64,000 nucleotides of DNA from contig UQQM01000007.1 of the NCBI GenBank assembly GCA_900543205.1, positions 16,871-80,870 on the forward strand, given 5' to 3'. Shown piece after piece: positions 1 through 64,000 of this stretch. Origin of the DNA: an uncultured Bacteroides sp. (GTDB lineage: Bacteria; Bacteroidota; Bacteroidia; Bacteroidales; UBA932). The position numbers and the translations under genes were made by a program. The notes beneath the pieces are model-generated. The model had not been told where the DNA came from. It did no database searches and worked only from the letters and a program-made list of their open reading frames with translations. The number at the start of each line of letters is the position of its first letter. Within the stretch, counting starts at the first letter, position 1.

Positions 1-1
1 C

Positions 2-1222
2 TTCGTCTACAGCATTGGACTGCAGGTGGGCCCCGGATTCTTCGCCAGCCTCAAGAGCGGCGGAATAGGCCTCAACCTCCTGGCCTTCCTGGTAGTGCTG
101 CTCGGCGTGGGCATCACCGTCGCCCTGCACTTCATCACCGGCGAATCCATAACCACGATGACCGGCATCATGTCGGGAGCCGTGACCAACACTCCCGGTC
201 TGGGTGCTGCACAGCAGGCCTACTCCGACATCTACCATACCGGTGCGCCTGACATCGCCCTCGGCTACGCGGTCGCCTATCCCCTCGGCGTAATAGGATG
301 CATCTTGAGCTTCGTCGTGCTGAAGGGCTGCTTCTACGGCAAGGCCCTGCCGGTAAGGAAACCCAAGAACCTGGATGACAAGAAGATAGAAATACCCGAG
401 ATAGAGAAGGCGGAACACCTCAGCGACAGCAAGTACATCTCCCGCCGAATCATCATATCCAAGCGCAAGCTCAACGGAATGGTGCTCGGCAAGCTCGAGT
501 TCGAGAAGGTGCTGGGAGCCACGGTGACCCGCATACGCAGGGCCGGCATCGAGCTCAAGGCCACCCCCGAGATTCGCCTCCAGTACGGAGACCAGGTGAC
601 GGTGGTCGGAAGCGAGCAGAGCATAGCCGCAGTGGAGAAGGTTCTCGGCAATTCACGCAAGCGCCTTGACGACCCCAACCTCGTGCCCATCTTCATGGGC
701 ATCGCCCTCGGCTGCATACTCGGAAGCATCCCCATCGTGTTCCCCGGAATCCCCCAGCCCGTGAAGCTCGGCCTCGCCGGCGGCCCTCTGGTCGTCAGCC
801 TGCTGATCAGCCATTTCGGCCCCCAGTTCAAGGTCGTGACCTACACCACCGCCAGCGCCAACCTGATGCTCAGGGAAATAGGCATAGCCATCTTCCTCGC
901 CTGCGTCGGGCTTGAGGCCGGACACGGATTCGTGGACACCATAATCCACCAGGGAGGCTACGTTTGGATAGGCTATGGTGCAATCATCACGGTGGTGCCC
1001 ATGCTGCTCGCCGGCATCATAGGCCGCTTCGCGATGAAGCTCGACTACAACACCCTGATCGGCGTGCTTGCGGGCTCATGCACCAATCCCCCCGCGCTCG
1101 CCTACGCCGGAGAGCAGGACAAGAACAGCGACCATGCCGCAGTCGGCTACGCCACCGTCTACCCCCTGACCATGTTCTTCAGGGTGCTGGTCGCGCAGAT
1201 GCTCATCCTGTTCCTCGCCTGA
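2..1222 (+). CDS. YidE/AspT-type putative transporter, 5'-truncated by window edge
   Basis: An open frame runs in from the left edge (TTC GTC TAC at 2) to TGA at 1220-1222, so the true start lies outside. The visible part has a membrane block, a soluble RCK_C/TrkA_C-like domain (around 430-650, reading [20 protein letters not shown] and ending [10 protein letters not shown]), then a second membrane block with the motif [12 protein letters not shown]. The first block carries a related motif, [13 protein letters not shown]. Two membrane halves with TrkA_C domains between them are typical of the AspT/YidE/YbjL antiporter family. The substrate cannot be told from sequence; family members exchange amino acids or dicarboxylates. 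Confident on family, not on substrate. Confidence 0.85.
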
Positions 1223-1297
1223 TTGCGGCGTTCGGCGATACCGATAGTCCTATAGCCGGCACCAAAAGCAGCTATCGTAACAAAATGTAGCCAGGGC

Positions 1298-1328
1298 TTG
1301 CCCGGGAGCTTCCCGGGACATACCTTTG
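1298..1328 (+). promoter_or_regulatory. Bacteroidota promoter with a palindrome filling its spacer
   Basis: TTG at 1298-1300, a 20-base spacer, then TACCTTTG at 1321-1328 fit the -33/-7 consensus. The spacer holds a perfect inverted repeat at 1301-1317 (CCCGGGA, GCT, TCCCGGG). It could be an operator for the small gene at 1360, or a terminator stem for the transporter, though no T-run follows. Confidence 0.6.
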
Positions 1329-1359
1329 CACAAGACAAACAAAAAACCTTATAGAAGTT

Positions 1360-1512
1360 ATGTACGCGCTTTTGATTATCGGATTCGTAGTCCTCTCAGC
1401 ATTCGCCTACAGGCTTTTCGAAGCACATAAGGCTCATCATGAGCTCGCCCGCGCCGCGCAGCAGACGCAGATGGAGAAAGCTCTTGAGAAATACAGGGAT
1501 CTTGACGACTAG
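1360..1512 (+). CDS. Small single-span membrane protein, 50 aa, unknown function
   Basis: ATG at 1360 opens a 50-codon frame to TAG at 1510-1512. Residues 2-17 (YALLIIGFVVLSAFAY) form one hydrophobic span; the rest is a charged helix ending EKALEKYRDLDD. A promoter-like pair sits 32 bases upstream (1298-1328), which supports a real gene. It stands alone between the transporter and the aminotransferase. No family was recognised. The predicted topology is an inner-membrane anchor with a short cytoplasmic helix, as in many regulatory microproteins, but that is inference. Confidence 0.6.
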   Translation: MYALLIIGFVVLSAFAYRLFEAHKAHHELARAAQQTQMEKALEKYRDLDD

Positions 1513-1578
1513 TCCTTAACCGGACGGCAAGCATACAGAGGTGGGCGGCGTCTTCGTCGTCCGCCTTTATTATGGTAT

Positions 1579-1609
1579 TTTGAATTGTTGAGCGGATTGA
1601 ATATATTTG
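1579..1609 (+). promoter_or_regulatory. Promoter of the aminotransferase-synthetase pair
   Basis: TTTG at 1579-1582, a 19-base spacer and TATATTTG at 1602-1609 match the Bacteroidota -33/-7 pattern. The start codon follows 21 bases after the -7 box, so the leader is very short. Confidence 0.7.
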
Positions 1610-1629
1610 TCTGATATATATTTTTTACC

Positions 1630-2844
1630 ATGTCCCTTAAAATATCCGAAAAATCACGTCTGATGCCGGCATCCGCCATCAGGAAGCTCGTGCCCCTGGC
1701 CGACGCAGCCGAGGCCGAGGGCGTCAAGGTATATCATCTGAATGTCGGCGCTCCCGACATCAAGTCCCCCGAGTGTGCGTTCAAGGCCGTGGAGGACCGC
1801 TGCCGCAAGCTGCACCACCTTTCATATACTAATTCCGCGGGCTTCAAGGAACTCCGCCAGGCCCTCGTCGAGAAGTATTACCGCAAGATAGGCATAAACA
1901 TAGACGTAAGCGAACTGCTGGTGGAAGTCGCAGGCAGCGAAGCCTTCGCCAACGCCATGCAGATAGTTGCCGACGAAGGTGACGAGATCATAGTCATCGA
2001 GCCCTTCTACACCAACTACCAGACCTTCGCCTACCTCAACGGCATCACCCTCAGGGCCGTGCCCACCGACATCCACAACGGATTCGCGGTGCCCGACATC
2101 TCGGAGTTCGAGAAGCTGGTCAACGGAAAGACCCGCGCGGTGCTGCTCAGCAACCCCTGCAACCCTTCGGGAAAGCTGTTCAGCCGCAGCGAGATGACCG
2201 CCATAGGGGAATTCTGCCGCAAACACGACCTCTTCCTCATTTCCGATGAGGTCTACAGGGAGTTCTGCTATACCGACGAGCCTCACTTCTCGGCCATGAA
2301 CATCCCCGGCTGCGAGCAGAACGTGATTCTCGTGGATTCGGTTTCGAAGCGCTACAACCTCTGCGGCGCCAGGATAGGCTGCATCGTCTCGCACAACAAG
2401 GACGTGATGGCTGCGGCCATGAAATACGCCCAGTCCAGGCTGTGCCCTCCCGTATTCGGCCAGTATGCCGCGATGGGCGCGCTGGACACTCCCCAGGAGT
2501 ACTTCACCGAAGTCAGGGAGGAATACATCAGGCGCCGGGACTGCGCCCTGAAGCTCATTAACGAGATACCCGGAGTCTACGCCCCCATGCCCTACGGAGC
2601 GTTCTACACCGTCGCGGAACTCCCTGTCGAGGACGCGGAGGACTTCGCAAGGTGGATGCTCTCCGAATTCAGGCTCGACGGCCAGACCACCATGGTCACC
2701 CCCGCCGCATCGTTCTACAAGACGCCCGGAACGGGCAGGAACCATGTCCGCATAGCCTACGTGCTCGAAGTGCCCGAACTCAGGAAGGCGCTGCACGTGC
2801 TGGCCGAAGGACTTTCCGCCTACAGGAAGAAGCATCACCAATAG
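1630..2844 (+). CDS. Class I/II pyridoxal-phosphate aminotransferase (aspartate aminotransferase-like)
   Basis: 404 residues, the usual length for fold-type I aminotransferases. Visible marks: LLSNPCNPSGKLFSR (the NPxNPTG motif), ISDEVYREF (PLP-ring aspartate and tyrosine) and SVSKRYNLCGARIGC with the Schiff-base lysine. It should move amino groups between an amino acid and 2-oxoglutarate or oxaloacetate in the cytosol. Related Bacteroidales genes are annotated as aspartate aminotransferase and often lie near aromatic amino-acid genes, as this one does (convergent cluster at 4624-8717), so a role in Phe/Tyr formation is possible. It is followed after 6 bases by the acyl-CoA synthetase gene. 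Confidence 0.85.
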   Translation: MSLKISEKSRLMPASAIRKLVPLADAAEAEGVKVYHLNVGAPDIKSPECAFKAVEDRCRKLHHLSYTNSAGFKELRQALVEKYYRKIGINIDVSELLVEVAGSEAFANAMQIVADEGDEIIVIEPFYTNYQTFAYLNGITLRAVPTDIHNGFAVPDISEFEKLVNGKTRAVLLSNPCNPSGKLFSRSEMTAIGEFCRKHDLFLISDEVYREFCYTDEPHFSAMNIPGCEQNVILVDSVSKRYNLCGARIGCIVSHNKDVMAAAMKYAQSRLCPPVFGQYAAMGALDTPQEYFTEVREEYIRRRDCALKLINEIPGVYAPMPYGAFYTVAELPVEDAEDFARWMLSEFRLDGQTTMVTPAASFYKTPGTGRNHVRIAYVLEVPELRKALHVLAEGLSAYRKKHHQ

Positions 2845-2850
2845 CAAGGC

Positions 2851-4503
2851 ATGATGAGACCATCGTTCAGCACTCTCACCGACCTGTACAATTTCGCGAC
2901 TTCCAGATATGCCCGCAGGATGGCGTCGGGATTCGCGGACGGCACGAGCAGCTACAGCTACGGCCAGTTCAAGGACTGTTGCGACAACATTTCGAGAATC
3001 CTTTCCAACTTCGGCATAGGCGCCTCCGACAAGGTGGCCATACTCTCCGAGAACATGCCTAACTGGAGCGTGGCGTTCTTCGCGATCACCGCATTCGGAC
3101 GCATAGCCATCCCGATGCTGCCCGACCTCTCGCATGACGAGGTCGAGAACATACTCGCGCATTCCGAGGCCAAGGCGATCTTCGTCTCCCGCAAGCAGCT
3201 GCCGAAGCTCAGCGAGGACACCATAAAACGGCTGAACCTCGTCATAGACATAGCCGACTTCGACTTCATAAAGGCGACCGGAGAGTCCTACACCTGCGAC
3301 GGCAAGGTCAGCGTGCCCACGCCGCTGGACATAGCGGCGATACTCTACACCTCGGGAACGACAGGTAACGCCAAAGGGGTGATGCTCAGCCACCGCAACT
3401 TCTGCTTCAACGTGCTCTCCTCCTGGAACAGCTTCCGCATCAAGAAAAAGGACGTGTTCCTGTCCATACTCCCGATGGCGCACACCTACGAGCTGAGCAT
3501 AGGAATGCTGTATCCCTTCGCCATGGGTGCAAGGGTCGCATATCTCCAGAAAGTGCCCACGCCTTCGGTGCTTCTCTCCACGCTCAAGCAGATACGTCCC
3601 ACGGAAATGCTTTCCGTGCCCCTGATAATCGAGAAAATCTACAAGAGCAGCATCATACCGACCATCAACGGCAGCAAGTTCCTCCAGTTCCTGCGCGACA
3701 ACATGGCCTGGCTGCTGTATACCCTGATCGGCATCAAGCTGCGCAAGACCTTCGGAGGCAGGCTCAAGTTCTTCGGAATAGGCGGTGCGAAGCTCGACCC
3801 CACGGTGGAGGCCTTCCTGAAGAAGACAGGCTTCCCCTACTCGATAGGCTACGGACTCACCGAGACGGCACCGCTCATCTGCGCAGCGCCTCCGGGGAAG
3901 ACGAAGGTCGGCTCTACGGGGAAGGCCGTGCCCGGAATCGAGGTGAAGCTCTGCAACATCAATCCCGAGACAGGGGAAGGCGAGATAAGCGTCAAGGGCC
4001 CGAATGTGATGCTCGGCTACTACAAGGACTACGACAGGACCTTGTCCGTCCTGAGCCACGACGGCTGGTTCCGCACCGGAGACCTCGCATGCTGCGATGA
4101 GAAGGGCAGGTATTCCGTCAAGGGCAGGCTCGGCAACCTGATTCTCGGAGCTTCCGGAGAGAACATCTATCCGGAGGAAATCGAGAATGTGATCAACAGC
4201 ATGGACGGAATCTCCGAATCCCTGGTAATCGAGCGTGACGGGCAGCTGGTGGCGCTCGTGCAGTTCAACGACAATGTCATTGACTGGGATCTCGAGGGCA
4301 AGGACAAGTTCATCGAGGACCTCGAGGCGCGCAAGAAGGCAATACTGGAATTCGTGAATTCGAGGGTGAGCAAGTTCATGAAGATACGTTCGGTCGAGGT
4401 GCAGCGCGAACCGTTCACCAAGACCGCGACCCACAAGATCAAGCGTTTCCTCTACACCAAGGGGGACAAGCCCGACTCCGGCAAAACCGCCGGCCAGAAC
4501 TGA
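2851..4503 (+). CDS. AMP-dependent synthetase, long-chain acyl-CoA synthetase type
   Basis: 550 residues. The adenylation P-loop motif YTSGTTGNAKGVMLSH is near residue 166, YGLTETAP near 335, and GWFRTGDLACCDEKGRYSVKGR near 407 (the hinge and ATP-binding aspartate). This is the ANL superfamily: it activates a carboxylate as acyl-AMP and passes it to CoA. The family resembles FadD/LC-FACS proteins. ATG is at 2851 with a second ATG at 2854; either could be used. It is co-transcribed with the aminotransferase (6-base gap). Substrate chain length is not evident. Confidence 0.85.
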   Translation: MMRPSFSTLTDLYNFATSRYARRMASGFADGTSSYSYGQFKDCCDNISRILSNFGIGASDKVAILSENMPNWSVAFFAITAFGRIAIPMLPDLSHDEVENILAHSEAKAIFVSRKQLPKLSEDTIKRLNLVIDIADFDFIKATGESYTCDGKVSVPTPLDIAAILYTSGTTGNAKGVMLSHRNFCFNVLSSWNSFRIKKKDVFLSILPMAHTYELSIGMLYPFAMGARVAYLQKVPTPSVLLSTLKQIRPTEMLSVPLIIEKIYKSSIIPTINGSKFLQFLRDNMAWLLYTLIGIKLRKTFGGRLKFFGIGGAKLDPTVEAFLKKTGFPYSIGYGLTETAPLICAAPPGKTKVGSTGKAVPGIEVKLCNINPETGEGEISVKGPNVMLGYYKDYDRTLSVLSHDGWFRTGDLACCDEKGRYSVKGRLGNLILGASGENIYPEEIENVINSMDGISESLVIERDGQLVALVQFNDNVIDWDLEGKDKFIEDLEARKKAILEFVNSRVSKFMKIRSVEVQREPFTKTATHKIKRFLYTKGDKPDSGKTAGQN

Positions 4504-4519
4504 TAATCGCCGTTGCACA

Positions 4520-4604
4520 GGGCATATACCTGCAAGGCGGCATTGGCTCCCGAAAAGGGAAGGGACCCACGGAGTGGGGAGGACCGCCGGCAGGTTATAT
4601 GCCC
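4520..4604. terminator. Large inverted repeat between convergent genes
   Basis: The arm at 4520-4534 (GGGCATATACCTGC) pairs with 4590-4604 (GCAGGTTATATGCCC) with one bulge. An inner GGCGG (4536-4540) pairs with CCGCC (4584-4588). It fills the gap between the synthetase and aroG stops, so a two-way terminator is likely. There is no clear T-run. Confidence 0.55.
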
Positions 4605-4623
4605 CTGGCAGCGGCGGCTTGCT

Positions 4624-5652
4624 CTAGCGGAGGTCTGCCAGGTCGAGGACCAGACGTTCGGTCTTCTCCCAGCCGAGGCAGGGGTCGGTAATCGAGCAGC
4701 CGTAGCGGCCTTCGCCGGCCTTCTGGGCCCCGTCCTCTATATATGACTCTATCATGAGCCCCTTGACCAGCCGGCAGATGTCCGCATTATGCCTGGCGCT
4801 GTGCAGCACTTCCTTGGCTATGCGTATCTGTTCCAGATACTTCTTCCCCGAATTGGAATGGTTGGTGTCCACGATCACGGCCGGGTTGGCCAGGTCCGAA
4901 GCGGCATACAGCCCGCAGAGCTGCTCCAGATCCTCGTAATGATAATTGGGATGTGCGTTGCCCCGGGAATCCACATAGCCGCGCAGGATGCAGTGCGTCA
5001 GAGGATTGCCCTTGCTCTCCACCTCCCAGTTGCGATATATGAAGGTCTGGGGGCTCTGGGCGGCGGTAAGGGCGTTCATCATCACCGTAAGGTTGCCGCC
5101 CGTGGGATTCTTCATGCCCACCGGCACGTCGATGCCGCTCGCCGTCAGACGGTGCTGCTGGTTCTCCACCGAGCGCGCGCCGACCGCCACGTATGAAAGC
5201 AGGTCGGAAAGGTATTTGTGGTTCTCGGGATACAGCATCTCGTCGGCGCAGGAGAACCCGGTCTCGTTCAATGCGCGTATATGTATTTTCCTGATGGAGA
5301 TCAGGCCCTTGAGCATGTCGGACGCGGCCTTGGGATCAGGCTGGTGCAGCATGCCCTTGTAGCCCGCCCCGGTGGTGCGCGGCTTGTTGGTATAGATGCG
5401 CGGCACGATGACTATCTTGTCGGCAACTTTCTCCTGGAGCCCGCGCAGGCGCGTGATATAGTCTATCACCGCGTCCTCCCTGTCGGCCGAGCACGGCCCT
5501 ATCAGCAGCAGCAGCCTGTCGCTTTCGCCGGTGAAAATCTTCCTTATCCGCTCGTCGTTGCCCTCCTTGGCGGCGCGCCCCTCATCGGAGACGGGATACA
5601 TCTCCTTGAGTTCCTGGGGAATGATGAGCTTCCGCTTGAAAATCATGTTCAT
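4624..5652 (-). CDS. aroG: 3-deoxy-7-phosphoheptulonate (DAHP) synthase, type I
   Basis: 342 residues, close to E. coli AroG/F/H. Motifs: LLIGPCSADREDAVIDYI (metal and PEP site), RIYTNKPRTTGAGYKGML (the KPRTT motif) and VDTNHSNSGKKYLEQ (catalytic His with the NSGK motif). It condenses PEP and erythrose 4-phosphate, the first step of the shikimate pathway. No fused chorismate mutase domain is seen here; that domain is on the PheA protein instead. It is the last gene of the pheA-aroC-tyrA-aroG operon, 15 bases after tyrA. Confidence 0.92.
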   Translation of the reverse strand: MNMIFKRKLIIPQELKEMYPVSDEGRAAKEGNDERIRKIFTGESDRLLLLIGPCSADREDAVIDYITRLRGLQEKVADKIVIVPRIYTNKPRTTGAGYKGMLHQPDPKAASDMLKGLISIRKIHIRALNETGFSCADEMLYPENHKYLSDLLSYVAVGARSVENQQHRLTASGIDVPVGMKNPTGGNLTVMMNALTAAQSPQTFIYRNWEVESKGNPLTHCILRGYVDSRGNAHPNYHYEDLEQLCGLYAASDLANPAVIVDTNHSNSGKKYLEQIRIAKEVLHSARHNADICRLVKGLMIESYIEDGAQKAGEGRYGCSITDPCLGWEKTERLVLDLADLR

Positions 5653-5667
5653 ATCTGGTTCCTCCTT

Positions 5668-6528
5668 TCAGTCCTTGTCGAAACTTGAGCGTCTCCGCGT
5701 TGAGAGCCGCATCATGTCCTTCAGCTTTTCGGCGTCCGACCTGTCCAGCGCATCTCGCAGTTCCATGAACTTCTCCGCGAACAGGTCCATCTGCGAAAGC
5801 AGCGCCTTCCTGTTGGCCAGGAACAGCTCCGTCCACATGTTCTCGTTGATTCTCGCTATCCTTGTGAGGTCGCGGAAGGAATCCCCGGTATAGGCTGCGA
5901 AATGCGTGCACTCCCGGCAGTCCATCAGGGCGACGGCCATACAGTGCGCGAGCTGGGAGAGGAAAGCGATCATCTCGTCATGCTCAGCCGGGCTCAGCAC
6001 AGAGACCTTCGCGAATCCGAGCAGTCCGGCGAGTTCCCTGAGCGCCGCAATCCCCTCCCTGCTGTTTCTTTCCGTGGGGGTTATTATGAAATTGGCATCC
6101 CTGAAGATACGCCTGTCACTGTTCTCCACGCCGCTGAGCTCCCTGCCCGCCATGGGATGTGCCGCCACGAACTCCACCCCGGGGCCAAGCAGGTCCTGGA
6201 TGCATCCGACCAGGCTTCCCTTGACGCCGGTGACATCGGTGACAAGGGCTCCGGGCCTTATGCAGCCGCCGTATTCCCGGACCCAGGCTTCAAAATCGTG
6301 TGGATAGAGCGCGAACACTATCAGGTCGAAGGCGGCGACGTACTCCGGACGGACGGAAGTCTCCCCGTGCCGTATGATTCCCCTGCGCAGGGCGGTATCT
6401 ATCGCCGATCGGCTCCGGTCAATACCTCCGAGCTCGAAGCCGGCGGCGGAAAGCGCATCGGCGTACGAGCCTCCGATCAGGCCCATGCCGACTATAAGAA
6501 TCTTCTTTTCGGGAGTCAGGAAAGCCAT
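5668..6528 (-). CDS. tyrA: Prephenate dehydrogenase
   Basis: The start chosen is ATG at 6526-6528 (MAFLTPEKKILIVGMGLIGG), 4 bases after the aroC stop; the frame is open further up but lies inside aroC. 286 residues. VGMGLIGGSYADALS is the Rossmann dinucleotide motif; AAHPMAGRELSGVENSD is the conserved prephenate-binding region. It oxidises and decarboxylates prephenate to 4-hydroxyphenylpyruvate, the tyrosine branch. No chorismate mutase and no ACT domain are visible. Confidence 0.9.
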   Translation of the reverse strand: MAFLTPEKKILIVGMGLIGGSYADALSAAGFELGGIDRSRSAIDTALRRGIIRHGETSVRPEYVAAFDLIVFALYPHDFEAWVREYGGCIRPGALVTDVTGVKGSLVGCIQDLLGPGVEFVAAHPMAGRELSGVENSDRRIFRDANFIITPTERNSREGIAALRELAGLLGFAKVSVLSPAEHDEMIAFLSQLAHCMAVALMDCRECTHFAAYTGDSFRDLTRIARINENMWTELFLANRKALLSQMDLFAEKFMELRDALDRSDAEKLKDMMRLSTRRRSSFDKD

Positions 6529-6532
6529 AGGC

Positions 6533-7633
6533 CTACAGGGATTGCGCCAGAGGCCAGTCGGTGCCGAAGCGGAGGGCGAGCTGGTCGCAGAGAACCACGG
6601 CCACAAGGCAGCTTACCACAGGGCATATTCTCCTTATTATCGCAGGGTCGTGGCGGCCCTTTATCTGCAGTTCGGTCTCCTGTCCTCTGACGAAGTCCAC
6701 GCTCTGCTGGACCTTTGCTATGGACGGAGTGGGGCGAACCGCCATATTGAAGACCACGGGCATGCCATTGCTTATTCCGCCGTTTATGCCGCCGCTGTTG
6801 TTGGTCCGGGTCACCACCCTCCCGTCCCGCATGCGGAAGGCGTCATTGGCCTCGGAACCGCGAAGCTCCGCAAAGCCGAAGCCTCTGCCGAACTCTATGC
6901 CCTTTATTCCTCCTATCGCGAACACTGCGCGGGAAATCACTCCTTCAAGCGAATCGAACCAGGGTTCGCCGACTCCTGCGGGCAGGCCCGACACGGCGGT
7001 CTGAACTATCCCGCCCAGGGAATCCCCGTCAGACCGCGCCGCAGCAATCTCCGCCTGCATGGCCCCGGCCACGTCGGACAGCACGGGGAAGCTTTCGGAT
7101 TCGAGCCGCCTTATCTGCGCCGCGCAGTCATCGCCGAAAGGCCGGTCAGACACGGCGCCGCAGCGGAGAATGTGGGTGCCGACGGCAATACCCTTCATGG
7201 CGAGGGCCCCCATGCAGACGGCTCCGGCCGCGACTATCCCGGCCGTAACCCTGCCCGAGAAATGCCCTCCGCCGCTCTTGTCCTGGAATCCGTGGTATTT
7301 CACCTGCGCGGTGAAGTCGGCATGCGAAGGCCTGGCTATGTCCGCAGTCCCGGAATAGTCGGAGCTGCGCGTGTCCGTGTTCGGTATCACGATGGTGAGC
7401 GGACTGCCCGAGGTGAAGCCTCCGCAGACCCCGCTCAGTATGCGGAACGCATCCTTTTCGACACGGGCGGTGTCGGTCGGGCCGGAAGGTCTTCTGCGCG
7501 AAAGCCAGGAGGCGATGGCGGCCTCGTCCACAGGAACGCCGGGTGCCAGGCCGTCAAGCACGGCTCCCACCGCAGGGCCGTGGCTTTCACCGAAGACGGT
7601 GAGCTGTACGCTTGTGCCTATGGTGTTCTTCAT
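6533..7633 (-). CDS. aroC: Chorismate synthase
   Basis: 366 residues, normal length. Signature motifs: GTSVQLTVFGESHGPAVGAVLDG at the N terminus (conserved His), RPSHADFTAQVKY, and GGHFSGRVTA. It makes chorismate from EPSP with reduced FMN as cofactor. It sits 4 bases after pheA and 4 bases before tyrA, so translation is probably coupled. Its placement inside the Phe/Tyr genes means one transcript supplies both chorismate and its use. Confidence 0.95.
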   Translation of the reverse strand: MKNTIGTSVQLTVFGESHGPAVGAVLDGLAPGVPVDEAAIASWLSRRRPSGPTDTARVEKDAFRILSGVCGGFTSGSPLTIVIPNTDTRSSDYSGTADIARPSHADFTAQVKYHGFQDKSGGGHFSGRVTAGIVAAGAVCMGALAMKGIAVGTHILRCGAVSDRPFGDDCAAQIRRLESESFPVLSDVAGAMQAEIAAARSDGDSLGGIVQTAVSGLPAGVGEPWFDSLEGVISRAVFAIGGIKGIEFGRGFGFAELRGSEANDAFRMRDGRVVTRTNNSGGINGGISNGMPVVFNMAVRPTPSIAKVQQSVDFVRGQETELQIKGRHDPAIIRRICPVVSCLVAVVLCDQLALRFGTDWPLAQSL

Positions 7634-7637
7634 CTCA

Positions 7638-8717
7638 TCAGAAGGACGCGGCGAGCTTGAAGCGCTCGCACAGGGAGCTGAGCTCGGCGATCATGCTGCG
7701 GCCCTCCTCGGTGTAGACATTGCCGTCCAGCTCGATGTAGAAATAATATGTCCATTTCAGCCCCTTCATCGGACGGCTGCGCAGACTGCACATGTTGTAG
7801 CCGTGGGAGCCGATGATGTTCAGCATCTTGGCCAGCGAGCCGGCCTCGTTCTTCACGGTGAAGGTCAGTATGAAATGCTTGCCCATGCGCCTCCTGTCGC
7901 TGTCGGTGGAGAGCACGCGGGAGAATGCGGCGAAACGGGTGGTGTTCACGCCGCTCGTGTTGATGTTCTTCTCTATGACCTTGAGCCCGTATATCTCCGC
8001 GCTCTCCAGGCTGGCTATGGCGGCTACCGAGGGGTCGTTCCTCTCGGCGACCATGCGGGCCGCCAGCGCGGTGTTCGGATATTCGTGCGTGAGGTACTTC
8101 CTCTCATGGATATATGCCGCGCACTGGGAAAGCGCCTGCTGGTGGCTGACCACTTCCCTCACGGTCGCCGGAGTAGCGCCCTCGACGCCCAGCAGGTTCT
8201 GTACGGCCTCGAGCTCGAGCACCTGGTTCACGAAGAGGTCGCCGGAGAACATGAGGTCGGTCACGGCGCCCACCTCTCCGGCGGAGCTGTTCTCGAGCGG
8301 GAGCACGGCCGCATCGGCCTCTCCCGAGGCGCAGGCGGAATATGCCTGTTCGAAGTCCATGCAGGGGACAAGCGTGGCCGAGGGGAACATCTTCGCCGCC
8401 GCGATGGAGGCGAAGGCACCCGGCACGCCGGAATACGCCACCTTCATGCCGCTCATCAGGCGCTCCTGATAGCTGCGCGAAAGCGACATCATGTTCTTCT
8501 GGAAGTTGACGTAGTATTCCCGTATGGTATCGTCACCCACGAGCTCCGAATTCCTCCTGACCAGCTCGGCCTCCCTCACCTCGTCGCGGACAGCCATTCC
8601 GCGCTGCATCTTGTAGTCCGCCACATTGCGGCATTCAAGCATCCTCTTTTCGAACAGCTCTGCAATCTGGGCATCAAGCTCTCCGATACGCTTCCTTATA
8701 TCCTTGAGTTCGTCCAT
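7638..8717 (-). CDS. pheA: Bifunctional chorismate mutase / prephenate dehydratase (P-protein)
   Basis: 359 residues with three parts. Residues 1-85 are an AroQ-type chorismate mutase helix bundle (LKDIRKRIGELDAQIAELFEKR). Residues about 92-265 are prephenate dehydratase (KVAYSGVPGAFASIAA; NTTRFAAFSR carries the TRF motif). Residues about 275-355 are an ACT domain (GSLAKMLNIIGSHGYNM; SRPMKGLKWTYYFYIE) likely to sense phenylalanine. First protein gene of the minus-strand aromatic operon. ATG is only 17 bases after the end of tRNA-Arg(CCG), so the mRNA 5' end may be made by tRNA processing. Confidence 0.93.
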   Translation of the reverse strand: MDELKDIRKRIGELDAQIAELFEKRMLECRNVADYKMQRGMAVRDEVREAELVRRNSELVGDDTIREYYVNFQKNMMSLSRSYQERLMSGMKVAYSGVPGAFASIAAAKMFPSATLVPCMDFEQAYSACASGEADAAVLPLENSSAGEVGAVTDLMFSGDLFVNQVLELEAVQNLLGVEGATPATVREVVSHQQALSQCAAYIHERKYLTHEYPNTALAARMVAERNDPSVAAIASLESAEIYGLKVIEKNINTSGVNTTRFAAFSRVLSTDSDRRRMGKHFILTFTVKNEAGSLAKMLNIIGSHGYNMCSLRSRPMKGLKWTYYFYIELDGNVYTEEGRSMIAELSSLCERFKLAASF

Positions 8718-8734
8718 CCGGGAAATGAAATTTG

Positions 8735-8806
8735 TACCCCCTAGGCGAATCGAACGCCTATCGTAGGAACCGGAATCCTAAATTTTATCCATTAAACTAA
8801 GGGGGC
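8735..8806 (-). tRNA. tRNA-Arg, anticodon CCG
   Basis: Reverse strand folds as a cloverleaf: acceptor GCCCCCT/AGGGGGT, anticodon stem TAGGA/TCCTA with loop TTCCGGT (anticodon CCG, reads CGG), T-arm AGGCG-TTCGATT-CGCCT, discriminator A. No CCA is encoded. The first acceptor pair is G-T. Confidence 0.9.
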
Positions 8807-8814
8807 GTGAACCG

Positions 8815-8822
8815 CAAAGATA
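8815..8822 (-). promoter_or_regulatory. -7 box upstream of tRNA-Arg(CCG) and pheA operon
   Basis: On the minus strand TATCTTTG lies 8 bases before the tRNA 5' end. A matching -33 box is not convincing. No other promoter is seen between the tRNA and pheA. Confidence 0.5.
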
Positions 8823-8865
8823 GCAATTTTTTCCGCCGTACACGAGAAGTTCCGAATTTTTGCGG

Positions 8866-8873
8866 TATTTTTG
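8866..8873 (+). promoter_or_regulatory. -7 box for fabD
   Basis: TATTTTTG is 31 bases before the fabD ATG. The -33 box is not clear. Confidence 0.4.
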
Positions 8874-8903
8874 GAGCGGATTACTAAAACCAATTATTCA
8901 GAT

Positions 8904-9788
8904 ATGAAAACTGCTTACGTATTTCCCGGACAGGGAGCCCAGTTCTCCGGAATGGGCAAGGAGCTCTACGAGAACTGCGGCGAAGCCCGCAGCCTCATGG
9001 ACAAGGCCAACGAAATCCTCGGCTTCAGAATCACCGACATAATGTTCGAGGGCAGCGCCGACGACCTCAAAGCCACCAAGGTCACGCAGCCCGCAGTGTT
9101 CCTGCATTCAGTGTGCGCGGCCGTAGCAGCCGAAGGCGTTCCAGCCGCCGACATGGTCGGAGGGCATTCCCTCGGAGAGTTCTCGGCCCTTGTCGCCTGC
9201 GGCGCCGTGGCCTTCGAAGACGCGCTCAGGCTCGTTGCCGTGCGCGCCGAAGAGATGCAGAAATGCTGCGAGGTCAAGCCCGGCATAATGGCGGCCATCA
9301 TCGGACTTCCCGACAGCAAGGTGGAAGAGGTATGCGCCTCCGTGGACGGCCTCGTGATCCCCGCCAACTACAACAGCGACGGGCAGGTCGTGATCTCCGG
9401 TGAGAAGGAAGCCGTCGAGAAGGCTTGCGAGCTTCTCAAGGCTGCCGGCGCCAAGCGGGCCCTCCCCCTCAGCGTGAGCGGAGCCTTCCACTCCCCGCTC
9501 ATGGAGCCCGCGCGCGTGAAGCTGGCCGAAGCCATCGAGAGGACCGAGGTCAAGGCTCCGGTATGCCCTATCTACCAGAACGTAAACGCACTGCCCGAGA
9601 CCGACCCTGCAAGAATCAAGGAGAACCTGCTCAAGCAGCTCACCTCTCCCGTGAGATGGACCCAGACCGTGAAGAACATGATTGCCGACGGAGCCGTGAA
9701 CTTCAAGGAATTCGGCCCCGGCAACGTGCTTCAGGGACTGATAAAGAGAATAGCGCCGTCAACCGGCACGGAGGTCACAATCCTCTGA
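8904..9788 (+). CDS. fabD: Malonyl-CoA:ACP transacylase
   Basis: The chosen start is ATG at 8904 (MKTAYVFPGQGAQFSGMG); the upstream in-frame GTG-type extension carries no family sequence. 294 residues. GQGAQ and GGHSLGEFSALVACG (nucleophile Ser in GHSLG) are hallmarks, and the later AFHSPLM holds the catalytic His. It loads malonyl groups onto acyl carrier protein for fatty acid synthesis. It stands alone, convergent with pdxB. Confidence 0.93.
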   Translation: MKTAYVFPGQGAQFSGMGKELYENCGEARSLMDKANEILGFRITDIMFEGSADDLKATKVTQPAVFLHSVCAAVAAEGVPAADMVGGHSLGEFSALVACGAVAFEDALRLVAVRAEEMQKCCEVKPGIMAAIIGLPDSKVEEVCASVDGLVIPANYNSDGQVVISGEKEAVEKACELLKAAGAKRALPLSVSGAFHSPLMEPARVKLAEAIERTEVKAPVCPIYQNVNALPETDPARIKENLLKQLTSPVRWTQTVKNMIADGAVNFKEFGPGNVLQGLIKRIAPSTGTEVTIL

Positions 9789-9810
9789 CGCCAAAGCGGC
9801 ATCGGATATT

Positions 9811-10947
9811 TCAGCGGGTTTCAAGCACATTGAAGCCCGCTTTTTCCAATAATGCGCACGTGTCAGCGGTCCCGCCGGCAAGCCTGACGCCGAAGGCGGT
9901 GAACTCCCTGCGGACGGGATAGTCGCCGCGCAGCTTTTCGAAGAGCCCGGGCCGGGCCCGGAGCGTCCTGTCGTCCGCCATCACGTCATAGCTGTAGAGA
10001 ATCGCTTCGGCCAGCACCTCCCCGGGACTTTTGCCTCTGGCGTCCATGGTGAACTCAAGGGCCCGGTCCGGAAGCGGCAGGGCGGACGGAGACCAGTCCG
10101 CAAGCGGCAGGCCGAGACAGCGGGCGACGGTGCGCACGCTTGCGACGGTGGCGGCCGCCTTCCCGTCGGCGCTGTAGCCGGCGATGTGCGGAGTGGCGAT
10201 GTCGAGCATTTCCATAAGCTCCCTGTCGATGTCCGGCTCATGCTCCCACACATCCAGGACAGCACCTCCGACGGAACCCCCGCCCAGCGCCGCCTTGAGC
10301 GCATCGCCGTCGACCACGGGGCCGCGCGAGCTGTTCATCAGAATCTGCCCGGGGCGCAGCCGCGAAATCATCTCCTCTCCGAAAAGGTGCCACGTGGCAT
10401 CCCCGCCTTCGTGCGACAGAGGGACATGCAGGGTGACGATGTCGCTTTCCTCCACCAGCCTGTCGAGGCTCACGAAGGCTTCCGGCCCCTCGCGCCGCGC
10501 CCTCGGCGGATCGTTGAGCAGGATCCTCATGCCCAGAAGCGAGGCGATTTCCGCGACCTTCGACCCCACGTTGCCCGCTCCGACGACCCCGAGCGTCATG
10601 GCGGAGAGGTCGAGACCCCGCCTGCGGGCGAGGGTCACGAGGACGGAACCCGCATACTGCCCGACCGACCATGAATTGCAGCCGGGGGCGTTCCGCCAGA
10701 CTATACCCCGGGACGCGCACCATTCGGTGTCTATATGGTCATATCCTATGGTCGCCGTGGCGATGACCCTGACCGACGAACCCTCGAGCAGGGAGGCGTC
10801 GCACCTGGTGCGGGTGCGCGTAATCAGCGCGTCGGCATCCCTGACGGCCGCCGCATCGGTCTCCCCGCCGGGCAGATACACCACCTCGGCATAAGGCTCG
10901 AACACTCCCCTGATGAAGGGTATCTTGTCGTCGCATACTATCTTCAT
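9811..10947 (-). CDS. pdxB: 4-phosphoerythronate dehydrogenase
   Basis: 378 residues, the PdxB length. It is a D-isomer 2-hydroxyacid dehydrogenase: LGVVGAGNVGSKVAEIASLLG is the NAD motif, and the N terminus (KIVCDDKIPFIRGVFEP) and ATIGYDHIDTEW with NAPGCNSWSV are specific to PdxB. A PdxB-type C-terminal dimerisation domain follows. It works in the DXP-dependent route to pyridoxal phosphate. Its 3' end overlaps the fabD terminator. The start lies 37 bases from the divergent SIMPL gene, and a TTTATTTG box sits 6-13 bases before the ATG on the minus strand, so a near-leaderless mRNA is possible. Confidence 0.9.
   Translation of the reverse strand: MKIVCDDKIPFIRGVFEPYAEVVYLPGGETDAAAVRDADALITRTRTRCDASLLEGSSVRVIATATIGYDHIDTEWCASRGIVWRNAPGCNSWSVGQYAGSVLVTLARRRGLDLSAMTLGVVGAGNVGSKVAEIASLLGMRILLNDPPRARREGPEAFVSLDRLVEESDIVTLHVPLSHEGGDATWHLFGEEMISRLRPGQILMNSSRGPVVDGDALKAALGGGSVGGAVLDVWEHEPDIDRELMEMLDIATPHIAGYSADGKAAATVASVRTVARCLGLPLADWSPSALPLPDRALEFTMDARGKSPGEVLAEAILYSYDVMADDRTLRARPGLFEKLRGDYPVRREFTAFGVRLAGGTADTCALLEKAGFNVLETR
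9813..9845 (+). terminator. Rho-independent terminator of fabD inside pdxB 3' end
   Basis: AGCGGG-TTCAA paired with TTGAA-CCCGCT, followed by TTTTT. It lies within the last codons of the convergent pdxB gene. Confidence 0.75.
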
Positions 10948-10984
10948 GTCTGCAAATAAAGGAAAAAATCATTAACTTGGGAGC

Positions 10985-11692
10985 ATGAACAGCAACAATA
11001 AGCTCATCCTCGGCATTTCCTTCGTCCTGGGATGCCTGATTCTGGGATTGTGCACGGTCGGCGCCGTCAGGGCGAACCGCGCATTCGACAGGACCGTATC
11101 CGTAAAAGGCCTCTGCGAACGCCAGGTCAAGGCCGATAAGGTAATCTGGCCGCTGGCATACAAGCTCGGAGGCAACAGCCTCACCGACCTCTATTCGCGG
11201 GTCAGCTCCATGAACGCCAAGGTCGTGGACTTCCTCACCTCGTCCGGAGTGCCCGAGGAAGAGATTTCAGTCAACGCCCCCGAAATTGAGGACAACCGCG
11301 CCGTTTCCTACAGCAACAACGCAGTCTACAACTACGTCGTCACCTCGGTGGTCACAGTCTATTCCGACAACGTCGACCTGGTGATAGAGCTCCGCAACCG
11401 CGTAGGCGAGCTGATCGAGCAGGGAGTGCCCATAGGGACCGCCGGCTCATGGACCAACCCAACGGTGTTCTCCTTCGACGGGCTCAACGACATCAAACCC
11501 GGCATGATAGAGGAGGCGACGGCCAACGCACGCGCCGCAGCGCAGAAGTTCGCCAAGGACTGCGACAGCCGCCTCGGGAAAATCAAGACGGCCTCACAGG
11601 GGCAGTTCACGATCAGCGACAGGGATTCGAACACACCCTACATCAAGAACGTCAGGGTGGTGACCAGCGTCACGTACTACCTTGACGACTGA
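10985..11692 (+). CDS. SIMPL-domain (DUF541) protein, membrane-anchored
   Basis: 235 residues. Residues 6-27 (KLILGISFVLGCLILGLCTV) form an N-terminal membrane anchor with a short lysine-containing head. The rest matches the SIMPL/DUF541 fold: RTVSVKGLCERQVKADK at the start and a repeating pattern of GMIEEATANARAAAQKFAKDC helices near the end. Family members such as E. coli YggE are periplasmic or envelope proteins of poorly known, stress-related function. It is divergent from pdxB. A short GACCG/CGGTC hairpin follows the stop (11697-11710). Confidence 0.8.
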   Translation: MNSNNKLILGISFVLGCLILGLCTVGAVRANRAFDRTVSVKGLCERQVKADKVIWPLAYKLGGNSLTDLYSRVSSMNAKVVDFLTSSGVPEEEISVNAPEIEDNRAVSYSNNAVYNYVVTSVVTVYSDNVDLVIELRNRVGELIEQGVPIGTAGSWTNPTVFSFDGLNDIKPGMIEEATANARAAAQKFAKDCDSRLGKIKTASQGQFTISDRDSNTPYIKNVRVVTSVTYYLDD

Positions 11693-11817
11693 TTCCGACC
11701 GGAAACGGTCCGCAGGTTCGAGGGCTTACCGCGCGATCCAGGTCCGGATGCACGGAAGACATGATTCCCCCGTTTTCGTCCAATCAGGATCTTCCGCTTC
11801 AGAAACGCGCGTTCGGT

Positions 11818-11849
11818 TTTGCATTGCGCTCGGCTTCTGCGTATATTTG
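11818..11849 (+). promoter_or_regulatory. Promoter cassette copy A (GH5 gene)
   Basis: TTTG at 11818, spacer CATTGCGCTCGGCTTCTGCG, then TATATTTG at 11842-11849. The whole spacer recurs unchanged at 35947-35978 and 36032-36063, and with three changes at 13146-13177. Confidence 0.75.
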
Positions 11850-11875
11850 ACACCTACATCAAAAAAACGAATCTT

Positions 11876-13120
11876 ATGAAGAAAATCCTCTGCGCCCTGC
11901 TTCTCGCCGGGGCGATGATCTCCTGCAACACGGCGGAGAAGGGCCCCGCGCCCGAAGACTTCGTCCGCATCGAGGGACAGAATCTCATAGAGCCCGACGG
12001 CAGCAGGCTGTTCATCATGGGCACCAACCTGGGCAACTGGCTGAATCCCGAAGGCTACATGTTCGGATTCAGCAGGGCCAACTCCGCACACTTCATCGAC
12101 GAGATGTTCTGCCAGCTCGTGGGCCCGGACTACACGGCCGACTTCTGGAAGCGCTTCAAGGACAACTACGTGACGCGCGAGGACATCGAATTCATAGCCT
12201 CCACCGGCGCGAACACGATACGCCTGCCCTTCCACTACAAGCTCTTCACCGACGAGGACTACATGGGGCTGAGCGCGGCGCAGGACGGCTTCGAGAGGGT
12301 TGACAGCCTCGTGTGCTGGTGCAGGGACAACGGTCTCTATCTGATACTTGACATGCACGACGCGCCGGGCGGCCAGACCGGCGACAACATCGACGACAGC
12401 TACGGCTACCCCTGGCTGTTCGAGAGCGAGAGGAGCCAGCAGCTGTTCTGCGACATCTGGCGCAGCATAGCCGAACGCTACAAGGACGAGACAACCATCC
12501 TGGGCTACGAGCTGATCAACGAGCCCATCGCGCCCTATTTCGAGAACATGGATGAGCTCAACGGCAAGCTGGAGGCCCTGCACAAGCGTGCGGTCAAGGC
12601 GATACGCGAAGTTGACACCAACCACATAATCCTGTTGGGCGGGGCACAGTGGAACGGCAACTTCAAGCCCTTCTCCGACTGGAAATATGACGACAAGATA
12701 ATGTACACCTGCCACCGCTACGGAGGCGACCCCACCAAGGCCGCCATCCAGGAGATCATAGACTTCCGCGACAAGGTGGACCTGCCCATGTACATGGGCG
12801 AGATAGGGCACAACACCGACGAATGGCAGGCCGCATTCTGCAAGACGATGAGGGAGAACAACATAGGCTACACCTTCTGGCCCTACAAAAAGGTGGACGG
12901 CTCATCGTTCGTGGCTATCAGGCGGCCCGACGGCTGGAAGAGGCTCGTGGAGTTCGCCGAAGCCCCGCGCGGCACATATCAGGAAATCCGCGATGCGCGC
13001 CCCGACCAGCAGGAGATGAGGCGGCTCATGGACGAGTTCATCGAGAATGCCAGGTTCGCGAACTGCATCCCGCAGGAAAGCTACATACTCTCGCTGGGCA
13101 TGCAGGATCCCGTCCGCTGA
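11876..13120 (+). CDS. Glycoside hydrolase family 5-like lipoprotein
   Basis: Start ATG at 11876, 27 bases after the -7 box. 414 residues. The N terminus (MKKILCALLLAGAMISC) is a lipoprotein signal with the acylated Cys at 17. GH5 marks: IMGTNLGNWLNPEGYMFGF, TIRLPFHYKLF, LDMHDAPGGQ, ELINEPIAPYF with the acid/base Glu, and YMGEIGHNTDEW with the nucleophile Glu. It probably cleaves a beta-glucan or related glycan at the cell surface or in the periplasm. It is not part of a SusC/SusD locus here. Exact substrate unknown. Confidence 0.85.
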   Translation: MKKILCALLLAGAMISCNTAEKGPAPEDFVRIEGQNLIEPDGSRLFIMGTNLGNWLNPEGYMFGFSRANSAHFIDEMFCQLVGPDYTADFWKRFKDNYVTREDIEFIASTGANTIRLPFHYKLFTDEDYMGLSAAQDGFERVDSLVCWCRDNGLYLILDMHDAPGGQTGDNIDDSYGYPWLFESERSQQLFCDIWRSIAERYKDETTILGYELINEPIAPYFENMDELNGKLEALHKRAVKAIREVDTNHIILLGGAQWNGNFKPFSDWKYDDKIMYTCHRYGGDPTKAAIQEIIDFRDKVDLPMYMGEIGHNTDEWQAAFCKTMRENNIGYTFWPYKKVDGSSFVAIRRPDGWKRLVEFAEAPRGTYQEIRDARPDQQEMRRLMDEFIENARFANCIPQESYILSLGMQDPVR

Positions 13121-13145
13121 TTTCGGCCCGGCAATTGCAAACAAG

Positions 13146-13177
13146 TTTGCATTGCTCTCGGCTTTTTCGTACATTTG
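13146..13177 (+). promoter_or_regulatory. Promoter cassette copy B (nifJ)
   Basis: TTTG at 13146, spacer CATTGCTCTCGGCTTTTTCG (3 of 20 changed from the other copies), TACATTTG at 13170-13177. The nifJ ATG is 59 bases further on. Confidence 0.75.
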
Positions 13178-13236
13178 TAATGATTATGCTTGATTTGCAA
13201 TAACCAAAACAAATTCAATAAAACTAATACATAGCT

Positions 13237-16200
13237 ATGTCCAAAGAAAAGAAATTCATTACCTGTGACGGTAATCAGGCAGCGTCGAACATCGCCTACC
13301 TTTTCAGCGAGCACGCGGCCATCTACCCTATCACACCTTCTTCGACTATGGCGGAGAACATCGACGAATGGGCCGCTCACGGCAAGAAGAACCTCTGGGG
13401 TGAGACCGTAAAGGTGACGGAGATGCAGAGCGAGGCCGGCGCTGCGGGAGCGGTGCACGGTTCGCTGCAGGCGGGAGCCCTGACATCCACCTTCACCGCA
13501 TCACAGGGACTTCTCCTGATGATTCCCAACATGTACAAGATTGCCGGCGAACTGCTTCCCGCAGTGTTCCATGTGTCCGCGAGAGCCCTCGCATCGCACG
13601 CCCTCTCAATCTTCGGTGACCATCAGGACGTAATGGCCTGCCGTCAGACAGGATTCGCGATGCTGGCCTCCGGCTCCGTCCAGGAAGCCCAGGACCTCGC
13701 AGCAGTCGCACATCTTTCGGCCATCAAGGCCTCCGTGCCCTTCCTGCACTTCTTCGACGGATTCCGCACCTCGCATGAAATCCAGAAGATCGAGGCCATC
13801 GACGAAGGCGACCTCAAGAAGCTCGTCAGCGAGAAGGCCCTGGAGAACTTCCGCACCCGCGCCCTCAACCCCGACTCTCCCGTGACCAGGGGAACTGCGC
13901 AGAACGGAGACGTATACTTCCAGGCCGTCGAGTCCCGCAACCAGGTATATGAAGCCGTTCCCGACATAGTGGCGCGCTACATGGGCGAAATCGGAGAAAT
14001 CACCGGACGCCAGTACAGGCCCTTCGAATACTACGGCGACAAGAACGCCGAATGCGTGATCGTGGCCATGGGCTCCGTAACCGAGACCATCAGGGAGACT
14101 ATAGACTACCTCGCCACCAAGGGGCGCAAGTACGGAGTCATCACCGTGCATCTCTACCGTCCTTTCTCCGAGAAGTATTTCCTCAAGGTGCTCCCCAAGA
14201 GCGTCAGGAAAATCGCCGTCCTTGACAGGACCAAGGAGCCCGGAGCCCTCGGAGAGCCCCTGTTCCTCGATGTCAAGGCCCTGTTCCAGGGCAAGGAGAA
14301 CGCTCCCCTCGTGATAGGCGGACGCTACGGACTGTCCTCAAAGGACACCACCCCCTCACAGATCATCGCGGTCTACGACAACCTCGACCGCAAGGAGCCC
14401 AAGGCCGACTTCACCATCGGCATCGTGGACGATGTGACCTTCAAGAGCCTTCCCACCAAGGGAGAGATTTCCATCATGAAGAAGGGCACTACCGAGTGCA
14501 AGTTCTACGGGCTCGGCTCCGATGGAACAGTGGGCGCCAACAAGAACACCATCAAAATCATCGGAACCCACACCGAACTCTACTCACAGGCCTACTTCGA
14601 CTACGACTCCAAGAAGTCCGGAGGATACACCTGCTCGCACCTGAGGTTCGGCAAGTCGCCCATCAAGGCCCCCTATCTCGTGAACACCCCCGACTTCGTG
14701 GCCTGCCACGTGCCTTCATACCTCGAGAAGTATGACGTGCTCAAGGGCATCAAGGAGGGCGGCAGCTTCCTGCTCAACTCCCTCTGGGACGAGGAGGAGA
14801 CCGTAAAGCGCATCCCCGACTACGTGAAGTCCGTGATAGGACGCAAGAAAATCAAGTTCTACATCATCAACGCCACCAAGATTGCCGAGGAAATCGGACT
14901 CGGCGGACGCACCAACACCATACTCCAGAGCGCATTCTTCCGCATCACCGGAATCATACCCGGGGAAGACGCCGTGAAGTACATGAAGGACGCCGCCCTC
15001 AAGTCCTACGGCAAGAAGGGCGAGAACGTGGTCAACATGAACTACGCCGCAATCGACAGGGGCGGAGAATACGTGGAGGTCAAGGTTCCCGCAGAGTGGG
15101 CGAACATCAACGCCAAGTTCGTGAACCACAACGCCGGCCGTCTCGCCACTCCTTTCGTCAAGGAAATCGCCGACGTGGTGAACGCACAGTGCGGCGACAC
15201 CCTGCCCGTGAGCGCGTTCCTGCCCTACATGGACGGAACCATGCCCGCCGGCACCGCAGCCTACGAGAAGCGCGGAGTCGCCGTCAACGTGCCCGTTTGG
15301 GATCCCGAGAAGTGCATACAGTGCAACACCTGCGCCTTCGTCTGCCCTCACGCCGCAATACGCCCGTTCCTGCTCGACGCAGAGGAAGCCGCCGCAGCCC
15401 CCGAAGGAGTCAAGATTGCCGACGGCAAGGCCAACCTCAAGGAATACAAGTACGCCCTCGCCGTATCGGTGGCTGACTGCACCGGATGCGGCAACTGCGT
15501 GGACGTATGCCTCGCCAAGGACAAGGCCCTCAGCATGGCTCCCTACATGGACCGCGTAGACGACCAGGCCGGATTCGACTGGCTCAACTCCAAGGTCGGA
15601 TACAAGACTCCCCTCGACCCCAAGGCCAACCTCAAGAACTCCCAGTTCGCACAGCCTCTGTTCGAGTTCTCCGGAGCCTGCGCAGGCTGCGGCGAGACCC
15701 CTTACATCAAGAACATCACCCAGCTCTTCGGCGACCACATGATGATTGCCAACGCCACCGGATGCTCTTCGATCTACGGCGCCTCCTTCCCCGCATCGCC
15801 CTACTGCACCGACGCCCACGGTCACGGTCCCGCATGGCAGAACTCCCTCTTCGAGGACAATGCCGAGTTCGGACTCGGAATGAGGCTCGGCTCCGAGCGC
15901 ATGCGCGACACGGTGGCCGCCCTGATGGCCAAAGGCCTCGAATGCCCCGACTGCAGCGATGAAATCAAGGAACTCTTCCGCAAATGGCTCGACGGGCGCA
16001 AGGACTACGCCACCACGCGCGAAGTCGCAGACAAGCTCGTTCCACTCATGGAGGAGTGCGGATGCGAGACCTGCAAGTCCCTGCTCCAGCTCAAGCACTA
16101 CATACCCTCACGCAGCCAGTGGATCTTCGGCGGCGACGGATGGGGCTATGACATCGGCTACGGCGGACTCGACCATGTGCTTGCCTCCGGCGAGAACGTG

Positions 16201-16761
16201 AACGTGCTCGTGCTCGACACCGAGGTATATTCCAATACCGGAGGACAGTCGTCCAAATCGACCCCCGTGGGAGCAATCGCCAAGTTCGCGGCTTCAGGAA
16301 AGAAGATACGCAAGAAGGATCTCGGAATGATGGCCATGAGCTACGGCTACGTATATGTGGCCCAGGTGGCCATGGGAGCAAGCCCCGTGCAGTTCCTCAA
16401 CGCCATCAAGGAGGCCGAGGCCTACGACGGACCTTCGCTGATCATCGCCTACTCGCCTTGCATCAACCACGGCCTGAAGGCAGGCATGGGACTCAGCCAA
16501 AAGGAGGAGAAACTCGCCGTCGAGTGCGGATACTGGCACCTGTACCGCTACAATCCGGCTCTCGAGGAGCAGGGCAAGAACCCCTTCACCCTCGACTCCA
16601 AGGAGCCCGACTGGAGCAAGTTCCAGGACTTCCTGAAGGGAGAAGTACGCTTCGCCTCGCTCTACAAGCTCTTCCCCGAGAACGCCGCCGAGCTTCTCGA
16701 GAAGACGGAGGAGTTCGCGAAAGTGCGCCTCGATACCTACAAGAGGCTTGCAGGCAAATAA
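13237..16761 (+). CDS. nifJ: Pyruvate:ferredoxin (flavodoxin) oxidoreductase, single chain
   Basis: 1174 residues, the full length of homodimeric PFOR. Domain order: pyruvate-binding domain I (AIYPITPSSTMAENIDEWAA near residue 28), domains II-III, a two-cluster ferredoxin domain (CIQCNTCAFVCP near 693; CTGCGNCVDVC near 748), then the TPP domain (CAGCGETPYIKN near 818; GDGWGYDIGYGGLDHVL near 965; YSNTGGQSSKSTP). It splits pyruvate to acetyl-CoA and CO2 and reduces ferredoxin, in the cytosol of anaerobes. The electron acceptor may be the small ferredoxin at 27125-27298. It has its own promoter (13146-13177). No frameshift seen. Confidence 0.96.
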   Translation: MSKEKKFITCDGNQAASNIAYLFSEHAAIYPITPSSTMAENIDEWAAHGKKNLWGETVKVTEMQSEAGAAGAVHGSLQAGALTSTFTASQGLLLMIPNMYKIAGELLPAVFHVSARALASHALSIFGDHQDVMACRQTGFAMLASGSVQEAQDLAAVAHLSAIKASVPFLHFFDGFRTSHEIQKIEAIDEGDLKKLVSEKALENFRTRALNPDSPVTRGTAQNGDVYFQAVESRNQVYEAVPDIVARYMGEIGEITGRQYRPFEYYGDKNAECVIVAMGSVTETIRETIDYLATKGRKYGVITVHLYRPFSEKYFLKVLPKSVRKIAVLDRTKEPGALGEPLFLDVKALFQGKENAPLVIGGRYGLSSKDTTPSQIIAVYDNLDRKEPKADFTIGIVDDVTFKSLPTKGEISIMKKGTTECKFYGLGSDGTVGANKNTIKIIGTHTELYSQAYFDYDSKKSGGYTCSHLRFGKSPIKAPYLVNTPDFVACHVPSYLEKYDVLKGIKEGGSFLLNSLWDEEETVKRIPDYVKSVIGRKKIKFYIINATKIAEEIGLGGRTNTILQSAFFRITGIIPGEDAVKYMKDAALKSYGKKGENVVNMNYAAIDRGGEYVEVKVPAEWANINAKFVNHNAGRLATPFVKEIADVVNAQCGDTLPVSAFLPYMDGTMPAGTAAYEKRGVAVNVPVWDPEKCIQCNTCAFVCPHAAIRPFLLDAEEAAAAPEGVKIADGKANLKEYKYALAVSVADCTGCGNCVDVCLAKDKALSMAPYMDRVDDQAGFDWLNSKVGYKTPLDPKANLKNSQFAQPLFEFSGACAGCGETPYIKNITQLFGDHMMIANATGCSSIYGASFPASPYCTDAHGHGPAWQNSLFEDNAEFGLGMRLGSERMRDTVAALMAKGLECPDCSDEIKELFRKWLDGRKDYATTREVADKLVPLMEECGCETCKSLLQLKHYIPSRSQWIFGGDGWGYDIGYGGLDHVLASGENVNVLVLDTEVYSNTGGQSSKSTPVGAIAKFAASGKKIRKKDLGMMAMSYGYVYVAQVAMGASPVQFLNAIKEAEAYDGPSLIIAYSPCINHGLKAGMGLSQKEEKLAVECGYWHLYRYNPALEEQGKNPFTLDSKEPDWSKFQDFLKGEVRFASLYKLFPENAAELLEKTEEFAKVRLDTYKRLAGK

Positions 16762-16785
16762 CGCAACCAAATTCTATCACCCAAG

Positions 16786-19596
16786 ATGATTAGAAAATTC
16801 ATAATTTCAATGACTGCGCTTCTCGGCGCAGTCATTTTGGGATACGGGCAGGAGCTGCCCCAGCTTCCCAACGACCCCGAAACGAGAGTCGGCAAACTTG
16901 AGAACGGAATGACCTACTATATACGTCATAACGACAAGCCTGCCGATAGGGCCGAATTCTATCTCGCGACCAATGTAGGTGCCATCCAGGAGACCCCCGA
17001 CCAGGACGGTCTCGCACACTTCCTGGAGCACATGTGCTTCAACGGAACCAAGAACTTCCCCGGCAAGAGCCTGCTCGAGTGGCTCCAGAGCATCGGAGCC
17101 TCCTTCGGAGGCAACGTCAACGCCTCCACAGGCGTCGAGCAGACCATCTACATGCTCAACAACATTCCCCTGATACGCCCCACGGTGGTGGACAGCTGTC
17201 TGCTCATCATGCACGACTACTCTCACTTCGTGACCTGCGACCCCGAGGAAATCGACAAGGAGCGCGGGGTGATTCTCGAAGAGAAGCGTTCGCGCAACAC
17301 AGCCGGCTGGAGAATGATGGAGAAGTCAAGGCCCTATATCTACGGAGATTCCAAGTACGCGACCTGCTCCATCATAGGCAGCGAGGAGAACCTCAAGACC
17401 TTCAAGCCCGAAAGCCTGGTGAACTTCTATCACACCTGGTATCGTCCGGACATGCAGGCCCTCATCGTTGTAGGTGACATAGACGTGGACGAGGTAGAGG
17501 CAAAAATCAAGTCCACCTTCGCCGACATCCCCGCGCCCGAGAACCCCAAGGCCAAGGACGTGATAATGATTCCCGGCAACGAGGAGCCGATAGTCGGAAT
17601 CCTCACCGACCCCGAGAACACGAGCAGCAGCTTCGAAATCTACTGGAAGACCGAGCCCACCCCCGAGGAGTTCAACAGCACTTCCCTCGGACTGATGGAG
17701 GACATACTCGAGAGCATAATCTCCACCGTGATGAACGAGCGCTTCAGTGACATAAGCGCCACTCCCGAGGCTCCCTACCTGACCGCCGGATTCGGCTTCG
17801 GAGAGCTCACCGAGACCTGCGACGCAATCTACGGACAGGCCGTCTGCAAGGACGGGCAGGATCTCGCCGCATTCGAGTCACTGCTCACCGAAATCGAGAG
17901 GATGAAGCGCTACGGCTTCACCGACAACGAAGTGGAGAGAGCCAAGAGCGAGCTGCTTTCACGCTACGAGGCCGCGATGAAGAGCGCCGACACCCGCCAG
18001 AACTCCGAGTTCGTATATCCTCTCATATACAACTTCTTCGACAACGAACCTTTCATGACTCCCGAGACCGAATATGAGTATGCGAGCATGATGATGCAGC
18101 AGATTCCCGCCCAGATCATCAATCAGGCGCTCACCCAGCTCATCACCCCCGAGAACATCGTGGTCCTCTATTCGGCTCCCGAGCGCGAGGGCATGAAGCT
18201 TCCCACCGAGGCAGAAATCAAGGATATCATCACCAGGGTGGAGAACGCCGAGATAGAGCGTCCCGCAGGTGAGGACATTCCCGAGAGCTTCCTTGACGCC
18301 GCCGCACTGAGCGGAAGCAAGGCAGTATCCACCGGCGAAGGACTCTACGGCTCCACCGTGGCCGAGCTCGCCAATGGCGTCAAGGTAGTCATGCTCCCCA
18401 CCGACTACGAAAAGGACAACATCTCCTTCAGCATCTACAAGAAGGGAGGAAAGAGCCTGATTTCCGACGAGGACCTCTATTCCTTCGATGACAACCTCTG
18501 GTCCCTCTATCTGCAGAACACCGGAGTTTCCGGCTTCTCATCCACCACCGTGATGAAGATGCTCTCAGGAAAGCAGGTATCCGTATCTCCTTTCATTGAC
18601 ACGTACGCCCACGGAGTGGCCGGAGCCACAACTGCAAAGGATCTCGAGACAGGGCTTCAGCTCGCATACCTCTACTTCGCGGATCCCCGCTTCGACCAGG
18701 CCGAATATGACCTGGGAGTCAGCCAGATCGAGACCATCCTGCCCAACCTGGAGTCAACCCCCGACTGGAAGCTCAACCAGGAAATCTATGAGAACGCCTA
18801 CGACAGCCCCCGCCGCTTCCTGATTGACGAGGAGGTAATCGCCAAGGCAAGCCTCGCCACTCTCGAGAAGAACTACAGGAGGCTCTTCAACGATGCAGCC
18901 GGAGCAGTGATGTTCATGGTCGGCGACTTCGAAGTCGAGACCGCCCTTCCCCTCGTGGAGAAGTATATCGGCTCAATCAGCGCCGGTGAGCAGGCATTCG
19001 ACTGGAAATACTGCGGAGACGGACTGGTAAGCGGACGCAAGATCAATGACTTCACCGCCGAGATGGAGACCCCGATGGTCACCGTATACCAGATCTATAA
19101 CATCGACGCTCCCTACAAGGTCGAGAGCAACGTCACCATGTCTGCCCTTTCATACATACTTGACATGGTCTACACTGCGACCCTCCGTGAGGAGGAAGGC
19201 GGCACCTACGGAGCCAGCGCGCTCTACGGAGTCTCTCCGGCCCCTCATGAGACCGTGACCCTGCAGGTTGTGTTCCAGACCAACGTGGAGTCCGCCGACA
19301 AGCTGCGCGAGCTCGCTGTCAAGGGCATCGAGGACATAGCCAAGGACGGCCCCACCGCCGACCACTTCGATAAGGCCGTGAAGAACCTGGAGAAGGAGCT
19401 TCCCGAGAGCAAGCAGCACAACAGCCTATGGCACAGCGCTCTGCGCCAGCATGAGCTTTACGGGGTAAGCGACTACATCGCAGAGTACGAGGCAGCCATC
19501 AAGGCCCTGACTCCCGAGAAGGTACAGAAGGCCGCGGCTGAACTGCTCAACTCAGGCAACTATCTTGAGTTCGTCATGCGGCCCGCTGCTGAATAG
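16786..19596 (+). CDS. M16 family zinc metallopeptidase (pitrilysin/insulinase type), exported
   Basis: 936 residues; N-terminal signal peptide (FIISMTALLGAVILGYGQE). The inverted zinc motif HxxEH is at residues 78-82 (LAHFLEHMCFNGT) with the third ligand likely Glu159 (EIDKERGVILEEKR). A second, inactive M16 half follows from about residue 520, giving the usual two-domain clam. Likely periplasmic peptide degradation. It follows nifJ after 24 bases, so it may be read on the same transcript, though the two functions are not obviously linked. Confidence 0.9.
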   Translation: MIRKFIISMTALLGAVILGYGQELPQLPNDPETRVGKLENGMTYYIRHNDKPADRAEFYLATNVGAIQETPDQDGLAHFLEHMCFNGTKNFPGKSLLEWLQSIGASFGGNVNASTGVEQTIYMLNNIPLIRPTVVDSCLLIMHDYSHFVTCDPEEIDKERGVILEEKRSRNTAGWRMMEKSRPYIYGDSKYATCSIIGSEENLKTFKPESLVNFYHTWYRPDMQALIVVGDIDVDEVEAKIKSTFADIPAPENPKAKDVIMIPGNEEPIVGILTDPENTSSSFEIYWKTEPTPEEFNSTSLGLMEDILESIISTVMNERFSDISATPEAPYLTAGFGFGELTETCDAIYGQAVCKDGQDLAAFESLLTEIERMKRYGFTDNEVERAKSELLSRYEAAMKSADTRQNSEFVYPLIYNFFDNEPFMTPETEYEYASMMMQQIPAQIINQALTQLITPENIVVLYSAPEREGMKLPTEAEIKDIITRVENAEIERPAGEDIPESFLDAAALSGSKAVSTGEGLYGSTVAELANGVKVVMLPTDYEKDNISFSIYKKGGKSLISDEDLYSFDDNLWSLYLQNTGVSGFSSTTVMKMLSGKQVSVSPFIDTYAHGVAGATTAKDLETGLQLAYLYFADPRFDQAEYDLGVSQIETILPNLESTPDWKLNQEIYENAYDSPRRFLIDEEVIAKASLATLEKNYRRLFNDAAGAVMFMVGDFEVETALPLVEKYIGSISAGEQAFDWKYCGDGLVSGRKINDFTAEMETPMVTVYQIYNIDAPYKVESNVTMSALSYILDMVYTATLREEEGGTYGASALYGVSPAPHETVTLQVVFQTNVESADKLRELAVKGIEDIAKDGPTADHFDKAVKNLEKELPESKQHNSLWHSALRQHELYGVSDYIAEYEAAIKALTPEKVQKAAAELLNSGNYLEFVMRPAAE

Positions 19597-19623
19597 TACG
19601 GTTGCACCCGCATCTGACAATCA

Positions 19624-19660
19624 ATGGAGGTCCGAAATTTCTTCCGGGCCTCCATTATTT
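19624..19660 (+). terminator. Terminator of the M16 peptidase gene
   Basis: GGAGGTCCG (19626-19634) pairs with CGGGCCTCC (19645-19653), followed by ATTATTTG. Confidence 0.65.
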
Positions 19661-19763
19661 GTGATAGCATTCACGGGCAGCAAGCTTCAGATTCCAGGCC
19701 CGCAGCAGAACGCTTTTCCGGAGGTCAAGTGCCATGAGGCGGATTCCGCAGTTTATAGCAGAA

Positions 19764-19790
19764 GCCCGGCCCTCGATTTGAGAGCCGGGC
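19764..19790 (-). terminator. GC-rich hairpin after the Omp28-like gene
   Basis: GCCCGGC at 19764 pairs with GCCGGGC ending at 19790, between two convergent genes. T-runs on either side are short. Confidence 0.5.
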
Positions 19791-19826
19791 CTTTGTCAAT
19801 TCACGCCCGTGGGTCCTGAACAGTCC

Positions 19827-20963
19827 CTACTCGGCCGAAGAAGCATATTCGAAAGGATAGCTTCCTTCCAGAGGCACGTCAACCGCATTGGTTACGGAAT
19901 AATACCTCCCCTTTTCGTCAGGGACGGTCACGAACACCACCACATGGCAATTGTCGGCCACCCAATCCTCATCGAGGTCGATAGTGAACACATACTCGGA
20001 AGTCTGTCCTGCTTCCACGGTTCCGAGCGAAAAGCCGGAATAGTCGATATTGGTCACCCGGCTGTCGGCATAACGGATGCAGTTGTCATGGATGCCGTAG
20101 TCACCTGTCCACATTTCAGGGTGATAGTTCGCCTGCTTGCCCTCGATACCGTCCTCGAGCAGCCATGCACCCACGCTGTACATGCCCGTTTCGGCAGCCT
20201 TGACAGAAGCCATCACCACGAGCTGGTTGCCGGCCAGCGAGGAGGAGACGGAGATTCCAGCCTTTGCAGGCAGCTCGGACCAGGCAAGGTCTATCATTTG
20301 CCTGAGTCCGCCTTCATCGAGATAATTTTTGTAGGAGTATGCCATGTCGGCGACTACCGTGGGATAGCCTGAAACGCCCATCGCCTGGTCGAGCCGCTGC
20401 TCCAGGTATGCCGGGTCTGTACTTTTATAAGTATGAGCCGCTGTATGAATTACCCTGGAGGCATAGTCCTCGTCAGCAAGCACGCTCCTGAGGATTTCAA
20501 TCATTCCCGGACAGAAGCCGCATTCCGTTCCGGTGAACTGGGTCAGCAGAACCCTTTTCACGAAAGAGGTGTTCTCCGGCTCGGGATCGGCGGGAAGTTC
20601 GGGGAGTTCGAAGCCGACGGCCCGGACCTGAACCATTTCCGTCTGCTTCGTGCCGTATGCGGCCCAGAAATAATAGTTGCCGGGCTCCGTGGTCGTAAAT
20701 GTCATGGAAGGAAGTTCCAGGGGCGTGTTGGTAAGCCCGTCGTAAAGGCGAACGCCTTCGGTGACAGGCACTCCGTCAGCAAGAACCTCAAGCTGCACGG
20801 CATCGATGCCGTCAGCCTCTATCACTGTAGCGGAAGCCCGGAGGACAAGAGACTTCACGGAAGGGACGGTGTCGTCATCGTCATGGTCGGCGATTCCGGT
20901 TCCGCAGGAAGACAGCGCCGCAGCAAAGGCCGCAAACAGTACGAAAAAGTTTATATTCTTCAT
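19827..20963 (-). CDS. Omp28-related lipoprotein with thioredoxin-like CxxC
   Basis: Start chosen at 20963 (MKNINFFVLFAAFAAALSSCG), which gives a clean lipoprotein signal with lipobox ALSSC; an upstream in-frame start at 20981 adds six residues. 378 residues. An N-terminal beta-rich segment (VLRASATVIEADG...) resembles an Ig-like module. It is followed by VLLTQFTGTECGFCPGM with a thioredoxin-type CGFC, and then an Omp28-like C-terminal beta domain. Omp28 proteins are surface lipoproteins of Bacteroidota with unclear roles. It lies 77 bases after the next lipoprotein gene, with a hairpin between them. Confidence 0.75.
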   Translation of the reverse strand: MKNINFFVLFAAFAAALSSCGTGIADHDDDDTVPSVKSLVLRASATVIEADGIDAVQLEVLADGVPVTEGVRLYDGLTNTPLELPSMTFTTTEPGNYYFWAAYGTKQTEMVQVRAVGFELPELPADPEPENTSFVKRVLLTQFTGTECGFCPGMIEILRSVLADEDYASRVIHTAAHTYKSTDPAYLEQRLDQAMGVSGYPTVVADMAYSYKNYLDEGGLRQMIDLAWSELPAKAGISVSSSLAGNQLVVMASVKAAETGMYSVGAWLLEDGIEGKQANYHPEMWTGDYGIHDNCIRYADSRVTNIDYSGFSLGTVEAGQTSEYVFTIDLDEDWVADNCHVVVFVTVPDEKGRYYSVTNAVDVPLEGSYPFEYASSAE

Positions 20964-20994
20964 ATATTCTATTCTAAACAATCCATAAGAAAGC

Positions 20995-21020
20995 GGCCCG
21001 GAGACTGCTTCGGGCCGCCA
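20995..21020 (-). terminator. Hairpin terminator of the 866-aa lipoprotein gene
   Basis: On the minus strand GCGGCCCG and CGGGCCGC flank a 10-base loop, followed by TTTCTT. Confidence 0.6.
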
Positions 21021-21040
21021 TCTTCTATTCAGGCAGCTGG

Positions 21041-23641
21041 CTATTCAGACTTGGAGCCGTTGAGAAACTCCTTGAACTTGTCGAGGGTCAGCACGTTGAT
21101 TTCCACCTCTCCGTACTTGACCTTTGCGGACTCGGGAACGACAGTCCTTGACTTCGGCCTTGCCACGGAGGCGCTGCGGACATCGTACATAGGAGAAAGT
21201 GCGGGAGCGGAGCCGTTGCCGCCCTTTACGGAAGCCGTTGCGGAAGCCGCATCTTCAGAGCCGTTCCAGCCCTTGGTCAGAGCCAGACCGGAATCTATCC
21301 TGTATCCTCCGATAGAAGCGCCATAGGTGCTTTCCATCACAGCGTTGGGATAGAAGGGCTGAGCCTCTTCATAGCCTTCAGGAAGCAGCATCAGAGGGTT
21401 TACTGAAACAGTCTCGCCGCCGGCGGAAACCTCAACGGGGAAAGCCGCATCAACAGGCACGGCATAGCTGCCGTCATATTCATAGTTGACCGTCAGATAG
21501 CCCGCATCGGGATTGTTTCCGGCAAGATAGTAGGCTCCGTTGTAGGTCCACGCAGTGAGAGGACTCATGGTGACGGAGTTGAAAGGCGCGGTCACACTGC
21601 CATCGGCAGCCACCTCCAGATACCACTTCGGGCCGAAGTCATAGAAGAGAGAAGCCACGTCGTATCCGCTGTAGTCGGGATTGCAGAACAGCTCGTAGGG
21701 AGTCTGCGCGGAGAACAGAGGATAGGGTGAATCCTCCTCGTAGCCGAATCCGAGGCAGAGCAGGCGGTTCTGCCCGCGCACCTTGGCGTTGAAGGCCTCA
21801 GCCTCGAGCTTGAACTCCTCATAGAGGGCGTCCACCTCATCCTTTGACATGTCGGGATAGAGCTCGTATACATTCTCGGGAAGAGTCTCGGGATAGTCGT
21901 TGATACCGTTATAAACCGTCACCTTGGTGGCCATTAATCCGAGGCTGGTATACCCGCCGTTATAATAGTCATGCTGGGAGACTTCAGCGGTCATCGTCCA
22001 ATCGCCGGGGAGCTCGTCGAACAGAGCGGACTCCACTCTCTCTCCGGCAGGCTGATAAGGGGTGGACTGCACGGCCACCGCGCTGCCGCCTTCCTCGACC
22101 ACATTCGGGGTCATCTCCTCGTTATATCCCATCACGGCGATTTTTGTTGCCATTCCGTCGACGGAGTTGAAGTACACGTTATAGCCTTCCTCTCCGTTGA
22201 TGAGTTCAACTTCGGCGGCAGAGAATGCGTTGCCATAAGAGGAGAGAATCTGGGAATAGTCCATGTATTCGAGCAGGCTCTGCCACTCTCTCTCGTAGTT
22301 GGCGTTGTAGGCAGCCGAAACCACAGGTACGCTGCCGGTGTTCTTGATGTTGAACCCTACGGTGAAAGGATCGTCGCTCTCGGGTCCGCCGATGGGGGTG
22401 ACGGTGATTTCGGGAGCCGCGAGGGTCTTGGGAGTAGTGTCGAACTCAAGATGCTGGAAAGACTGGCTGGTTCCCTCGGCATCGCCCATGGAAGTTATGA
22501 GCAGGTGGTAATGCGTGTCGGAGGGCACCTCATAGAAAAGGTCGGACAGCAGCAGAACCTGATTGCCTGAAAGCGACCTCGCTCCATTCATGAAGGCGTT
22601 CTCCGTTGTCACGAACCACTGGAGGTTGGACTCGTCATTGTCGAGATACGAAAGCATATACTCGTAGGTCGCCTGGTCGAGAACGAACACGCAATACTGA
22701 TAGACTTCTTCGTCAGGAGTCAGGGTGATGGTTCCCTCGACGGCCTGGATATCCATCTGGACATCCACATCGGCGTCGAGCAGGGCGGGCTCGCGGAGAT
22801 AGACCACGGTCTCGGCATGATGTCCGGTCCAGTAGTTCGCCTCGTTGGCGATTGCGTCGGGATCTGCGAAGAAGCCTTCGTAGTCAAAGAGAGGAGTGAT
22901 ATAGCCCTCTCCGCTCCAGGACTCTCCCCACGCGAATTCGCCGACCTTGAACACTATCGGCGAGCCGGGCACAAAGAAGTTGTGGAGATACAGCTGCTCC
23001 TCGCTGTTGTCGAAGGTCATGGTCTGGGACTTGTCGATGTAATATTCCAAGCCGCCATTGGATGCCATGAACTCAGCGTCTGGAGTGACTCCCATGAAGC
23101 CGTTCTTGTTCATGTTGTAGGTGAACAGGTCGGTTACGAGATATCTGAGAGCGTTGCCGGCGGAGGTCACGCTCTCAGGAACCATGACATGAACCCTGAA
23201 ACTGCCGTAGTCAGTCTCGACCACTGTCAGAGGTTCGGTGTAGTCCGTGGTGGTGAAGGTTGCGGTCAGAACTTCGTCGTAATACTCGTCCTCGACGGTC
23301 TTCGCAGCGAGGTATACGGTGTAGTTCGCATTTCCCTCAAGCCCGCTTACGGTGAACTCGTTGTCGCCGTCAACACAGGCTGCGACGGTTCCGGTTGCGA
23401 AAAGCACGTCAGGCACAGGTGCGGTTCCGGGCTCTTCGGAATAAACGGCCCAGGCATATTCGCTTATGCGGCCGGTGTGGAGGTTGAGAACGGCTTCAGT
23501 GGCTCCGACTGTCGTCACCGAGAGTTCTGCTGTGGGGGGATCAGGAGTTTCGTCCAAAGGTTTGGCACATCCTGCAAGCATTCCGCCAAGAAGCACGAGA
23601 CTGGTCGCGAGGGCGAAATACGTTGTGATTGGTTTACGCAT
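21041..23641 (-). CDS. Large lipoprotein, fibronectin-like N-terminal domain, unknown function
   Basis: 866 residues. MRKPITTYFALATSLVLLGGMLAGC is a lipoprotein signal (lipobox LAGC). Residues about 37-135 look like a fibronectin III-type module: TTVGATEAVLNLHTG near the start and GLEGNANYTVYLAAKT near its end. A related pattern recurs around residue 390 (APEITVTPIGG). The rest is acidic and Tyr-rich, with no recognised catalytic motif. No Sus-type partner is adjacent. Probably a surface-exposed protein; whether it binds glycan or peptide cannot be told. Confidence 0.7.
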   Translation of the reverse strand: MRKPITTYFALATSLVLLGGMLAGCAKPLDETPDPPTAELSVTTVGATEAVLNLHTGRISEYAWAVYSEEPGTAPVPDVLFATGTVAACVDGDNEFTVSGLEGNANYTVYLAAKTVEDEYYDEVLTATFTTTDYTEPLTVVETDYGSFRVHVMVPESVTSAGNALRYLVTDLFTYNMNKNGFMGVTPDAEFMASNGGLEYYIDKSQTMTFDNSEEQLYLHNFFVPGSPIVFKVGEFAWGESWSGEGYITPLFDYEGFFADPDAIANEANYWTGHHAETVVYLREPALLDADVDVQMDIQAVEGTITLTPDEEVYQYCVFVLDQATYEYMLSYLDNDESNLQWFVTTENAFMNGARSLSGNQVLLLSDLFYEVPSDTHYHLLITSMGDAEGTSQSFQHLEFDTTPKTLAAPEITVTPIGGPESDDPFTVGFNIKNTGSVPVVSAAYNANYEREWQSLLEYMDYSQILSSYGNAFSAAEVELINGEEGYNVYFNSVDGMATKIAVMGYNEEMTPNVVEEGGSAVAVQSTPYQPAGERVESALFDELPGDWTMTAEVSQHDYYNGGYTSLGLMATKVTVYNGINDYPETLPENVYELYPDMSKDEVDALYEEFKLEAEAFNAKVRGQNRLLCLGFGYEEDSPYPLFSAQTPYELFCNPDYSGYDVASLFYDFGPKWYLEVAADGSVTAPFNSVTMSPLTAWTYNGAYYLAGNNPDAGYLTVNYEYDGSYAVPVDAAFPVEVSAGGETVSVNPLMLLPEGYEEAQPFYPNAVMESTYGASIGGYRIDSGLALTKGWNGSEDAASATASVKGGNGSAPALSPMYDVRSASVARPKSRTVVPESAKVKYGEVEINVLTLDKFKEFLNGSKSE

Positions 23642-23716
23642 AGATTATGGTTTTTAAATGGTTAAGCAATTGCCTGTACTACTAACCGTATAAGTGGTAC
23701 ATAACTAGCCTGGAAG

Positions 23717-23748
23717 CAAAAGTATGTATTCGAAATTTATTTTGCAAA
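23717..23748 (-). promoter_or_regulatory. Promoter of the 866-aa lipoprotein gene
   Basis: On the minus strand TTTG (23748-23745), a 20-base spacer and TACTTTTG (23724-23717) match the consensus. The leader would be about 70 bases. Confidence 0.7.
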
Positions 23749-24125
23749 TTTTTCTCTTGTCGCAACTTGCTGACATACAATGCGGCATGGCGACCGTTTC
23801 GTAAGTTGCAGTTCCGTTTTGCTTGCGATTCGGAACATTCCCGGCCGTTCTGGTTCAAGCTTTTCATTTTTCGGCACATTTTTTAGCAATCTTGTATTTC
23901 TTTATTGGATTTATACTGCGGCAGGCATATACGGCACGGGAGGCGGAAGATTTGGGGAAAGCCTCCCTTTGCCGCATATGCCTGCCGCCAATAATCCGAC
24001 GGCTGTGCTTTACATGCCGCAGACGGGCATCCGGGGAATGCGTCCTTTGCCGCACATGCCTGCCGCCAATAATCCGACGGCAGTGCAATGCATGCCGCAG
24101 ACGGGCGCCACCCGAAAAATCACGG
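23749..24125. repeat. Non-coding spacer with a nested palindrome and a 61-base direct repeat
   Basis: Between the deaminase stop and the lipoprotein promoter. 23918-23930 (GCGGCAGGCATAT) pairs perfectly with 23976-23988, and inside it 23938-23944 (GGGAGGC) pairs with 23961-23967. From 23968 a 61-base unit (23968-24028) repeats at 24046-24106 with few changes and a 78-base period; each unit holds GCCGCCAATAATCCGACGGC. No convincing gene. It could be a REP-like element or terminator array. Confidence 0.6.
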
Positions 24126-25559
24126 CTAAAGCGAGCTGTAGATGATCTGCCCGTCGCAGAGCACGCAGCGCACGACGGACGAATCGGCCGAATAGACGTA
24201 GTTCGAAATCAGGTTGTGGCAGGGCTGCATGCTGCTCCGGCCGAGGTCGACCAGTATCGCATCGGCCAGCTTCCCTGCGGCCACTTCGCCGGCATCGATG
24301 CCGAAGGCCTCGGCTCCGTTGCGGGTGGCCCAGCGGAAGACTTCGGATGCGGGCAGCAGCGAAGGGTCACCGTTCACCTTGGCGAGCAGGGCAGCGAACT
24401 TCATCTCCTCGCGCATGTCGAGGTTGTTGTTGGACGAAACTCCGTCCGTGCCTATGGTTATGCGGCAGCCTGAATCGATCGCGAGCTCGTACGGGAAGCG
24501 GCCGCTGCCGAGCTTCATGTTCGAGCAGGGGCAGTGGGCGACCGTGACTCCCCTCGCCGCAAGAATCTTCCATTCTTCGGCATCCACATGCACGCAGTGG
24601 GCGACAATCACGTCCGGGCCCAGAAAGCCCAGCGAATCGAGGTAGCGCACGGGGGTTGTCCCGTGGTCACGTATGCAGTTCTCGACCTCGGTGCGCGTCT
24701 CGGCCACATGGATATGCAGCCTGAGCCCGTTGGCTCTGGCGAACGTTGCCGAACGCTTCAGCTTGTCCGGACCTACCGTATACACGGAGTGGGGCGCCAT
24801 CACGAGCTGAATGCGTCCGCCGGTGGGATCCTTCCAGTCGTGTACGAACTGCATCTTCTGCTCCTCCAGCGACTTGCTGTGGTTCTCCATCACGGTGATG
24901 CCTATCGCGGCACGCATCCCCGACTCCTCCACCGCCTTTATCGTCTCCTCTATCTCGAAGTACATGTCGGAGAAGAAAACGCTTCCGGAAGCGGCCATCT
25001 CCCTGACCGCAATATCGCTGCCGCGCCGTATGTCCGCTGCGGTCAGCTTGTCCTCGAACGGCCAGACATACTCCTGCAGCCACTGCTCGAGCGGCATGTC
25101 ATCGGCATAGCCGCGCATCAGCGTCATGGCCGCATGGTTATGGGTGTTGTAGAGGGCCGGCAGTATCGCCATGCCTTCAGCGTCTATGACCTTGTCCGCC
25201 GGAGTCTCCTCGGGAGCGTCCAGATCCGCAAAGCGGCCGTCGCGCACAAGGATATTGCAGCGCTTCGGGCCGAGCAGTACGGCCTTGAGCAGAATCGACT
25301 GCGGCGCGCGGAAGTCGTTCTCGAGCTTCGAGCATTCACGGAGAACCACCTCCGCCTGCGCAAGCAGACGCCGGCCCTTCTCCGTCAGCTCGACCCCGCT
25401 CCTGCTGCGCCGGAGCAGCCTCCCTCCGGCGAATCTTTCAAGTTCCGAGATGTTCTGGCTCACCGCAGGCTGGGAGAGCCCGAGAGCCTTCGCCGCTGCG
25501 GTGAAACTGCCCAGCCCCGCCACGGCGGAAAATATCCTGAGTCTGAAATTATCTATCAT
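24126..25559 (-). CDS. LysR-type HTH domain fused to an MTA/SAH deaminase-like amidohydrolase
   Basis: 477 residues in one frame. Residues 1-65 are a LysR winged HTH (FTAAAKALGLSQPAVSQNISELER) and 65-88 the usual linker helix. The LysR effector domain is absent. From about residue 91 the chain is an amidohydrolase of the MtaD type. Visible ligands are His140 and His142 (NTHNHAAMTLMRG), His284 and Glu287 (LHIHVAETRTE), His321 (VAHCVHVDAEEW) and Asp372 (IGTDGVSSNNN). Family enzymes deaminate adenosine-type compounds such as S-adenosylhomocysteine or methylthioadenosine. Since both the DNA-binding and the metal-site residues look intact, it may be a regulator whose ligand is its own substrate. 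It is the second gene after a Sel1-like protein (4-base gap). Confidence 0.85.
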   Translation of the reverse strand: MIDNFRLRIFSAVAGLGSFTAAAKALGLSQPAVSQNISELERFAGGRLLRRSRSGVELTEKGRRLLAQAEVVLRECSKLENDFRAPQSILLKAVLLGPKRCNILVRDGRFADLDAPEETPADKVIDAEGMAILPALYNTHNHAAMTLMRGYADDMPLEQWLQEYVWPFEDKLTAADIRRGSDIAVREMAASGSVFFSDMYFEIEETIKAVEESGMRAAIGITVMENHSKSLEEQKMQFVHDWKDPTGGRIQLVMAPHSVYTVGPDKLKRSATFARANGLRLHIHVAETRTEVENCIRDHGTTPVRYLDSLGFLGPDVIVAHCVHVDAEEWKILAARGVTVAHCPCSNMKLGSGRFPYELAIDSGCRITIGTDGVSSNNNLDMREEMKFAALLAKVNGDPSLLPASEVFRWATRNGAEAFGIDAGEVAAGKLADAILVDLGRSSMQPCHNLISNYVYSADSSVVRCVLCDGQIIYSSL

Positions 25560-25563
25560 CCTG

Positions 25564-26985
25564 TCAATCTATAAAAAGCTTGTCCTTGTCAAGTTCTTCC
25601 TTACGGGAAAGCAGGTCCTGCGCATGGTCCGTCTCGCCGAAAATCTGCAGGAAGCTGCAGTATTTCGCGGTATCGGCGTCGAAGCCGTGGCAAAGCGAAT
25701 TCACCGTGGCATAATCCCTCATCGCAGGGACATATCCCGTCCCCGCCGCCTGCTTGAGGTAGAACAGCGCCTTGTCGGAAAGACCGGAGATGGTTCCGCT
25801 GTCCCTGCCGTCGTCGATGGCGGCACCGCACTGATGGGTGTAGAATTTGCCCAGATAGTATGACGCCATGACCGAGTTCATATTGTATGCGACCATGAGA
25901 TGCTTATAGAAGCTCTCCTCCTCATAAGATTCGAGGTAGCCGTCATGGTCGGCCACGGCGAGCAGATAGCCTCCGAGGGCCGCCTGGGCGTCCGCAAGGG
26001 AGCTGTCCCGCAGGAGCCAGCCCTCAAGTGCGTCATAGGGGTATTCGCTGTCAAGTTCGTCGGCAAAGTTGACGATCCAGGGCAGCTCTGCGAGAATCAC
26101 CGACGCGTACGGTTCGGCTTCTTCGGCCAGGGCGACGAGCGTGGTGATCCCGGCCATCCCGTCGATGCCGGCGGCTATCAGCAGCCTCGCCTGCTCGGCC
26201 TCCCCGCGCCGGTCTCCGGAAAGCGCGTCATGCCTCTTCCGGCATCGGGCCGCCTCGCCGTAATCCCCCTCGGCTTCAGCTATCCTGCCGAGATACAGCC
26301 AGGCCTCCGCGGCTTTTTGCGGCGCGCTCTTCTCCAGTTCCTGCGCTGTCCAGCCGAACCAGTCCTTCGCCTGCTTCAGGTCCGGAGCTTCATATCTGGG
26401 AGCGTAAAAGAGCAGGGCCAGCTTGAAGGCGCAGTCCCCACGGGCGGGATATCCGATGTCGCAGGCGGCCTTGTACAGAAAACCCGTCGCCCGCTGCCGG
26501 CATTCCTCCACGCTCAGGCCCAGCCGTCCGCAATTGAACAGCATTTCATTCATATACAGATCCCCGAGCGCCTCGCCTATCCTGGAATTTCCGGCCGCTG
26601 CGGCGGAAGCCGGGCTTTCAGGCCCTTCATGGAGATTCTTCACCTTCGCGGCAAGCACATCCGGCTCGATGCCGTCGGATTCCAGGGCGCTCTTCACCAC
26701 GCCTATGATTCCGAGCATGTAGTCATCATACCCTATCTCCTCGGCCTCGTCTTCATCATCGAGGTCACCGAAATCCTCCGGATCCCCGTCCACGCCGTTT
26801 TCCGGAACGACCCCCGCCCCGCCTTCAGGTCCGACCGGCCATACGCCGTCAGGGCCGTCGTCGAGCCATTCGACATCCACGTCAATTTCATCCTCAACGG
26901 CGACGGCCGGCCCCGCATCTTCCGCGGCTCCGGCGGCAACGGTCCGCTGCATGTCGTCTTCAAAGCTATTGTCTAACATTTCCAA
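25564..26985 (-). CDS. Sel1/TPR-like repeat protein with acidic N terminus
   Basis: 473 residues, no signal peptide. The first 90 residues are acidic and low in complexity (DEIDVDVEWLDD; DDEDEAEE). Helical repeats follow with Sel1-type spacing: IGEALGDLYMNEM, GDCAFKLALLFYAPR, AAEAWLYLGRIAEAEGDYGEAARC, MASYYLGKFYTHQCGAA, ALFYLKQAAGTGYVPAMRDYATV. Such repeats bind partner proteins. It is 4 bases upstream of the LysR-deaminase fusion on the same strand, so the two proteins are probably made together. The specific partner is unknown. Confidence 0.7.
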   Translation of the reverse strand: MEMLDNSFEDDMQRTVAAGAAEDAGPAVAVEDEIDVDVEWLDDGPDGVWPVGPEGGAGVVPENGVDGDPEDFGDLDDEDEAEEIGYDDYMLGIIGVVKSALESDGIEPDVLAAKVKNLHEGPESPASAAAAGNSRIGEALGDLYMNEMLFNCGRLGLSVEECRQRATGFLYKAACDIGYPARGDCAFKLALLFYAPRYEAPDLKQAKDWFGWTAQELEKSAPQKAAEAWLYLGRIAEAEGDYGEAARCRKRHDALSGDRRGEAEQARLLIAAGIDGMAGITTLVALAEEAEPYASVILAELPWIVNFADELDSEYPYDALEGWLLRDSSLADAQAALGGYLLAVADHDGYLESYEEESFYKHLMVAYNMNSVMASYYLGKFYTHQCGAAIDDGRDSGTISGLSDKALFYLKQAAGTGYVPAMRDYATVNSLCHGFDADTAKYCSFLQIFGETDHAQDLLSRKEELDKDKLFID

Positions 26986-27124
26986 AGAATTATCTATTGA
27001 TGAACAGGCTATGAAAAAGGCATCTTCGGCTCATGCCCGGATTCCCGGAACGGCTGCGGAGATGCCACGTCTGAATCTTTCCGGCCCTCCATTCGGGCCG
27101 GGGCCTATTGTCTTTGCGTATATG

Positions 27125-27298
27125 CTACTCGTCAGGGGTGATTGCTCCCATGGGGCAGGCGTCGGCACATGCGCCGCAGCTGATGCACACCTCGGGATCA
27201 ATGGAATAGACATCTCCCTCCAGGATTGCTCCGGAAGGGCACTCGCTCTTGCATGAACCACAAGCCACGCAGACGTCAGGATTGATCTTGTAAGCCAT
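27125..27298 (-). CDS. 2[4Fe-4S] ferredoxin, 57 aa
   Basis: ATG at 27298-27296, TAG at 27127-27125. The 57-residue protein has two clusters, CVACGSCKSECP and CISCGACADACP, in the classic clostridial-type layout, with the pseudo-twofold repeat seen throughout. It carries electrons in the cytosol and is a natural acceptor for the pyruvate:ferredoxin oxidoreductase at 13237. It stands alone, with TACTTTTG (27336-27329) about 30 bases upstream. Too short for many gene callers, but certain. Confidence 0.95.
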   Translation of the reverse strand: MAYKINPDVCVACGSCKSECPSGAILEGDVYSIDPEVCISCGACADACPMGAITPDE

Positions 27299-27328
27299 TT
27301 CTTGAAATTTTATAAGTTAAGTCAACCG

Positions 27329-27336
27329 CAAAAGTA
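27329..27336 (-). promoter_or_regulatory. -7 box for ferredoxin
   Basis: TACTTTTG on the minus strand, 30 bases before the ATG. No good -33 box seen. Confidence 0.5.
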
Positions 27337-27379
27337 AGCAGTATATTTGAATTCTCCATTATTTTGCTTCGATTTTTTG

Positions 27380-27387
27380 TAAATTTG
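27380..27387 (+). promoter_or_regulatory. -7 box for the DUF1573-parE unit
   Basis: TAAATTTG lies 7 bases before the ATG at 27395. The leader is therefore minimal. The -33 box is weak. Confidence 0.45.
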
Positions 27388-27394
27388 CAGGCGT

Positions 27395-27748
27395 ATGAAG
27401 ACTTTGCTGACATTGCTGCTGACACTTGCTCTCGGAGCGTCGTTCGAGTTCGACAAGACCATACACGACTTCGGCAAGATAAGCCAGGAAGACGGTCCTG
27501 TAAGCTGCACTTTCACCGTCAAGAACACCGGAGACGAGCCTCTGACCATCTTCGCGGTGGTCTCATCCTGCGGATGCACCGGAGCGGAATGGACACGTGA
27601 ATCCATAGCTCCCGGAGAGAGCGGCGAAGTTTCCGCTACCTACACCAACGACGAGGGGCCCTACCCCTTCGACAAGATTCTCACAGTCTACACCTCGGCC
27701 CAGAAGAAGCCGGTTTTACTACACTTGAAGGGAGTGGTGACGAAGTGA
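27395..27748 (+). CDS. DUF1573 protein, exported
   Basis: 117 residues: a short signal peptide (MKTLLTLLLTLALGAS) and one DUF1573 module, an Ig-like/ASH-type fold. Marks are FDKTIHDFGKI at the start, VKNTGDEPLTI, and SSCGCTGAEW with the conserved Cys pair. Members are common in Bacteroidota and sit in the periplasm or on the surface; their function is poorly known. Its TGA overlaps the parE ATG (TGATG), so translation is probably coupled. The link of an exported protein to a topoisomerase gene is odd and may only be positional. Confidence 0.8.
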   Translation: MKTLLTLLLTLALGASFEFDKTIHDFGKISQEDGPVSCTFTVKNTGDEPLTIFAVVSSCGCTGAEWTRESIAPGESGEVSATYTNDEGPYPFDKILTVYTSAQKKPVLLHLKGVVTK

Positions 27749-29646
27749 TGGCCGAACTCAACTACACAGACGAGAACATAAAGACCCTGGTCGGGCTGAA
27801 GCACATTCGCAGGCGCCCGGGCATGTATATCGGCCGTCTGGGCGACGGCAAGAACTCAGGGGACGGAATCTACGTGATGCTCAAGGAAATCGTGGACAAC
27901 TCCATCGACGAGTTCTCCATGGGTTTCGGCAAGGAGGTCAGGATTTCGATAGAGGACCGCAAGGTGACCGTCAGGGACTACGGCCGTGGAATCCCCCTCG
28001 ACTCCGTGGTGAAGGCGGTCAGCGTGCCGAACACCGGCGCAAAATTCGACAACAAGGCGTTCAAGAAGTCAGTCGGCCTCAACGGGGTCGGTACCAAGGC
28101 CGTGAACGCCCTGTCCTCCGAATTCTACGTATGCGCCTACAGGGACGGGGAATGCTCCTGGGCGAGGTTCGAGCGCGGAGAGCTGTGCGAGAGCGGCAAG
28201 GAGAGCACTGACGAGAAGAACGGGACGCTGGTCAGCTTCGTGCCCGACAGCCTGATATTCGGAGAATACGCCTTCCAGCACGAGCACGCGGAGACCATGA
28301 TGAAGAACTACTCCTATCTGAAGAAAGGTCTCACGCTCACCCTCAACGGCCGCAGCTTCAGGTCGGAGAACGGACTCCTCGACCTTGTCAACGACAATCT
28401 TTCGGAAGCGCCGCTGTACCCGCCCATCCATCTCGAAGGCGAGGACATAGAGGTGGTCATCAGCCACTGCAATTCCTACGGCGAGAACATCGCCTCCTTC
28501 GTCAACGGGCAGAACACCCGCGACGGAGGCACCCATCTCGCGGCCTTCAGGGAGGCCATAGCCAAGACCCTCAAGGACTTCTTCAAGAAGAACTATGAAC
28601 CTTCCGACTGCCGCCAGGGCATAGTCGGGGCCATCAGCATACAGATACAGGAGCCCAACTTCGAAGGCCAGACCAAGACTAAGCTCGGCTCCAACTATAT
28701 GTGGGAGAGGCAGGAGCCCGACCAGAACGGAGTGCTCCACACCGAGGTCGGCCCCACCATCAGGACCTACGTCAACGACTTCATAGCCAAGAACCTCGAC
28801 AACTACCTGCGCATACACAAGGAGATAGTCCCGGCCATAGAGGAGAAGATAAAGTCCTCCCAGCAGGAGCGTGAGGAAATCTCGGGAATCCAGAAGAAGG
28901 TGCGCGAGCGCAACAAGCGCAGCAGCGTCTACAACAAGAAGCTGCGCGACTGCCGCTACCACTACAATGACAAGGTCAACGCGAAGAACCAGGACGACGT
29001 CGAGAACTCGTCGATATTCATCACCGAGGGCGACTCGGCGAGCGGAACCATCACCCAGGCGCGCAACGCGAACTGCCAGGCCGTGTTCTCGCTCAGGGGC
29101 AAGCCCATCAACTGCTACAAGGAAAGCCGCAAGAAGGTGGCCGAGAACGAAGAGCTCAACCTGCTGATCTCCGCGCTCGGAGTCGAAGACAACATCCAGA
29201 ACCTCAGGTACAACAAGATAATTGTCGCGACCGATGCCGACGACGACGGAATGCACATCAGGATGCTCGTGCTGACCTTCTTCATGAAATACTATCCCGA
29301 ACTCATACGCGAGGGGCACGTGCACATATTGCAGACCCCCCTCTTCAGGGTGCGCAACAAGAAGGAGACCCGCTACTGCTATTCATCCGAAGAGAAGGCG
29401 GACGCGGTCGCGAAGCTCAAAAGCGGAGTCGAGATCACCCGCTTCAAGGGCCTCGGTGAAATCTCCAAGGACGAATTCGTCCACTTCATCGGCAAGGACA
29501 TGAGGCTGGACGAGGTGGGCATTGCCGACGGCGAGTCCATAGCGGCCATCATGGAATTCTACATGGGGGACAACACGCTCGACCGCCAGAACTTCATACG
29601 CCGCAACCTGCGCAGCGAAGAGGAACTTGAGGACATAAACATCTGA
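27748..29646 (+). CDS. parE: DNA topoisomerase IV subunit B-like (type IIA ATPase subunit)
   Basis: Start ATG at 27748; 632 residues. GHKL ATPase: EIVDNSIDEFSMGFG, VRDYGRGIPLDSV, and KSVGLNGVGTKAVNALS. Transducer lysine region QTKTKLGSN. TOPRIM: FITEGDSASGTITQARN near 424 and TDADDDGMHIRML near 495. C-terminal GLGEISKDEFVHF matches the GLGEM motif. It lacks the long GyrB insert. It opens the ATP gate in chromosome decatenation; the parC partner is not in this window. The protein is the diverged Bacteroidota ParE type. Confidence 0.9.
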   Translation: MAELNYTDENIKTLVGLKHIRRRPGMYIGRLGDGKNSGDGIYVMLKEIVDNSIDEFSMGFGKEVRISIEDRKVTVRDYGRGIPLDSVVKAVSVPNTGAKFDNKAFKKSVGLNGVGTKAVNALSSEFYVCAYRDGECSWARFERGELCESGKESTDEKNGTLVSFVPDSLIFGEYAFQHEHAETMMKNYSYLKKGLTLTLNGRSFRSENGLLDLVNDNLSEAPLYPPIHLEGEDIEVVISHCNSYGENIASFVNGQNTRDGGTHLAAFREAIAKTLKDFFKKNYEPSDCRQGIVGAISIQIQEPNFEGQTKTKLGSNYMWERQEPDQNGVLHTEVGPTIRTYVNDFIAKNLDNYLRIHKEIVPAIEEKIKSSQQEREEISGIQKKVRERNKRSSVYNKKLRDCRYHYNDKVNAKNQDDVENSSIFITEGDSASGTITQARNANCQAVFSLRGKPINCYKESRKKVAENEELNLLISALGVEDNIQNLRYNKIIVATDADDDGMHIRMLVLTFFMKYYPELIREGHVHILQTPLFRVRNKKETRYCYSSEEKADAVAKLKSGVEITRFKGLGEISKDEFVHFIGKDMRLDEVGIADGESIAAIMEFYMGDNTLDRQNFIRRNLRSEEELEDINI

Positions 29647-29653
29647 CACCGAC

Positions 29654-30202
29654 ATGAATTTCTACGGTCTTGTAATGAAAATATGGGGCTGGAAGGCCGA
29701 CAGCGGAGTCGCGCCGGAGGAGAAGTGCGTGATTCTCGGCGTGCCCCATACGAGCATCGCCGACTTCATCGTGTCCTACTTCTACTACAAGAGCCTCGGG
29801 CACACGGCGCACGTGATGATCAAGAAAGAGTTCTTCATAGGCCCTCTCGGGTGGCTGCTGCGCAAGCTCGGCTGCATACCCGTAGACCGCACGAACGGCG
29901 CCACCGTGGTCAGGAGCGTAATCCATGCCGTCGAATCCACGAAGGGGGAATTCCACCTCTGCATAGCTCCGGAAGGCACCAGGAAGGCGGTGAAGAAATG
30001 GAAGATGGGCTACCACACCATAGCCCGAGCCCTCGACTGCCCCGTCTATCTCGGCTATTTCGACTGGGGGAAGAAGCGCGTGAGCATAGGCGAGCGCTTC
30101 ATCTGCACCGACGACGCCAAGGCTGACACCGCGCTGATCCAGCAGAAATACGAGGCCCTCCACCTCACGGCGAGGCATCCGGAAAGGTATTGCACGCATT
30201 GA
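29654..30202 (+). CDS. 1-acylglycerol-3-phosphate acyltransferase-like protein (PlsC fold)
   Basis: 182 residues, short for the family. GVPHTSIADFIVS holds the HxxxxD catalytic motif; CIAPEGTRK is the PEGTR phosphate-binding block; KLGCIPVDRTNG is the region between them. There is no strong N-terminal membrane span, so it may be a peripheral membrane enzyme. It acylates a lysophospholipid or similar acceptor; which one is unknown. It follows parE by 7 bases. The -33/-7 promoter of rpsF begins inside its last codons. Confidence 0.85.
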   Translation: MNFYGLVMKIWGWKADSGVAPEEKCVILGVPHTSIADFIVSYFYYKSLGHTAHVMIKKEFFIGPLGWLLRKLGCIPVDRTNGATVVRSVIHAVESTKGEFHLCIAPEGTRKAVKKWKMGYHTIARALDCPVYLGYFDWGKKRVSIGERFICTDDAKADTALIQQKYEALHLTARHPERYCTH

Positions 30203-30220
30203 AAATTATTCATATCTTTG
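30190..30220 (+). promoter_or_regulatory. Promoter of rpsF-rpsR-rplI
   Basis: TTG at 30190-30192, 20-base spacer, TATCTTTG at 30213-30220. It overlaps the end of the acyltransferase gene. Confidence 0.7.
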
Positions 30221-30223
30221 CAG

Positions 30224-30240
30224 CCCCTCGGAATGAGGGG
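30224..30240 (+). promoter_or_regulatory. Leader hairpin before rpsF
   Basis: CCCCTC-GGAAT-GAGGGG starts right at the predicted 5' end of the mRNA. It could be a control element for the S6/S18 operon or only a stabilising 5' stem. It does not show enough to be called a known S6:S18 leader. Confidence 0.35.
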
Positions 30241-30266
30241 TTATTCATCAAATAAACATTAACAAA

Positions 30267-30746
30267 ATGATCAAACAGTACGAAACCGTTTTCATTGCAA
30301 CTCCCGTTTTGTCTGAAGCCCAGATGAAGGAAGCGGTTGCCAAGTACACCAAGTTCATCACCGACAACGGCGGTGAAATCGTGTACCAGGAGGACTGGGG
30401 TCTCAAGCAGCTCGCATACCCCATCCAGCACAAGACCTCAGGATTCTACTACCTGATTGAGTTCAAGGCCGACCCCGCATTCGTAGCCGCCCTTGAAACC
30501 CAGTATCACCGTGACGAGCGCATCCTCCGCTATCTCACCGTAGCGCTTGACAAGCACGCCGTAGCCTACGCCGAGCACCGTCGCCAGACCCGTGCCGCAA
30601 AGGCCGCAGCACCCAAGCCCGCCGCAGAGCCTGCAGTTGAAGAGCCCGCAGCTCCCGCCGTTCCTGCGGCTGCACCTGCCGAGCCCGTCGCAGAAGAGAC
30701 TGCAGCAGTTGCCGCAGAGAATCAGAACGAGACCGTAGAAGCATAA
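30267..30746 (+). CDS. rpsF: 30S ribosomal protein S6 with Ala/Pro-rich tail
   Basis: 159 residues; the S6 domain covers 1-113 ([45 protein letters not shown]). Residues 114-159 are an extension rich in Ala, Pro and Glu, longer than the E. coli tail and probably disordered. It pairs with S18 in the central domain of the small subunit. First gene of rpsF-rpsR-rplI, 13 bases before rpsR. Confidence 0.95.
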
Positions 30747-30759
30747 AGGAGGTATCATC

Positions 30760-31032
30760 ATGGCAAATTCATCAAACAACGAAATCCGTTATCTGAACCC
30801 TCCTACCGTAGAGGTTCGCAAGAAGAAATACTGCCGTTTCAAGAAGGCAGGCATCAAATATGTCGACTACAAGGATCCCGAGTTCCTCAAGAAGTTCCTC
30901 AACGAACAGGGCAAGATCCTTCCCCGCCGCATCACCGGAACTTCACTCAAGTTCCAGCGCAAAGTGGCCCAGGCAGTGAAGCGCGCGCGCTCACTCGCTC
31001 TTCTTCCTTATGTAACTGACCTCCTTAAATAA
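30760..31032 (+). CDS. rpsR: 30S ribosomal protein S18
   Basis: 90 residues. [22 protein letters not shown] and [22 protein letters not shown] are standard S18. It binds S6 on 16S rRNA. Position between rpsF and rplI is the normal bacterial order. The Shine-Dalgarno-like AAAGGAGG lies just upstream (30746-30753). Confidence 0.96.
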
Positions 31033-31042
31033 TTGAAGCGTT

Positions 31043-31486
31043 ATGAAAATCATCCTTAAAAAAGAAGTTGCCAATCTCGGCGAGGCCGGAGATGTGGTGG
31101 AAGTAAAGACCGGTTACGCTCTCAATTATCTTGTTCCTCAGGGCTACGCCTCAGTGGGAACCAAGTCCGCCCTCAAGCAGCACGAGGAGACTCTGCGTCA
31201 GAGAGCGCACAAAGAGGCCAAGCTCGTGGCTGACGCCCAGGCTCTCGCCGCAAAGATCAGCGCTGTGGAAATCAAGATTGCAGCCAAGGTCGGCGAGAAC
31301 GGCAAGCTCTATGGTTCAGTGACTTCAGCCCAGGTTGCCGAGGTTCTCGCAGCCGCAGGCATCGAGGTCGAGCGCAAGAACATCTCCGTTCCCGACATCA
31401 AGGAGCTCGGTGAGTTCGAGGGCAAGGTGAAGTGCTACAAGGGCGTCTTCGCTGACATCAAGGTTATCGTTGTCGCCGCCGAGTAG
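31043..31486 (+). CDS. rplI: 50S ribosomal protein L9
   Basis: 147 residues, two-domain L9: N-terminal MKIILKKEVANLGEAGDVVEVK and GYALNYLVPQGYA, a long connecting helix, and a C-terminal rRNA-binding domain. Last gene of the operon, followed by a strong terminator. Confidence 0.96.
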   Translation: MKIILKKEVANLGEAGDVVEVKTGYALNYLVPQGYASVGTKSALKQHEETLRQRAHKEAKLVADAQALAAKISAVEIKIAAKVGENGKLYGSVTSAQVAEVLAAAGIEVERKNISVPDIKELGEFEGKVKCYKGVFADIKVIVVAAE

Positions 31487-31514
31487 GTTTTTGCGGCATC
31501 GGAATATGAATGGG

Positions 31515-31543
31515 ACCGGCTCGCACGAGCCGGTTTCTTTTTT
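31515..31543 (+). terminator. Rho-independent terminator of the rpsF operon
   Basis: ACCGGCTCG-CA-CGAGCCGGT followed by TTCTTTTTT. Confidence 0.9.
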
Positions 31544-31871
31544 GCTTAATTTTGCCGTGTTGCCCGCTGAAGGCAGCCTGTTGCATGCGGCCGGATGTTT
31601 GTCCGTCTTCTGACTGTCCGGGCCGTATGCGGCTCCGGCAGGCGGAAAGCCGGGACAAGCCTGCCGGAGCCGCACACACTCCGGACACGGAGTCAGCCAC
31701 GGAGTACGAAAAGTTAAGAAAGTCCGCCATGGCCGTACTATGTTCAGAGCCGGCTCGAAGACTTCTTCCGGCATACGGCATGGCAGGCGGAAAACTGGGA
31801 CAAGCCGGCCTTGGCCGAACGCCGGCAGAAGCACGGCTTTCATGAAATATATTGTTACAAGCATATATAAT
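31544..31871. repeat. Non-coding spacer with a 15-bp hairpin and a repeated 25-base element
   Basis: GCGGCTCCGGCAGGC (31629-31643) pairs perfectly with 31659-31673 across a 15-base loop. A 25-base element at 31637-31661, partly in that loop, recurs at 31782-31806 with two changes. No gene was found. The glycosylase ATG follows at 31872. Confidence 0.6.
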
Positions 31872-32525
31872 ATGAATTGCGAACTGGACAGAAAGACCGG
31901 TCTCGGGCCGCTGGTGTGCAACGGGCCGAAGGTGCTGATTCTTGGCTCGCTGCCGGGCGACAGGTCGCTGGAGCTCCAGGAATACTACGGCCATCCGCAG
32001 AACCGTTTCTGGAAGGTCATCGCCGCAATCCACGGCCTCCCCTGCCCTGCAGACTACGCCGGTAAGAAGGCGATGCTCGCACGATGCAGGATCGCGCTCT
32101 GGGACATCTACCATGCCGCAAGCCGTCCGGGCAGCATGGATTCTGACATACGCGCAGGAGAGTTCAACGACATCGCCGGGCTGCTACGTCGTTTCCCGTC
32201 AATAAGGACAATAGCTCTGAACGGCAGCGCTGCGGCCAGAGGTTTCGACAGATATCTGTCCTTGTCAGCTGCGGATTGCAGCTCCGCAGCGACTGGGCGA
32301 AGCCGGGCGGAGGATGCCATCGCAACCGCTGCAGATTGCAAATTTGCAGCAACCGACCTGGTTGCGACTGCTTGTAAATCAGCTGAAATCGGACCGGAGC
32401 GGAATATATGCGGCAGCCCTGTACGGATTCTGCGTCTTCCCAGCACAAGCCCTGCGAACGCCCGATGGACGCCGGCAAGGCTGGAAGAAGCATGGTCGGA
32501 GCTGCTGCGCGAACCGGAACAATAA
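31872..32525 (+). CDS. DNA-deoxyinosine / mismatch-specific uracil DNA glycosylase, with insertion
   Basis: Start chosen at 31872 (MNCELDRKTGLGPLVCNGPK); the frame is open further upstream without family sequence. 217 residues. LILGSLPGDRSLELQEYYGHPQNRFW is the N-terminal motif and PSTSPANARW the C-terminal motif of this uracil-glycosylase superfamily branch, which removes deaminated bases. Residues about 131-180 are extra, low in complexity and Cys/Ala-rich (LSAADCSSAATG, then ATAADCKFAATD). They come from a 60-base in-frame repeat (32268, 32328) and lie between the core and the last motif, probably as a surface loop. Convergent with tRNA-Cys. Confidence 0.82.
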   Translation: MNCELDRKTGLGPLVCNGPKVLILGSLPGDRSLELQEYYGHPQNRFWKVIAAIHGLPCPADYAGKKAMLARCRIALWDIYHAASRPGSMDSDIRAGEFNDIAGLLRRFPSIRTIALNGSAAARGFDRYLSLSAADCSSAATGRSRAEDAIATAADCKFAATDLVATACKSAEIGPERNICGSPVRILRLPSTSPANARWTPARLEEAWSELLREPEQ

Positions 32526-32556
32526 AAAGTCCCGGAAGACAGACTCCCGGGACTTT
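32526..32556. terminator. Two-way terminator between glycosylase gene and tRNA-Cys
   Basis: AAAGTCCCGG (32526-32535) pairs with CCGGGACTTT (32547-32556). A and T flanks on both sides suit both strands. Confidence 0.75.
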
Positions 32557-32558
32557 CG

Positions 32559-32629
32559 AGGTGCGTAGCGGAATCGAACCACTGTAACAGGTTTTGCAGA
32601 CCTGTGCCTGACCACTCGGCCAACGCACC
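32559..32629 (-). tRNA. tRNA-Cys, anticodon GCA
   Basis: Acceptor GGTGCGT/ACGCACC, anticodon stem CAGGT/ACCTG with loop CTGCAAA (anticodon GCA), T-loop TTCGATT, discriminator T, as expected for Cys. No CCA encoded. Confidence 0.93.
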
Positions 32630-32644
32630 TTGGTTTGAGGACTG

Positions 32645-32652
32645 CAAATATA
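32645..32652 (-). promoter_or_regulatory. -7 box for tRNA-Cys
   Basis: TATATTTG on the minus strand, 15 bases before the tRNA 5' end. Confidence 0.5.
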
Positions 32653-32695
32653 GAAAAATTTTCTTATTTTCGAAAACAAAAACACGGAACGGCAG

Positions 32696-33298
32696 ATGAT
32701 ACGCAACATAATCTTCGATTTCGGCTCCGTCCTGGTGGACTGGAATCCCGAACGCCTCTACGGCCCCTACTTCAACGACGATGCCAAGATGCAGTATTTT
32801 CTGACGGAAATCTGCCCTCACGCCTGGAACGCCCAGGCAGATGCCGGACGCAGCACCGCCGAGATAACCGAGGAAAGGGTCGCCGTCCACCCCGAATGGG
32901 AGAAGGAGATACGCATGTATTTCGGGCAGTGGATAAAGATGATGGGAGAGCAGATACCCGGAATGCAGGAACTGGTCGAGGAGCTCAAGAACCGGGGCTA
33001 CAGGCTCTACGGGCTCACCAACTGGTCAGCCGAAACCTTCCCTCTGGTAAAGGACAATTATCCCGTGTTCAGGCTGCTGGACGGCATAGTGGTGTCCGGG
33101 GAAGAGAAAATCGCGAAGCCCGACCCGGGCATCTTCCGCATCCTGCTGCAGCGCTACGGCCTAAAGCCGGAGGAATGCCTGTTCATAGACGACAACCCCG
33201 GGAATGTATCAACGGGGGAATCGCTCGGCATCAGGGGGCTGGTCTTCACTTCAGCGGCGGCACTGAAGAGCCGGCTGGCGGCAGTTCTGCCAGAATAG
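32696..33298 (+). CDS. HAD-superfamily phosphatase (HAD-IA, YihX-like)
   Basis: 200 residues. Motif I IIFDFGSVLVDWNP has the nucleophile Asp in DFGSV, with Gly in place of the second Asp of the usual DxD, as in the YihX/glucose-1-phosphatase branch. Motif II is YGLTNWS; motif III has IAKPDPGIF; motif IV is LFIDDNPGNV. The cap is a small helical domain (residues 20-85). A sugar-phosphate phosphatase is likely; the substrate is unknown. The last 53 bases overlap the convergent psd 3' end. Confidence 0.82.
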   Translation: MIRNIIFDFGSVLVDWNPERLYGPYFNDDAKMQYFLTEICPHAWNAQADAGRSTAEITEERVAVHPEWEKEIRMYFGQWIKMMGEQIPGMQELVEELKNRGYRLYGLTNWSAETFPLVKDNYPVFRLLDGIVVSGEEKIAKPDPGIFRILLQRYGLKPEECLFIDDNPGNVSTGESLGIRGLVFTSAAALKSRLAAVLPE

Positions 33299-33935
33299 TC
33301 TCGCACGCCCGCACTATCTGCCCGGGCTCGACCAGAACCTTGGCGTCAAGCGGCAGGAAGATGTCGATGCGGGAGCCGAACTTGATGATTCCGCACTGTT
33401 TTCCGGCCTCGGAAGTCCTGACCTCGCCGGCATAGTTCACTATACGCCTCGCGAAGCCGCCGGCAATCTGCTTGAACAGGAGTTCGTTGCCCTCGGGCGT
33501 GATGATGCAGGTGCAGGTATGCTCGTTCTCAAGGGAGGCCTTGGGCTTGAACGCCAGGAAATGCTCCCCGGGGTGATATTCATAATGGCTTACCGTCCCG
33601 TCCACTGGCCAGAAATTGGCGTGGACGTCAAAAAAGTTCATGTAGACGGACACCTGTATGCACTCCCGCTTCAGGTACTCGCTTTCGTAGGCCGCCATGT
33701 CCACTATCACCACCTTGCCGTCGGCGACGGAGCTGACCTTGCGCGAAGAGCCGCAGCGACGCCGCTTCGGAACCCGGAAGAAGCAGGTCTGCCATACGCA
33801 TACCCACAGCACGCCTGCCACGAGCGGCCAGCTGAGCCACGGGATGCCCACGTAGCGGAGCAATACGAATATCACCGCCGCCCCACCGATGTAGAAAGAG
33901 GCGATTATCCCGTATGAATTCCTGTCGATTGTCAT
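33246..33935 (-). CDS. psd: Phosphatidylserine decarboxylase proenzyme
   Basis: 229 residues, the short Psd-B/Bacteroidota type. Two N-terminal membrane spans (IIASFYIGGAAVIFVLLRY; WPLVAGVLWVCVWQ). Core: VSVYMNFFDVHANFWPVDG with the conserved His, and IIKFGSRIDIFLP, where cleavage at Gly-Ser makes the pyruvoyl group. It makes phosphatidylethanolamine. Start ATG overlaps the stop of a 44-aa gene by 4 bases. The C terminus after the FGSR site overlaps the convergent HAD gene. Confidence 0.92.
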   Translation of the reverse strand: MTIDRNSYGIIASFYIGGAAVIFVLLRYVGIPWLSWPLVAGVLWVCVWQTCFFRVPKRRRCGSSRKVSSVADGKVVIVDMAAYESEYLKRECIQVSVYMNFFDVHANFWPVDGTVSHYEYHPGEHFLAFKPKASLENEHTCTCIITPEGNELLFKQIAGGFARRIVNYAGEVRTSEAGKQCGIIKFGSRIDIFLPLDAKVLVEPGQIVRACETILAELPPAGSSVPPLK

Positions 33936-34066
33936 CCGGCAACGGTTTTTATGATACCGGCCAGGGCCGCCAGCGCCATTACTAGCACCAGCGACCCGAG
34001 CCAGCGTCTGGTAGTTTTTCTGACCCCTCCTGTATCCGGAATGCTTCTCATCGGAGGAAAGGTCAT
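33932..34066 (-). CDS. Small membrane protein, 44 aa, between POT transporter and psd
   Basis: ATG at 34066-34064 sits in an ATGA overlap with the transporter stop, and its TGA (33934-33932) sits in an ATGA overlap with the psd start. Residues about 22-40 (WLGSLVLVMALAALAGIIK) form one membrane span after a basic, Pro-containing head. The double overlap and the shared direction argue that it is translated and coupled to psd. No known family was recognised; a role near the phospholipid enzyme is a guess. Confidence 0.6.
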   Translation of the reverse strand: MTFPPMRSIPDTGGVRKTTRRWLGSLVLVMALAALAGIIKTVAG

Positions 34067-35790
34067 GCTTCGGCGGCTTCCTGCTTGTCTTCAGTGGCCG
34101 CCTCGATCTTCTTCAGCATCGCGAACATGATGAAGCCCGCGATTACGCAGAGAGCCATGAGTATCGCCCAGTTGGCCCAGAGAGGCACCTGCATCCAGAG
34201 AAGTCCGGGGATGGAGCTGAGGTAGTTGCCCACAGCTGTGGCGGCGAACCACAGGCCCATCATCAGTCCCTTGTACTTGGGAGGGGCCACCTTGGAGACG
34301 AACGATATGCCCATCGGGCTGAGCAGCAGCTCGGCGAAGGTAAGCACTAGATAGGTTCCCATCAGGTAGGTCGGAACCACGGGGTCGGGGGAAACCGTTC
34401 CCTGCAGTTCGGCGGGGGAAGCCTGTCCGAGCGAGCCGAAAATCATTATCAGATAGCCGAGCGCGGCGATGAACATTCCTATTCCTATCTTCTTGGGAGC
34501 CGAAGGTTCGAGGCCCCTGGGATGCTTTTCGCTCTTCCTGGAAGCCAGCCAGCTGAAGAGCGCGATTGAAATCGGAGTCAGGAATACCACGAAGAAGGGG
34601 TTGAACTGCTGGAACAGCTGGGGCTGGATGTCAAGCCTTGCGGGCATTCCGCTGTATATCGAGTACGCGCCGCCCCAGAGCAGGATGGTCACGACCGCAT
34701 TGACAATCTTGCCCGTCGGCTTCTCGGACTGGAAAGTTCCGAACAGGGTGTATATCGACACGGCTATCAGGGCGAGCACCCAGATGTTGAAGCCGGAGCG
34801 GCTCCAGCCTTCCGCGAAGCTCTGGGTGTAGTCACGCGCGAACCAGGTCAGCGACTGGCCGTTCTGGTGGAATGCCATCCAGAAGAAGATGACTACCGCG
34901 AACACGAGGCAGAGAGCCACCACGCGCTCCTTGGTCTGCGCGGCGGAAAGCTGCTCCACATGCACCTTTCCGGCGGAACCGGAAGCGGCCGCCTGCTTTG
35001 CATTCACGTCGGCATGCTTGAACCAGCCGCGGCAGGCGAAATAGATGCACACCGATACCACCAGCGAGACGCAGGCGACGGCGAAGCCCATGTTGTAGGA
35101 CGAAGACAGATTCTCGATATAATATGAGCAGAAGTCCGCCATCGGCATGGATGCGACTTCAGGAGAAGGCATGACTGACTGGAGAGCCGACAGGGTCTCG
35201 CCGTTGGCGGCGCTTATCGTCCCGTCCAGATACTGGTGCGCAAGGGCGGGGATGTCGGCCTTGTAGATGAGGCCGGCGCCGGAAAGGAACCTGTTGGTTA
35301 TCGCCGTGGCTGCCGAAGGAGCGAACATTGCGCCGATATTGATCGCCATATAGAAAAGGCTGAAGGCGGAGTCCCTGCGGGAAGAGTACCTGGGGTCGTC
35401 ATAGAGATTGCCCACGAGCACCTGAAGATTGCCCTTGAAGAGTCCAGTTCCCACGGAAATGAGCAGCAGGGCGCCGATCATAAGGGCTATTCCGAAGAAA
35501 TTGTCGCCCGTCGGCACCGCCAGCGCAAGGTATCCGAGGAACATGACCGAGATGCCTATGACCACGCACCTTCCGTAACCTATCCTGTCGGCGAGCCATC
35601 CGCCGACCACGGGCATGAAATAGACCGCTGCAAGGAAAATCGAGTAGACCTGGCTCGCCAGCGCCTGCTCCCAGCCGAACTTGGCCTGGAGGAAGAGCAT
35701 GAAGATGGCAAGCATGGTGTAGTAGCCGAAGCGCTCTCCTGTGTTGGCGAGGGCCAGGGCGAACAAACCTTTTGGTTGACCTTTGAACAT
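34063..35790 (-). CDS. POT/PTR family proton-coupled peptide transporter
   Basis: Start chosen at 35790 (MFKGQPKGLFALALANTGER); upstream in-frame codons run through promoter-like repeats and lack family sequence. 575 residues with about 12-14 membrane spans. GERFGYY matches the ExxER proton-coupling motif; SVGTGLFKGNLQVLVGNLY is the PTR2 signature. It imports di- and tripeptides. First gene of the POT, 44-aa protein, psd chain. Confidence 0.88.
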   Translation of the reverse strand: MFKGQPKGLFALALANTGERFGYYTMLAIFMLFLQAKFGWEQALASQVYSIFLAAVYFMPVVGGWLADRIGYGRCVVIGISVMFLGYLALAVPTGDNFFGIALMIGALLLISVGTGLFKGNLQVLVGNLYDDPRYSSRRDSAFSLFYMAINIGAMFAPSAATAITNRFLSGAGLIYKADIPALAHQYLDGTISAANGETLSALQSVMPSPEVASMPMADFCSYYIENLSSSYNMGFAVACVSLVVSVCIYFACRGWFKHADVNAKQAAASGSAGKVHVEQLSAAQTKERVVALCLVFAVVIFFWMAFHQNGQSLTWFARDYTQSFAEGWSRSGFNIWVLALIAVSIYTLFGTFQSEKPTGKIVNAVVTILLWGGAYSIYSGMPARLDIQPQLFQQFNPFFVVFLTPISIALFSWLASRKSEKHPRGLEPSAPKKIGIGMFIAALGYLIMIFGSLGQASPAELQGTVSPDPVVPTYLMGTYLVLTFAELLLSPMGISFVSKVAPPKYKGLMMGLWFAATAVGNYLSSIPGLLWMQVPLWANWAILMALCVIAGFIMFAMLKKIEAATEDKQEAAEA

Positions 35791-35915
35791 ATCTTCTGTT
35801 TTATTGATTTCGGTTCCGGCGTCCGTTCCATGGGCGCATAATCTACAAATTAAATAAAAACTGGGCATTGATACAAGTTTAAGGGACGGCTCCCGGCCGC
35901 ATTTTTTCATATTTC

Positions 35916-36063
35916 CGCCTCGGCAATGAAATTTGAACAAGTTCGATTTGCATTGCGCTCGGCTTCTGCGTATATTTGACTACCGTCATTTATACTGTTG
36001 CGCCTCGGCAATGAAATTTGAACAAGTTCAATTTGCATTGCGCTCGGCTTCTGCGTATATTTG
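35916..36063 (+). repeat. Tandem 63-base repeat, each unit carrying the promoter cassette
   Basis: Units at 35916-35978 and 36001-36063 differ at one base (35945 G, 36030 A); period 85. Each begins CGCCTCGGCAATGAAATTTG and ends with the cassette TTTG-20 bases-TATATTTG (35947-35978; 36032-36063). The second unit ends 6 bases before the acyltransferase ATG. The stretch 35791-35915 holds nothing else clear; it must include the transporter's promoter. Confidence 0.8.
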
Positions 36064-36068
36064 CCATT

Positions 36069-36983
36069 ATGGACAACAAGGGGAAAATAGGAAGCGCATT
36101 GGTCTACGGCCTGACAAGGCCGCTGGCATGGCTTCCCCTGAAATCCTGCCGGGCCCTGGGACGGGCGGCCGGCCGCTTCATAGGCAGGACCATAGGATAC
36201 CGCCGCGACGCCGTGATCGCCAACCTCGCGAGGAGCTTCCCCGAGAAGAAATACCACGAACTGACCGCGATATGCCGCCGCTTCTACGAACATTTCGGGA
36301 AAGTGTTCATGGAGGCCGTATGGTTCGGCGGATGCACCGACCCTCAGAAGCTCATTCGCAACGGGATAGTGAAGATGACCAACCCGGAGGCCGTGAACGC
36401 TCTATACGCCAAGGGCAAGAGCGTGGTGGTCCTGACCTCGCACTGCGGCAACTGGGAGCTCTACGGCGGACTGGTCAGCTACCCTTACCCCTCCACGCTC
36501 GCCTACCCCGAAAACGACATCTGCGTGGTCTACCGCAAGCAGTCCAGCCCCACATGGGACCGCTTCCTGGGCAGGAACCGCATAGCCCCGGTGGTCGACA
36601 AGGAACATTATGACGGAAGGGTGGAATCCTTCAGCGTCATGCACTACATACTGCGCCACCGCGACAGGAAGCAGATGTACATCTTCCTCAACGACCAGTA
36701 CCCCTACACCCCCAAGTCCTGCGTGAACATAAGGTTCATGAACCAGGACACCAAGGCCATGGACGCGGCGGAGCACCTTGCCAGGAGGCTCGGCCTGGCG
36801 GTAGTCTACCTCAGCTACCGGGAGGAGCAGGACGGAAACTACACCATGACCTTCACCCCGATATGCGAAGACGCGACCGACTCCCCCAAGGGCGAGATCC
36901 TGCACAGGTACTTCGAACTGCTGGAGAAGGACCTCAGGGAGCAGCCCTGGAACTACCTCTGGACGCACCAACGCTGGAAATAA
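36069..36983 (+). CDS. Lysophospholipid/lipid A acyltransferase (LpxL/HtrB family)
   Basis: Start ATG at 36069, 6 bases after the second -7 box, so the mRNA is almost leaderless. 304 residues. LTSHCGNWELYGG holds the HxxxxE catalytic motif; GYRRDAVIANLARSFPEK is typical of the N-terminal part; FLNDQYPYTPKSCVNIRFM fits the later blocks. It adds a secondary acyl chain to lipid A or an ornithine-type lipid at the inner membrane. First of six co-directional close genes up to pmbA. Confidence 0.85.
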   Translation: MDNKGKIGSALVYGLTRPLAWLPLKSCRALGRAAGRFIGRTIGYRRDAVIANLARSFPEKKYHELTAICRRFYEHFGKVFMEAVWFGGCTDPQKLIRNGIVKMTNPEAVNALYAKGKSVVVLTSHCGNWELYGGLVSYPYPSTLAYPENDICVVYRKQSSPTWDRFLGRNRIAPVVDKEHYDGRVESFSVMHYILRHRDRKQMYIFLNDQYPYTPKSCVNIRFMNQDTKAMDAAEHLARRLGLAVVYLSYREEQDGNYTMTFTPICEDATDSPKGEILHRYFELLEKDLREQPWNYLWTHQRWK

Positions 36984-37005
36984 ACCAATCATAAATAATA
37001 GCAAT

Positions 37006-38463
37006 ATGACAATCAAAGACTTAGAACCAAGTTTAGTTTGGAACAACTTTTACGGACTGACCCAGTGCCCCCGTCCTTCGAAACACGAGGAGGCAGCCCG
37101 CAGATTCATACTCGACTGGGCGGCGGAGCGCGGAATCGACGCCGCAGCGGATGAGACCGGAAACGTCATAATCCGCATCCCCGCGACCCCCGGCTACGAG
37201 AACCGCAAGGGCGTGATCTTCCAGGTGCACATGGACATGGTGCCCCAGAAGACCGCCGACAAGGACCACGACTTCCTCAAGGACCCCATCGAGACCATCA
37301 TCGAAGGCGACTGGGTGACCGCCGACAGGACCACCCTCGGAGCCGACAACGGAATGGGAGTCGCCCTCGCCATGGCCATAGCCGAGTCGAAGGACCTCGC
37401 ACACGGCCCCATCGAGATACTCGTGACCTATGATGAGGAGACGGGAATGTCGGGAGCCAAGGCCCTCAGGCCCGGAATCCTCGAAGGCGACCTGCTCATC
37501 AACCTCGATTCCGAAGACGAGGAGGAGCTCTGCATAGGCTGCGCCGGCGGACTCGACGCGATCGCCGACTTCAAGTACAGGACCTGCAGGACCCAGGCCG
37601 GCCACGTCGGCTTCAAGCTCGACGTAAAGGGCCTCTCCGGCGGACATTCCGGCATGGACATCTCGCTCTACAGGGCCAACGCCAACAAGGTGCTCGCCAA
37701 CGCCCTGATTCCCGTGATGGAGAAATACGGGGCGAAGCTGGTGTCCTTCACCGGAGGCAGTCTGCGCAACGCCATCCCCTTCGAGGGAGAGGCTGAAATC
37801 GTGGTTCCCGCAGAAAGGGCGGCCGCCACGCAGCGCGCGATAAAGAAGAACTTCGCCGAGGTTACGGCAAGATACAAGGAAAGCGACCCCGCGATGTCAT
37901 GCACCGTCCGCAGGACCAGGAAGCCCGCCAACGAATACATCGAGGAGGGCGTGGCGCTCAACGCGCTCAAGGCCATCTCCGCCTGCCCTTCCAACGTGGT
38001 GCGCATGAGCCGCAGCATGCCCGGACTCACCGAGACCTCCATCAACCTGGCGGTAGTGAGGACAGGACGCGGCCACATCAAGGTTGCCTCCCTGCTCAGG
38101 AGCGCCGTGGACGAGTCCAAGGCAGAACTCGCCAACCGCGTAAGGTACATCTTCGAATTCGCCGGGGCGAGCGTCAAGTTCACCGGAGGATACTGCGGAT
38201 GGACTCCCAAGCCCGACACTCCCCTGATAGGTCTGCTCAACGACACGCACACGAAGCTGTTCGGCAAGCCCATGAACATCATGGCCACCCACGGAGGACT
38301 CGAATGCGCCCTGCTGGGAGCCAAATATCCCAACTGGGAGATGGTTTCAATCGGGCCCACCGTGCTCTATCCCCACTCCCCCGACGAAAGGGTGAACATC
38401 CCTTCCGTGCAGCATGTGTGGGAGCTCCTCAAGGCCGTGCTCGTAGCGGTTCCCGAGAAGTAG
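37006..38463 (+). CDS. pepD: Aminoacyl-histidine dipeptidase (M20 family)
   Basis: 485 residues. VIFQVHMDMVPQK carries the first zinc His-x-Asp; DRTTLGADNGMGVALAMAI holds the bridging Asp; TYDEETGMSGAKAL holds the catalytic Glu pair. These, with the length and the C-terminal YCGWTPKPDTPLI, are typical of PepD/carnosinase. It cleaves Xaa-His and other dipeptides in the cytosol. It is 22 bases after the acyltransferase and 1 base before the next gene. Confidence 0.92.
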   Translation: MTIKDLEPSLVWNNFYGLTQCPRPSKHEEAARRFILDWAAERGIDAAADETGNVIIRIPATPGYENRKGVIFQVHMDMVPQKTADKDHDFLKDPIETIIEGDWVTADRTTLGADNGMGVALAMAIAESKDLAHGPIEILVTYDEETGMSGAKALRPGILEGDLLINLDSEDEEELCIGCAGGLDAIADFKYRTCRTQAGHVGFKLDVKGLSGGHSGMDISLYRANANKVLANALIPVMEKYGAKLVSFTGGSLRNAIPFEGEAEIVVPAERAAATQRAIKKNFAEVTARYKESDPAMSCTVRRTRKPANEYIEEGVALNALKAISACPSNVVRMSRSMPGLTETSINLAVVRTGRGHIKVASLLRSAVDESKAELANRVRYIFEFAGASVKFTGGYCGWTPKPDTPLIGLLNDTHTKLFGKPMNIMATHGGLECALLGAKYPNWEMVSIGPTVLYPHSPDERVNIPSVQHVWELLKAVLVAVPEK

Positions 38464-38464
38464 C

Positions 38465-39154
38465 ATGAACCCGCAGACAAGGGAACAGCTCCTGGCCTGG
38501 GCCGAGAAGTACAACGACCCTGTCTGGTTCAGGCAGGATCCCATAGCCTTCCCCCGGAAGTTCCACGAGGACGGGGCGGCTCTTCAGGACATAGAAGTGG
38601 CGGCAGTCTTTGCCGCCCACTTCGCCTGGGGCCGCAGGGCGATGATAGTCAGGGATTGCGAGCGCTTCTTCGACTTCACGGAATGGAAACCGTACGACTA
38701 CGTCATGAGCGGCGACTGGAGGGATGACCCTGTCAGCATACACAGGACCATAAAATGGTCCGACACGGCGGCGATATGCAGCCGGCTCCGCGACTGGTAC
38801 TCCTGCCACGACTCGCTCGAAAGCCTCGGCACTGACGGGATCAGGGAAAGAATCTTCGGACAGAAGCCCGATCCGAAGGCGCCGAACAAGAAGATAAACA
38901 TGCTCCGCAGGTGGCTGGTCAGGAACGACGGCAAGGTGGACCTCGGAGTATGGAGGCACAGCTCTCCGGCGGAGCTCATCATACCCCTGGACGTGCATGT
39001 CTACGCCCAGGCGAGCGCCCTGGGACTGAGCTCCAGGAAACAGAAGGACCTGGCCACCGCCATTGAAATCACCGACGCCTTCAGGGACATTTTCCCGGGG
39101 GACCCTGCAAAGGGCGATTTTGCACTTTTCGGTTACGGAATAGACAATGCCTAA
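38465..39154 (+). CDS. TIGR02757 / DUF2400 family protein
   Basis: 229 residues. AAVFAAHFAWGRRAMI near the start and PLDVHVYAQASALGL near the end identify this family, which is typical of Bacteroidota. It looks helical, and the layout (a PLDxH motif after a helix bundle) recalls the HhH-GPD DNA glycosylase fold, but no function is established. ATG is 1 base after the pepD stop, and its 3' end overlaps the kinase gene by 8 bases. Confidence 0.8.
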   Translation: MNPQTREQLLAWAEKYNDPVWFRQDPIAFPRKFHEDGAALQDIEVAAVFAAHFAWGRRAMIVRDCERFFDFTEWKPYDYVMSGDWRDDPVSIHRTIKWSDTAAICSRLRDWYSCHDSLESLGTDGIRERIFGQKPDPKAPNKKINMLRRWLVRNDGKVDLGVWRHSSPAELIIPLDVHVYAQASALGLSSRKQKDLATAIEITDAFRDIFPGDPAKGDFALFGYGIDNA

Positions 39155-39731
39155 GCTCTACATCATATCCGGCTGCAACGGCTCCGGCAAGACGACGGCC
39201 TCGTACACCCTGCTGCCCGACCTGCTCGGCTGCAGGCAGTTCGTGAATTCGGACGAGTTCGCGAAGAGCCTGTCACCTTTCAACCCGGCGGCGGCGTCAA
39301 TCACCGCCAGCCGCTACATGATGATGAAAATAAACTACATGCTCGGAAGCTACGAAGACTTCAGCATAGAGACCACGCTCGCCACGCGCTCGCTCGTGAA
39401 GATAATCGAGGAGGCGCAGTCTGTGGGATACGAGGTCACCCTGCTGTATTTCTGGCTGAACTCCCCCGAGCTTGCAGTCAAGAGGGTGCGCGACCGCGTT
39501 GCGGCGGGCGGGCATGACATCCCCGAAAACGTGATACGCCGCCGCTACGTAATGGGGCTGAAATACTTTTTCGAAACCTACAAGCCCATCTGCGACCACT
39601 GGATACTGGCGGACAACTCCAAATCGCCCTTCACCATAGTGGCCAAGGGCAGCAAGCATTTAAGCCATATCAAGGACACGGAGAAGTTCCGCCTTATCTG
39701 GAACATAGCATATCCAAATGAAGAATACTGA
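39147..39731 (+). CDS. Zeta-toxin-like P-loop kinase
   Basis: 194 residues. IISGCNGSGKTTASYTLLP is the Walker A motif; FVNSDEFAKSLSPFNP follows as in zeta toxins (NxDE region); IETTLATRS is the next conserved block; LLYFWLNSPELAVKRVRDRV is the lid. Zeta proteins phosphorylate UDP-sugars; many chromosomal ones have no antitoxin and are probably nucleotide or sugar kinases. No epsilon-like antitoxin gene is adjacent, and the gene overlaps its neighbours on both sides, so a housekeeping role is more likely than a toxin. Confidence 0.75.
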   Translation: MPKLYIISGCNGSGKTTASYTLLPDLLGCRQFVNSDEFAKSLSPFNPAAASITASRYMMMKINYMLGSYEDFSIETTLATRSLVKIIEEAQSVGYEVTLLYFWLNSPELAVKRVRDRVAAGGHDIPENVIRRRYVMGLKYFFETYKPICDHWILADNSKSPFTIVAKGSKHLSHIKDTEKFRLIWNIAYPNEEY

Positions 39732-41139
39732 CAGATTCGCGGTCACCGAAGACCAGCTCCGAGCCCTCATTGCCGAAGGGCTGAGGTACGGCGGAGACTG
39801 GTGTGACCTGTATTTCGAAGACACGGTCTACAACGACTTCCTCCTCAGGGACTCCGAGGTGAGTTCGGCGGGATACCATATAGACTACGGCTGCGGCATA
39901 CGCGTGCTCAAAGGCGAGAAGACCGGCTACGCGTACTCGGAGAGCACTGCGTTCGAAGACCTCGTGCGCGCAGCCCGCACCGCAGGTTCCATCGCGTCCG
40001 TCCCTGCCGCAGCCGGGCACAGGCCCTTCTGCAGCACGCCGGTGGACGCCGGCCCGGCACCCGACCGCTACCCTGTGCAAAAGGACTGGAACGGCAGCGA
40101 CTGCGGCGGCTTCATACCCTTCCTCAAGGGAATAGAAAACGGGATACGCAGCCGGGAAAGCCGGACGCTCAAGGTCATCGCGATGCTCTCCTGGTCCATG
40201 AGCGAGATAATGATGTACAATTCCCTCGGAGAGCTGACCTGCGACAGCCGCCCGCTCGGAAGCATCTCGGTGCAGGTCGTGTTCCGGCAGGGCGACAGGG
40301 TCGAGACGGCCACTGTCTCCCGCAGCCTAAGGAAGGGGGCGGAGATGATCTGCGACGAGGTGGCCGAAGACCTGGTGGCCCGTGCGGTGAAAGACGTGGA
40401 CCGGCTCTTCGAGGCACGCCGGCCGAAAGGCGGGCAGATGCCCGTCGTAATGGGCGCAGGGGCGTCCGGAATACTGCTCCACGAGGCCATGGGCCACGCC
40501 TTCGAAGCCGACTTCAACCGCAAGGGGCAGTCGATATTCGCCGGCAGGATGGGCGAGCGCGTCTGCCGCAAGGGAATCAACGTCATCGACGACGGCACGC
40601 TGGAAGCCAGCCGAGGCTCATGCAACTACGACGACGAGGGGGTGCCCGGGCAGAAGACCTACATGGTCACGGACGGCATCCTGACCTCTTACCTGCACGA
40701 CCGCATCAGCGCCTGGAGCTACGGCGTGAAGCCCACCGGCAACGGACGCAGGGAGTCCTTCCGGTACAACCCCATACCGCGTATGCGCACCACCTACATG
40801 GAGGGCGGCACCGACGGCAGCGTGCAGGACCTCATCGCCTCCGTGAAGAAAGGCATTTTCGTGGACCAGTTCGCCAACGGGCAGGTGAAGATAGGCGAAG
40901 GGGATTTCACCTTCTACGTGAAGAACGGCGCGCTGATAGAGAACGGCAGGCTCACCATGCCCGTCAAGGACATCAACATCATAGGCAACGGCCCCCAGGC
41001 GCTCGCCGACATAGAGGCGGTCGCCTCCGACCTCAGAATCGATGAAGGCACGTGGACCTGCGGGAAGGAGCAAAGCGTTGCCGTATCATGCGGGATTCCC
41101 TCGGTGCTCATACGGAACCTGACCGTGGGAGGAGAATAA
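39718..41139 (+). CDS. tldD: TldD family metalloprotease subunit
   Basis: 473 residues. ILLHEAMGHAFEADF near residue 257 holds the HExxxH zinc motif of TldD. The C-terminal region has GEGDFTFYVKNGALIENG. TldD and PmbA (TldE) form a heterodimer that trims unfolded peptides and takes part in peptide maturation in other bacteria. The pair is encoded here side by side with 11 bases between them. Its first 14 bases overlap the kinase gene. Confidence 0.9.
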   Translation: MKNTDRFAVTEDQLRALIAEGLRYGGDWCDLYFEDTVYNDFLLRDSEVSSAGYHIDYGCGIRVLKGEKTGYAYSESTAFEDLVRAARTAGSIASVPAAAGHRPFCSTPVDAGPAPDRYPVQKDWNGSDCGGFIPFLKGIENGIRSRESRTLKVIAMLSWSMSEIMMYNSLGELTCDSRPLGSISVQVVFRQGDRVETATVSRSLRKGAEMICDEVAEDLVARAVKDVDRLFEARRPKGGQMPVVMGAGASGILLHEAMGHAFEADFNRKGQSIFAGRMGERVCRKGINVIDDGTLEASRGSCNYDDEGVPGQKTYMVTDGILTSYLHDRISAWSYGVKPTGNGRRESFRYNPIPRMRTTYMEGGTDGSVQDLIASVKKGIFVDQFANGQVKIGEGDFTFYVKNGALIENGRLTMPVKDINIIGNGPQALADIEAVASDLRIDEGTWTCGKEQSVAVSCGIPSVLIRNLTVGGE

Positions 41140-41150
41140 AATTCAAGGAA

Positions 41151-42491
41151 ATGATCGGAAAGAAAGAAACTGAAACCGTGGAGCGCGCGCTCGCGACCGC
41201 CCTTGGAGCCGGCGCGCAGAAAGCCAGGATAACATATTCCAAAAGCGACGAGGAGCTGGTCGCCACGCTCAACGGAGAAATCGACAAGGTCACGCGCTGC
41301 AGCGACAGGTCGTTAAGCCTCACGCTGTTCTCCGACGGGCGCTACGGCAACTTCTCGACCAACAACATCGAAGAGGAGGCGCTGGACGCCTTCATACGCA
41401 AGGCCGTGGAAATCGTGCACAAGATTGCGCCCGACCCCTGCCGCGACCTCCCCGCCCCGGACCGCTGCTGCCATGACGCGCTCACCGGCGACGAGCTGGG
41501 GCTGGTCGACCCGTCCAGGGAGGGAATCAGCCCTGACATGAGAATCCGGACGGCCCTCGAATCCTCGGTATTCAACGGCGCCCGCGACCTTCCTGCCGGC
41601 TGCCGGCTCATCTCCGAGGAAGGAGAATATTCCGACAGCATATACGAGACCCTGCTCATGGATTCCAACGGGCTCTGCTGCAGGCACTCCGAATGTTCGT
41701 TCGACTATGGAGTGGAGGTCACGGTCGAGGCCGGAGACGAAAAATGCAGCGGATACTGGTGGGACTCGTCTTCGCACGCCGGCGCGCAGAACTATGCCGG
41801 ATGCGGGAACAGGGCGCTTGAGAGGGCCGTCGCCCAGATCGGTTCGGCCCCGGCCGGAAGCGGCAAATACAACATGGTGATAGACAGCGAGGTGGCATCG
41901 AAGGTAGTCTCTCCCCTGCTCACCGCGCTCAACGCCTTCTCAATCCAGCAGAACAACTCCTTCCTGACCGGGAGCCTCGGCAGGCGGCTCTTCCCCGAAG
42001 GCATGACCCTCATGGACCTTCCCAGAATCCCGGGCCAGGCATGCTCCAAGTTCTTCGATTCGGAGGGCGTGGCGACCCGTGAGGCCGCGATAATCGAGAA
42101 CGGGACGGTCAGGGAATATTTCGTGAACAGCTACATGTCGCGCAAGCTGGGAATCGCCCCCACCATCGAGTCCGCGACAAGACCCCGGCTGATGCCCTGG
42201 CCGCACGCAGGGCTCGGCCGTTCCGACGTGCTCGGAATCTGCGGCGACGGAATCCTCGTGACCGACTTCAACGGAGGCAACTGCAACCAGGCGACCGGGG
42301 ACTTCTCGTACGGAATCGAAGGCTTCCTCTTCAAGGACGGCAGAATCGTCCGGCCAGTGAGCGGCATGCTCGTGACCGGCAATTTCCTCAGCCTCTGGAA
42401 CAGCCTGATCGCCGCCGGCGACGACGCCAGGCCCTGCATGTCGAAGCTCGTGCCGACGGTCGCATTCGCCGGCGTGGACTTCAGCGGATAG
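41151..42491 (+). CDS. pmbA: PmbA/TldE family protease subunit
   Basis: Start chosen at ATG 41151 (MIGKKETETVERALATALGAG), right after the tldD stop; the frame is open upstream inside tldD. 446 residues. It has the TldD/PmbA fold (MVIDSEVASKVVSPLL; FDSEGVATREAAIIENG; GGNCNQATGDFSYGIEGFLF near the end) but no HExxxH, as expected for the inactive partner. Last gene of the 36069-42491 cluster. Confidence 0.9.
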   Translation: MIGKKETETVERALATALGAGAQKARITYSKSDEELVATLNGEIDKVTRCSDRSLSLTLFSDGRYGNFSTNNIEEEALDAFIRKAVEIVHKIAPDPCRDLPAPDRCCHDALTGDELGLVDPSREGISPDMRIRTALESSVFNGARDLPAGCRLISEEGEYSDSIYETLLMDSNGLCCRHSECSFDYGVEVTVEAGDEKCSGYWWDSSSHAGAQNYAGCGNRALERAVAQIGSAPAGSGKYNMVIDSEVASKVVSPLLTALNAFSIQQNNSFLTGSLGRRLFPEGMTLMDLPRIPGQACSKFFDSEGVATREAAIIENGTVREYFVNSYMSRKLGIAPTIESATRPRLMPWPHAGLGRSDVLGICGDGILVTDFNGGNCNQATGDFSYGIEGFLFKDGRIVRPVSGMLVTGNFLSLWNSLIAAGDDARPCMSKLVPTVAFAGVDFSG

Positions 42492-42574
42492 GCCGCCGCC
42501 TTCGGGGCACCCGGCGGCAAATGTCAAAACTTATTCCTACCTTAGCGGGCTGGAACAAAAAACACAGAAATAAT

Positions 42575-43201
42575 ATGAAAGTCGAAAAGAACAAGGTGGT
42601 GGCGGTAAGCTACGAACTGGAAGTGGAAGGACAGATCGCCGACAGGTCGTCGGCCGACAAGCCCCTCGAGTATATCCACGGCAGCGGTATGCTGCTGCCG
42701 AAATTCGAAGCCAACCTCGAAGGCAAGGAGCCGGGAGACAGCTTCAGATTCACCCTGACCCCCGAAGAGGGCTACGGCGAGTACGACGAACGCTACAGGA
42801 TCGACGTCCCCCTGAGCGCATTCGAGGTCAACGGAGAAGTCCGCAAGGACCTGCTCGTACCCGGACGCATACTCCCGATGTTCAATTCGGAAGGACAGGT
42901 GGTGCAGGGAAAGGTCGAGAAGGTAGGCGAAAGCACCGTCACTATGGATTTCAACCATCAGATGGCCGGCAAGACCCTCAATTTCAGCGGAAAGGTGGAG
43001 AGCGTGCGCGCGGCCACCGAGAAGGAGCTCAAGGAGGGGCTGCACGGCGAATACCTCCCCCAGGAGGGATGCCACTGCGGCGGCGACTGCCACGGAGGCT
43101 GCGGCGAGCATGAAGGCGAATGCTGCGGCGGCCACGGGGATGGAGAATGCTGCGGGGAAGGACACGGCTGCTGCCACGGCGACGGGAAAAAGGAGTCCTG
43201 A
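42575..43201 (+). CDS. SlyD-type FKBP peptidyl-prolyl isomerase with metal-binding tail
   Basis: Start ATG at 42575. 208 residues. FKBP core KVVAVSYELEVEGQIADRSS and LEYIHGSGMLLPKFEANLEG, with GEYDERYRIDVPLSAF as the IF-domain entry, match SlyD. From residue about 162 the tail is full of His and Cys (GCHCGGDCHGGCGEHE and CCHGDG), well suited to Ni or Zn. SlyD assists folding and delivers nickel to hydrogenases. The core covers the known domain length; the tail is longer in Cys than in many homologues. Confidence 0.88.
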   Translation: MKVEKNKVVAVSYELEVEGQIADRSSADKPLEYIHGSGMLLPKFEANLEGKEPGDSFRFTLTPEEGYGEYDERYRIDVPLSAFEVNGEVRKDLLVPGRILPMFNSEGQVVQGKVEKVGESTVTMDFNHQMAGKTLNFSGKVESVRAATEKELKEGLHGEYLPQEGCHCGGDCHGGCGEHEGECCGGHGDGECCGEGHGCCHGDGKKES

Positions 43202-43216
43202 CGCGGACGGCCGCAG

Positions 43217-44317
43217 ATGCGTACCGCCGTCATCATACTGAATTGGAACACGCAGGCGTATCTGCGCCGCTTCCTGCCGCCGCTCATCAGGAGCCTCGAA
43301 GGCCTTGACGCGGAGGTGGTCGTGGCGGACAACGCCAGCGGCGACGGTTCGCGCGAACTGCTATCGGAAGAATTCCCGGGCGTCCGCACCATACTGTTCG
43401 ACGAAAATCTCGGGTTCACCGGAGGCTACGACCGCGCCGTCGGGCGGCTTCTCGATGAAGGCTGCGGCGCCCCCGAATATGTCGTACTGATAAACTCCGA
43501 CGTGGAGGTGGAGCCCGGATGGCTTCAGCCGCTGGTGCGCCATCTCGACGGACGGCCAGAATGCGGGGTCTGCGGGCCAAAGCTGCTTGCGCTTCGCAGG
43601 AGCGGCGACGGATTCGTGAAGACAGACGAATTCGAATACGCCGGAGCCGCCGGAGGTTGCATCGACCGCTACGGCTACCCCTTCTGCCACGGTCGCGTGC
43701 CCGGAAGAACCGAACAGGACTTCGGGCAGTATGACAGCGTGAAGGAGGTCTTCTGGATATCGGGAGCATGTTTCGCCACGCGCGCATCACTATGGAAGCG
43801 GCTCGGCGGCCTGGACGGACGCTTCTTCGCCCACATGGAGGAAATAGACTACTGCTGGAGAGCCGCGCTTGCAGGCTTCAGCGTGGACGTTGTCCCGGAA
43901 AGCCGCGTCTGGCACCTCGGCGGAGGCTCGCTTCCGCAGAGCTCCCCGTTCAAGCTGAAGCTCAATTTCCGCAATTCGCTGCTGATGCTCGACAACAACC
44001 TCGCGGCGACGGTCGGCGATGGCGAGGCGCGGAAAATACTGAGGCGCAGGCACCTGCTGGACTTCTGCGCATCGGACGCCTACCTGCTGACCGGCCGCTT
44101 CGCTTCGTACCGCGCCGTGCGTGAGGCATACAGGGAATACCGCGGGCTCGCCGCGCAGGGAGGCGGAATTTCCTCCCGCCCGGACGCCCCGGAACACGCA
44201 TGCTCCGGAAGCACCGCACTGCCTGCCGGAATGTACCCGTTCAGCATAATCCTGAAAGCCGCGCTGCACGGCGGGAAAATCTTCGAATATCTGAGAAAAT
44301 ATGAGAATAATCATTGA
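43217..44317 (+). CDS. Family 2 glycosyltransferase
   Basis: 366 residues. TAVIILNWNTQAYLRRFLPPL begins the GT-A fold; VVVADNASGDGSREL is the nucleotide-binding region; YVVLINSDVEVEPGWL has the metal-binding D-x-D-type NSDVE; FAHMEEIDYCWRAALAGF is the acceptor-side ED motif. The closest relatives are rhamnosyltransferase-like (WbbL type) enzymes that build surface polysaccharide. It starts 15 bases after the isomerase and overlaps trkA by 17 bases. The acceptor is unknown. Confidence 0.88.
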   Translation: MRTAVIILNWNTQAYLRRFLPPLIRSLEGLDAEVVVADNASGDGSRELLSEEFPGVRTILFDENLGFTGGYDRAVGRLLDEGCGAPEYVVLINSDVEVEPGWLQPLVRHLDGRPECGVCGPKLLALRRSGDGFVKTDEFEYAGAAGGCIDRYGYPFCHGRVPGRTEQDFGQYDSVKEVFWISGACFATRASLWKRLGGLDGRFFAHMEEIDYCWRAALAGFSVDVVPESRVWHLGGGSLPQSSPFKLKLNFRNSLLMLDNNLAATVGDGEARKILRRRHLLDFCASDAYLLTGRFASYRAVREAYREYRGLAAQGGGISSRPDAPEHACSGSTALPAGMYPFSIILKAALHGGKIFEYLRKYENNH

Positions 44318-45662
44318 AGGCGCGGGTGAGGTCGGTTCCCACCTTGCGAAAATGCTCCGCTCGGAGGCGAACGACGTGACCGTCATCGACAACGATCCGC
44401 GAAGGATAGCGGAGCTCGAAGAGTCGATCGACGTGAACACGGTCTGCGGGAACCTGTCCTCCATCGAGGTGCTCAAGGAGGCCGGCGCCGACAAGGCCGA
44501 CCTGTTCATAGGCGTGTGCCCGAGCGTCGCGCAGGAGATAAACATAGTCAGCGCGCTGATAGCCAAGCGGCTGGGCGCGTCGAAGGTGATAGCCCGCATA
44601 AATGACGAGGACAACCTCGCGCCCGAGAACAAGCTGCTCTTCAAGGAGCTCGGCATAGACCTGATGTTCTATCCCGAGAAGAGCGCTGCCGACGAAATAA
44701 TCGACTTCCTGAAGCACAACTCCACCGCCGAAACCATGGAGTTTGCCAGGGGGAAGCTGCAGATGGCGGTCTTCAAGCTGAACGAGGACTCCCCCGTGCT
44801 CGACCTCAAGCTGTCGGAATTCATCAAGCCCATCCCGCCGGAAGTGCTCAAGGAATTCCGCGTAATCGCGATTTCGCGCGACGACAAGACCATTATCCCG
44901 AGGCTCGGCACGAAATTCCAGTTCGGCGACCTGGTCTTCACGATTTCCCGGCGCGAGGGCGTCGAGGAGCTCAACAGGCTCTTCGGAAAGAGCAATATCA
45001 ACATCGGCAGCGCCTTCATACTCGGAGGCACCGCAATCGGCGAGATACTCGCCGGGATGCTTGTACGCAACGGGCTGAAGGTCAAGATTGTGGAAAAGGA
45101 CAAGGACAGATGCATCGAGCTTTCGGAAAGACTGCCGGGCGGCGTGCAGGTCGTCAACGGCGACGGCAGGAACTCGGATTTCCTGTTCGAGGAGGGCATA
45201 CAGCAGTATGACGCCTTCATCGCCCTGAGCAACAATGACGAAAGCAATGTGCTTTCCTGCGTTGTCGCCAAGAAATTCGGTGTCGCCCGCACGGTGGCCG
45301 AAGTCGAGAACATCGAGTACATAAGGATAGCCGAGGAGATGGGCGTGGACAACATCATCAACAAGAAGCTTCTGACAGCCGGACGCATCTTCAAGCTGAC
45401 CCTCTCCGGAAAAGCGAGGATAGTCCGCTACATGGCCGGGACCAACACCGAGGTCATGGAGTATACGGTGCGTCCCGGCTCCGCAATCACCAAGGGGCCA
45501 ATCAAGGACCTGGAATTCCCCGCGAACGCAATCATCGGCGGAATCATCAGGGGCAACGACGCCATCATAGCGGTCGGCGACACGGTAATCGAGCCTTACG
45601 ACAGGGTCGCCATCTTCGCCCTTCCCGAATCCATCAGGGAAATCGACCGCTTCTTCAGATAG
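44301..45662 (+). CDS. trkA: Trk potassium uptake regulatory protein TrkA
   Basis: 453 residues with two RCK units. IIEGAGEVGSHLAKMLRSE is the first NAD-binding motif, VVEKDKDRCIEL with GGTAIGEILAGMLVRNG the second, and each is followed by a TrkA_C domain. It gates a TrkH/KtrB-type channel at the inner membrane in response to NAD(H) or ATP. No channel gene lies next to it here. Its ATG overlaps the glycosyltransferase end by 17 bases. Confidence 0.92.
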   Translation: MRIIIEGAGEVGSHLAKMLRSEANDVTVIDNDPRRIAELEESIDVNTVCGNLSSIEVLKEAGADKADLFIGVCPSVAQEINIVSALIAKRLGASKVIARINDEDNLAPENKLLFKELGIDLMFYPEKSAADEIIDFLKHNSTAETMEFARGKLQMAVFKLNEDSPVLDLKLSEFIKPIPPEVLKEFRVIAISRDDKTIIPRLGTKFQFGDLVFTISRREGVEELNRLFGKSNINIGSAFILGGTAIGEILAGMLVRNGLKVKIVEKDKDRCIELSERLPGGVQVVNGDGRNSDFLFEEGIQQYDAFIALSNNDESNVLSCVVAKKFGVARTVAEVENIEYIRIAEEMGVDNIINKKLLTAGRIFKLTLSGKARIVRYMAGTNTEVMEYTVRPGSAITKGPIKDLEFPANAIIGGIIRGNDAIIAVGDTVIEPYDRVAIFALPESIREIDRFFR

Positions 45663-45677
45663 ATGACATATTGTCAT
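45663..45677 (+). promoter_or_regulatory. Palindrome upstream of grpE-dnaJ
   Basis: ATGACA-TAT-TGTCAT, perfect 6-base arms directly after the trkA stop, 47 bases before grpE. A candidate heat-shock operator. It is not CIRCE. Confidence 0.4.
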
Positions 45678-45723
45678 TGGCAGAGGTTTTGATTGCGTTC
45701 TTGCAGACAAAAGCTAAGGAATC

Positions 45724-46305
45724 ATGGCAGAAGACAAGAATATAATAAAGGAGCAGGAAGCTCAGGAAGCGGCTGCGGCCGAAAACGGAAAGAAGGCCGA
45801 GCCGGCTCCGGACAAGAAGAAATCAAGAAAAGAGGAAAAGAAGGACGACCAGCTGAAGAAGCAGGTCGAGGAACTTTCTGACAAATTGGCAAAGGAGAAG
45901 AACGACTATCTCCGTCTCATGGCCGAGTTCGAGACCTTCCGCAGGCGTTCGTCAGAAGACAGGCTCAAGCTCGTTGCCTCCGCAGCCGCAGATACGGTCA
46001 AGGGGCTGCTCCCGGTTCTCGACGACTGCGAAAGGGCCATGGAGATGCTCGCCGGCTCGTCCGACGAGGCGGCAAAAGAGGGCACTTCGCTGATATACAA
46101 CAAGCTGATGGAGTACCTGAGGTCCATAGGCCTTGAGCGCATAGAGGCCAAGGGAGAGGTGTTCGACACGGATTTCCATGAAGCCGTGACCCAGATTCCC
46201 GCCCCCGGCGAGGACATGAAGGGCAAGGTCGTGGACGTGATCCAGACGGGCTACACATTCAACGGGAAGATTCTCCGCTATGCCAAGGTTGTCGTAGGAG
46301 CATAA
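45724..46305 (+). CDS. grpE: GrpE nucleotide exchange factor
   Basis: 193 residues. An N-terminal charged tail (residues 1-45, Lys/Glu/Ala-rich), a long coiled coil (LKKQVEELSDKLAKEKNDYLRLMAEFE), the helical bundle, and a C-terminal beta domain (VFDTDFHEAVTQIPAPGEDM; VIQTGYTFNGKILRYAKVVV). It releases ADP from DnaK. It lies 4 bases before dnaJ, so they are co-transcribed. dnaK is not in this window. Confidence 0.95.
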   Translation: MAEDKNIIKEQEAQEAAAAENGKKAEPAPDKKKSRKEEKKDDQLKKQVEELSDKLAKEKNDYLRLMAEFETFRRRSSEDRLKLVASAAADTVKGLLPVLDDCERAMEMLAGSSDEAAKEGTSLIYNKLMEYLRSIGLERIEAKGEVFDTDFHEAVTQIPAPGEDMKGKVVDVIQTGYTFNGKILRYAKVVVGA

Positions 46306-46309
46306 GGAT

Positions 46310-47482
46310 ATGGCAGATAAAAGAGATTACTATGAAGTGCTCGGCGTCCAGAAGGGCGCAAGCGCAGATGAAATAAAGGGGGCGTACCGCAAGGCCGCCC
46401 TCAAATGGCATCCTGACCGCTGGGTGAACGGCTCGGATGCGGAGAAGAAGACAGCCGAGGAGAAGTTCAAGGAAGTCTCCGAGGCATATTCCGTGCTGAG
46501 CGACCCTGACAAGCGCGCCAGGTATGACCAGTTCGGCTTCGCCGGAGTCTCCGGACAGGGCGGTGGCAGCGCCTCCGACTACGAGGACCTGTTCCGCGAG
46601 ATGTTCAAGGGATTCGGAGGCTTCAGCGGTTTCAGCGGATTCGAAGACCTCTTCGGCGGACGCTCGTCCAGGCCACAGGGGCCGGCGAACGTCCGTGGCA
46701 ACGACCTCAGCGTCACGGTGAGCCTGACCCTCGAAGAGATTGCCAGCGGATGCCAGAAGGAGATAAGCGTGGAGCGCGCGCGCCCCTGCCATGTGTGCGG
46801 CGGCCGCGGTGCACAGAACGCCTCGGATGTTAAGACCTGCCCCACCTGCCACGGCGCGGGTCAGATTAGACAGGAATCGAACATACTGATATTCAGGCAG
46901 GTGAACTACGTGACCTGCCCCAATTGCCGGGGCACCGGAAAGGTAGTCAGCAATCCTTGCGGCAACTGCCGGGGTACCGGCCTGGAGAGGAGGAAGGAGA
47001 CCATACGCGTGGACATTCCCGCCGGAGCGGCTGACGGAATGCAGCTGAGGATGCCGAACGAAGGCGATGCAGGTGCGAACGGAGGAAGCAACGGAGACCT
47101 CTACATTCAGATCCGGGAACTCCCCCACAGCCATTTCAGGCGCGACGGCAACAACCTGTTCTACACCAGGGTAATCAGCGTGACCGACGCGATACTGGGC
47201 ACGGAAATCACGATTCCCTGTCTGGACGGGCCGCAGACCATGAAGCTGCCTGCCGGAACCCAGCCGGGCACGGTGGAGAGGCTGCGCGGGAAAGGCCTTC
47301 CTTCAATCAACAGCCGTTACTCCAGGGGTGACCTTTACGTGAAGATACTCGTATGGATTCCCCACAAGCTCAAGCGCGACGAGAAGAACGCCATCGAGGA
47401 AATCAGGGAGAGCGAAAGCTTCAAGCCCAATCCGACAAGGGACGACAGGGAGATTATCCAGAAGGAGATGAATTTTTTCTAA
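46310..47482 (+). CDS. dnaJ: DnaJ co-chaperone, type I
   Basis: 390 residues. J domain with KWHPDRW (HPD motif) near residue 35; a Gly/Phe-rich region (GFGGFSGFSGF); four zinc-finger CxxCxGxG repeats (CHVCGGRG, CPTCHGAG, CPNCRGTG, CGNCRGTG); then the substrate-binding beta domains and the dimerisation tail. It passes clients to DnaK and stimulates its ATPase. Confidence 0.96.
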   Translation: MADKRDYYEVLGVQKGASADEIKGAYRKAALKWHPDRWVNGSDAEKKTAEEKFKEVSEAYSVLSDPDKRARYDQFGFAGVSGQGGGSASDYEDLFREMFKGFGGFSGFSGFEDLFGGRSSRPQGPANVRGNDLSVTVSLTLEEIASGCQKEISVERARPCHVCGGRGAQNASDVKTCPTCHGAGQIRQESNILIFRQVNYVTCPNCRGTGKVVSNPCGNCRGTGLERRKETIRVDIPAGAADGMQLRMPNEGDAGANGGSNGDLYIQIRELPHSHFRRDGNNLFYTRVISVTDAILGTEITIPCLDGPQTMKLPAGTQPGTVERLRGKGLPSINSRYSRGDLYVKILVWIPHKLKRDEKNAIEEIRESESFKPNPTRDDREIIQKEMNFF

Positions 47483-47487
47483 AATAA

Positions 47488-47518
47488 TTTGTCAACTCTG
47501 AATTATTTCCTATATTTG
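47488..47518 (+). promoter_or_regulatory. Promoter of rplS
   Basis: TTTG at 47488-47491, 19-base spacer, TATATTTG at 47511-47518. It starts 6 bases after the dnaJ stop; the leader is about 63 bases. Confidence 0.75.
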
Positions 47519-47588
47519 CAGTCCGAAAAAGTTGCAGCCTCTCTTCAGACGGTTTGATGACGCTGCCTTGTAACAACATAATTTATTT

Positions 47589-47984
47589 ATGGACTATATC
47601 AAGTTAGTAGAGGAGATGTTCTCCGAGAACAAGGCCGCGAGCTATCCCAAGTTCAAGGCCGGCGACACAATCACTGTCACCTACAAGATTAAGGAAGGTG
47701 ACAAGTTCAGGCTTCAGAGCTTCCGTGGTGTCGTGATTCAGATTTGTGGAGCTACTCCTCACGTGAAGACCTTCACCATACGCAAAATCTCCAACGGAGT
47801 CGGAGTTGAGAGGATTTTCCCCTTCGAGTCTCCCGCGATTGAGAAGATTGAGGTGAACAAAGTCGGAAAAGTACGTCGCGCACGTATCTTCTATCTCCGC
47901 AACCTGGCCGGCAAGAAGGCTCGCATAAAGGAAGCGAAGCTCAACATCGCCTCGGCGAAGGAAGATACTGCAGCAGCAGAATAA
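47589..47984 (+). CDS. rplS: 50S ribosomal protein L19
   Basis: 131 residues. FKAGDTITVTYKIKEGDKFRLQSFRGVVIQ and FTIRKISNGVGVERIFPFESPAIEKIEV are standard L19; a short Lys/Ala tail follows. It has its own promoter and is followed after 24 bases by tRNA-Arg(ACG); a small hairpin GACCGG-TCAT-CCGGTC lies between, without a T-run, so read-through into the tRNA is possible. Confidence 0.96.
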   Translation: MDYIKLVEEMFSENKAASYPKFKAGDTITVTYKIKEGDKFRLQSFRGVVIQICGATPHVKTFTIRKISNGVGVERIFPFESPAIEKIEVNKVGKVRRARIFYLRNLAGKKARIKEAKLNIASAKEDTAAAE

Positions 47985-48008
47985 GAGACCGGTCATCCGG
48001 TCGGGAAT

Positions 48009-48082
48009 GGCGCCTTAGCTCAGCTGAATAGAGCATTTGACTACGGATCAAAAGGTCGCAGGTTTGAATCCTGCAGGCGTCA
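48009..48082 (+). tRNA. tRNA-Arg, anticodon ACG
   Basis: Acceptor GGCGCCT/AGGCGTC (one G-T pair), D-stem GCTC/GAGC, anticodon stem TTTGA/TCAAA with loop CTACGGA (anticodon ACG), T-arm GCAGG-TTTGAAT-CCTGC, discriminator A. No CCA encoded. Confidence 0.94.
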
Positions 48083-48084
48083 CG

Positions 48085-48116
48085 AAAAGGTCAGGTTTCA
48101 AAGCCTGGCCTTTTTT
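48085..48116 (+). terminator. Terminator after tRNA-Arg(ACG)
   Basis: AAAAGGTCAGG pairs with CCTGGCCTTTT around a short loop, then T-run to 48116. Confidence 0.85.
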
Positions 48117-48134
48117 GTTGCAGGAGGACTGCGG

Positions 48135-48335
48135 GGTTCGTGGCGTACCAAGGAAACGGAAACCGAGGGCCGAGAGCATTACGGTACGGCCTCGTTTGTG
48201 GCGCTCCCTCCGCGCCCCAATACGATGCGCCTGCCGCCATGCTTCAGCGCGTCGGCGATCAGTTCTCCTGTGCCGAAAGTCGTGGACAGCAACGGGGTGC
48301 GCTCGTCTTCCAGAAGCCGTTGTTCCAGTCGAGGG
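48135..48335 (-). pseudogene. Glycerate kinase fragment, frameshifted
   Basis: On the minus strand the frame reads EDERTPLLSTTFGTGELIAD, then ALKHGGRRIVLGRGGSATNE. This is the core of GlxK/GarK-type glycerate kinase, whose usual text is GTGELI...GIGGSATNDGG. The frame then meets a stop, and the family sequence goes on in another frame as VMLSALGFRFLG. Both ends of the gene are missing, and the usual Ile of GIGGSATN is Arg. It is a decayed remnant of a 2-phosphoglycerate-forming kinase. The rest of 48117-48582 shows no gene. Confidence 0.75.
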
Positions 48336-48555
48336 CGACAGGGACGGCGTTGGGGACTATGATCGTATAAGCATAGAGGTCCGGTTAAAACGGACACCCG
48401 CCTGGCACGGACTAAGCGTGCACGCACGACTCCCCCAATAACAATTCGTCCTTATTTGCCGCCTGTCACTATGGCAGTGGCATTGTTGTTGATGTAAGCG
48501 CCATGCCCCGATGCATTCAAGTGCGTCTGCAACAGAAACATATTGAAATATTTTT

Positions 48556-48563
48556 TATATTTG
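48556..48563 (+). promoter_or_regulatory. -7 box of the DUF2795 gene
   Basis: TATATTTG, 20 bases before the ATG. No clear -33 box. Confidence 0.45.
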
Positions 48564-48582
48564 CGACCTAATTTTCATTACT

Positions 48583-48804
48583 ATGTTTTGGACACTCGAA
48601 CTTGCCGGCAGCCTGGACGATGCTCCCTGGCCCGCAACTAAAGAAGAACTTATCGACTATGCAAACCGTTCCGGCGCGCCGGAAGAAGTTATAGAGAATC
48701 TTGAGGAGCTCGAAGACGACGGCGAAGTCTACGAATCCATCGAGGACATCTGGCCCGACTACCCCACCAAGGAGGACTTCTTCTTCAACGAGGAAGAATA
48801 TTAG
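48583..48804 (+). CDS. DUF2795 family small acidic protein
   Basis: 73 residues, strongly acidic. WPATKEELIDYANRSGAPEEVIENLEELEDDGEVYES fits DUF2795, whose members are found widely in Bacteroidota; they are small helical proteins with no settled function. The C terminus (EDFFFNEEEY) is coded by 48781-48804, and the same 24 bases recur, with three silent changes, at 51808-51831 across the AT-rich insert. So this 3' end may have been supplied by an insertion. Confidence 0.8.
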   Translation: MFWTLELAGSLDDAPWPATKEELIDYANRSGAPEEVIENLEELEDDGEVYESIEDIWPDYPTKEDFFFNEEEY

Positions 48805-48830
48805 TACGATTTTAAGTACGGAAACGACTA

Positions 48831-48869
48831 TTAAATCCCTGTCAATCAATAAGATTGGCGGGGATTTAA
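48831..48869 (+). terminator. Terminator after the DUF2795 gene (left copy)
   Basis: TTAAATCCC (48831-48839) pairs with GGGATTTAA (48861-48869), with inner CAATC/GATTG. T-rich sequence follows. Confidence 0.65.
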
Positions 48870-49140
48870 TTTGTTTGGACAATGGCGTTTTACCGCCTCA
48901 GATGGCGCGGTTTGTTTGGACAAAATACGATTTTTGGAGGAGAAATCGGGATTTGTTTGTCTGAAATACGTCAGTAATTGGTTTCTTCGGGAATATTCTT
49001 GACAGATTCGCGGAGCCGGGTAGCATCCGAGGCTGCAGGCCTGCAGCACATTTTCCATTTCTGCCCGGTCACGACCGGTGAATATGCCTGGTCCCATCCT
49101 GCAGCTGTTTCAATATATTTTCAAAAATCAAGTATTGGAG
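48870..49140. other. Left flank of the AT-rich insert: repeat and palindrome, no gene
   Basis: 48894-48918 recurs at 51731-51755 (22 of 25 bases). A perfect 16-base palindrome GCTGCAGGCCTGCAGC lies at 49032-49047. Nothing else is seen. Confidence 0.5.
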
Positions 49141-50013
49141 TTACAGTAACCGCTTCCTGTATTCCCGTGGAGAAATTCCTGTCACCCGCTTGAAAAATTT
49201 GCTGAATATGGCTTGTGACGGAAAATTTAGTTTGTCCGATATCTGCTGTATGGTAAGATCAGTTGACAGAAGGAGAGCCTGACTTTCGTTGACTACATAT
49301 TCATTTATCACCTTCAAAGCTGATTTGCCGGTCTGATTGAGCACAACGGAAGAGAGATACTTCGGGGTTATGGAAAGCCGTTCAGCATAGAATCCGACTT
49401 CCCTTTCCCTTTTATAGTTCAATTTCAGCTCTTTTTCAAATCGGCTCATTATAATTGACTGACTGTCTGCTGGTTTAACTTCTTCAATATCGTGAAGATA
49501 GAAGACAGTACTGTAAAACATGGAAAGTGTAAGGTGTTTCGCGGCCTTGAATTTATAGGCCTCTATCACCGGAGACTTGATAAGATTATCCAGCAGTCTC
49601 AGATATATGCTGAATGCACTTTCTATTCCGCTCAGAGGGATGACTGGTCTCAACTCAATGTTTTTCCGAAGCTGGCTGAAAGTTGAATATTCATTGAACA
49701 ATTCATTCGAGAATCTGTCCGACATGATGATAGTATCTCCATTCATATTATCGGGTAGTTCGGTAACCTTGAAAGTCTGTTTGTGCATAATTATAACCAT
49801 ACAAGGAGATGCAGCTTCATAGTCAGTCATATCGATATTTATTTTCAGGCTCCCTTCATTAAGTATGATAGCTATTGTCATATCTGTATGGAACGGACCG
49901 AGTTCCTTCTGCATGAGTTCGGCGCCTTTCAAAAGTATCAGATCCTCACCTATTCTTTCAGCGTGTGAAAAATCACCCACCACACTGTTTTTCCATTGAT
50001 TGTATGTAAGCAT
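49141..50013 (-). CDS. AraC family transcriptional regulator
   Basis: ATG at 50013 (MLTYNQWKNSV) or two codons up at 50019; about 290 residues. The last 100 residues are the AraC DNA-binding domain: ERLSITPKYLSSVVLNQTGKSALKVINEY is the first helix-turn-helix and LNFPSQAIFSKFFKRVTGISPREYRK the second. The N-terminal 170 residues are a ligand or cupin-like domain of the Bacteroidota type. Codons are markedly AT-richer than in neighbouring chromosome genes, so acquisition is likely. It is divergent from a small repeat protein and a CrtC-like gene, with two matching sites in the promoter region. Confidence 0.88.
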   Translation of the reverse strand: MLTYNQWKNSVVGDFSHAERIGEDLILLKGAELMQKELGPFHTDMTIAIILNEGSLKINIDMTDYEAASPCMVIIMHKQTFKVTELPDNMNGDTIIMSDRFSNELFNEYSTFSQLRKNIELRPVIPLSGIESAFSIYLRLLDNLIKSPVIEAYKFKAAKHLTLSMFYSTVFYLHDIEEVKPADSQSIIMSRFEKELKLNYKREREVGFYAERLSITPKYLSSVVLNQTGKSALKVINEYVVNESQALLLSTDLTIQQISDKLNFPSQAIFSKFFKRVTGISPREYRKRLL

Positions 50014-50085
50014 ATACATTTATTTTTCAGCAAATATGGCAAGAAAAAGAGAAAATATTTCAATATTTTCAGACAAAATAGGAAA

Positions 50086-50144
50086 TTTGGAAAACTTTCT
50101 CTGAGGTTTATATAAATTGGAGAGCTTTTTCCTGCCTACATTTG
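50086..50144 (+). promoter_or_regulatory. Divergent promoter region with two direct repeats and a -7 box
   Basis: TTTGGAAAACTTTCTC (50086) and ATTGGAGAGCTTTTTC (50116) share TTGGArArCTTTyTC at 30-base spacing. TACATTTG is at 50137-50144. The second site overlaps where a -33 box should be (TTG at 50117, spacer 17). This fits AraC-type activation. Confidence 0.5.
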
Positions 50145-50172
50145 CATTGCTGAATCACAAAAAGAAATCAAT

Positions 50173-50427
50173 ATGAAAAAAACAATTGTTATCGCAAGCC
50201 CTGATGTGGCAATGAGCGAAAAAGTGATTAAAGTTTACAAAGCAGTAGAAAACGGGACTCTCAACATCTATCGGAAGATTGAGAAATGCTCAGTCGAAGC
50301 ATATAAACGCGTGGAACGCTGTGCAGTCAACGGATATCGGAAAATCGAAGATGCCTTTGTGGACAGGTTTCTTGACAGAGACCTTACATCAAGGAATTCT
50401 TCTGCAAAACAGAACAACATCAAATAA
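50173..50427 (+). CDS. Small helical-repeat protein, 84 aa
   Basis: Residues 21-66 hold about four units of 12-14 residues with the pattern (V)YkavEngtlniYRKIE, KCSVEAYKRVE, RCAVNGYRKIE, DAFVDRFL. This YKKIED...FVDxFL pattern also occurs in small proteins of Firmicutes, whose function is not known. The protein is basic and probably an amphipathic helix bundle. It has no signal peptide. It is 12 bases before the CrtC-like gene and divergent from the AraC regulator, so all three look like one unit. Confidence 0.7.
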   Translation: MKKTIVIASPDVAMSEKVIKVYKAVENGTLNIYRKIEKCSVEAYKRVERCAVNGYRKIEDAFVDRFLDRDLTSRNSSAKQNNIK

Positions 50428-50438
50428 CTGATATAGTC

Positions 50439-51551
50439 ATGAAAATTGAGAATCCATTCGTAACTCTGGCCGATGATGCCAGAATCGGTGTAAAAGAAGA
50501 AGTCAGAAGCGGCTTCCTAGATTGGCTAATTTCATTTTCCGTGAAGGGGGATGATGGTGAAAACTACACATTGGGAGGAGCCATACTTTCCATGAATGTG
50601 GAAAAGCTCGATGCTGTAAGCATCAACATATCAAGAGATAACGGCGGCAGGGCTGTCCAACTGAAAGAATCAGTCTATAAGGTAGGTAAATACCCAGGAA
50701 TGCTCCATGAGTGGATGTTCAGAAACCCTGCAGGCACTCTGAAGATTGAACACAGGGAACATAGCATATTCGTAACCTGCGGGAAAGAGTATAGTGTAGA
50801 ATGTTTTGACGACAATTCATGGCATATAATGCAGGATTCCGGAGACGGAGTCTACACCACGGACCTATGGCACAGGCCTCATCATGCACCACTTTGGTAT
50901 GGCCGCGAGACTCCGTCATATCTTACACAGCACAGTATCACATACGGGTATAACTGGGCTGGAGATGTCGATGGAGAAATTACTCTTGACGGAAGAAAAA
51001 TCAAGGTCAGTGGTCTCGGGATACGAGAAAGGTATGTGGCTGTGGATTCAAGCGCTGCAGAACTAGGTGGATGGGAAGACTGGGGCTGGGTCGCCTTCAA
51101 TGAAATACACAGCTCTTTCTACGACATGAGACTGGGAATGAAGGATTTTGCTGTTTATGATCTTGACCGTAAGAAGTATTATCCCGAGGGAAAAATGACG
51201 ATTGAACACGAGGACTGGGTATTCTACCGTGAGATTGACGGATTCATTCCTTCGATTTACAATTTAAGGTTTGAACTTGAAGACGGAATTTACGAGGTGA
51301 GGGCGCACGTAGTCAATGCAACTACATGGGGAGCTACACATAAAGTACCTGACAACCCGGTAGCAACAATAACATTCGATACCGTGGAAGGGAAATTCAC
51401 TGATAAGGATGGGAATGTGCGTATTCTTACCGGCGGACGCGGAGTGCTCTCTATCCGCCAGTGGCACGCATATCCCAGAGTTCTTCCGCGAGAACTGTAT
51501 ATGAATGAAGTTCAGGATGTTGAATGCATAAATAAATTCAACACCCTATAG
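50439..51551 (+). CDS. CrtC/AttH-like lipocalin-fold protein
   Basis: 370 residues, no signal peptide. Segments such as LWYGRETPSYLTQHSITYGY, KVSGLGIRERYVAVD, GWEDWGWVAFNE and YPEGKMTIEHEDW resemble the two-lipocalin fold of carotenoid 1,2-hydratase (CrtC) and AttH proteins. No carotenoid genes lie nearby, so the substrate is open: a hydrophobic ligand or lipid is likely. The gene is AT-rich like its partners. The assignment rests on pattern likeness only. Confidence 0.55.
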   Translation: MKIENPFVTLADDARIGVKEEVRSGFLDWLISFSVKGDDGENYTLGGAILSMNVEKLDAVSINISRDNGGRAVQLKESVYKVGKYPGMLHEWMFRNPAGTLKIEHREHSIFVTCGKEYSVECFDDNSWHIMQDSGDGVYTTDLWHRPHHAPLWYGRETPSYLTQHSITYGYNWAGDVDGEITLDGRKIKVSGLGIRERYVAVDSSAAELGGWEDWGWVAFNEIHSSFYDMRLGMKDFAVYDLDRKKYYPEGKMTIEHEDWVFYREIDGFIPSIYNLRFELEDGIYEVRAHVVNATTWGATHKVPDNPVATITFDTVEGKFTDKDGNVRILTGGRGVLSIRQWHAYPRVLPRELYMNEVQDVECINKFNTL

Positions 51552-51837
51552 GGGAAAATGTAAATACAGCAGAAAAAAGATAAATAAGATTTTAACATAG
51601 AGCCGATATCTTCTGGATTTCAGTCAAGGTCGGGTATGAACTCCAATAGATTGTGAATTATATTCTCTCAAGCTTAACACTCATATTTTGTTATAAAAGA
51701 TATGTTCACCTTCCTCCCATCGCCTCAGACCGTCTCAGACGGTGCGGTTTGTTTGCGCAAATTTCATTGATTATTGCATAATATATTGATAATCAATATA
51801 GATAAATTTCTTCAACGAGGAGGAATACTAATTGACG
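51552..51837. other. Right flank of the AT-rich insert: repeats and palindrome
   Basis: 51731-51755 repeats 48894-48918. A 17-base palindrome ATATTGAT-A-ATCAATAT lies at 51783-51799. 51808-51831 repeats the last 24 bases of the DUF2795 gene (48781-48804), ending in TAA. A stop precedes it, so it is only the gene's tail. No gene. Confidence 0.6.
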
Positions 51838-51870
51838 AAAACGGCTTCCAGGCACTTTGGAGGCCGTTTT
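51838..51870 (+). terminator. Terminator behind the second DUF2795 3' end
   Basis: AAAACGGC (51838-51845) pairs with GCCGTTTT (51863-51870), with inner TCCA/TGGA. Possibly the original terminator of the DUF2795 gene. 51871-51978 holds nothing clear. Confidence 0.75.
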
Positions 51871-51978
51871 GACCATATCCTTTTGGTTCGATTACCCATA
51901 CTTGAGGGCGCAAGCGGGGAAGACTATACGGTAGAGACTGACGGCACGTCCGCCGACTGCAATGGCTTTCCTATATTT

Positions 51979-52917
51979 CTAATCCACTTTCTTCAATGTA
52001 TAATTCAACGGCAATCGGCTTTTCCTGAAATCACGGTCCAGCAGAGTCAGCGATTGCCCGTCTTTCTCCTGCAAGAAGTTATAGACGTCCTCCCCCTGGT
52101 CGGCAATCAGTTGCCAGACTGTGGCATCCGGGTCTTCAGGCGTGCCGCGCTGCATCAGCCGCTTGCCCGTGTAGACGAAAGCAACGTCCCGTCCGTTTTC
52201 AGCTTCAAGATAGGTGAGCCTCAAAAGGAAGCTCCCGTCGCCGCTGTGCTGCCGATGGCGCAAAGCCAGCTGGTAGAGGATGCCCGGGCAGTCGGCGGCG
52301 GGAAGAATTCCTTCGTAGCGCGATGTTGTCCACATTCCGAGGCTTTCATCAGCATCGCTTTGGGGTTGTTCGAACAGGACTTTCTCCCTGTCGGTGACCG
52401 TCCAGCGCCCGGCGGTACGGTGCAGGGTTACAGGGTCATTCTCATCCTTGAGGCTCCAGAAGTGCTTGCCGGACGGAAGGGTATGCTGCTTCCAGATCTC
52501 TTTTCCCTCCTTGTCCGAGGTATATAATTCTGCCGTCAGGGAATCCGGACTGAACAGGATATACAAGGAACGGCGGCTTCCGTCAATGGCTTCCGTGCGC
52601 AACCCTTCTTCGAAAAGGCGGGTACGCACCACGGCTTCCGGATGGGCAATCGTGGACAACTGCAGGGCTCCCATTCCGGAAGCATATTTCCCTCTGTAAC
52701 AGACCTCCACCGAGTCGCCGATGAATAAGCCGTCCAGCCCCTCCTTATCCGCATTCGCCGTGCCGAACGACAATGTATCTCCATTTTCCACTACGGAAAC
52801 CGTGTTCATCGTTGCGTCCGCCACTATACCTTTCAAACTGTGCTCTTGGGTGGACGGATTGCAGCCGCCCAGCACGAATAATCCGCTTACGGCAAATAGT
52901 AATTCTTTCGTTTCCAT
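51979..52917 (-). CDS. NlpE-like lipoprotein
   Basis: Start at 52917 (METKELLFAVSGLFVLGGC), giving a lipoprotein signal with lipobox LGGC; the frame is open further upstream. 312 residues. An N-terminal beta-barrel-like part (residues 20-130) is followed by the NlpE N-terminal-type domain: YEGILPAADCPGI, LRLTYLEAEN, FVYTGKRLMQRG and TVWQLIAD. The classic NlpE motif is CxxC (PCADC); here the first Cys is Ala, so a copper or redox role through that pair is doubtful. The last segment, LLDRDFRKSRLPLNYTL, is typical. Confidence 0.75.
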   Translation of the reverse strand: METKELLFAVSGLFVLGGCNPSTQEHSLKGIVADATMNTVSVVENGDTLSFGTANADKEGLDGLFIGDSVEVCYRGKYASGMGALQLSTIAHPEAVVRTRLFEEGLRTEAIDGSRRSLYILFSPDSLTAELYTSDKEGKEIWKQHTLPSGKHFWSLKDENDPVTLHRTAGRWTVTDREKVLFEQPQSDADESLGMWTTSRYEGILPAADCPGILYQLALRHRQHSGDGSFLLRLTYLEAENGRDVAFVYTGKRLMQRGTPEDPDATVWQLIADQGEDVYNFLQEKDGQSLTLLDRDFRKSRLPLNYTLKKVD

Positions 52918-53023
52918 TCTGTTCTGTCTTAAACGTCCATGTCGCCAAGATACGGAAAACCGGGGGCAGGACAAAAAATCCTCCTGGTATCCGAACTTTA
53001 CCCGTCAACCATGACAGACCCTG

Positions 53024-53569
53024 TCAGGGCAGCACTATCCTGAAATTCGGATCTGCGGGCTCAAAGCAGCCGCACAATTCATCGAGGGCCACGGAATCAC
53101 CGGACATCCGCAGTTTTCCGGACTCACGCAGAGCCTCATAGTCGGTCTGGCCGAAAAAGAGTTTCACAAAATCCATTTTACCTACCTCCAATGTCAGATC
53201 CGCATCTTTCTCCTGCCTGTCCATCCTGTGGTTCAGGACACCGTTCGCAAGGATAAGGGAGACCTTGTCGCCCGTATCGGTAAACCGTATGTTGATGACA
53301 GCGTCCTTGCCGGCGGCTTTTTCTCCGTCAATCTGAATCGCACAGTAGTCAAGCAGCATGTCCATCTGGGCGATGACTCCGTCATTTATCAGCTGCGAGG
53401 TGTAGGGGATGTCCGATTTCAGCAGTTCTCTAGCGCCGGTAAGGTAGAAGTTGCGCCATGGACCGCTTTCCGCCTGATAGCCCAGCTGAGTGTAAGTGTC
53501 CGCCAGCAGGCTGACGGGCATGTCGCCGATGAAATACCGCAGGAATGCCTTATTCAGCTTCGGACAATC
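53024..53569 (-). pseudogene. C-terminal fragment of a Bds1/SdsA1-type alkyl sulfatase
   Basis: Residues LLADTYTQLGYQAESGPWRNFYLTGAREL are the dimerisation-domain sequence typical of alkyl sulfatases, and the rest is the SCP2-like C-terminal domain (TLEVGKMDFVKLFFGQTDYE). The open frame starts at the stop codon of the membrane gene (53570) and reads CPKLNKAFLRYFIGDM before the first ATG at 53521. The metallo-beta-lactamase catalytic domain, about 450 residues, is missing. A protein of 165 residues could still be made from 53521 as a free SCP2-like domain. Confidence 0.7.
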
Positions 53570-53965
53570 TCAACGACGCATGGAGATGCGGCCCGCCATG
53601 ACAGGCGACAGCAGAGTGGCTGCCAGGACAAGCAGCCACAGATTGCCTGTCAGCGGATTATAGGAGGCAAGAAGCTCCGTTATTGTACTACCGCCTGCCA
53701 GCCCCGACACAAATTCAAAGGCTATTGTCAGGAAAACCCAACATATTCCTATCCGCAGGGAGTCTTTGGACGAGAGTGCTTTCACCGCCCTGGGCAGCAG
53801 AAGCCAGGTTATCAGAAATATGCAGGCACTCAGGATTATCCCGCTTAAAGGCAGCGCCCATTTTTCGCCCAATGCCCTGGCCAGCACATGTTCCCGCAAT
53901 CCTCCGTTGAGAATCGCGACAGGTATGAAACATACCCATACGAGTAGAGATTTCAGTATCTTCAT
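53570..53965 (-). CDS. Small integral membrane protein, four spans, unknown function
   Basis: 131 residues from ATG 53965 (MKILKSLLVWVCFIPVAIL); an ATG at 53980 is an alternative. Four predicted membrane helices: SLLVWVCFIPVAIL, PLSGIILSACIFLITWLLL, IGICWVFLTIAFEFVSGLAG, and NLWLLVLAATLLSPVMAG. It begins 5 bases after the stop of a cut methyltransferase frame and ends where the sulfatase fragment starts. It looks complete. No family name could be given. Confidence 0.7.
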   Translation of the reverse strand: MKILKSLLVWVCFIPVAILNGGLREHVLARALGEKWALPLSGIILSACIFLITWLLLPRAVKALSSKDSLRIGICWVFLTIAFEFVSGLAGGSTITELLASYNPLTGNLWLLVLAATLLSPVMAGRISMRR

Positions 53966-53969
53966 AGAA

Positions 53970-54143
53970 TCACTCTGCATATTTTGTCCCGGCTCCGACG
54001 TCGAGCAGGCTGGACCAATTGAGCGCAAGAAGTTTTTCGAGTACCGGCTTGTACACGGTCCGTGCGTGGCTTCCGTTCCTGTCAAAGTCGTATGTCGCCG
54101 CCTGACGGTCGAAAGATGTTCTGGAATTGTCCTTCGCGTTCAT
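53970..54143 (-). pseudogene. N-terminal fragment of a SAM-dependent methyltransferase
   Basis: 57 residues: SFDRQAATYDFDRNGSHAR, then LEKLLALNWSSLLDVGAGT (motif I start), then KYAE and stop. Class I methyltransferases go on for about 150 more residues, so this one ends in the middle of the SAM site and cannot work. Its ATG overlaps the stop of the hydrolase-GNAT-GNAT gene (ATGA), so it was once coupled to it. The junction with the membrane gene is at about 53980. Confidence 0.75.
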
Positions 54144-55918
54144 CGGTCCTGTATGTTGCGTTTGAAATAAACCATATCCTTCAGTGTTTTGCCCTCTTCG
54201 ATTATGGGGTGGTCATAGTTCTTTGTGAAAAAGCCGGATATGGTATGCGAATAGTCAAAGCCGCAATTTTTGTAGAAAGATCTGGTTTTTCCGCTGTCGC
54301 CGGTGCCTGCAAGCAAGGTGCGGAACCTGTTCCTGTAATGCCTGCACAGATATTCAATCATTTCCCGTCCGTATCCTTTCCTCTGGAAACGCGGGTCTAC
54401 AGCTATGTTTTTCAGTTCCAGCACTCCGTCACCTTCATCCGTGACTACGGCAACGGCTATCGGCGTCTCCGACATATCCTGCATCACATACATTTCGCCC
54501 CGCTCCAGATATCTGTCGATCATGGATTCCTGTTCGTCACCGACAAGCAGGAGTTCCAGATACCGTTTTTTGTCAGCCCTTACTGGCAATATCCTTGTTC
54601 CGCAAAGCTTTTCCATCACGAAATTTGTCAGATACATCCGGTTTGCCTTCGCCTTCTGCTCCTTAACCGTCCTGTAGCCGTGCCTCTCGAAGAACGGCCG
54701 GGCAGTGATGCTGACCTCGGAAGTTATTTTTTCTGCGCCGTATTCCTGGGCCAGTCTCTCCGCTTCCGAAAGCAGCATTGTACCCACGCCTTTGCCCTGC
54801 CGGTCCTTGTGTACGAAAAGCGAATGCAGGTGCCCTCCGGCGTTCATCGACGAAAACCCGATGATATTCCCGCCGCCGTCGAGAGCCGCGAAAAAGTCAT
54901 TTTCTGACAGAAGGTCTTTCCAGTGCTCCGCGCTGTCCCCGCAGGAGGCCCAGTCTTCACACTCATCATCGCTATAGTCCCTGGAATTTACACACAGGAC
55001 GGTGGAGCGGAACAGCTCCCGCATCTGCGGGAGGTCGCTTTCCGCAAGTCTCCTTATCCTGTATTCCTGGCCGCCGTTTTCTTGTATCCTGTCCGGAGAT
55101 GTGATTTCTTTCAGAAAAGTTTCGATCAGCCTGTTGATTTCCTCCGGCCTGTCGGCGTTCGAGTTATGTCCGGCACCTTCGATCCAGTGGACCGATTTTC
55201 CTGCTCCTGCCGCCCATCTTCTGTTGTATATATTGGTGATCTGCCTGTCTTTCTTCCCGCTTATGAGCAGCACGGGACAGGCAGGGATGTCGGGTTTCAT
55301 GGACAGTGCGTCTGCCAATAGGCGATATCCTCTTGCCGCAAGCCTGCAATATTCCTTTTTCCCGTAGGACAGCATCATTGTTTTCATGAGTTTGCGTCCG
55401 TATTCCGTCTCGGAACAGCTGAACGATCCGGATTTTACCAAAAGTTTCCATGGAAAGCACATATAGAACCAGTATGCATGTTTCAGAAGCCACAGTTCGG
55501 CCGCCGAGTAATATTTGCGGTCGAGCGGGGCCGAATCTATGGAGATGAATCCTCTGACAAGGCTTTTGTACCTGGACATGAATGCCTGCGCGACATATCC
55601 TCCGAAAGATTGCCCTGCAAGTACGCAAGGGCTGCCGCCTTCCTTTTCAAGTATCTGCCGCAGATACGAGACAAGGTCATCCATGGTAAAACTCAGGCTG
55701 AACGGTCTCGATTCTCCATGTGCAGGAGGGTCCCAGACAAGGCAATTCCATGATTTGCTGAAATATTCCGTCTGTTTTTCGAAAAGCCGGTGGTCAGCGG
55801 ACAGTCCCGGCAGGAAGACAATCCGGATTCCGGTATCCTTATCTCCGCCAGACTGATCCGGACCGGATGTCCAGTATACTATCCTGCCTTTTTCCGTCTG
55901 CAGCGTTTTCTTCTCCAT
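54140..55918 (-). CDS. Triple fusion: alpha/beta hydrolase, GNAT, GNAT
   Basis: 592 residues in one frame. Residues 1-283 are an alpha/beta hydrolase: IRIVFLPGLSADHRLFEK (oxyanion region), LAGQSFGGYVAQ (nucleophile Ser), ISGKKDRQI (acid) and IEGAGHNSNADRPEEIN (His). Residues about 290-435 are an acetyltransferase with acetyl-CoA motif LFVHKDRQGKGVGTMLLSEA. Residues about 440-592 are a second, with NIAVDPRFQRKGYGREMI and a C-terminal FYKNCGFDYSH. All three look intact. Substrates are unknown. It sits between a cut SDR gene (2-base gap) and a cut methyltransferase gene. Confidence 0.82.
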   Translation of the reverse strand: MEKKTLQTEKGRIVYWTSGPDQSGGDKDTGIRIVFLPGLSADHRLFEKQTEYFSKSWNCLVWDPPAHGESRPFSLSFTMDDLVSYLRQILEKEGGSPCVLAGQSFGGYVAQAFMSRYKSLVRGFISIDSAPLDRKYYSAAELWLLKHAYWFYMCFPWKLLVKSGSFSCSETEYGRKLMKTMMLSYGKKEYCRLAARGYRLLADALSMKPDIPACPVLLISGKKDRQITNIYNRRWAAGAGKSVHWIEGAGHNSNADRPEEINRLIETFLKEITSPDRIQENGGQEYRIRRLAESDLPQMRELFRSTVLCVNSRDYSDDECEDWASCGDSAEHWKDLLSENDFFAALDGGGNIIGFSSMNAGGHLHSLFVHKDRQGKGVGTMLLSEAERLAQEYGAEKITSEVSITARPFFERHGYRTVKEQKAKANRMYLTNFVMEKLCGTRILPVRADKKRYLELLLVGDEQESMIDRYLERGEMYVMQDMSETPIAVAVVTDEGDGVLELKNIAVDPRFQRKGYGREMIEYLCRHYRNRFRTLLAGTGDSGKTRSFYKNCGFDYSHTISGFFTKNYDHPIIEEGKTLKDMVYFKRNIQDR

Positions 55919-55920
55919 AC

Positions 55921-56145
55921 TCAGTTCCGCGTATTTGTTGTTTCAAGTAAAGTCCTGATATCATCAATCATATCTCCTGCCGCTTTTTCTCCCTTTTCCT
56001 TGTCAATTTCAGCAATAAGGACTTTTGCTCCCATTTCTGCAAATGACTTTGCGGCTTCAAGTCCTATGCCGCATAATGCCCCTGTCAGCAGGACAATTTT
56101 TCCTGACAAAATACTGCCGTCAATCCTGGTATCCATATCTGTCAC
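55921..56145 (-). pseudogene. N-terminal fragment of a short-chain dehydrogenase
   Basis: 74 residues: GKIVLLTGALCGIGLEAAKSFAEMGAKVLIAEIDKEKGEKAA is the Rossmann start with TGxxxGIG, then IDDIRTLLETTNTRN and stop. A normal SDR has 240-300 residues and the YxxxK catalytic pair; those are missing. An internal deletion joining head and tail would explain the ending. It overlaps the GNAT gene upstream by 26 bases. Confidence 0.65.
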
Positions 56146-56692
56146 TGTCCTCCAGCCATTCTTCTTTCGTTATCCTCATGAAATGCTCGGTGCGGATGTC
56201 GCCGAGAGGGGAGGTCTTGCCTTCCTCGGTGTGATGGAAGCGGAAGCCGCATTTGTCCATCACACGGCGGGACTTCGTATTGCCGTCGTAATGGCATCCC
56301 CAGACCGCCGTCATGCCCAGCTCCTCGAAGCACCTCCGCAGCAGACACCGCACCGCTTCGGGAATCAGGCCCTGCCCCCAGTACGGCCTGCCTATCCAAT
56401 AGCCTATCTCAGCCTCGTCCGCCCGTATCCCGGCGACATGCGAGGCCTCCCCGAACAAAAGCCCCACGCTTCCGACAGGCTCCCCGGTCGACTTCAGCAC
56501 GACGGCGTAGGTCTCCGGCGCTGAAAAGACGGTGCGGATTACATTCAGGCTGTCTTCCTCGGAAACATGGGGCGGCCAGCCTGCAGCGGAACCTATTGCC
56601 GGATCCTTGGCATACTTATACAGCGAAGCGGCATCGGTTTCACGCCAGGCGCGCAGGACAAGCCTTCCGGTCGTCAGTCGATTCTCCTCCAT
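56120..56692 (-). CDS. GNAT acetyltransferase, RimJ/RimL type
   Basis: 190 residues. TGRLVLRAWRETDAASLYKYAKDP, DEAEIGYWIGRPYWGQGLIPEAV (motif A, acetyl-CoA loop) and VWGCHYDGNTKSRRVMDKCGF are typical of this family. It acetylates an amino group of a protein N terminus or a small molecule. It ends 26 bases inside the SDR fragment. The base composition is close to that of the chromosome. Confidence 0.85.
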   Translation of the reverse strand: MEENRLTTGRLVLRAWRETDAASLYKYAKDPAIGSAAGWPPHVSEEDSLNVIRTVFSAPETYAVVLKSTGEPVGSVGLLFGEASHVAGIRADEAEIGYWIGRPYWGQGLIPEAVRCLLRRCFEELGMTAVWGCHYDGNTKSRRVMDKCGFRFHHTEEGKTSPLGDIRTEHFMRITKEEWLEDSDRYGYQD

Positions 56693-56731
56693 AGAAAAGC
56701 ATTACAGGTTTTAAAGATACAAAAAAAGAAG

Positions 56732-57262
56732 TCATGGCTTGCAGCGGACACCTTCCAGCTCGAGCAGCCTGCGCTTGACCTCGATTCCTCCGCCGTAGCC
56801 AGTCAGGGAACGGTCGCTGCCGACCACACGGTGGCAGGGGACGAAAACCGAAAGAGGATTCGCGCCGTTGGCATTGGCGACCGCACGGACAGCCTTCGGC
56901 ATACCGATGCGCTGCGCCAGATAGCCGTATGAAATCGTTTCTCCGAAAGGAATTTTCAGCAGTTCATTCCATACTTTCACCTGAAAATCCGTGCCCACCA
57001 GCAGCAGCGGCATGTCGAACGCCCGGCGCCTTCCGGCGAAATATTCGTCCAGCTGCCGGGCCGCCGCCCCCAGAACCTCCGACGTTCCCGGTTCAAATCC
57101 GGCACACATCAGGCGCTCCAGACGTCTTCTCACGCTGCCGTGATGCTTCTCCGTCTGCCAGTCGCATAGGCAGAGCCTGTCGCCGGATGAACCGAGCAGC
57201 AATATGCCGAACGGAGACTCATATATCCTCGTCCTGATGATTCCCTTCTCTTCCATATCCAT
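56732..57262 (-). CDS. ogt: Methylated-DNA--protein-cysteine methyltransferase
   Basis: 176 residues. FQVKVWNELLKIPFGETISYGYLA and FVPCHRVVGSDRSLTGYGGG with the acceptor Cys in PCHRV are diagnostic. It removes alkyl groups from O6-alkylguanine and is used up in the process. Its first 44 bases overlap the end of a small gene (57219-57353) in another frame. Confidence 0.93.
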   Translation of the reverse strand: MDMEEKGIIRTRIYESPFGILLLGSSGDRLCLCDWQTEKHHGSVRRRLERLMCAGFEPGTSEVLGAAARQLDEYFAGRRRAFDMPLLLVGTDFQVKVWNELLKIPFGETISYGYLAQRIGMPKAVRAVANANGANPLSVFVPCHRVVGSDRSLTGYGGGIEVKRRLLELEGVRCKP

Positions 57263-57353
57263 TTTTCATTACACCGCCTATAGCTTCAACCCGTGCAAGC
57301 TCATCTTTGCGGATGCCATAATGCACAAATTTCGGGTCTATTCCTTTTGCCAT
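57219..57353 (-). CDS. Small protein after res, probably truncated, 44 aa
   Basis: ATG at 57353, 5 bases after the res stop, TGA at 57221-57219. The start MAKGIDPKFVHYGIRKDELA recalls small proteins found after type III restriction genes; those go on for more residues. Here the similarity stops near residue 25, and the tail (GGVMKNGYGREGNHQ) runs through the ogt start in another frame. It looks like a gene cut by a deletion joining the restriction operon to ogt. Confidence 0.5.
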   Translation of the reverse strand: MAKGIDPKFVHYGIRKDELARVEAIGGVMKNGYGREGNHQDEDI

Positions 57354-57358
57354 AACCG

Positions 57359-59722
57359 TTATGCTTTATATTCATCGGGATAAAAGCAGTCCCAACCCGA
57401 TATGTCTGTCGTATTCTCTATTTTCAGAGGGCAATACTTCCAATTCTCTCCACTTTGTATGATGACACCGCCTTTCAAGTGCTTATCGGCATTTTCCTCG
57501 CTATGGATATAGTCAATCAAAGCGTTGTGCTTGCTTGGAGCATTCTTGTCACTGTCTTCGCTCTTGGTATCAAACAGAAAGACTTGCCCGTTCTTCATCC
57601 GTATCACGAAATCGACATAGAAGAGAGCCTTGTCTCCGTTCACGTTTGTATAACTGATGGCGAAATGTTGTTTCCCCGAATCACCGTTTTTGTACCACCA
57701 GTCGATGTATTCCGTGTTTTCCTCCAAGAATGCCGTAAACTTCTCTTCCGGTGAAGACACTCTGTTTTCCCGGATATACGGCATCAACGCATGGTTTTCT
57801 ATCTCCGGACACACGCTGTTCGTATCTTCCCTGTAGAACCTGTCTGACGGAACTTCCCATGTGTATTTTATGTATCCCTTGGCACGATATGCGGCACGCC
57901 GGCGTGAAAGAACTATGGCATATTGCTTCAGTGCCTTTTCTATAATATCCGCAAATTTAGGGCGGTTGGCACGATATAGAATGACCTTGATGGCATCACT
58001 CTCAAACAACTCGAACAAATCCTCCATAACTTCCAATAATGCCACGGCCAAGGTCTTTATACTTACTTTTTCATACCCGTTTCCAAGTTCCTTTGCACAA
58101 AAAGCCATATAAGCGGCATCCAGTTCCTGCATGGTCCGCACGTATTTTGCCTTGTCGCGAATCATGGTCTGCCCGACTTCTCCCGTGATACTGAGGTCTT
58201 CCACTATCTCTATTCCGATGCTTCTTACATTGAAATTGATTTTATCCTCTACGGCCTTACGGTTTTTGTAGGTCTGGCTTTCCCGATCTTCATCGCTTAC
58301 TTCTTCGGCTATTCCGTCAAGCTCGGCTGCTGTAAACAATGAGGGCATAAAGTTCTTTACAAGCCAGTTCCTTTCAAAAGTTTCCATAAGAACTTTCTTG
58401 AAGTCCGACCCCAGACGATTACGGTCTGCAGAGGTACGCTCGTTGTATTCAGAAACAAGCGACACATTGTTCAGATTCATCCGGCGCACGGCGTGAAGCG
58501 ACGACAGATAGTCCATATCGTCTTTCACAATCTCTATGATATCCTTGCTCAGGTTGGTATAGACATAGCCTCTGTTCAACATATCGTTTTGATAAAACCG
58601 CTGCTCCGGCATACGGAGAATACGTCCTACGGTCTGCGCCGAAAAAGTAAAACTCTCTATCTTTCGGAAAATCAACAGGACGGCAGCTCTCGGGCAATCC
58701 CATCCCAAGGCAATGGCCTGCTTGAACAACAGGACTTCGGCAATATCATCCGGGGCGGCTATTGTCTGCAAATTGTCTGTCTTTTCATTACTCAGCCATA
58801 TTGCAAGTTTCCCGTTGGCCACATTGATGCCTTTTATGTTGTCAAGATAGGTCAGCACTTCTTCCTTGACTGAATTGTCATCCCCGGTCATCGTCTCCCC
58901 GTCGTTGGGCAATTGTATGAGAAGCAACGGATTGATGTCAACGCCTTCTTTCCGGTAGGCTTCTGCCAGTTCTTCACGCTTTTTCAGGGCAAGACTGATA
59001 AGTTGCTGGTTCAATGTGCCTAGCATCGGATTGAACTCCAGTGCGGGATTCAATATGACGCTTTCCTTTATCATCTGTTCCGCAATCACCCTTTCTCTCG
59101 GCACTGTAACCTGCTCTTCCGCCTTTGCGGTAGATTCCGGCAACGGTGTGGCGGAAATACGGATTTCCACTTTCGGGCAAATGTTGCTCAACACCTTTTC
59201 CGATTTTTTGGCATTACGGCTTCCGAACATGTGCTCTTCGTCTATAATCACTATGATAGGTATGCCGTTATCTTCCTGTGTGCGCCGGGTAATGTCATAC
59301 AGTGAAGCCGAAAGCTCTGTTTCGCGCACCATCACTGCGTTGTCTTTGTTGATGCTTTCCCAGTTTACGAACAGGATTTCTCCGGGACGTATGTATCCTT
59401 CTATGGAATGGTCAAGCTCGTCATAAATCACGGGACGCAGAATCTTTGTTTCCGTGAAATGGTTTTTCATCTTGAAATAGCTTTGCTCGTGCAGCTTGTT
59501 GGGAGCAATCCAGATGTATGCCACTTCGGTGAACGGTGCGTCCGGACGTTCGGCCAGTTCATCGTTCAGCCGCATAAGCATCTCCGATGCCATAACGGTC
59601 TTTCCGCTGCCGGTCGGTGCCTTGAATACGAGTGTATGGCGGTTACCGCTGAGTGAAAGCAGTCCGATGGTCTTTTCCACCAGTTCGCTTACTGCCTTTT
59701 GCTGATATTGTATATTTTTCAT
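57359..59722 (-). CDS. Type III restriction enzyme, Res (helicase-nuclease) subunit
   Basis: 787 residues. LVFKAPTGSGKTVMASEM is Walker A, IIVIIDEEHMFG is the DExH box, EIRISATPLP is motif III, and SFTFSAQTVGRILRMPEQ is motif VI. Near the C terminus, FYVDFVIRMKNGQVFLFDTKS has the PD-(D/E)xK nuclease pattern. It cuts DNA after ATP-driven sliding in complex with Mod. Shorter than some Res proteins (900-1000), but all core motifs are present. It overlaps rhuM by 4 bases. Confidence 0.88.
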   Translation of the reverse strand: MKNIQYQQKAVSELVEKTIGLLSLSGNRHTLVFKAPTGSGKTVMASEMLMRLNDELAERPDAPFTEVAYIWIAPNKLHEQSYFKMKNHFTETKILRPVIYDELDHSIEGYIRPGEILFVNWESINKDNAVMVRETELSASLYDITRRTQEDNGIPIIVIIDEEHMFGSRNAKKSEKVLSNICPKVEIRISATPLPESTAKAEEQVTVPRERVIAEQMIKESVILNPALEFNPMLGTLNQQLISLALKKREELAEAYRKEGVDINPLLLIQLPNDGETMTGDDNSVKEEVLTYLDNIKGINVANGKLAIWLSNEKTDNLQTIAAPDDIAEVLLFKQAIALGWDCPRAAVLLIFRKIESFTFSAQTVGRILRMPEQRFYQNDMLNRGYVYTNLSKDIIEIVKDDMDYLSSLHAVRRMNLNNVSLVSEYNERTSADRNRLGSDFKKVLMETFERNWLVKNFMPSLFTAAELDGIAEEVSDEDRESQTYKNRKAVEDKINFNVRSIGIEIVEDLSITGEVGQTMIRDKAKYVRTMQELDAAYMAFCAKELGNGYEKVSIKTLAVALLEVMEDLFELFESDAIKVILYRANRPKFADIIEKALKQYAIVLSRRRAAYRAKGYIKYTWEVPSDRFYREDTNSVCPEIENHALMPYIRENRVSSPEEKFTAFLEENTEYIDWWYKNGDSGKQHFAISYTNVNGDKALFYVDFVIRMKNGQVFLFDTKSEDSDKNAPSKHNALIDYIHSEENADKHLKGGVIIQSGENWKYCPLKIENTTDISGWDCFYPDEYKA

Positions 59723-60729
59723 CGCTTCAATTTTTTCTGTTCTTTCTCGAAGTTCTCCAAGAAATGTATCTCCACCGGGGTAAGCTCATTGGCTGTCCTT
59801 ACCTTGAACTTGTCGTATTCCATGTCGGCTTTTTGTTTGGCTATTTCTGCCGATATTCTGCCTGCATGGGTGAGCAGTTCTTTCCCTGAGAGTTTCAGGA
59901 ATTCGTCCAGCTTCTGAATCCAGTCTTTCATATACATGGGCTGGTGAGATTTTGCCTGCAACTCGGCAAAGTCAAGATACAGGCTGACAATGCGGTTCAG
60001 CGTATCCAGTTCATCCGCTGAAAGATAGTTCTTCGCCACTTCTGCGTCTGTACGTTTGGGCAATGCACCTGTCCATGACGTTAAGCCCATAAAGTCTTTC
60101 TGCGCATCGGCGCGTTCATAGATTATTTCAGCAGCCGTATGCCCGTGAGCCGAGAAGTGCATCTTGTTTTGCACGGTCTTGAAGAACTGTTGTGTTGCTT
60201 CTGCCCGTGGGTCATAGTCGATACTGAGCGCATATATTTCCAACACCTTGCGGTAAAAGACTTTTTCCGAAGAGCGTATATCACGTATGCGGGCAAGCAA
60301 TTCGTCAAAATAATTGCCGCCTCCGGCACGTTTCAGCAGTTCATCATTCATCGCAAATCCTTTTATCAGATATTCGCGCAGCACCTGTGTTGCCCAGATG
60401 CGGAACTGTACGCCCCGATGGGAATTGACACGATAACCGACACTGATTATCATGTCGAGATTGTAGAAAGCTATATTTCTTTCTACCTTGCGCTTACCTT
60501 CATTTTGAACTGTTGCAAAAAATGCAACAGTTGAATCTGCGTTAAGCTCTCCTTCTTCAAATATGTTCCTTATGTGCCTTGAAATGGTGGATTTGTTGCG
60601 TTGGAACAGTTCTGCCATTTGGTCAGCAGTGAGCCACACGGTGTCATTCGACAACGTGACTTCTATCTTCGACTGCCCGTCCGGTGTCTGATACAGGATG
60701 ATACTCCCTTTATTCATTTCCTCGCTCAT
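59719..60729 (-). CDS. RhuM-family protein in the restriction operon
   Basis: 336 residues. VWLTADQMAELFQRNKSTISRHI is a winged-HTH-like head, FYNLDMIISVGYRVNSHRGVQFRIWATQVLREYL is the family core, and DWIQKLDEFLKLSGKELLTHAG the C-terminal part. RhuM was first noted near Salmonella pathogenicity island 3, and similar proteins are common next to restriction and defence genes. It overlaps mod (4 bases) and res (4 bases), so it is part of the same transcript. Confidence 0.88.
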   Translation of the reverse strand: MSEEMNKGSIILYQTPDGQSKIEVTLSNDTVWLTADQMAELFQRNKSTISRHIRNIFEEGELNADSTVAFFATVQNEGKRKVERNIAFYNLDMIISVGYRVNSHRGVQFRIWATQVLREYLIKGFAMNDELLKRAGGGNYFDELLARIRDIRSSEKVFYRKVLEIYALSIDYDPRAEATQQFFKTVQNKMHFSAHGHTAAEIIYERADAQKDFMGLTSWTGALPKRTDAEVAKNYLSADELDTLNRIVSLYLDFAELQAKSHQPMYMKDWIQKLDEFLKLSGKELLTHAGRISAEIAKQKADMEYDKFKVRTANELTPVEIHFLENFEKEQKKLKR

Positions 60730-62492
60730 GCCTCTGCCTCCTCGTCTGTAAAGTTAAGCGTCCCGTTCTCAGGACTGTTGCTACGCTCGTTTTCTTCCAT
60801 TGCTTCGGGCAGGAACTTCGGACGGCGTTTGGGCAGGACTTTTTGATATGCCTGATAGATGGCATCCGGCAAGGCGCAAAGCTCTACCTTGTCCGCAACC
60901 TCCTCAAACTCGTCATCGTAGGCATAACTGCCCGCAGAGAACACATACACCTTGATTTTCTCCTTGCCAGGCTCAACGGTTTCCAGGATTTTCACAATGG
61001 CGGATATGGCCCGCTCGTCGTAGATGACAAGCATGCTTCTGCCGCCTTCTGCAAAATAGCGGGCTATCTTCGGGTTGATGTTCCGCCCGGCAAGTTTTGC
61101 TTCTTTGTAAATATCGTTCTTTATGCAAAGCAAGTCGGTAGAGGCGGCGACCAGTGCGCGCATGTTCCGGGGCGAACGGTCGCGAGAAATGAAGTCTGTC
61201 CGGTAGTAACGCAACGTATTGCCTGTCAGTCCCGGCACCTCTTCGCCCTTAGGAGTGGTATAGCCTTGTATCACCCGTTTGTTGCGCTCGTAAGTCACTT
61301 CCTCGCAGATATTGTTCTCGTTGTTGGTCACGAGGATGCACTTTCTGTGCCCGCCGTCTTCGGCATTGAGCTGCATGGTGGCGTGCAGGGTGGTGCCGCT
61401 GCCGGCGAAGAAGTCGAGGATGGTGGAATTTGTTTTAGAACTCAGTTGAATGAGTTTATAAATTAAATCTTTGGGCTTAGGGTTAGAAAAAATCTTTTTA
61501 TTCCCAAATATATCAAACATTTCATCTGCTGCATCTTTATTAGAAACATCACTAATTATTGAACGTATTACTCGTCCTCTTTCAGGAATACGGACTTTGT
61601 GGACGACAGTATATCCTCCTTGCTTATTCTTGATAAAATCCACATTCCCTTTTTCAAGTTCAACTTTAAAAGTATCTTCTGATATTTGCCATGTTCCTTT
61701 TTTTATAACAGAGCCATCTGGACAGACAACATCATATATTATTGGATTATTTAATCCGGGACGGGATAAGGTGTCGTAATAGAATCGACCATTAGCATCT
61801 TCTTTATTGTATCTTTTTAGATATTCAGCTTCATAAGGTATTCTCCATTTTTCATCTAATGAAAATATAGAGTTTGCATAAACTAAAACATATTCATGGT
61901 CTATTGCTATGTATGCCGAGTCGTTACCTCCTCCTTTTCTCTTTTGCCATGCAAATTCACCGACATAATTATTTTGATTAAACACCTCATCACACAATAA
62001 TTTCAACTGAGCCTGTTCATTATCATCAATGGAAATAAAGATAACGCCCTTGTCCGACAACAGCCGTTTGGCGATGCGCAGGCGCTTCGACATGAACGAC
62101 AGCCATTTGGAATGTCGGTAATTGTCCTCCTTGTCCACGAACTGGTCGTTATAGACAAAGTCCTTGTTGCCGGTATTGTACGGCGGATCGATGTAGATGA
62201 CGTCAATCTGGCCCTCGTGCGTATAGGCAAGGGCGGTAAGGGCTTCAAGGTTGTCTCCCTCAATGAGGATATGGTTGGGCGCATCGGCATCCTCACTGAC
62301 GATAGCCTTGCCGGTATCTTCAATCAGCACAGGCAGTTCTTCGCGAAGCCGTTCTTCCAAATCTTCGGGCTTGTCTTCCCACACCAATCCATACTTCTTC
62401 TGCTTGCGGAGCAGCTCTATCAATGCCGATTTCTCGTCGTTTGTCAGACCATCTATTCCGCGTATCTTATTTGCCAGTTCATTCCTGTTCAT
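60726..62492 (-). CDS. Type III modification methyltransferase, Mod subunit
   Basis: ATG at 62492 (MNRNELANKIRGIDGL); the TTG-started extension adds two residues only. 588 residues. VIYIDPPYNTGNKDFVYND has the DPPY amino-methyltransferase motif; DFFAGSGTTLHATMQLN is the SAM-binding FxGxG motif, placed after it, as in the beta class. It methylates adenine in an asymmetric site and gives Res its specificity. Codons are AT-richer than those of the flanking chromosome, most of all in the middle (61440-62000), probably the target recognition domain. Confidence 0.9.
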   Translation of the reverse strand: MNRNELANKIRGIDGLTNDEKSALIELLRKQKKYGLVWEDKPEDLEERLREELPVLIEDTGKAIVSEDADAPNHILIEGDNLEALTALAYTHEGQIDVIYIDPPYNTGNKDFVYNDQFVDKEDNYRHSKWLSFMSKRLRIAKRLLSDKGVIFISIDDNEQAQLKLLCDEVFNQNNYVGEFAWQKRKGGGNDSAYIAIDHEYVLVYANSIFSLDEKWRIPYEAEYLKRYNKEDANGRFYYDTLSRPGLNNPIIYDVVCPDGSVIKKGTWQISEDTFKVELEKGNVDFIKNKQGGYTVVHKVRIPERGRVIRSIISDVSNKDAADEMFDIFGNKKIFSNPKPKDLIYKLIQLSSKTNSTILDFFAGSGTTLHATMQLNAEDGGHRKCILVTNNENNICEEVTYERNKRVIQGYTTPKGEEVPGLTGNTLRYYRTDFISRDRSPRNMRALVAASTDLLCIKNDIYKEAKLAGRNINPKIARYFAEGGRSMLVIYDERAISAIVKILETVEPGKEKIKVYVFSAGSYAYDDEFEEVADKVELCALPDAIYQAYQKVLPKRRPKFLPEAMEENERSNSPENGTLNFTDEEAEA

Positions 62493-62512
62493 AAACAAAT
62501 CCGTGGTTTCCG

Positions 62513-62621
62513 TTACTTTACAAGTCTTGCCATTCGCTCCTCACCTTCCGGAGAGGAGTTCATCCAGGCATCATTCATATAAGGCAATTTACAATAAAAA
62601 TTGCGAATGACATCAATTCGC
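62513..62621 (-). pseudogene. Possible 3' remnant of a gene upstream of mod
   Basis: A stop-bounded frame reads LRIDVIRNFYCKLPYMNDAW, then MNSSPEGEERMARLVK and stop, 20 bases before mod. The only ATG (62578) would give 21 residues. It has protein-like composition and could be the tail of a lost upstream operon gene. Not recognised. The rest of 62622-62788 shows nothing. Confidence 0.25.
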
Positions 62622-62788
62622 AGCTAAAACCTTTATTGTCCTGTCATCTCTGCCGGCCTGAACAAAGTTATCCGATAAGCGGCTCTCAATCTGCTTCCCC
62701 GACTCTGGAAGAAAGATTTTAGCAAGAAATCATTTCAAATCGACAGTCCCGGCTTTCATGTCAACGGCGTGAAGCGACGATGACGGAA

Positions 62789-62821
62789 CCGCCGGCCCGG
62801 GGACGATTTCCGGGCCGGCGG
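62789..62821 (-). terminator. Terminator of the thioredoxin gene
   Basis: CCGCCGGCCCGG and CCGGGCCGGCGG, 12-bp perfect stem with 9-base loop; the tail is weakly T-rich. Confidence 0.65.
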
Positions 62822-62839
62822 CATCCATGTTCAAGGCTG

Positions 62840-63196
62840 TCAGAGCAGATGCTCCTCGATAATCTGCCGGAGCTGCATCCGGGAAGGGGCACCGGGGCTC
62901 ATCGACGGCTCACCGGCTGCGGGAATGAAGAGCAGGGTGGGCACAGAGCGTATGCCGAATACCCCGGAGAGTTCGCGTTCCTCGTCGACATCCACCTTGT
63001 AGATGTCCAGCCTGTCCGCATACTGTCCGGCCAGCTCCTCAAGCACCGGTCCGAGAGCCTTGCAGGGGCCGCACCAGGTTGCGAAGAAATCCACTATCGC
63101 CGGCCTGCTCCCTTCGAATTTCCATGTGTGCGGATTCTTCTCGAAGTCATATACTTTCTCAAGAAATCCTTTCTTGTCAAGTTTTATCGTTCCCAT
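62840..63196 (-). CDS. trxA: Thioredoxin
   Basis: 118 residues. IVDFFATWCGPCKALGPVLEEL carries the WCGPCK active site; the cis-proline is in SVPTLLFIP. An N-terminal extension of about 30 residues precedes the fold. There is no signal peptide, so it is cytosolic. It is 15 bases after the peroxiredoxin gene on the same strand and probably regenerates that enzyme. Confidence 0.93.
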   Translation of the reverse strand: MGTIKLDKKGFLEKVYDFEKNPHTWKFEGSRPAIVDFFATWCGPCKALGPVLEELAGQYADRLDIYKVDVDEERELSGVFGIRSVPTLLFIPAAGEPSMSPGAPSRMQLRQIIEEHLL

Positions 63197-63211
63197 ATTC
63201 TTCCCTGATTA

Positions 63212-63937
63212 TTATTTATTGCCGTAAAGGCTTTCCTCTATCCTGTCCTTCGGCAGCTGCCGGGTACAGAAGAACCAGTCGTAGCACCTCATGTCCTTGT
63301 CTTCCCCGTCCATACGGCTCTTTGCGACTCCGCACGAGCCTGCGGTAGGCACTATCACCTCGTCGCCCGGCTGCCAGTCGGCCGGAAGGGCCACGCCGAA
63401 CCTGTCGGCAGTCTGGAGTCCGACGAGCACCCTCTTGAGCTCGTCGAAATTCCTTCCGAGCGAAAGCGGATAATAGATTATGGTCCTGACCACATCGTCC
63501 GGGTCGATGAAGAACACGGCCCTGACCGCCTGCGTCGCGCTTTCTCCCGGCTGGATCATGCCGTACTTGCGGGCGATGTCCATGGTGATGTCCTCGATCA
63601 GAGGGAATTTCACCTCGACATCCTTCATACCCCGGTATTCGATCTTGTCCTTGATGGTGCGGAGCCATGCGATGTGGCTGTACAGTCCGTCGACGGAGAG
63701 CCCTATGAGCTGGGTGTTGAGTGCCTCGAACTCCGCCGCCCTCGACGCGAAGGTCATGAATTCCGAAGTGCAGACGGGAGTGAAATCCGCCGGGTGGCTG
63801 AAGAGTATCTTCCATTTTCCACGGAAGTCTTCGGGAAATCTGACGGGTCCCTGGGTTGTGACGGCCTCAAATGACGGAGCCTTGTCGCCGATGCGCGGCA
63901 TCTGATAGTTCTGAGCTTGTAAATTATTGGTTTCCAT
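63212..63937 (-). CDS. Peroxiredoxin (Prx6-type)
   Basis: 241 residues. SHPADFTPVCTSEF holds the peroxidatic Cys in the PxxxTxxC motif. The C-terminal arm has Cys in AGSCGVAKSR, MRCYDW and FFCTRQ, as in long Prx6-type enzymes, where a C-terminal Cys can resolve the sulfenate. It reduces hydrogen peroxide and organic peroxides. Co-transcription with thioredoxin suggests that thioredoxin supplies the electrons. Confidence 0.9.
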   Translation of the reverse strand: METNNLQAQNYQMPRIGDKAPSFEAVTTQGPVRFPEDFRGKWKILFSHPADFTPVCTSEFMTFASRAAEFEALNTQLIGLSVDGLYSHIAWLRTIKDKIEYRGMKDVEVKFPLIEDITMDIARKYGMIQPGESATQAVRAVFFIDPDDVVRTIIYYPLSLGRNFDELKRVLVGLQTADRFGVALPADWQPGDEVIVPTAGSCGVAKSRMDGEDKDMRCYDWFFCTRQLPKDRIEESLYGNK

Positions 63938-63971
63938 AATGTATTGGTTTTGTGTTTCTGTTGTTCTGATG

Positions 63972-63979
63972 CAAATATA
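63972..63979 (-). promoter_or_regulatory. -7 box of the peroxiredoxin-thioredoxin operon
   Basis: TATATTTG on the minus strand, 34 bases before the ATG. The -33 box would fall beyond the window edge. Confidence 0.55.
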
Positions 63980-64000
63980 TGACGCGCATATTTATAAATC

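Follow-up and report, generated by a model that had tools for sequence, protein, structure and literature searches.

Analysis of a 64,000-nucleotide window (the whole stretch of DNA considered here, from an uncultured Bacteroides sp.) identified a gene on the minus strand, at 24126..25559, in which a LysR-type DNA-binding domain is fused to a nucleoside deaminase. With moderate confidence, we read it as belonging to a family of one-component LysR-derived regulators, in which an MTA/SAH-type nucleoside deaminase would have taken the place of the effector-binding domain and would act as the sensor. The reading builds on features visible in the sequences themselves, which are the fusion and its conservation, a locus shared by full-LysR, HTH-only, split and fused genes, a candidate operator box in a subset of these, and a loss of catalytic residues under retained constraint.

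In the proposed mechanism, DNA would be contacted by the HTH and linker helix together, an adenosine-like metabolite would be bound in the deaminase barrel, and DNA binding would be governed by the binding of this ligand, plus its turnover in active members. The operator in many relatives would be a T-N11-A box located at the start of the gene itself, with autorepression as the probable outcome. Active members, by deaminating the ligand, could reset the signal, and in a side branch where catalysis was lost the barrel would stay as a likely sensor or dimerization domain. The window's own protein would presumably still work in such a way.

The window gene is an ATG-started open frame of 477 amino acids, both domains of which recur in the listed relatives. 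The LysR-type HTH and wing take up residues 1-63 (25371..25559, minus strand; translation checked), with a Pfam HTH_1 match at residues 6-63 (E 7e-20), and are followed by the LysR linker helix region at residues 64-88 (25296..25370, minus strand). The MTA/SAH-type deaminase domain, assigned from Pfam, catalytic residues and fold match, fills residues 89-477 (24126..25295, minus strand), where Amidohydro_1 matches residues 132-472 (E 8.1e-74). The AlphaFold2 model (mean pLDDT 89.9) shows a three-helix HTH with a wing, a linker helix at residues 60-83, and a first deaminase strand beginning at residue 88. The Pfam scan gave no match to the LysR_substrate effector domain in the window protein.

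A sequence-only reading of this DNA had claimed that a LysR HTH and linker helix were joined to a deaminase in one frame, that the LysR effector domain was absent, and that a domain search should be used as a check; the Pfam matches, the open frame and the AlphaFold2 model agree with this arrangement. The metal and acid residues it had named (His140, His142, His284, Glu287, His321 and Asp372) are all in place in the alignment, as is His257.

The top NCBIfam matches of the window protein were also deaminases, of the COG0402 type, with all 25 matches shown falling below their curated cut-offs, and the score against the MTA/SAH deaminase equivalog NF012037 was 230 bits, below the cut-off of 779. 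Amongst the best PDB folds were 4f0r (an MTA/SAH deaminase, ranked first), 4gbd and 4dyk from P. aeruginosa, and TM0936. The likeness to these MTA/SAH deaminases covers the fold, the metal and acid residues, and the segments HxAMxLxRGxADDxxLxxWLxxxIWPxE and GTDGxxSNNxLD. Unlike them, the fused protein has an N-terminal predicted DNA-binding domain, and Arg354 and Glu358 show no variation among active fused proteins, whereas in the unfused relatives of the alignment both positions vary.

Both PF00126 and PF01979 were found in 118 of the 120 database homologues listed (from 5874 passing proteins), the exceptions being P0118 and P0120, and the fused homologues sit on many different contigs. Because both domains are kept on many contigs, a frameshift or an assembly join is a poor explanation, and an artefact of this kind was rejected. 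A phage origin was also rejected, as the 16 matching phage records were all below 60% identity, none covered more than 80% of the query, and the eight listed span the deaminase part only. Those of the listed homologues that carry a database name are called amidohydrolase, chlorohydrolase, hypothetical protein or MTA/SAH deaminase.

The scan of GTDB contigs returned 167 relatives, the best 80 of which were kept and typed with profiles of the two halves. These comprised 22 fused genes, 3 genes with the HTH encoded in an ORF of its own immediately upstream, and 55 deaminases alone, most of which start approximately at the position matching residue 88 of the fused protein; the closest named relative of the window amongst the 80 was from Candidatus Cryptobacteroides merdipullorum (L001, 87%). 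The sequence-only reading had held that the fusion would fall if homologues were always encoded as two proteins, and fused, split and deaminase-alone forms were all found. In the genus samples, a relative at E ≤ 1e-130 was present in 23 of 151 genomes, so the distribution of the gene is patchy, and a single genus sample holds fused (G001), split (G011) and dead-enzyme (G303) genomes. A deaminase tree of 94 rows groups the 26 fused proteins in a single clade (80/96, not starred) and the 3 split proteins in another (100/98), with the 65 deaminase-alone proteins making up the remainder.

The genes around the fusion allowed its locus to be followed across genomes. Directly upstream, after a 4-bp gap, lies a 473-aa gene (25564..26985, minus strand) with weak TPR similarity below the Pfam cut-off, for which a Sel1 label was dropped in view of these weak TPR matches only; a relative of it precedes the fused gene in L001, L002 and L003, and the two genes perhaps share a transcript. 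Upstream of it is a gene for a 57-aa two-cluster ferredoxin (27125..27298, minus strand; assigned by eye, translation checked), and ferredoxin genes recur at the shared locus in relatives. A DUF1573-like gene (27395..27748, plus strand) and a gene for a ParE-like topoisomerase subunit (27745..29646, plus strand), both named by eye, served as markers of the orthologous locus. An M16-type peptidase gene (16786..19596, plus strand; by eye) lies downstream of the fused gene in the window and is not its divergent partner; in relatives, an M16 gene and the regulator gene are divergently oriented at 11 of 12 full-LysR loci, at one of the three split loci (L022), and at the fused loci L019 and L021.

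At the split loci (L022, L024 and L034), an HTH protein of 117-129 aa with an LWSxxGDxHIxxKKK-like tail, similar in all three, precedes the deaminase, and its stop codon overlaps the deaminase start as ATGA. Used as a query, the split HTH protein matched in 97 of the 151 genomes, with full-LysR and fused genes amongst the matches. The protein database gave 440 matches in a search that could show only proteins of about 64-205 aa, and 93 of the 120 listed were 117-129 aa long. HTH-only LysR proteins are widespread (L164-L174, L177 and most of P0132-P0251), and those that were read have no effector domain and share a short conserved tail (..VWSSGGDIHIEIK).

A gene of the M16/PFOR/DUF1573-ParE neighborhood lay within 1.5 kb in 12 of the first 14 short HTH loci, and was absent at L169 and L173. 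Wider regions from 20 of the 97 matching genomes, picked amongst the better split-HTH matches, all held at least one of M16, PFOR, DUF1573 and ParE (names by eye), and their regulator genes were 12 full LysR (266-332 aa), 2 short LysR (L201 and L202) and 6 HTH-only. Two of the five LysR proteins scanned passed the LysR_substrate Pfam cut-off and three fell short; of those placed at the shared locus (L175, L180 and L187), one passed. In genomes G015 and G016, the deaminase is unfused and encoded elsewhere, and a short LysR gene remains at the shared locus.

Altogether, the LysR effector domain has apparently been replaced by an enzyme at one locus. The simplest reading of these genes would be that the effector domain eroded and the deaminase then took its place, the order of the steps being something we infer because the tree is unrooted. 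In a quick neighbor-gene tree, from which L001 was left out, the fused L019 and L021 group with the split loci and apart from the other fused loci; these two may stem from a second fusion or from a transfer. A fuller series at the one locus, in which the LysR sensor erodes, an HTH-only gene gains a translationally coupled deaminase, the two become a ligand-destroying fused regulator, and catalysis is dropped in one branch to give a pure sensor, is offered as a tentative scheme that we rate somewhat short of an even chance.

The candidate operator, ATAAG-N5-CTTAT, is a T-N11-A dyad found in the upstream sequences at or just before the start codon, right after a TAxxTTTG-like element of the -7 type. 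At a threshold of at least 9 of 10 positions, it was present in 27 of 48 loci, comprising 15 of 23 fused, 2 of 2 dead-enzyme, 8 of 12 full-LysR and 2 of 2 short-LysR genes. None of the 6 HTH-only loci (genes with the conserved tail) or 3 split loci of this set had it, and the box therefore skips the supposed intermediates. Amongst 68 control starts of deaminase ORFs (65 unfused and 3 split), none reached 9 positions and one reached 8 (Fisher p 1e-13, a value that ignores kinship and applies to a motif spotted by eye in the counted set); this like-for-like control covers the start codon, and a control on a shorter stretch excluding the start codon gave the same outcome. In 11 further loci (2 fused, 6 HTH-only and 3 full LysR, setting aside re-readings of the already counted L004, L006, L034 and L190), no box of at least 9 positions was found. 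T-N11-A is the usual LysR box, linked to repression and autoregulation (PMC8407307). The position of the box over the start codon suggests autorepression.

At their starts, the window gene and L001-L003, which make up the window's clade, have no box, so in this lineage either the operator lies elsewhere or the role of the protein has changed, and for the same reason regulation by the window protein itself is something that we infer. A near-box at 23690-23704 (8 of 10 positions, before an 866-aa gene and after a -7-like element) was rejected as too weak, and it is common to L003 but not to L001. A genome scan for a regulon was likewise set aside, since perfect boxes besides the gene's own start did not exceed control counts in any of the 12 genomes scanned.

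The members of one clade (L005, L010, L011, L013, L014, L020, L161 and L162) have their fused gene behind an electron-transfer-flavoprotein/acyl-CoA-dehydrogenase run (by eye), directly in all of them except L020, where about 1.6 kb lies between. No second site of at least 9 positions was found near the run at these eight loci.

Catalytic residues have been lost in some members. In L093, from genome G303, the HTH is kept and His257, His284 and Glu287 are replaced. Substituted catalytic residues, in five patterns, were found in ten of 131 database proteins, two of the ten being truncated; because 11 of the 131 came from a dead-enzyme query, ten is no estimate of frequency. Amongst the 65 deaminase-alone and 3 split rows of the alignment, there was no loss of catalytic residues. 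The residue patterns had suggested several independent losses, a reading given up in view of a tree in which nine of the ten fall in one clade (support 97, in a quick tree with long branches where a false join is possible; the near copies P0005-P0030 and the short P0065, P0127 and P0131 were left out). Catalysis was thus probably lost once, with further decay of the site afterwards, and the single clade therefore amounts to one natural experiment.

The dead-enzyme copies of G303 and G459 are 91% alike, have a perfect box in both genomes, and both follow the electron-transfer-flavoprotein/acyl-CoA-dehydrogenase run (by eye). Between these two copies (the pair L133/L134), dN/dS was 0.06 in the HTH, 0.12 in the linker and 0.13 in the deaminase. 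The barrel is still present in the predicted structure of P0121 (mean pLDDT 89.5, from an alignment that includes active proteins), and the paralogue search in G303 found, besides the dead enzyme, only a 35% paralogue. With catalysis gone, the barrel of this side branch likely serves for sensing alone or for dimerization. The retention of the HTH despite loss of the enzyme, together with a box common to LysR genes that have no enzyme, favors a regulator with an enzyme-derived effector domain.

The strongest competing explanation is that of an autogenously controlled enzyme, in which the deaminase is the metabolic point and the HTH merely represses its own gene when substrate is low, with no wider sensing; such a loop would be trigger-enzyme-like. 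Catalytic residues are intact in 25 of the 26 fused rows, so deaminase activity has clearly been selected, and in 7 of 12 genomes (picked for having the box) the only perfect copy is at the gene's own start. The scans found no regulon beyond this promoter, which is odd for a dead-enzyme regulator and speaks against the preferred reading. A pure feedback loop, however, leaves unexplained a catalysis-less clade with HTH, box and constraint, as well as the box at LysR genes without a deaminase, and we consider this explanation unlikely, roughly one that would hold in a quarter of such cases.

It is improbable, to a clearly greater degree, that the HTH is a passenger, serving only as a leader or dimerization aid after a deaminase gene had inserted downstream of an ancestral LysR start. 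Unfused deaminases (65 of the 94 tree rows) do manage without an HTH, and the window's clade, the split genes and the HTH-only genes have no box. Against this, dN/dS for the HTH was 0.01-0.16 over 12 pairs (0.08-0.12 in pairs with the window gene; L012 was left out, as its start pattern was not found), and the ten HTH residues that do not vary in alignment A1 match exactly in 124 of 132 rows, as they do in every one of the ten dead-enzyme proteins. Over the 12 pairs the linker is looser than either HTH or deaminase (0.04-0.86), a point against the preferred regulator. Least credible of all is that the dyad is no protein site and instead works as a hairpin in the leader RNA or as context for the start codon: nearly all boxes do lie no more than some 30 nt from the start codon, and 6 of 27 overlap it, but the half-sites are near-invariant with a free spacer and fixed T-N11-A spacing (21 of the 27 boxed loci listed), the box also occurs at deaminase-less LysR genes and at 0 of 68 deaminase-ORF starts, and a 5-bp A+T-rich stem would be weak.

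The ligand of the preferred one-component regulator is likely adenosine-like, by homology alone. The sequence-only reading had suggested that the protein binds and perhaps consumes its own signal, for example SAH or MTA. The first part gains comparative support from the box, the dead enzymes that keep the HTH and the exchange of effector domain for enzyme, and SAH or MTA would be candidates for the signal: the deaminase is closest to MTA/SAH deaminases, but its substrate is not readable from sequence. All ten fused genomes G001-G010 also carry an unfused deaminase paralogue, 36-40% identical, and the fused protein is therefore not the sole such enzyme in them.

The route of SAH disposal was compared in 18 genomes. 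AdoHcyase was found in none of nine fused, split or dead-enzyme genomes, and MTA/SAH nucleosidase scored over the cut-off in eight of them; AdoHcyase was present in all four full-LysR genomes, which gave no nucleosidase match, and the five unfused-deaminase genomes were mixed (AdoHcyase in three, nucleosidase in one). The route thus tracks the state of the locus, which may reflect mere descent and is no proof of the ligand. A deoxyribose-phosphate aldolase-like gene (by eye) adjoins the unfused deaminase at 11 loci (L039, L047, L049, L052, L054, L055, L057, L060, L063, L066 and L068), which hints at nucleoside salvage.

As in LysR-type regulators, the family has HTH_1, a linker helix, a candidate T-N11-A box at the gene start in many relatives, and a position in the genome that LysR genes occupy in sister genomes. 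It departs from them in having an enzyme barrel instead of LysR_substrate, and the window gene has no box before it and does not diverge from a target. Trigger enzymes, which also control gene expression, likewise combine catalysis with gene control (both predicted here), but in the present family a LysR HTH is fused on. The nearest concept is that of the MocR regulators such as GabR, which combine a GntR HTH with an aminotransferase fold; the enzyme fold acts as the ligand-sensing effector domain, and the combination arose by fusion (PMC6677901). MocR proteins pair a GntR-type wHTH with a fold type-I PLP domain, whereas Pfam gives HTH_1 and amidohydrolase families only for the protein described here, so that both the HTH family and the enzyme differ; moreover, most members of the present family keep an intact catalytic site, and one genus still has split, HTH-only and dead forms. 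In the open-licence literature, which lacks most subscription journals, no title on a LysR-amidohydrolase fusion was found, a weak indication that the LysR-deaminase fusion is undescribed.

What is known of how enzymes turn into sensors of transcription factors comes mostly from end states such as MocR. The genus described here has, at a single locus, full-LysR, HTH-only, split, fused-active and fused-dead genes, several of which carry a candidate operator, and because these forms coexist the steps can be tested singly. If active members do use up their ligand while bound to DNA, the protein would be a self-resetting one-component switch.
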